IMG/VR virus record: IMGVR_UViG_3300046010_000002
Coordinates: 1 to 20,308 of that record
Strand: one strand, 5' to 3'
DNA from: a virus
Length of the DNA stretch: 20,308 nt
Shown here: one piece after another, positions 1-20,308 of the stretch
Layout of the letters: every line of letters starts with the position of its first letter
How positions within the stretch are numbered: position 1 is the first letter of the stretch
The notes under the pieces: generated by a model
The model's input: only the letters and a program-made list of their open reading frames with translations
What the model was told of the DNA's origin: nothing
The model's database searches: none
Translations under genes and position numbers: made by a program

Positions 1-445
1 CTAGCATTAAATTGTTTAGCTGCATTTTCTGCAGCAGTATCAGACAAAATAGCTTGTGCTGTAAGCTGTGCTTTTAGAACAGTTGTTTGTTGTTCATAAG
101 AAAGATTGGTTAGATCCATCTGTAAAGCAGACTGAGCATTAACTACAGCAGCTTGCTGTCTGTTATTTAAACTAGCTGTTTCAAGTGTAGCTGTCTGTGC
201 AAGCTCAGCCATGAAAGCAGCCTGTCTACTATTCAAATTGGCTAAGTCTACAGACTGAGCAAGCTTTGCATTCTCTAAAGCCACTTGTTGCTTAGCATTA
301 AAGTTTAAGTTGGCAATTTCAGAAACACGGGCAGCATTAACAACACGGGTCTGAAAGGTTTGATCAAACTCTTGACCTAAGAAGGTAGCTCTTTGTTGTG
401 CTGTAAGTACAGCTATCTGTTGTTTGTTAGACAGGTTTTGTATAC
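1..445 (-). repeat. 22-residue coiled-coil repeat region
   Basis: The encoded protein shows units starting NLSNKQQ, NLNFNAKQQ, NLNSRQ, SLNNRQQ and NLSYEQQ, most spaced 22 residues apart (one is 24). Each continues with a hydrophobic pair, an AQ or NA step, and an acidic DLA/DLT end. A period of 22 is two hendecads (11 residues), the pattern of right-handed or straight coiled coils, rather than heptads. The array is open at the window edge, so its total length is unknown. Confidence 0.7.
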
Positions 446-2003
446 TCACCTGTTGATATATAGCAGCATCAGCAGAAGCAATAGGAAGAGCTTTCTCCAT
501 AGCAGCCTGTACCAAAGCAGCACCAGCCAAGCTAGAAGCACCTAAGCCCCTAGCCGACATCTCTGCTGTCACTGCTCTCAACGCACCAGCAGCCCAAGGT
601 GGCGGGTTTTTTGCATCAAAATCTTTAGTGAGTTTAGCAAGCTGTCCTTGTACAGTCATGTCTGCAATGACAGTTCCTTCTTCAGCTTTAGCCTTAGCCA
701 ACTCTGTAGCCACCTTAGTCATATCTACAGCAGTACCAGAAACTTTCTCAGCTTCTGATATTACTCGCTCTGGTACTACAGTTACTTTTTGAGCAGTGGT
801 AATTTGTTCTGCTCTGTCAGCAGCACCAGCCAAAGCTGTTGTAGTATCTTCTTCTGCTTTTACTTTAGCTGCTTCAGACAAAGTGTCTACAGCAGGAAGA
901 AATGTAGCAAGCTTAGTAGTTAAAGATGCAAGAGCAGCATCTGCAGTCATTGTTTCTGGTTTTACAGTAGTGGGGGGCGTTGCTAATGTAGCAGCAGCAG
1001 GAGTAGTTCCGTCAATAGTACTTACAGTTCCAGCTCTTTCATCTGTACCAATCTTTTGAGCTTCAGTAGAATCAATAGTTGCAATTGATGCTACTTGAGC
1101 AGCATCGCCAGCCTGAGGAACGCCCGTAGCTGAGTAAGTAACACCTCCACCAGTCTGTGTTGCAGCAGTTCTTGTAGTTAAAGCTGCTGCTGCTTCTGCT
1201 GTAGATAGAGTTACACCCGGTGCTCTTGTAGTACCCGGCACTGTTGTTACAGGTGCTGGTGTTGTTGTTATTACACCTCTGGTTGTTACTGGTGCTGGTG
1301 TTGTTGTTATTACACCTCTAGTTGTAGTTGGTATTGGTGTTGTTGTTACTACGCCTCTAGTTGTAGTTGGTATAGGTGTTGTTGTTACTACACCTCTAGT
1401 TGTAGTTGGTGCTGGTGTAGTTGTAACTAATGTAACAGTAGCTGTAGTAACAAAAGGAGCAGTCGTTGTAGGCGCAGGTGTAGTTGTTACTGTAGTTGGT
1501 GTTGTAGTTGGTGGTGATGTAGTATTTGGGACAGCCGCATCATATGCATTTTGTACTGCTGTCAGGTCAAGTCCAGTAGCTCTTGATAAGTCTCCTGTAC
1601 TAATGCCATATCTATCCATCTCTGTTCTAATAGCATTATTATCCAAACCTGCTGCAACTGCATTGTTGAAAGCCTCTACAATGTTATTATAATAAGTGTC
1701 TACTGACATACCATTAGCTAAAGCGTAAGAAAGACCAGTAGATTGTCTTTCCTCTAACTGTTGATTATAATAATAGTCTCCATCATACGCATTAGATACA
1801 TTACCGCCCACAGCATAGCCTCTAGGTTTCATCTTAACCAAGCCACCCTTAGCCATACGCTCAGCAAACTTACCAGTGATGGAAGCATACTTAGCCTCTA
1901 GCGCAGGAGAAGACGCAAGGAACTCATCAAAGCCCTGCATGGGTCCGTCATAGCCTAGCTTTCTAGCTACAATCTCTTTTTGCTGTGATGTAAAATCTTT
2001 CAT
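1..2003 (-). CDS. Large repeat-rich virion-type protein, 3' end outside window
   Basis: An uninterrupted frame of 667 codons runs from the ATG at 2003 to the left edge without a stop, so the C-terminus is missing. The N-terminus (about residues 1-70) has FAERMAKGGLV at 46-56 followed by Lys and Gly. Residues about 202-253 are a Thr/Pro tract of 13-residue units (TTTPxPTTTRGVV type). The middle is Ala/Thr-rich. From about residue 520 to the edge it is an Ala/Gln/Asn-rich helix with 22-residue periodicity (NLxxxQQxAVLxAQ type), typical of a long coiled coil. There is no signal peptide or membrane segment. The start overlaps the stop of the upstream putative peptidase gene in an ATGA, implying coupled translation. 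Similar coiled-coil proteins are annotated as structural or internal virion proteins in aquatic phages (from memory). An ejected internal protein or a fibrous appendage is inference. The reading frame is certain, the function is not. Confidence 0.85.
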   Translation of the reverse strand, partial: MKDFTSQQKEIVARKLGYDGPMQGFDEFLASSPALEAKYASITGKFAERMAKGGLVKMKPRGYAVGGNVSNAYDGDYYYNQQLEERQSTGLSYALANGMSVDTYYNNIVEAFNNAVAAGLDNNAIRTEMDRYGISTGDLSRATGLDLTAVQNAYDAAVPNTTSPPTTTPTTVTTTPAPTTTAPFVTTATVTLVTTTPAPTTTRGVVTTTPIPTTTRGVVTTTPIPTTTRGVITTTPAPVTTRGVITTTPAPVTTVPGTTRAPGVTLSTAEAAAALTTRTAATQTGGGVTYSATGVPQAGDAAQVASIATIDSTEAQKIGTDERAGTVSTIDGTTPAAATLATPPTTVKPETMTADAALASLTTKLATFLPAVDTLSEAAKVKAEEDTTTALAGAADRAEQITTAQKVTVVPERVISEAEKVSGTAVDMTKVATELAKAKAEEGTVIADMTVQGQLAKLTKDFDAKNPPPWAAGALRAVTAEMSARGLGASSLAGAALVQAAMEKALPIASADAAIYQQVSIQNLSNKQQIAVLTAQQRATFLGQEFDQTFQTRVVNAARVSEIANLNFNAKQQVALENAKLAQSVDLANLNSRQAAFMAELAQTATLETASLNNRQQAAVVNAQSALQMDLTNLSYEQQTTVLKAQLTAQAILSDTAAENAAKQFNA
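1243..1430 (-). repeat. 39-bp tandem repeat encoding Thr/Pro units
   Basis: Four full in-frame 39-bp units lie at 1243-1281, 1282-1320, 1321-1359 and 1360-1398, with a fifth partial unit to about 1430. Each encodes 13 residues of the form TTTP(A/I)P(T/V)TTRGV(V/I). More degenerate Thr/Pro stretches continue to about 1525. The third base varies between copies while Thr, Pro, Arg and Gly are kept, so the repeat is under protein-level selection or is only moderately recent. It forms an extended mucin-like linker inside the left-edge virion-type protein. Confidence 0.9.
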
Positions 2004-2308
2004 ATATTTCTTGGTTTCTCTATTGCTTCAGTTAAATAAGCAAGCATATCTCTGTTATCTCTAAGTAGTGCTAACACTCCTACAGCCAAACAATACACTT
2101 GTCTCTCTGACAGTTTTAATTGGAAGCAGTCGTCTATAGCGTGTATACATTCATGTAACAATGTATCTGCCTCCGCTAAGGGGTGCTGACCAGACTTTAT
2201 TTTAATTGCATAATCGTCATAGTTGTACTCTCCCAGTTGTTCTGGGAATACATCTACAACCCTAATCGGCACTTCTCTGCCAATAATACTTAGAGAAGCT
2301 GGTAACAT
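2000..2308 (-). CDS. Small HExxH putative metallopeptidase
   Basis: This 102-aa protein carries HECIH at residues 52-56, a zinc-binding HExxH motif, in a predicted helix (ADTLLHECIHAID). It is followed by LSERQ with Glu68, a plausible third zinc ligand 12 residues after the second His, as in gluzincin-like or ImmA-like small peptidases. The first 45 residues look like a short beta-strand domain. It has no signal peptide, so it acts in the cytoplasm or is packaged. It starts 44 bases after the endolysin stop, behind a candidate promoter and an AAAGG ribosome site, and ends in an ATGA overlap with the large left-edge virion-type gene. The neighbour suggests a role in maturing or handling that protein, which is inference. 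A structural fold without catalysis is possible. Confidence 0.85.
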   Translation of the reverse strand: MLPASLSIIGREVPIRVVDVFPEQLGEYNYDDYAIKIKSGQHPLAEADTLLHECIHAIDDCFQLKLSERQVYCLAVGVLALLRDNRDMLAYLTEAIEKPRNI

Positions 2309-2326
2309 TATATACCTTTAAGCCTT

Positions 2327-2355
2327 GTCATACCACAAATAGCTGGTCTAGTCAA
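2327..2355 (-). promoter_or_regulatory. Candidate sigma70 promoter for peptidase and left-edge gene
   Basis: On the minus strand TTGACT (2355-2350) and TATGAC (2332-2327) are separated by 17 bases, and the -10 is preceded by TGG, an extended -10. The -35 overlaps the endolysin stop codon. Transcription would begin near 2320, just upstream of the peptidase gene. The core TGGTATRAC is the same as in the capsid promoter at 14303-14330. The match is by eye only. Confidence 0.5.
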
Positions 2356-2966
2356 CCACCTAATACATGTAAGGCATGTTCAATATGCTTCTTACGATCT
2401 TCAAGTCCTATTGTGCCACCATTGATACGCTTTGTCATGGTAAGAATGTCACCACTGTCAGCATATTGGTTGAGCCTGTGAGTCTGCCAAAACCATCCGG
2501 CAGTCTGGGCAGCATACATAGGTGTACGCACCAGCTCAGGCTGCATAATGAAATCAACTCCTAAGGCTTGTCCAGCGTGGTAGAAATTATTCATGCCAGT
2601 TAGCTGTAAAAATCCGGATCCACGGAACCTGAACCCATCCCCACTAGCCTCATCCCTGTTGCCCATACGATTGCCATAGATTCTATTGGCTATCTTCTGT
2701 GGCTGCTTCTCGTAAGCTGCTGCACTTTCTGGTGTAAATCCCCAGACTCGCTTAGGAGTTTGAGGAAACAGTTTAAGCAGGGTAGGAGCACGATAGTTCA
2801 AGTTCTCTTCCATGATGCGGAAGTTCCCACACTCATGCCCACATTGACCAATCCATGAAGCCTGTTGTGCAGGAGTAACAATGCCAAACCTCTGAAAGGT
2901 TTCATTGAAAGCATCTGCCAGAGAAGGCTCAATGTGTAGTTGTCTTAGTTGTTCAGCGTTTACCAT
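2352..2966 (-). CDS. Endolysin, GH19 chitinase/lysozyme-like
   Basis: This 204-aa protein is a single GH19-type catalytic domain that would cleave the peptidoglycan glycan strand. The pattern GHECGNFRIMEENLNY at 43-58 contains the likely acid Glu45 and a second Glu at 53/54. FRGSGFLQLTG (114-124) matches the family's substrate-groove signature and RINGG at 180-184 the usual KxINGG. There is no signal peptide or cell-wall binding domain, so it needs a holin to cross the inner membrane. The ATG at 2966 lies inside the end of Rz (14-base overlap). The gene order Rz/Rz1 then endolysin is a variant of the usual lysis cassette. The domain assignment is secure. The exact bond cut was not determined. 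Confidence 0.93.
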   Translation of the reverse strand: MVNAEQLRQLHIEPSLADAFNETFQRFGIVTPAQQASWIGQCGHECGNFRIMEENLNYRAPTLLKLFPQTPKRVWGFTPESAAAYEKQPQKIANRIYGNRMGNRDEASGDGFRFRGSGFLQLTGMNNFYHAGQALGVDFIMQPELVRTPMYAAQTAGWFWQTHRLNQYADSGDILTMTKRINGGTIGLEDRKKHIEHALHVLGG

Positions 2967-3423
2967 TGACCAACTCCCTCATTTCGTTGTAGGCTGCGAC
3001 ACAGGCTGTGTGCTTGACGATGGCTTTGTCTCCTTCGGCAACGATGTCGATAAGAGTTGCAATAGTCTGTCGCTCAAGTTCGCTTGCATCGGCTCTGCTA
3101 TCTCCTGTGGCAGGGGTGGAACCAGTGCTGGTTTGTACACAACTGGTGGTGGGGAGGCGCAACCTGCCAGTGTTAGCAAGCTCACGCATAGCAGACTGTT
3201 TGTTAGATATTTCATTCTTTGCCTTTCTTAATGCTGTTTCTTTATCAGCAAGCTTAGTAGTCATGTTCTTCTCTAGCTCACGGGCTTCTTCATTCTTCTT
3301 AGCTATCTCTGCTTGCATATCAGCGTCACGCTCAAGCCAGCCATAGTGATGACCAGTTTGATATGTACCAAATAGTGCAACTATTGCACCAATGATTAGC
3401 CAAGGAAGTGGAATAGGGAACAT
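2953..3423 (-). CDS. Rz: Rz-like inner-membrane spanin
   Basis: This 156-aa protein has an N-terminal hydrophobic anchor at about residues 4-20 (PLPWLIIGAIVALFG), then a charged Lys/Glu-rich coiled coil at about 30-90. A C-terminal RADASELERQ segment and a YNEMREL end resemble Rz-family lysis proteins. I chose the ATG at 3423 over the TTG one codon upstream because it makes a TGATG junction with the preceding gene's stop. Spanins join inner and outer membranes and fuse them in the last step of lysis of Gram-negative hosts. The Rz1 partner is fully nested in another frame, which strongly supports the assignment. The two Cys in the periplasmic part could form disulphides. Confidence 0.9.
   Translation of the reverse strand: MFPIPLPWLIIGAIVALFGTYQTGHHYGWLERDADMQAEIAKKNEEARELEKNMTTKLADKETALRKAKNEISNKQSAMRELANTGRLRLPTTSCVQTSTGSTPATGDSRADASELERQTIATLIDIVAEGDKAIVKHTACVAAYNEMRELVNGKR
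2979..3215 (-). CDS. Rz1: Rz1-like outer-membrane lipoprotein spanin, nested in Rz
   Basis: This 78-aa frame lies entirely inside Rz in a different reading frame. It has a lipoprotein signal: MKYL start, hydrophobic core, and lipobox LAGC with Cys19. The mature chain is short and Pro-rich (ASPPPVVYKPALVPPLPQ), the hallmark of Rz1 proteins. It would be lipidated, sent to the outer membrane and pair with the C-terminus of Rz. The nested arrangement is that of lambda Rz/Rz1. The frame remains open although the overlapping Rz frame constrains every base, which supports reality. Confidence 0.88.
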   Translation of the reverse strand: MKYLTNSLLCVSLLTLAGCASPPPVVYKPALVPPLPQEIAEPMQANLSDRLLQLLSTSLPKETKPSSSTQPVSQPTTK

Positions 3424-3953
3424 CAATCCACCTCTTTTCTAGCTGCTGCTATTTCTTCCCTGTCTTCATCAGGCTCCATGTGTTCTGGAGGGGTTGTTGG
3501 TGGTGGACCGGGAGTCCAGCTTTCATCCAGCTCTGGGTTCTTCCACACAGGCATAGCACCAAAGGGCTGGCTAGGAAGGCCATAGGCAGACTGTGGTGAG
3601 GCGTAACTGCTGTTAGGCATACCATACCCGCCACCACCGCCATATCCATTGCCACAGCCCTGCATTGAAGGCTGTGGTCTAAAAGCATTATGTGCTGAAT
3701 TAACAGCCCTCTTACCTACAATGCCACCAATACCACCTACAATAAGTAATACTATATCATTAAGCATTTTAGCATAGGCTTGATCTATCGGAGCCATACT
3801 CTTAATAGGTTGTGTTACAAAAGTAACAGAATAGAGAAGAGCAAACACAATGCCAAATAGGATGACTGTAATAGCCACCACTACAAATCCCCAAATCCTA
3901 ACCTCAAACTCTTCAGTTGTTAGCTTTGGTTTGGGCTGGCTTGGTGTCTTCAT
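3423..3953 (-). CDS. Two-TM membrane protein with Gly/Tyr/Pro-rich tail, holin candidate
   Basis: From the ATG at 3953 the product is 176 aa. A TTG at 3998 would add 15 residues, but those lie deep in the preceding lipoprotein gene, and the ATG start leads directly into the hydrophilic MKTPSQPKPK segment. There are two hydrophobic segments, about residues 18-45 (IWGFVVVAITVILFGIVF) and 65-85 (NDIVLLIVGGIGGIVG). A low-complexity tail follows with GYGGGGGYGMP, many Pro and an acidic, charged end. The stop overlaps Rz in TGATG, and the start overlaps the lipoprotein gene by 41 bases. Two transmembrane segments beside the spanins and endolysin suggest a class II holin, but the long Gly/Pro tail is atypical. 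A virion membrane-contact protein is an alternative. Confidence 0.8.
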   Translation of the reverse strand: MKTPSQPKPKLTTEEFEVRIWGFVVVAITVILFGIVFALLYSVTFVTQPIKSMAPIDQAYAKMLNDIVLLIVGGIGGIVGKRAVNSAHNAFRPQPSMQGCGNGYGGGGGYGMPNSSYASPQSAYGLPSQPFGAMPVWKNPELDESWTPGPPPTTPPEHMEPDEDREEIAAARKEVD

Positions 3954-4140
3954 TCTTGTTAGCAAGTCTATCAATTTGTTTCTCCAATATAGGTGCAACT
4001 AAATACTCAGGGCATGTCTGTGTGAATTGACATCTAGGTTTCTGACATTGCTCAGCATGAAAGTTGTCAGGGTTTTGACAGAAGTATCTGTACTTTTCTT
4101 CACAGCCAGTGAGCAGCAATAACAATAACAAATATTTCAT
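3913..4140 (-). CDS. Small Cys-rich lipoprotein
   Basis: This 75-aa protein has a minimal lipoprotein signal: MKY, seven Leu, then LTGC with Cys13. The mature part starts CEEKYRYFCQNPDNF and carries five further Cys (FC, QC, RC, TC, TCPEY), enough for two disulphides in the periplasm. The C-terminal 25 residues are Lys/Asn-rich and overlap the next gene. The +2 residue is Glu, not Asp, so outer-membrane sorting is likely in enterobacterial-type hosts. I recall similar KYRYxCQxP lipoproteins in aquatic phages without known function. It starts in an ATGA with the 53-aa gene. It may take part in lysis or in superinfection exclusion, which is inference. Confidence 0.85.
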   Translation of the reverse strand: MKYLLLLLLLTGCEEKYRYFCQNPDNFHAEQCQKPRCQFTQTCPEYLVAPILEKQIDRLANKNEDTKPAQTKANN

Positions 4141-4298
4141 ACCATTACATCCACAGAATTTGCTTTAACCCACTGAGCTTTAATAGTTTCTTGAGTTTGA
4201 CGATCTAGTTTCTGAAGCTCTTTCAAGTGTTGCTGATGAAGTACCCTCTGATATTCACGCAACATGTTTGCATTGTGTTGATAGGGTGTTACTTTCAT
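4137..4298 (-). CDS. 53-aa helical protein in lysis cassette
   Basis: The frame runs from ATG at 4298 to TGA at 4137 (53 codons). The product begins MKVTPYQHNANMLREY and is a soluble, Gln/Lys/Leu-rich helix of about 40 residues, probably coiled coil. It has no signal or membrane segment. Both ends are ATGA junctions: its start overlaps the stop of the 49-aa gene and its stop overlaps the lipoprotein start. That double coupling is the main evidence that it is real. Function unknown. Confidence 0.75.
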   Translation of the reverse strand: MKVTPYQHNANMLREYQRVLHQQHLKELQKLDRQTQETIKAQWVKANSVDVMV

Positions 4299-4444
4299 AA
4301 GCCAACCTTTCCTAATAACAAGTTCACAATCTTGTCAGACAAATCATCAGGCAAGAACTTCAGGAAGCCTAAGAAGTACAGAGCCACACACCCATAGACA
4401 AATATCTTTATACAGATATCAAATGTCTTTTGATATTCATTCAT
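4295..4444 (-). CDS. 49-aa single-TM protein in lysis cassette
   Basis: ATG at 4444, TGA at 4295. The product has a hydrophilic start (MNEYQKTFD), one strongly hydrophobic segment at about residues 9-30 (ICIKIFVYGCVALYFLGFLKF), and a short amphipathic end with DDLSDK. Its start overlaps the 29-aa gene by 8 bases and its stop shares ATGA with the 53-aa gene. A second ATG at 4440 opens only a very short frame, so 4444 is chosen. It may be a small holin, antiholin or other membrane peptide; nothing decides between them. Confidence 0.75.
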   Translation of the reverse strand: MNEYQKTFDICIKIFVYGCVALYFLGFLKFLPDDLSDKIVNLLLGKVGL

Positions 4445-4526
4445 TTACCAGCCGTGGATAAACAACTATCCAAAAGAAATAGTTAAGAGGTACAGCAGAC
4501 CAAAGTACTATATCAAACCAAGTCAT
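4437..4526 (-). CDS. 29-aa membrane peptide in lysis cassette
   Basis: ATG at 4526 shares ATGA with the stop of the 165-aa gene, and TGA at 4437 lies 8 bases into the 49-aa gene. The peptide MTWFDIVLWSAVPLNYFFWI plus a short charged end is almost wholly a membrane helix rich in Trp and Phe, ending in Pro-Arg and a Glu. Its position in an unbroken chain of overlapping genes and its membrane-like composition support it. It is short enough that chance cannot be excluded. Function unknown. Confidence 0.55.
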   Translation of the reverse strand: MTWFDIVLWSAVPLNYFFWIVVYPRLVNE

Positions 4527-5020
4527 CGCCCACACCTGTGTGTTGTCTGACAGAACTCAACCAATTCATATACACCAACAAAGAATAAGAACAGAACAAA
4601 AGCACAGCCACCAATAATCATTCCTAGCTCATTCATCTCTTGTTCTTTTTGTTTAGCCTTCTTCTCTGCTGCTTTCATTGCACTAATCTCTTTGGCATCA
4701 GCCAAGTCCATGTCAGCTTGTCTTGCCTTAATCTTGTTCCAGACATCTATCTTTCCTGTCTGCATGAACAACATCTTTAGTTCTTCTTCAAATGCTCTAG
4801 CCTGTTCTAAGGCCATCTCAATCTGTAAAGCAGTTCCCATGTTGGAACCTTTACCAGATCTCTTAGCTTCAAGCATTGCCTTTGTAGCAACGCTCTTAGC
4901 ATCAAACATCTTGCCAATCATCGGAGCAAGAGAGCCTAAGTCATTGGCAACCTTAGCTGCCTTCTTGACCATGCTGATAGCACTCTGTATGCCAGCTAGG
5001 GCGGTGATGGGATCAATCAT
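4523..5020 (-). CDS. 165-aa protein with coiled coil and C-terminal TM helix
   Basis: The N-terminal 60 residues are Ala/Met/Lys-rich and amphipathic (ITALAGIQSAISMVKKAAK). Residues about 70-130 are charged, Glu/Lys/Ala-rich and probably coiled coil. A strong transmembrane helix occupies about 132-152 (LGMIIGGCAFVLFLFFVGVY), followed by a short Cys/His-containing end. The topology suggests a C-terminal membrane anchor with the bulk on one face. It sits between the hidden 54-aa gene and the 29-aa gene, with ATGA overlaps at both ends. Comparable proteins occur near lysis genes in aquatic phages (recollection). Membrane-bound lysis regulation or a DNA-injection role are guesses. Confidence 0.82.
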   Translation of the reverse strand: MIDPITALAGIQSAISMVKKAAKVANDLGSLAPMIGKMFDAKSVATKAMLEAKRSGKGSNMGTALQIEMALEQARAFEEELKMLFMQTGKIDVWNKIKARQADMDLADAKEISAMKAAEKKAKQKEQEMNELGMIIGGCAFVLFLFFVGVYELVEFCQTTHRCGR

Positions 5021-5181
5021 CGCTCAACCTTTTTCCATTCAATGCATACAACTTTTCTGTTATACACATCTCCAGTCCATGTCCATCGGACACATCTATA
5101 TTTCTCCTCTTTGGACCCGATAGGGAAAGATATTAATAATAGGAATATTACTGATGCAGCTTGTTTTCTATAGCCAGCCAT
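5017..5181 (-). CDS. 54-aa exported two-Cys protein
   Basis: ATG at 5181 lies in the last 34 bases of the holin-like gene, and TGA at 5017 shares ATGA with the 165-aa gene. The product starts MAGYRKQAASVIFLLLISFP, a basic N-terminus followed by a hydrophobic core as in a Sec signal peptide. The mature part is short and basic-aromatic with EEKYRC, VRWTWTGDVYNRKVVC and IEWKK; the two Cys (30, 46) could pair. The EEKYR string also opens the mature part of the lipoprotein at 3913-4140. Without this gene, 127 bases would be empty in an otherwise packed cassette. I recall small phage proteins with a similar TGDV-NRxVVCxEW core, function unknown. Confidence 0.8.
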   Translation of the reverse strand: MAGYRKQAASVIFLLLISFPIGSKEEKYRCVRWTWTGDVYNRKVVCIEWKKVER

Positions 5182-5375
5182 ATAGCCCCACAGAAAGCAC
5201 CAATAACTAAGATGGGCTTCACTGCTCTAGCAAGCCATTCAAGCACAACGAATGCACCAGAAGCAGCATTGAATGCTGTCACCACTGCTTGTGTGTTCTT
5301 GTCTAAGTTATCAACCTTAGCTTCAACAGCGCACAGACGCTCATAAATCTGTGTGTGTGTTACTTCATCAGCCAT
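5148..5375 (-). CDS. Small membrane protein, holin-like
   Basis: This 75-aa protein has a hydrophilic N-terminal helix with heptad character (ERLCAVEAKVDNLDKNTQAV, about residues 11-30), an Ala-rich stretch, and a C-terminal membrane segment at about 46-68 (LARAVKPILVIGAFCGAIWL) ending in a short charged tail. A cytoplasmic coiled coil before one membrane helix resembles small phage holins and haemolysin-XhlA-type proteins. It starts two bases after the 100-aa gene stop and its end overlaps the 54-aa gene. It is one of two holin candidates; the other is the two-TM protein at 3423-3953. Confidence 0.82.
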   Translation of the reverse strand: MADEVTHTQIYERLCAVEAKVDNLDKNTQAVVTAFNAASGAFVVLEWLARAVKPILVIGAFCGAIWLAIENKLHQ

Positions 5376-5377
5376 GA

Positions 5378-5680
5378 TTACTCAGCCGATGACCAAGGTG
5401 TGCCTGTAGCTACAACAGGAGCTTTCTGTCCAGCAATGTTAGCAGCCAAAGAAGCTTCTGTAGCTTCCTTATCCACACCATTAGCCCACACCCATCCAAG
5501 CACTGTGGCTTCTGTGAGAGTGTTATAAGCCACCTCTGGCGTACCAGAAGGCCATGAGCTTGTGGAATAGATGGTGGCTGTATAGTCGCCATCAACAGCC
5601 GTAGCTCTCCAATGTGCTGTAGTTACGAAACCTGTAGCGGTTTCACGATCTAAGGTTGAGATTGTCCAAGTGGTTGTCAT
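5378..5680 (-). CDS. Conserved-looking 100-aa phage protein
   Basis: The product starts MTTTWTISTLDRETATGF and is rich in Thr, Trp and Ala, with predicted beta strands in the first 55 residues (VTTAHWRATAVDGDYTATIY). A helical second part follows (LTEATVLGWVWANGVDKE, then EASLAANIAGQK). It has no signal or membrane segment. I recall proteins with this layout (W-x-I-x-x-LDR start, W-PW end) near tail and lysis genes of aquatic phages, with no known function. An AGAGGA ribosome site precedes the ATG at 5680. It is the first clear gene after the fibre/chaperone pair and leads into the holin-like gene with a two-base gap. Confidence 0.85.
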   Translation of the reverse strand: MTTTWTISTLDRETATGFVTTAHWRATAVDGDYTATIYSTSSWPSGTPEVAYNTLTEATVLGWVWANGVDKEATEASLAANIAGQKAPVVATGTPWSSAE

Positions 5681-5775
5681 AAGAAGTCCTCTGTTTTAAT
5701 AGGTAGTTGCAATGTCATTAAATGCTCCAAGTTATGAACATAATATTTACTCTGGTTTGGTGGGCCATTGCACAT
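5677..5775 (-). CDS. Possible 32-aa overlapping ORF
   Basis: A frame from ATG at 5775, inside the end of the chaperone-like gene, runs across the 66-base gap to a TGA at 5677 that shares ATGA with the 100-aa gene. The peptide includes YYVHNLEHLMTLQLPIKTED. An internal ATG at 5718 has a GGAG seven bases upstream and would give only 13 residues. The stop-start junction mirrors its neighbours, but the length is short and the longer start lacks a ribosome site. It could equally be a leader peptide or chance. Confidence 0.3.
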   Translation of the reverse strand: MCNGPPNQSKYYVHNLEHLMTLQLPIKTEDFL

Positions 5776-5962
5776 CAAAAGGAAAACCCGATTGCGTTGG
5801 AATGTCTAACAATGCTTGGCGATAAGCACTCCATTGCGTTTGCTGTTCAGAAGTCATTGTCGCCCAACGAATTGGGTTGATGCGATCAACAGTCTGACTT
5901 AACAACTCATCACGCTCCATGCGTCTGTGCATTTCATTTAATTTTGTAATTTCAGCGTTCAT
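5747..5962 (-). CDS. Tail fibre/tail assembly chaperone-like protein
   Basis: This 71-aa protein starts in TAATG with the tail fibre stop. The first half is a charged helix (NAEITKLNEMHRRMERDEL). The second has the pattern RWATMTSEQQTQWSAYRQAL followed by LLDIPTQSGFPFDVQWPTKP, which matches the small tail assembly chaperone family (W-x-x-YRQ-x-LLDIP-x-Q-x-GFP-WP-x-KP) usually found right after fibre genes. It probably helps the large fibre fold or trimerise and is not necessarily in the virion. The family recognition is by motif, not search. Confidence 0.8.
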   Translation of the reverse strand: MNAEITKLNEMHRRMERDELLSQTVDRINPIRWATMTSEQQTQWSAYRQALLDIPTQSGFPFDVQWPTKPE

Positions 5963-8900
5963 TAACTTACTCCATAAACTGTGTAGACCCCAGCCAAATA
6001 ATAACCAGAGCCAAAAGGTTGAGGGAAATTTATAGACGTTGGAACTGAAGATGTGTCATACGCAAAACCAGCAGAATGAAACACGTTGTTTCGGCTAAAT
6101 CCACCTTGTAATTGAACACGGTATGCGGAACTCATGTTTGCGTTATAGCTTAATTGGAAACTACAACGCATAGCATCGTTATTGCCCGGACTTCCAAATT
6201 GAATGAAAGTTTGGCTACTCTGATTAGTACCAGTAGTCATGTTAAACCACGAATAGCTATAAACTGATCCAGTATCGTTATTAAAACGAATAATTCCAGC
6301 ACCTGTGCCACTGGCGGACACGTAATTACCTTGTATTACTAATTGCAAATATTTATAAGTTGTGTCCCAGCCAGACGGCAAGTTAATCGATCCTGACTGC
6401 GTACCGGCACTGAGAGTTAATGTTCCAATGACTGTAAGTCCACCGCCACTAACTGTTGTCCATGTTGGAGCCGCACCAGAACCGCCAGAGGTCAGCACCT
6501 GACCGCTTGTGCCGTAGTTAGCACCTGATAAACCAAATGCTCCTGTGGATGCTATGCGAAGGCGTTCCGTTGGATTACCGCCATTTACTCGTGTAGTAAA
6601 CCTCAGTGCGCCAGCATAGTCACCCGCTGTTCCATTCTCTTTAAATCCTTGGATTCCAGAAAAGTCGTTTACCCTACTTGTAGTGCCATCGTAATATCCA
6701 CCAAAAGCAAGGCCACCGCCATATCCTGCAGTTGCGGTATTATTGGTTTGAAGAACCATGATGCGATTTGCTTCACCATTAACCCCACCATTTCCATACA
6801 CATCTAAAGTCAAGTCTGGTGCTGTGTTTCCAATACCTATTTTACCTGCCTCTGTAATTATAAATTTTGTGCTGTAACTGCTTCCGGGGGTTTGAACAAC
6901 AAACGAACCACTTGTTGAGTCGTTGCCAATAAAAGTTTGTGACCCAGAATTTCCAAGAGAATAAAATACAGCGGTTGATGTGCTAGCAAAACTAGCAACA
7001 GTTTGTGTTGAACCACCATTTACGGTTAGTTTGTTACCGGGCGAAATTGTACCAATACCCAAATTCCCTGCGCTACTAAGCGTCATTGTTTGGGTTAGAG
7101 AACCTGCCGCAGGTCTTGTGTAAAACTGAATCTCAGTTCCAACATTGTCTGTAACAGCACCAAAGCGAATAAGCCCGACAGTTGAATTGCCAGAATTAAA
7201 CATTGCCAAAGAGCCACGATTACCTGATGTAACGCTACTAGAATTGCTCATTGCAATTGAAACGTCGCTGGTATCGCCAACTTGTAACTTTACATCAGGC
7301 GCAGTAACGCCTATTCCAAGTCTTCCAGCCGCTGTAAGAGTCATCGCCTGAGTAAAGGAGATAGCGTTTCCTGCTGTGCCTGATGCGGCTGTTAACCAAC
7401 GATGCTCTCCAGTAGTCTGTTGGTATGCGGTAGCAAATCCCGTAGTCAAATAAATATTTGTAGGAGTATTGTCGGTGTAATAATTGTCGCCAATCAATGT
7501 ACTGCCACCGCTGGCAATTGAACCCGTAGTGCCAAACTGGAAAGCCTTGCGGGAACTCCACCAAGCACTCGGAGCAACTCCCAAGCCTAGATTGCCTGCG
7601 CTGTCGAGCTTTAATTTCTCCGTTCCACTAGTGTTAAACGCCATGAAATTGCTTGTATGGTCATAAGTAATCTGACCTTCATACGCTTGCTGTCCAGTAG
7701 TTCCATCGGCAAACATAATGTAGCCAGAACTAGTAGAACCAGAAACAATCGTCATGCCGTTATTGCCTGACGTACCAATCACCAAGTTATCAGCCGCACT
7801 GTTATAAGAAGTTGGGCTTGTGTTACCAATGCCTAGATTAGTCCCATCAAAAGTCAGCGCAGAGCCAGTAGCCAATGCACTAGAACTAGATGCGTACACC
7901 ACACCGCCTGATGTGAATGATGTTAGGTTTGTACCGCCATTGGCAGTAGGTAGTGTTCCTGTCACTCCAGTTGTCAAGGGTAGGCCAGTTAAGTTGGTTG
8001 CTACTCCAGAGGAGGGAGTGCCTAAAGCAGGTGTTGTTAATATAGGGCTTGTAAGAGTTTTGTTTGTTAAGGTTTCAGTGCCTGTCAAAGTAACAAAGCT
8101 ACCAGCAGTAAAAGCTGCGCTAGACCATGCTGAGCCAGTCCATACAAACAAGTTACTAGATGTACTGTTCCAATATAATGCACCTGTTAATAAAGCATTG
8201 CCATCATTGTCAACAGAAGGAGCAGAAGACTTGCTTCCTAAATATCTATCATCAAAATCGTCATAACTAGTAGCCGCATTAGCGGCTGAAGTAGAAGCAG
8301 CAGAGGCAGAGCTAGAAGCATTAGATGCAGATGTAGAAGCATTGCTTGCACTGGTAGCTGCATTAGAAGCAGAGGTGGCTGCAGCAGAAGCAGAAGCCGC
8401 AGCAGCAGTTGCAGAGCCTAAGATGCCATCAACATACAATTTAGTTGTAGCATCAGCATTGTCTGTTGGAGTACCCAAGCCTGTAATCTTGGAAGTACCC
8501 ATCGCAATGGCTCCAGACATTGTGCCGCCTGTTAAAGACAGCTTCAATGCATCGGCAGTGTCTACATATACTTTAGTAGCAGCGTCTTGGTTAGCTGTGG
8601 GATCACCCATTCCAGTGATTTTGGAAGTTCCCATTGCAATAGCACCACTCATCGTGCCACCAGCAAGATTCAGTTTTAATGCATCTGCTGTATCAACATA
8701 AGTTTTGGTGGCAGCGTCTTGTGCAAGAGTTGGATTACCTAAGCCAGTAATTTGACTTGTTCCCATTGCAATAGCACCACTCATTGTGCCACCAGAAAGG
8801 TTAAGCTTCAATGCGTCTGCAGTATCAACATATGTCTTAGTAGTAGCATCTGCTGAAAGAGTTGGTGTACCAAGTCCAGTAATCTTATTGGTTCCCATTG

Positions 8901-10152
8901 CAATTGCACCAGACATAGTGCCACCAGCAAGTGCTAGTTTAGTTGCAATGGAGTTGGTAACTGTAGTAGCGAAGTTGGCATCATCACCTAAAGCAGCAGC
9001 CAATTCATCTAGAGTGTCTAACGCTCCGGGAGCAGCAGCTACTAAGTTGCTGATAGATGTATCAACATAAACCTTAGTGGCAGCATCTTGATTTGCAGTG
9101 GGATCTCCAAGACCTGTAATCTTAGAAGTACCCATCGCAATAGCACCTGACATAGTGCCACCAGCAAGGTTGAGCTTTAATGCATCTGCCGTATCAACAT
9201 AAGTTTTAGTGGCAGCGTCTTGTGCAAGAGTTGGGTCACCTAGTCCAGTGATCTTGCTAGTACCCATAGCTATGACACCAGACATTGTGCCACCAGACAG
9301 ATTAAGCTTAAGAGCATCTGCTGTGTCAACATAGCCTTTGGTAGCCGCATCGCCAGAGTTTGTAGGAGAAGTTAAGTTGGTGATGGTGGCAGCAGTGCCA
9401 GCATCCATGTTCAAACCACCATTGATGGTGACATCGTTGAATGTTGATGTGCCTGTAGAGGCTGTAACATTACCAGTTAAGTTGCCTGTAACATTACCAA
9501 CAACAGCACCTGTGTGTGTACCTGTAGTGTTACCAGTGACAGCACCAGTAAGTCCACCAACAAATCCTGTGGTGGCAGTAATTGTAGTGCCTGTGATGGC
9601 TAAAGCAGAAGAGCCACCGATAACAGCACCATCAATAGTCCCTGCATTGATGTCAGCAGAAGCAATAGTTGCTGCTGTATTAACTGTTAAGTTTGTTACA
9701 GTGGCTGCTGCTGGTGTAGTTGCACCAATAACTGCTGAATCAACTGTGCCACCATTAATGTCAGCAGTGTCAGCAACTAAGCTGTCAATGTTGGCTGTGC
9801 CATCAATGTGTAAGTCTTTAAATTCAAGAGCACTTGTGCCTAAGTCAACATCGTTGTCTGTTACTGGAACAATAGCTCCGTCTTGGAAGCGCACCTGCTC
9901 AACAGCAGCAGCACCTACTTCAACAAACACACCATGTCTATTATTACTGGTGTCTGTAGCAATCTTGTTTAATAAGTCAGCATCACCAATGACAGGAACA
10001 GGATGTCCTTCAGCCGCAGTGCCATCATGTCTATGACCACCATTAGCAACAAAGGCATCACGCAGAGCATTAAGCTCATTGTTAATTGGAGCCGCACGAA
10101 CTACGCCCGTTGGTACAATATCAGCAGCCGACTGTCTTACATAACCTGCCAT
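5962..10152 (-). CDS. Long repeat-rich tail fibre
   Basis: At 1396 aa this is the largest complete gene. The N-terminal part (about 1-115) is a non-repetitive, probably virion-attaching region with a GGHRHDG motif. Residues about 115-265 are Ala/Thr-rich strands with VTGN and IDGA-type repeats. About 266-576 are 44-residue repeats ([15 protein letters not shown], [18 protein letters not shown]). About 578-621 are Ala/Ser/Asn heptads, a trimeric coiled coil. The rest holds the common fibre strings [20 protein letters not shown] and five LGIGxTxP-type repeats, and ends in a non-repetitive beta domain (about 1260-1396) likely to bind the receptor. No C-terminal S74 self-cleaving chaperone is seen. 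An AAGGGGA ribosome site precedes ATG 10152. The fibre role is secure by architecture. The receptor is unknown. Confidence 0.93.
8285..8412 (-). repeat. 21-bp heptad repeat, Ala/Ser/Asn coiled coil
   Basis: The protein reads as consecutive 7-residue units ([35 protein letters not shown]), matched by a near-21-base period in the DNA. Such Ala/Ser heptads form the trimeric rod of lambda-type side tail fibres. It lies between the shaft repeats and the distal half of the fibre and may act as a hinge or trimerisation point. Confidence 0.85.
8424..9357 (-). repeat. 132-bp tandem repeat array in fibre shaft
   Basis: Six copies plus a truncated end copy encode a 44-residue unit of the form [18 protein letters not shown], [18 protein letters not shown] and a short linker. 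Several copies are close at the DNA level (for example the gcagcgtcttgtgcaagagtt string near 8713 and 9213). The third copy carries an extra segment of about 36 residues rich in Ala, Leu and Asp ([20 protein letters not shown]) before rejoining the repeat. The array is suited to slippage or unequal recombination that would change fibre length. Confidence 0.88.
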
Positions 10153-10163
10153 TTAGTTTCCCC

Positions 10164-11720
10164 TTAGCGTCTATCATTCATCGAATAATTCAAGACCAAG
10201 CCCTGAATTGTATGACTAGCATTTGTATCATTAGTCACATATTTGAAAGCAATGGAGAATCCAGAGCCTTCAATGTTTGTCTTTTCCACTGGTGATGGGT
10301 TACCATCGTAAATTGCTGAAGCATCATAGATGGCTTCATTGTAATAAGCAGCAGCACCAGTTGTTAAAATGTTATAGTTGGCTGGATTGAAGACATTAAC
10401 AGAGTCATCAAAGTCATAAGCCACACCCATCACAATACTAGTCGATCCCTCACTACGCAAGAATGTAGAAATGTTATAGAAGTTTTTACGAATTGAAGGA
10501 TCTTGAAAATAGTAGAAAGGTGTTTGGTAAACACTCAAAATCTCTGTACTATTAAAAGAACTTCCTGTCTCTTGTTTATACACCTTACCAGTAGAGTCCC
10601 CATGAATAACAATCTCATCTACACCAACATATCCACTAGAAGCACATGTAGCTGGAAAGCCAAAAAGCTGACTATACTCAAAAGACACACCCCCTTCGCT
10701 AGCCCTAAGACCACCTAACAAACCAAAGGTTCCTTCGGCTGGTAAGAACAATCTAAACTGTGACTTCTTACGAAGCACTACAGAGCTTAGTGTTTCTGGA
10801 TCAATAGAACCAGCTACAAGTTCTTGTAAGATTGATGTAATGGTGAATTGAATTTGTTTTGAAATTGTTTCCAATTCAACATCATTAATTTTATTAGTTC
10901 CAGACACAGGTCTAAAACCATCAGGACCAAGGAATACTAGATTTCCACCCAGTTCTATCACACTATCTGGAACAACACAACCTAAATTTGTTGTCACTTC
11001 GCCAACCACAAAGTCAGCAATGTTAGTACCTGTCAAACTCTTAATGGCATTCTTACCAAAGATGTACAGCGTATCTCTAAACTGTTTAATCTGAACAATC
11101 TCAAAGCCTACATTGATAACAGCAGCACCATTAGCTGGGTTGAAGTTTGTCTCACTCAGTGGAGAAGAGATATATAAATTATAAGGATCTGTTGTATCAC
11201 CAGCTAAGAACAAATGATTCTTAAAGGCAGCAGAATACTTAGGACTATTAGGAGCATTAGCATCTGTAATTTGTGTATAGGTAGTTCCATCATACACAGC
11301 AGCCGGATTGATTCCATCAGTTAATGCAATCTTAGGAGCACCCCAATTAAATCTAGTAAACCTAACCTTCTTAACTCCCACCATTGTAACACCTGCTGGA
11401 GTTGTAATGGCTGACCAAGTTGATGAAGAATTTACCCACCTATAAAAGTAACTTGTACCAGCAGAGGGTTTGCGACAAGCAAAGATGCCATCATTTAAAC
11501 TCTCTGAAACCATAACACCAAGTACACTACCTGTGCCAGTTACAGTTCCATAACTATTAGCATATCCACTAATCCGTCTATAGCCGCCAGTAATAGCTGG
11601 CTCATAATTAATTAGCTGTGTGGCTGACCCTTGATATATCTCACCTTGAGATAGTACATCCCTATTGGTGTTCATTCCACCAATACATGTAACCTTAAAG
11701 CCACTAATTCTGTCTGCCAT
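10164..11720 (-). CDS. Tail nozzle/stabilisation protein, P22 gp10/T7 gp12-like
   Basis: This 518-aa protein begins MADRISGFKVTCIGGMNTNRD, then has the NYEPAITGGYRRISGY pattern that I associate with podoviral tail tubular B or DNA-stabilisation proteins. Repeated strand-turn units follow, with aromatic/Gly motifs typical of a beta-propeller (FKNHLFLAGD, FRDTLYIFGKNAIKSL, GGNLVFLGPDGFRPVSGT). It likely forms the nozzle below the adaptor and plugs DNA exit. The ATG overlaps the adaptor stop in TAATG, consistent with assembly in one complex. It is followed 11 bases later by the tail fibre. The family call comes from motifs and position. Confidence 0.85.
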   Translation of the reverse strand: MADRISGFKVTCIGGMNTNRDVLSQGEIYQGSATQLINYEPAITGGYRRISGYANSYGTVTGTGSVLGVMVSESLNDGIFACRKPSAGTSYFYRWVNSSSTWSAITTPAGVTMVGVKKVRFTRFNWGAPKIALTDGINPAAVYDGTTYTQITDANAPNSPKYSAAFKNHLFLAGDTTDPYNLYISSPLSETNFNPANGAAVINVGFEIVQIKQFRDTLYIFGKNAIKSLTGTNIADFVVGEVTTNLGCVVPDSVIELGGNLVFLGPDGFRPVSGTNKINDVELETISKQIQFTITSILQELVAGSIDPETLSSVVLRKKSQFRLFLPAEGTFGLLGGLRASEGGVSFEYSQLFGFPATCASSGYVGVDEIVIHGDSTGKVYKQETGSSFNSTEILSVYQTPFYYFQDPSIRKNFYNISTFLRSEGSTSIVMGVAYDFDDSVNVFNPANYNILTTGAAAYYNEAIYDASAIYDGNPSPVEKTNIEGSGFSIAFKYVTNDTNASHTIQGLVLNYSMNDRR

Positions 11721-12430
11721 TAAAACACTCTTGGATTAAAGGAAGGCTTAACAATCATTGTTGAACGCATATACAAAGGCTCATCTAACAAAAGCCTACG
11801 CATTGTTCTGATACCTGTATCAAACTTCTCTTTATACATGGTTGCGCCTTGTTCATTAGATCTAAACATAAGCATGTAGAACATAGCACCATCAAGTAAC
11901 ACACCATTAAACCTATCAGGAATAATAGCTACGTCTGTATCAGCAGACAGGGCAGCAGGAAAAGACCAATACTTATACTCAATCTCATAAGCCTGATCGG
12001 GTTTTGGAGTGACACCAAACTTAGCTTCTTGTGTTTGATAAACAGCAATAGAAGGACCACGGCCTCCAGTGCCATTTACATCTTCACCGGGACGATAGTT
12101 GTCTAAGTAGTCAACATATGTAAGAACAGGTAAACGAGCCGGATCATTATTTGCTGCTGTTAGCTGCTTAAGATAGAAACTTTCCCAGTCAACACTAGAC
12201 AAATCAGAGGGAAAGGAATATGTCCCCGTACCCGCTGTCATTGTTTGTGTATAAGTAGTAAGAGCAAAGGGCCATTCTTGAGCACCATGCATCAATTCTC
12301 TAATAGATGAATTGATAGCATTCTTGGCTAGAGCTTGAATGTTTCTAGCTCCAGCAAATTCGGTGGAGTCTAAAACAACCTCACCCATTCTTCGCAGCAA
12401 TTCATTTGTTAAAGAAATAAATGTAGACAT
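11720..12430 (-). CDS. Head-tail adaptor / tail tubular A-like (T7 gp11-like)
   Basis: This 236-aa protein starts MSTFISLTNELLRRMGEVVL, the usual helical N-terminus of gp11-like adaptors. It has the central W-PFA-T/Y-T-T strand region (EWPFALTTYTQTMTAGTGTY) and a helical C-terminus (LLDGAMFYMLMFRSNEQGAT, then KFDTGIRTMRRLLL). It would ring the portal and join it to the nozzle encoded next. It is the first gene after the terminator at 12441-12473, and no Shine-Dalgarno lies in the 20 bases before its ATG (A/T-rich TTTAAAAATT), unlike most neighbours. Family confidence is good. Start choice rests on the conserved N-terminus. Confidence 0.86.
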   Translation of the reverse strand: MSTFISLTNELLRRMGEVVLDSTEFAGARNIQALAKNAINSSIRELMHGAQEWPFALTTYTQTMTAGTGTYSFPSDLSSVDWESFYLKQLTAANNDPARLPVLTYVDYLDNYRPGEDVNGTGGRGPSIAVYQTQEAKFGVTPKPDQAYEIEYKYWSFPAALSADTDVAIIPDRFNGVLLDGAMFYMLMFRSNEQGATMYKEKFDTGIRTMRRLLLDEPLYMRSTMIVKPSFNPRVF

Positions 12431-12440
12431 AATTTTTAAA

Positions 12441-12473
12441 CAATAAAAGGGAGAGGCGGTTAAGCCCCTCCCT
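12441..12473 (-). terminator. Intrinsic terminator after capsid/decoration genes
   Basis: In the RNA, AGGGAGGGGC pairs with GCCUCUCCCU (10 base pairs including one G-U) around a UUAACC loop, directly followed by UUUAUUGUUU. GC-rich stem, short loop and U tract are those of a rho-independent terminator. It sits between the decoration protein stop (12488) and the adaptor start (12430). The interrupted U tract suggests partial read-through. Confidence 0.85.
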
Positions 12474-12487
12474 GCATCAACTAGCTA

Positions 12488-12982
12488 TTAAGCCAGTTGC
12501 TCACGGTCTACAGTGGCAGGACCAACACGGTCTTGTGCGTCAACGATGACAGCAAAGACACGGATTGAACCAGCACTCAGTGTAGTGGTTTCAGTAACCA
12601 ACAGCAAGTCCAATGTGTCAGCAGCTCCAACCACGATTGGATAGCCAGCAGCCGCTGGAGTTGCGTAGGTTCCGGCAGTAGCTGAGCTAGTCACTGCAAA
12701 AGCAGAGACATAAGCAGCAGCAGTAACACCAGTAACACCCAAGCTAACTGTACAGCTACCAGTAGCTGCAGTGAGTACTTCAAAGCCAGCAGCCAACACA
12801 ATAGATTGTGCGGGAATCTGAAGAGCTTCAATCACATCAGCAGCAGCCAAGGCAGAGCCTTTAGCTGTTACAGCAGCAGACCAGCTAATAGTGTTTTCAA
12901 CAACATAAGGCATGTTGCGAAGACTACGGCTAGGTTGTGTACCTGCACCAACAGCGTTTGAGAGAGTAGTAATAGTTGCCAT
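12488..12982 (-). CDS. Probable head decoration protein
   Basis: This 164-aa, Ala/Thr/Val-rich protein is built mostly of beta strands. Its segments are NTISWSAAVTAKGSALAAAD, VIEALQIPAQSIVLAAGFEV, and an end with SAGSIRVFAVIVDAQDR. It starts 11 bases after the capsid stop behind an AAGGAG ribosome site and shares the dedicated capsid transcription unit that ends at the terminator, so it should be made in amounts close to the capsid. That context, small size and beta composition suggest a capsid-stabilising or decoration protein. I recall similar proteins directly after the capsid gene in aquatic phages. A head fibre or minor capsid role is possible. Confidence 0.85.
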   Translation of the reverse strand: MATITTLSNAVGAGTQPSRSLRNMPYVVENTISWSAAVTAKGSALAAADVIEALQIPAQSIVLAAGFEVLTAATGSCTVSLGVTGVTAAAYVSAFAVTSSATAGTYATPAAAGYPIVVGAADTLDLLLVTETTTLSAGSIRVFAVIVDAQDRVGPATVDREQLA

Positions 12983-12993
12983 TTAGTTTCTCC

Positions 12994-14064
12994 TTAAGCA
13001 GCGTTGTATTTAGCAGTGACGATGCCTTCAGGACGCAAGATTTTGCGACCATAAAGATGCATACCACGCACGATGTCAGCGAAGCTGTCGGGATCACGAT
13101 ATGTCTCGGTCTTAGTGATTTGCTGAGCAGTTGCAACAGCAGAGTCATGACCAGCAACAATCACACCAAAGTCAGTGTTTTGGTTTGCAGTACCTGCAGT
13201 ACCAGCACCACCACCAACTTTAGGTAGGTTGTTAGAAACATATACACGGAAGCCATGCAAGTTGTTAATGACCAAGCCGTTCTGCAAACCAGAACCACCA
13301 AAGTCACCATTCAACATACGGCTGTCTTCGTCTTTCAACATCTCAACAAAGATGGGATCGACAACCAACCAACGACCAGCAGAATCAACAAACTGGGTAT
13401 CCAGCAAACGACCCATACGAGCAATCACCATCAAAGGAGAAGCTGTTGCTGTTGGGAGGGCTGTAGCACCGGGAAGGCGAGGAGTCAAAGGAATTGAATG
13501 CTCACCAGCAGAACCAGTAGTGATGTTACCAAAGCTACCTTTTTTCAGCTTCATAGTAGCCAACAACTCATCAGCACCAGCAGCAGTAATTGCATTAGTA
13601 CCAGCGGCTGCTGTACGAGCTGTGTCAGGATTGACATGCTTGGCAGACTGTCTAAAGCCAGACAAGTAACCCAAAACATCTTGGTCATACTGATCACGCA
13701 AACGATACGCTGCACGATCAGAAGCCATCTGCATGAAGTTCACATGTGAGTGAGCTGCTTCGATGTCATCAATCTTGAAAGCGTAGTAGTTAGCTTGGTC
13801 AACAACCAATGTGAAGTCGTCATCATTCAGATCTTGAGCAGTGATCTGTGTGCCACGGGCGTAGCTTTGAACAGACACTTCAGGTTCTTTAATGATTTTG
13901 ACACTGTCGCCCATGTTTGCGATTTCACCAAAGTAATCATTATTGGTGATGTCTTCAACAGTAGACGCTTTACGGAATGCAAGTTGTACTTGCTTTGAAT
14001 AGATGACTGGCGAAAAATTACCATTAGGTAAGTTCCCGTAGCCAACTGCTTTTGGAAAGGCCAT
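12994..14064 (-). CDS. Major capsid protein
   Basis: This 356-aa protein follows the scaffold gene and precedes a small beta-rich gene, the standard head order. It contains capsid-type segments: YSKQVQLAFRKASTVEDITN near the start, then GDSVKIIKEPEVSVQSYARG and DFTLVVDQANYYAFKIDDIE, and a late VDPIFVEMLKDEDSRMLNGD region. This is compatible with an HK97-fold coat of the P22/podoviral type. There is no signal peptide or maturation-protease motif. Expression is set up to be high: its own promoter, a structured leader, and AGGAGG eight bases before ATG 14064. Capsid identity is strong. The subfamily is inferred. Confidence 0.9.
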   Translation of the reverse strand: MAFPKAVGYGNLPNGNFSPVIYSKQVQLAFRKASTVEDITNNDYFGEIANMGDSVKIIKEPEVSVQSYARGTQITAQDLNDDDFTLVVDQANYYAFKIDDIEAAHSHVNFMQMASDRAAYRLRDQYDQDVLGYLSGFRQSAKHVNPDTARTAAAGTNAITAAGADELLATMKLKKGSFGNITTGSAGEHSIPLTPRLPGATALPTATASPLMVIARMGRLLDTQFVDSAGRWLVVDPIFVEMLKDEDSRMLNGDFGGSGLQNGLVINNLHGFRVYVSNNLPKVGGGAGTAGTANQNTDFGVIVAGHDSAVATAQQITKTETYRDPDSFADIVRGMHLYGRKILRPEGIVTAKYNAA

Positions 14065-14302
14065 TTTAATATCCTCCTAGATATGTGTTAGGCATATAAT
14101 TAAATACGCTGAACATCACCACAGAGGCTGTATTTGATGGGTGTGTATAGAACAGGGATGCCTCCACTTGTCTATACAGGCCAACAAACTTCAGGTTGTT
14201 CTGACAGTTTATTGTTTTGCGTGACAGATAACTCTATGGGGTAGGGTAGCTAGCATTGTTACGGCCCATAGGAGCAAGACTAGATACCTAGTCCTGCTTA
14301 AA
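14065..14302 (-). promoter_or_regulatory. Structured 5' leader of capsid mRNA
   Basis: The leader has a 5'-terminal hairpin at 14273-14298 (11 pairs with one G-U, loop GUAU) that begins within a few bases of the expected start of transcription. Further stems lie at 14234-14271 (CUAUGGG/CCCAUAG), 14144-14178 (UGUAUAG/CUAUACA with inner pairing) and 14092-14109 (GCGUAU/AUAUGC with one G-U). AGGAGG at 14073-14078 is eight bases from the ATG. A terminal 5' stem is known to protect some bacterial mRNAs from decay. That role here is inference. Confidence 0.65.
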
Positions 14303-14330
14303 GTTATACCAGTTGTTTCAGATTTGTCAA
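14303..14330 (-). promoter_or_regulatory. Strong sigma70-like capsid promoter
   Basis: On the minus strand a perfect TTGACA (14330-14325) and TATAAC (14308-14303) are 16 bases apart, with TGG before the -10 (extended -10). It begins four bases after the scaffold stop, in the only long gap of the head region, and points at the capsid gene. Expected start of transcription is near 14296. Confidence 0.78.
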
Positions 14331-14333
14331 TAC

Positions 14334-15194
14334 TTAACGAGCACTTCCGCTAACATCGTATACAAACTTACCTGATTGTAATGCTTTAGCAATAGCTTCT
14401 TGGTTCTTTTCATACTCAAAGGTAGACATTTTACTTACCTCTGACTCATAAAAGACACCGTCTTTACTCTCACCTGTAGGTGCAGAACGACTACCACGGG
14501 TGTTTACGCTTTCAGCAGCACCTTTATCTGAGACAGTTTTCTTAGTCTTAATACCTTTATCAGCTTTGTATAAGTCGATGGCACGGGCAGCAGCCTTAGC
14601 ATCACTGTCATTATCATACAAAGCATCTTGTACCCACTTAGGTTGTTCATCAACCCAGCTATGGAATGCATCATCATCACGGATACTATCAAAGTCTGGG
14701 TGCAGCCGGGTCAATTCAGCCTCTGCCTTATCCTTAGCTGTCTGATGCTCACGCTCATCTAGCTGTTTAAATCGCTCATCCAAGGCTTGGGTTTGTTCCT
14801 TAGCCTTTTTAATTGCAATGGTTTCAACAATCTTTGCAACATCAGGATAGGCTCTAGCCCACTCATTAAGTTCTTCTTCACTCTTAGGAAGCTTGATTTG
14901 CTTCTCTGTGCTGCTCTGTAGCTGTGAACGAAGCTCATCAATTTGCTTCTGTAAAGTTACTTGTTGTTGCTGAGAATGTCTACGCAGATCTCCATAACGC
15001 TTCTTAAAGCTCTTCTCTTCTGCGCTTAAGTTGCTGTCCTCACCATCCTGTGGTTCTTGAGGATTGCTCTTATCTTCAGCCAATTGTTTCAACTCAGCTT
15101 CTTCTTGCTCAATCCTATCTTTGTTAGCATTACGCTTACCAAATGGAGAGAAAGCCTGAGCTTGTTGATTCTGATTAACTACTACTTCTGTCAT
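14334..15194 (-). CDS. Capsid scaffolding protein
   Basis: This 286-aa protein is highly charged, Gln/Glu/Lys/Asp-rich, with no hydrophobic core. A long helix/coiled coil occupies about residues 55-165 (RRHSQQQQVTLQKQIDELRS onward). A compact segment HPDFDSIRDDDAFHSWVDEQ, then PKWVQDALYDNDSDAKAAAR, lies near 175-215, which I recognise from scaffold proteins of aquatic phages. The C-terminal end (STFEYEKNQEAIAKALQSGK and a basic last part) would be the coat-binding helix. Its place between portal-region genes and the capsid gene fits. AAAGG precedes the ATG at 15194. Scaffold leaves the head before or during packaging. Confidence 0.87.
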   Translation of the reverse strand: MTEVVVNQNQQAQAFSPFGKRNANKDRIEQEEAELKQLAEDKSNPQEPQDGEDSNLSAEEKSFKKRYGDLRRHSQQQQVTLQKQIDELRSQLQSSTEKQIKLPKSEEELNEWARAYPDVAKIVETIAIKKAKEQTQALDERFKQLDEREHQTAKDKAEAELTRLHPDFDSIRDDDAFHSWVDEQPKWVQDALYDNDSDAKAAARAIDLYKADKGIKTKKTVSDKGAAESVNTRGSRSAPTGESKDGVFYESEVSKMSTFEYEKNQEAIAKALQSGKFVYDVSGSAR

Positions 15195-15303
15195 AACATA
15201 CCTTTAAGTTGGGGCTAACTGTAGCTGCATAGCAGGGAGATAGGTAGCCATATGGTGGGAAATTGTTGACACTCACCAGCCCACCTCTGGTTTGAGTATG
15301 CTA

Positions 15304-15331
15304 ATTATATAGTATTATTTCTTAGAAGCAA
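15304..15331 (-). promoter_or_regulatory. Weak candidate promoter before scaffold
   Basis: A perfect TATAAT (15309-15304) has TTGCTT (15331-15326) 16 bases upstream, a poor -35 match, at the very end of the 385-aa gene. Start of transcription would be near 15297, giving a scaffold leader of about 100 bases that also holds a hairpin (ACUCA/UGAGU plus CCAG/CUGG, about 15250-15277). The A/T-rich setting makes chance matches likely. Confidence 0.3.
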
Positions 15332-16472
15332 TGCCTCTTTTTTGAGCAGGTGCTGGTTTCTTTGTACGCTTAACAACTAAGCCACCTTTAGCAAATGCAC
15401 CATCTCCATCTGCTCCAGTACCGGGACCACCTCCAGTATTACCACTACCATCTGTACCATCACTACCTCCACTTGTATTACCACTATTATCAGCAGCAGC
15501 GGTGGCAGCAGTAGACCCAGCTACACCCATACCATTCGTTGAAACACCATCAGTAACACCTTCTGAAATTGAAGCATTATCAATACCTAATGCAGCAGCG
15601 TTAGCTGCTAAACCTTCTGCGGTAGAAGAATCAATACCAGCAGCGTTGGCTGTACCTACAGCAACAGAAGAAGTATTAGAATTTGTAAGACCATCAATAG
15701 CATTAGCAATGGCTCCAATGGCAATACCAATAGCAGAGTTGCCTATGCCAATTCCAGATACGCCAGTGCTGCCTCCTACAGAAGGACCACCCCCTACACT
15801 AACACCATCACCACCACCACCACTAGTATCAACTGTCCCTGTGGCTGTAACAACATCTTTCTTAGTGTCATCAGTCTTCTTAGTCTCTGCAATAAATTGA
15901 CCAGCAGAACCAGCAAACTCATATCCAGCAGGGATTTGAATGGATGGCTTATCGTTGAAGAAAGTGATATACATCACCCTGCCTTCTTTATTCTTGTATG
16001 CTCTAACATCTAATGCTGGATTGGTAAGAGATGTTTTAGGAATGTTATATTTATTAAGAAGATCTACACCGGGTTCATTAAAACCACCAGCAGAAAACTT
16101 CTTCTCCCCCATCTGCTCACCATCAACTTCTTGCATGATGTCATCAATCTCAGAATCAAAACCATCTTCTTCTTGTAGGGCTTCTGGATTAGCCACCTCT
16201 TGAGCATTACCCATCTGACCAATCTCTGCCATGCGAGACAAGCCTTGCTTAGCTTCATCACGAAGCTTCATCAATCTTTCAAGACCAATGTATCTAACAA
16301 CATCAGCGGGAATAACAAACTCACCTTCACTAAGCTGAGCAGGAATGTCATCTCTCACTTCGTTCTGTAAAGAACCCGGAGGTACATCATTACCTGACAC
16401 AGGATCTACTGTGCCGCCTTCGTCATTCATGCCGCCTTCAGCGAACAATCTCTCTGTATCATTATTGTACAT
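15315..16472 (-). CDS. Low-complexity virion-type protein with LSEGEFVIPADVV module
   Basis: This 385-aa protein has LFAEGG at 9-14, then a conserved-looking module at about 30-80 (PPGSLQNEV, DDIPAQLSEGEFVIPADVV, YIGLERLMKLRDEAKQGL). KFSAGGF follows at 125-131, then a short folded-looking stretch at 135-195 (NKEGRVMYITFFNDKPSI). Residues about 205-355 are Gly/Ala/Ser/Thr low complexity. The end is AFAKGGLVVKRTKKPAPAQK, a very basic tail. The EGEFVIPADVV module is one I recall in structural proteins of marine phages. It lies between portal and scaffold, with an 11-base overlap with the preceding gene. A minor head or internal protein is likely. Function not established. Confidence 0.85.
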   Translation of the reverse strand: MYNNDTERLFAEGGMNDEGGTVDPVSGNDVPPGSLQNEVRDDIPAQLSEGEFVIPADVVRYIGLERLMKLRDEAKQGLSRMAEIGQMGNAQEVANPEALQEEDGFDSEIDDIMQEVDGEQMGEKKFSAGGFNEPGVDLLNKYNIPKTSLTNPALDVRAYKNKEGRVMYITFFNDKPSIQIPAGYEFAGSAGQFIAETKKTDDTKKDVVTATGTVDTSGGGGDGVSVGGGPSVGGSTGVSGIGIGNSAIGIAIGAIANAIDGLTNSNTSSVAVGTANAAGIDSSTAEGLAANAAALGIDNASISEGVTDGVSTNGMGVAGSTAATAAADNSGNTSGGSDGTDGSGNTGGGPGTGADGDGAFAKGGLVVKRTKKPAPAQKRGIASKK

Positions 16473-16671
16473 TTACTTCGTCCTTAAGATAACTTAGTCT
16501 GCGTAAAGCAGCAATGGCTCCTTGAGCCTTTCCAATTTCACGGGCATCAGAAGCTTGTTCTAAGTTTTTATGCTGCTGAGCAATCTCAGCATCAATCAAA
16601 TCTAGAAACGCATCCCATGTCACATGCGTGTTTACAAAACCTTTAAGCTTGGGGAGGTACGGCTTGGACAT
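16462..16671 (-). CDS. 69-aa protein after portal, function unknown
   Basis: I chose the ATG at 16671, which has AAGGA ten bases upstream, over the further-upstream start at 16737, whose extra 22 residues fall in the portal C-terminal coding region and look like a shadow. The product MSKPYLPKLKGFVNTHVTWD starts basic and continues as an acidic/Ala-rich helical hairpin (DAFLDLIDAEIAQQHKNLEQ, then AIAALRRLSYLKDEV). It overlaps the portal end by 29 bases and the next gene by 11. Size and position suggest a small head or portal-associated protein, or a packaging helper. No family was recognised. Confidence 0.8.
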   Translation of the reverse strand: MSKPYLPKLKGFVNTHVTWDAFLDLIDAEIAQQHKNLEQASDAREIGKAQGAIAALRRLSYLKDEVNVQ

Positions 16672-18733
16672 TACCAGCAAATCCTTGTTCACCCGGCACT
16701 GGTGCAGCACCAACGCCAATATTTCCACCACCACCACCAGTCATATCAGCCACTGGAGGAGGACCACCTTCTGGACCAGCTACAGGAGGAGCACCCTCTG
16801 CAGGAGCCGCAGCTTGTTGCATCATCAATGCTTGACGCATAGCCTCTTCCATGTTGTTAGTCACTTTGTCTGGATCAAGGTCCATGCTCTTAGCTATCTC
16901 ACGAATGATGTAAGGAAACTTAGCAAACGGCATCAATGCAGGAGAGCTTGCAATTTGCAAGAACTGCATCAAGCGTTGGCTTCTTACTTCATTAGCCATC
17001 AAGCTCTCTGTACCTCTGGCTGTAACTTCTAAGTCGCCCTTGATAGAATTATCAAAGTCAAACTGCATGTTGAAGCTAAAGAAAGCCTTACCCAAAGGAG
17101 CTAACAAATAATCATCCACATTCTTGATGATGGTTTTAACACTGCCAGATGCAGCATTCATCAACATAGAAATGCCAGAGGCTGTTCTACCTACACCACT
17201 CACACCTGTCTGTCCGTGTGCAAACGAAGGCATGCCTGTTGATTCATCAGCAAGCTGTCGTGCCTTGTCAAACAGTTGTAAGTTCTCAGCAGCCACGTTA
17301 GGAAACTTAGTTCCAAACAAGCTTTGACCGGGAGCACCACCCTGTCGCCTAAACACTTTACCGGGATAGACAGTCATGTCTTGTCCGGGAACGAGATTGG
17401 TTTCATCAACCTCAAACACAAGGTTGCCAGACAACACTGCATTGTCCACTGCCATACGCATAAAACCATTCATGAGGGTCTGGGTGTCGTCCATGTTTTC
17501 GGCAACACCAATGCCAAATAGAGAGTAGGGGTTTAATTCGCAAGGAGCAGCGTAATACGGAATGTTGGCTGGCTTAAACGGATTCAATACTAAACGGATC
17601 ACTTTGTTGTTACAGAACCATACATTGGCTTGTAACTCCTTAGCTTCCAACAAAGCATTAGGAATATCAATGTCGTTTTCTTTGAGCATGTCAATATCAA
17701 CATTGCCCCAATATTCCAACACTTCAAACCTGTCTACTCCCAAGTTGGGAGCATAGTCTCTCAAGTCATCTTCCCAATACTTCTTAGTATAGGTAGCTCC
17801 CATGTCAATAACATCTTCAATGACATTGGCTCTAAACAAAGGACGATTCTTCAAAGCCCTTAGTTGTGTAGCACTAAGCTTGTGACGCTCAATAATGTAT
17901 TGAGCTTCTTCCATGTTAGTAGCATCAGGATCAGGATAGAAGTTCCAGATGGACACATGTGATGTCTCTGGTACTGTCTTCATCTCAGGCTTGTATGTAC
18001 CCTCTTCATCCCAGCTAGGATATTCTTTGGTCTTAGCAAATGGACCCTTCATGATGCCTGTACCAAACAGAGCCATCTCAAAGGCAGTGGAACGCAGGTG
18101 CTTATTAGCACCACTCTCATCCAACTGGTCATGTATCTTCTTCTCCATCTTTTTAGCTGCTACCATAGCAGGATGGAATGTAATGGAAGTGGGAGTAACA
18201 CCCGGACCTTCCTTAAGATTTTCTTGAGAGCCTAGCTGACCCTTCAAAGGACCAAGCCTGTCCATCAAAGAAGAAAGTGTAGCACCCGGTGCTAGGTCTT
18301 TACCATCACCTTTGTAACCAAAAGGAGAAGTAATTTCTGCTTCTGCACCTTCTGGTGCTTTAGGATCTATATGTACTGTATCTACTACACCATCGGGTAG
18401 CACAGTGGGGTCAACACTCAGGGGAAACTTGTTATTAGCAAATAACACATCAGTGATTTGACCATATGCTGCAAGCACCTTGGTCTTTGTCACCTTAATA
18501 AATACACGGCTCTTCTCTGTCTCTGTAAATTTAACATCTGGTCCATAAATACCACGATAGTTTCTATAAGCCTTGAGCCAACGCTGTTCGTCCTGTCTAC
18601 GACTCTCTTCAGACTTTGTATATCTGTCATTTAGAAAGACTAATAGACTATCACCAGTGAATGATGTAGTCTCATTCTTTTTCTTGTCTTCTAAACCAAT
18701 GGACTTGTCATCCATGAAATTGTTTGTCGCCAT
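16643..18733 (-). CDS. Portal protein
   Basis: This 696-aa protein directly follows the terminase (nine-base gap) with AAAGGG before the ATG at 18733. It has the portal layout. A charged helical N-terminus carries RRQDEQRWLKAYRNYRGIYG. The wing/stem region has KVLAAYGQITDVLFANNKFP, an EVLEYWGNVDIDM strand, and a helical ARQLADESTGMPSFAHGQTG segment. The C-terminus is Met/Gln/Ala-helical, then Pro/Gly-rich (about 640-696), probably disordered. It would form the dodecameric ring through which the terminase pumps DNA and onto which the adaptor docks. Length agrees with podoviral portals of the P22-like size class. Confidence 0.9.
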   Translation of the reverse strand: MATNNFMDDKSIGLEDKKKNETTSFTGDSLLVFLNDRYTKSEESRRQDEQRWLKAYRNYRGIYGPDVKFTETEKSRVFIKVTKTKVLAAYGQITDVLFANNKFPLSVDPTVLPDGVVDTVHIDPKAPEGAEAEITSPFGYKGDGKDLAPGATLSSLMDRLGPLKGQLGSQENLKEGPGVTPTSITFHPAMVAAKKMEKKIHDQLDESGANKHLRSTAFEMALFGTGIMKGPFAKTKEYPSWDEEGTYKPEMKTVPETSHVSIWNFYPDPDATNMEEAQYIIERHKLSATQLRALKNRPLFRANVIEDVIDMGATYTKKYWEDDLRDYAPNLGVDRFEVLEYWGNVDIDMLKENDIDIPNALLEAKELQANVWFCNNKVIRLVLNPFKPANIPYYAAPCELNPYSLFGIGVAENMDDTQTLMNGFMRMAVDNAVLSGNLVFEVDETNLVPGQDMTVYPGKVFRRQGGAPGQSLFGTKFPNVAAENLQLFDKARQLADESTGMPSFAHGQTGVSGVGRTASGISMLMNAASGSVKTIIKNVDDYLLAPLGKAFFSFNMQFDFDNSIKGDLEVTARGTESLMANEVRSQRLMQFLQIASSPALMPFAKFPYIIREIAKSMDLDPDKVTNNMEEAMRQALMMQQAAAPAEGAPPVAGPEGGPPPVADMTGGGGGNIGVGAAPVPGEQGFAGNVQAVPPQA

Positions 18734-18742
18734 AAATACCCT

Positions 18743-20308
18743 TTAATACCCAAATGTGGGGTCTGCCATCTTCATCCCAGAGCCAGCAGAATTTAATGGA
18801 TTGTAATCGAACAAACTACTTCTAGGTCTGCTCATCACACCATAACGAATAGCATCATATAAGTGATCTTCAGCCTTAGTATCAATGTCCTCTGGGTTTC
18901 TTTTGTCCAAAGGTATGACAGGTAGCTGAGCAATCGTGTTCACACAGTTGCTTGTTATAACCAGTCTTGGCTTTTCTGTAAAGGGGTCTAGTTGTAGTCT
19001 GCGATGCAGCTCATTTTTACCTGCCACCCTACTTCCAGCACTTCTATCAGATGGCCTCCACCTACAACCCTCTGCAATCATCTGTTCTGCCAGTGATGGA
19101 CCTGTATCACCCCGCTTATGCCAGCAACTACTGTCCAATACACCATATCTCATAGGCCCATCGTTCTCTTCAGCCCTCATCACCATGTGGGCGAGGTCTT
19201 TGGCAAGCACCTTGCTAACATATAGCTCACGATAGACCACCAATTGTTCACTTGGAGACACAGCAAACCACACCACAGCACTAAAACTTCCGTATCCATA
19301 GTCACAAGCCCTAAATTTAGTCCAATTACTTGGTATGTGGAACGGCTCCACTACATGTATCTGCCTATTAAACTCAGGGAATGCTGCACCTTCAGCAATA
19401 TCCCAATTACCTTCTAACAATTGCTTGCGTTGATGCTCAGGAAGAGACAACAACATAGTCTCATAGTCACCTGTCTGCATCAAATAGGGGTTATCCGACA
19501 ACATAGCAGGGATAAACCTACGCTTAAACAGTGGTTGCCCCTCCTTGCTGTGTCCTTTGGGATACACTAGGGTGGTACTGCTCTCAATATCTGTCGCATC
19601 GAAGGCTTTACCCGCTGGAGAAGGGTCAATAAACATCTTCTTTACCCAAGCATGACCCGGACCACCCGGATTTGTCGTAGCTCTCATGAAGATTGGTAGG
19701 TCTGACGCTGCTGTACGCAGTCGAGAACGCATATAGTTCCACGGAAATGGCGTATGCCACTGCGTCAACTCATCAAAACCAATCCAGCTAAACGCCAAAC
19801 CCTGATATCTTAATACGTCTTCATCTCTATCAAGGTAAGACATCCACAGTCTTGCCCCTGATGGAGCTTCCCATTGCATCTTGCGTTCACTCCACTTGAT
19901 GCCGGGGTAAATCTTTGGATAAAGCTCTTGACTCTTCCAAATAAGTTCTCGAAGTTCTTCTGTAGTGTGTCGTAACAGAAGCCCAGAAAACTGTGGATGT
20001 ACCATATACCTCAGTGGATCAGCCAACATAGCGTAGCTTTTACCACCACCAGCAGCTCCACCATATAACACCTCCCTCTCTGAGGAAGCTAAGAAGAATG
20101 TTTGAGGCCCAGCATTGGGCTTAAACAATACTTCCCTATCATCAGGTGTCGCTAGAGGAGTCTCTGGCGAGTTTACTATCGATATATTCGGTGAGCTTGC
20201 TGTACTGCTCTGACTCGAAGTATCCTGTTTGGTCTTCCCTGCCGAGCCTCTTGGATTTTTCTTCGTACCTTTCCGCTTGCTCAAGGGCTTTTTTGAGCCT
20301 TGTGGCAA
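18743..20308 (-). CDS. terL: Terminase large subunit, 5' end at window edge
   Basis: The frame is open to the right edge. A TTG at 20308 could be a start, but the gene probably begins outside, so numbering is from the edge. Walker A is GGAAGGGKS (83-91), Walker B with catalytic Glu is SWIGFDE (174-180), and a TTNPGG coupling motif is at 211-216. The RNase-H-like nuclease has Asp336 (ACDYGYGSF), Asp392 (VLDSSCW) and Asp481/Asp485 (EDHLYDAIRYG). Together these show an intact packaging motor that hydrolyses ATP and cuts concatemeric DNA. The first 55 residues are Lys/Ser-rich and disordered. The portal follows nine bases later. The small subunit is not in the window and may lie just to the right. 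Confidence 0.95.
   Translation of the reverse strand: MPQGSKKPLSKRKGTKKNPRGSAGKTKQDTSSQSSTASSPNISIVNSPETPLATPDDREVLFKPNAGPQTFFLASSEREVLYGGAAGGGKSYAMLADPLRYMVHPQFSGLLLRHTTEELRELIWKSQELYPKIYPGIKWSERKMQWEAPSGARLWMSYLDRDEDVLRYQGLAFSWIGFDELTQWHTPFPWNYMRSRLRTAASDLPIFMRATTNPGGPGHAWVKKMFIDPSPAGKAFDATDIESSTTLVYPKGHSKEGQPLFKRRFIPAMLSDNPYLMQTGDYETMLLSLPEHQRKQLLEGNWDIAEGAAFPEFNRQIHVVEPFHIPSNWTKFRACDYGYGSFSAVVWFAVSPSEQLVVYRELYVSKVLAKDLAHMVMRAEENDGPMRYGVLDSSCWHKRGDTGPSLAEQMIAEGCRWRPSDRSAGSRVAGKNELHRRLQLDPFTEKPRLVITSNCVNTIAQLPVIPLDKRNPEDIDTKAEDHLYDAIRYGVMSRPRSSLFDYNPLNSAGSGMKMADPTFGY

Follow-up and report, generated by a model that had tools for sequence, protein, structure and literature searches.

Introduction

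Several described groups of HExxH metallopeptidases resemble, each in certain respects, a 102-aa protein encoded by the virus fragment analyzed here. Its best, though weak, matches among solved folds are the ImmA/IrrE metallopeptidases (IrrE/PprI; PDB 3dti and 8sln), in which an HExxH helix is followed by a Glu helix as in our protein, although their chains are about 240 aa long and no curated family profile, whether Pfam above cut-off or NCBIfam, matched the 102-aa protein. The minigluzincins selecase, abylysin, and jannalysin (PDB 4qhf, 4jiu, and 4jix) are single domains of 104–112 aa with a similar layout, but identity to our protein is 9–17% in the rows listed, with weak scores. The zincins described by Iyer et al. 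(PMC5512222) in polyvalent phage and plasmid proteins are likewise element-encoded and combine HEXXH with a Glu in the next helix; there they form domains of multidomain proteins, whereas ours is a stand-alone ORF. Members of phrog_1233, including Bordetella phage BB8 p34, belong to the same sequence family, with HExxH, a downstream Glu, and a length of about 100 aa, yet BB8 p34 and similar members lie near DNA polymerase and exonuclease genes, while the gene studied here lies before that for a large coiled-coil protein, hereafter BIG.

Small phage HExxH proteins have mostly been left as hypothetical, and this gene is not named in the available portions of PMC9038755, PMC10504331, PMC6918029, and PMC5512222. 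Here, we place it in a family, predict its fold, point to its likely catalytic residues, and describe several kinds of site that the family occupies in genomes. We also tell linkage apart from dependence: related BIG genes exist without the protease, and searches for its substrate are thus directed away from BIG.

Genomic setting

The window, meaning the whole stretch of DNA analyzed, is a 20,308-bp virus fragment (IMG/VR record IMGVR_UViG_3300046010_000002) whose identified genes all lie on the minus strand and encode a terminase, SU10-type portal, capsid, adaptor, fiber, spanin, and GH19-type endolysin, together with the HExxH protein and BIG. Residues 412–667 of BIG are 57% identical to hypothetical protein phage1322_25 of Puniceispirillum phage HMO-2011, and the capsid is an 82% match to Caudoviricetes MW202701; the window phage is therefore related to the HMO-2011-type phages. 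In the MW202701.1 record (L069), phage gene products called huntingtin, ribonuclease E, and WD40 repeat protein look over-annotated. The fiber gene of the window (5962–10152, minus strand) encodes 1396 aa with several repeats of one type.

The endolysin gene (2352–2966, minus strand) lies directly upstream of the HExxH gene, in a slot that holds other endolysin types in relatives. By Pfam the upstream enzyme is GH19 in the window, phage lysozyme in L005, L158, and L246, GH108 in L143, and M15 in L134, and in BIG-type HExxH loci the upstream gene resembles an endolysin wherever inspected. In a spanin-like pair (2953–3426 and 2979–3215, minus strand), an Rz-like gene encloses a small ORF that by eye resembles a lipoprotein (LAGC). 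Within the record, no repressor gene, the ImmA/IrrE-type substrate, was identified beside the HExxH gene, whose neighbors are the endolysin gene and BIG.

A predicted minimal zinc protease

The HExxH gene occupies 2000–2308 on the minus strand. Its active-site motif, HECIH, corresponds to codons 52–56 (2141–2155, minus strand), and codon 68 (2105–2107, minus strand) specifies a Glu that, from the zincin fold as set out in PMC5512222, would be the third zinc ligand. The putative ligands are thus H52, H56, and E68, with E53 as the likely catalytic residue. All four residues are invariant in an alignment of 11 sequences and remain so once distant phage members from Bordetella, Macromonas, Microcystis, and Bradyrhizobium are added, and in a larger selected set an HExxH with a Glu 9–20 residues downstream is found in 76 of 76 rows. 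Among 43 distinct close copies, median dN/dS is 0.16 (based on the 582 of 903 pairs whose dS lay within 0.2–2), which indicates purifying selection. Given this value and the 76 of 76 rows, the motif goes beyond chance.

An AlphaFold model of the protein (mean pLDDT 94) has strands, a helix bearing HExxH, and a next helix that starts at E68. Its nearest solved folds are IrrE/PprI, Spartan-type proteins, minigluzincins, CapP, and ArdC, at modest scores; these matches are weak, with a best Foldseek E value of 0.027 (range 0.027–0.043) and VIA-align Z of at most 7.5. At E ≤ 0.001 there are 30 matches among viral models, of which three carry the name IrrE N-terminal-like, and a phage IrrE-like model matches at E 1.5e-7. 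At the sequence level, residues 21–97 match phrog_1233 (function unknown) at E 1.2e-9 and the BB8 homologue scores E 6.1e-23, while only two of 50,697 phage records are matched by the window protein at E ≤ 0.01. Two relatives gave a DUF6782 match, sub-threshold only, and a profile search of the sequences of solved structures with the family returned no match. Direct binding of DNA was considered and is opposed by the composition of the protein, which has 16 acidic and 10 basic residues. The description of this ORF as metallopeptidase-like, made in a preliminary description of the same DNA, is borne out, as is the conservation of its likely zinc ligands among homologues. Because the His, Glu, His, and Glu68 residues are conserved, the gene is under purifying selection, and the model is confident, we predict a minimal IrrE-like zinc protease that would act as a free-standing enzyme, with zinc binding and proteolysis suggested by fold and conservation.

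Linkage to the downstream gene

The HExxH gene and BIG overlap in an ATGA (2000–2003, minus strand), in which the HExxH stop codon TGA takes positions 2002–2000 and the BIG start codon ATG positions 2003–2001. To place this junction among relatives, we used 93 loci (67 plus 26 further contigs, re-fetched contigs already used being excluded), nine of which stop in or at the HExxH gene, leaving 84 usable. The N-terminal module of BIG (N-module) lies directly 3′ of the HExxH gene in all 84, with a 4-base overlap in 79, an 8-base overlap in two, and gaps of 1, 2, and 32 bases in the remainder; the HExxH proteins of BIG-linked loci fall as low as 37% identity to that of the window. An ATGA overlap by itself is not unusual in the window, where such 4-base overlaps occur at four of 21 junctions in a hand-picked gene list, this one included. 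At listed junctions of relatives, 4-base overlaps number 1 of 20 in MW202701, 3 of 23 in HMO-2011, and 0 of 13 in CRP-603.

A promoter-like element, TTGACT-N17-TATGAC with an extended −10 (TGnTATGAC), stands ahead of the pair (2327–2355, minus strand). Among loci with HExxH identity of 75% or more, TTGAC[TA]-N16-18-TATGAC precedes the HExxH gene in 28 of 30 distinct upstream regions (61 loci), including some with a lysozyme gene upstream, but in none of 30 more distant BIG-linked loci, so it is not a mark of the whole lineage. The exact element occurs once in the window; it was not among the elements listed by a stricter promoter scan of the window. As promoter, we preferred this element to a TATAAT that overlaps the HExxH start codon and was rejected because its transcript would begin within the HExxH gene.

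These observations refine the preliminary description, which had the two genes translationally coupled and under one promoter. The ATGA overlap stands and is widely kept, while coupling of translation itself would be a plausible consequence of it. A promoter common to both genes is plausible in the close relatives but does not extend to the distant loci. The linkage elsewhere on which that description depended holds in the 84 usable loci when counted from the HExxH gene, but the pairing is less strict when counted from BIG, as shown below.

The large coiled-coil protein

BIG is a large coiled-coil virion-type protein that runs off the window after 667 codons (3–2003, minus strand); in contig L034 it is complete at 830 aa and identical to the window over the 667 residues. 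It begins with the N-module of about 67 aa (1803–2003, minus strand) and contains a 39-bp tandem repeat with a Thr/Pro-rich translation (1252–1429). In a low-confidence model (mean pLDDT 53), the N-module is small and helical, the middle is of low confidence, and the C-terminal part has long helices. With the repeat and these predicted helices, the earlier wording of a large, repeat-rich, coiled-coil partner is a fair one. Large proteins of unknown function come after BIG, and family searches with these and with the window BIG gave no useful match.

The BIG proteins of some relatives are found with exchangeable fiber-type tips. A Peptidase_S74-like end is present in 11 of 67 distinct BIG ORFs (eight by pattern and three further by eye), and in a Pfam scan of 10 relatives Peptidase_S74 was detected in the five chosen for an S74-like end and was absent from the other five; the same five S74-tipped proteins match tail-fiber PHROGs. 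BIG of the window phage itself lacks both a Peptidase_S74 tip and any family match. From the S74 tips and tail-fiber matches in relatives, BIG may be a fiber-like protein with exchangeable ends. Peptidase_S74 (chaperone of endosialidase) tips occur in L003, L015, L038, L041, and L049, where they alternate with other tips among close relatives.

In L127, L128, L132–L142, L147, L152, and L156, the N-module is a separate ORF of 161–192 aa (e.g. L134:6294–6872), with matches to the coiled-coil part further downstream where the contig extends that far. A 385-aa protein of the window (15315–16472, minus strand) bears FAEGG close to the start and FAKGGLVVKR close to the end, similar to the MAKGGLVK with which the N-module ends.

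Large coiled-coil genes without the protease gene

Linkage was also examined in the reverse direction, by a search with the N-module from which the best 80 of 250 loci were kept; since these are the best of 250, the shares among them are not population estimates. An HExxH gene lies upstream of the BIG N-module in 57 of the 80, and 23 have none beside BIG, which is there adjoined by an endolysin-like or spanin-like gene. Co-occurrence of the two genes thus holds from the side of the protease gene in the 84 usable loci but not from that of BIG. The N-modules of the 23 loci are 67–81% identical to that of the window, and cross identity between the sets with and without HExxH reaches 86%. A comparison of 65 distinct N-modules with HExxH and 19 without found no residue difference, every column having residues in common except insert columns, where the HExxH-minus set has gaps.

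The protease family is also missing elsewhere in these records as far as they extend: four of the 23 are 56–60 kb and the rest shorter, most being short fragments, and any of the 23 may be incomplete. Searches with profiles A1 and phrog_1233 gave no match in them, and A2 gave one stop-interrupted match at E 0.005, which we treated as noise. As positive controls, A1 and A2 each recover 11 of 11 known HExxH records (10 contigs and MW202701), and phrog_1233 recovers nine of 11. HMO-2011 and CRP-603, searched with all three profiles, likewise gave no match. In a 58-row tree built from the C-terminal parts of BIG (BIG ends of different type being mixed in it, and L145, L239, L309, and L311 dropped for short or missing matches), HExxH presence needs five changes, at least four of them on starred branches.

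The wider protease family and its possible role

A profile that included distant members was used to view the family more widely. Of its best 80 of at least 253 loci, 26 have the BIG N-module, 25 lie near genes for T7-like DNA polymerase or exonuclease, 19 include a terminase, and 10 are unclassified. These classes are rough, since they depend on tblastn searches with a few marker proteins, which could match at any point in loci of at most about 10 kb.

What might such an enzyme cut? The preliminary description read the pair as a sign either that the HExxH protein processes BIG or that both are packaged for ejection into the host. A dedicated BIG processor could act during assembly, cutting, for instance, after the MAKGG that closes the N-module, with coupling setting the stoichiometry. 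The immediate 5′ position of the HExxH gene in the 84 usable loci and the 4-base overlap in 79 would fit such a role, as would the persistence of the pair while upstream endolysins vary over four Pfam types and the relatives in which a separate N-module ORF adjoins the HExxH gene. We now think this role improbable and dropped it as first choice: in 23 of the 80 best N-module loci BIG has no HExxH neighbor, with no credible family member in their mostly fragmentary records, N-modules with and without the gene are alike in their residues, and the family is found at loci without BIG. Moreover, Peptidase_S74, the tip on the BIGs of some relatives, is a family with self-cleavage.

A contribution to lysis, with the HExxH protein as a late protease working with the endolysin, is decidedly improbable in our view. 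Inspected upstream genes do resemble endolysins, as Pfam confirms for the window and the five relatives named above, but the endolysin type changes freely, the T7-like members adjoin DNA polymerase and exonuclease genes away from the amidase, and inspection of the HExxH protein by eye shows neither a signal sequence nor a membrane helix. We rate as very improbable a role at entry, with the protease packaged alongside BIG and, once ejected, cleaving a protein of the host. According to PMC5512222, zincin domains occur commonly in large proteins of phages and plasmids that are believed to be delivered together with the DNA, and large proteins follow BIG, yet the HExxH protein stands alone at 102 aa with no fusion to a virion protein, and T7-like relatives have its gene among replication genes. 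The fiber-type S74 tips on the BIGs of some relatives, too, are easier to reconcile with an external appendage than with ejection, and this, with the family members at loci lacking a BIG match, speaks against the earlier suggestion of co-packaging.

On balance, and by a modest degree, we favor an accessory zinc protease gene whose substrate is not BIG, because BIG is found without the protease and the protease family without BIG. Since related viruses carry a closely related BIG and no protease, the gene is probably an optional extra and not a dedicated processor of BIG. It would have entered the HMO-2011-related lineage at the endolysin–BIG junction, probably once. In close relatives it would be transcribed together with BIG from the promoter ahead of the pair, and translation of BIG would be coupled to it through the ATGA overlap. 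Expression is presumably late, given its place in the structural and lysis region. The substrate would be another protein of the infected cell, of host or phage origin, as the occurrence of BIG without the protease suggests, although in phages that lack the HExxH gene a host protease could process BIG. The kept position before BIG, down to 37% HExxH identity, is also to be expected of a functional pair.

A tree of 77 selected HExxH rows fits a single entry into the BIG site, followed by inheritance with losses or exchange: the 29 BIG-linked rows form one side of a starred branch (98) and 19 T7-like rows one side of a branch at 85, the deeper order being unsure because of few columns and several long branches. 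A broader reading is possible, though unlikely: phrog_1233 would be a portable phage protease, and its repeated settling in three kinds of slot would reflect a single, widely conserved host factor that it cuts. The slots would tentatively be the endolysin–BIG junction, the T7-like replication genes, and sites near the terminase; the factor could conceivably be a defense regulator or a DNA-bound protein, and the window clade might then represent a cassette with its own promoter.

Pelagibacter phage HTVC103P also gave weak matches (A2, E 0.003; phrog_1233, 5e-5; A1, none) and was rejected as a family member. The match is to a different HExxH protein, gp03 (MN698242.1 732–1154, L339; HELVHAIFGKGH), which is encoded elsewhere in the genome.
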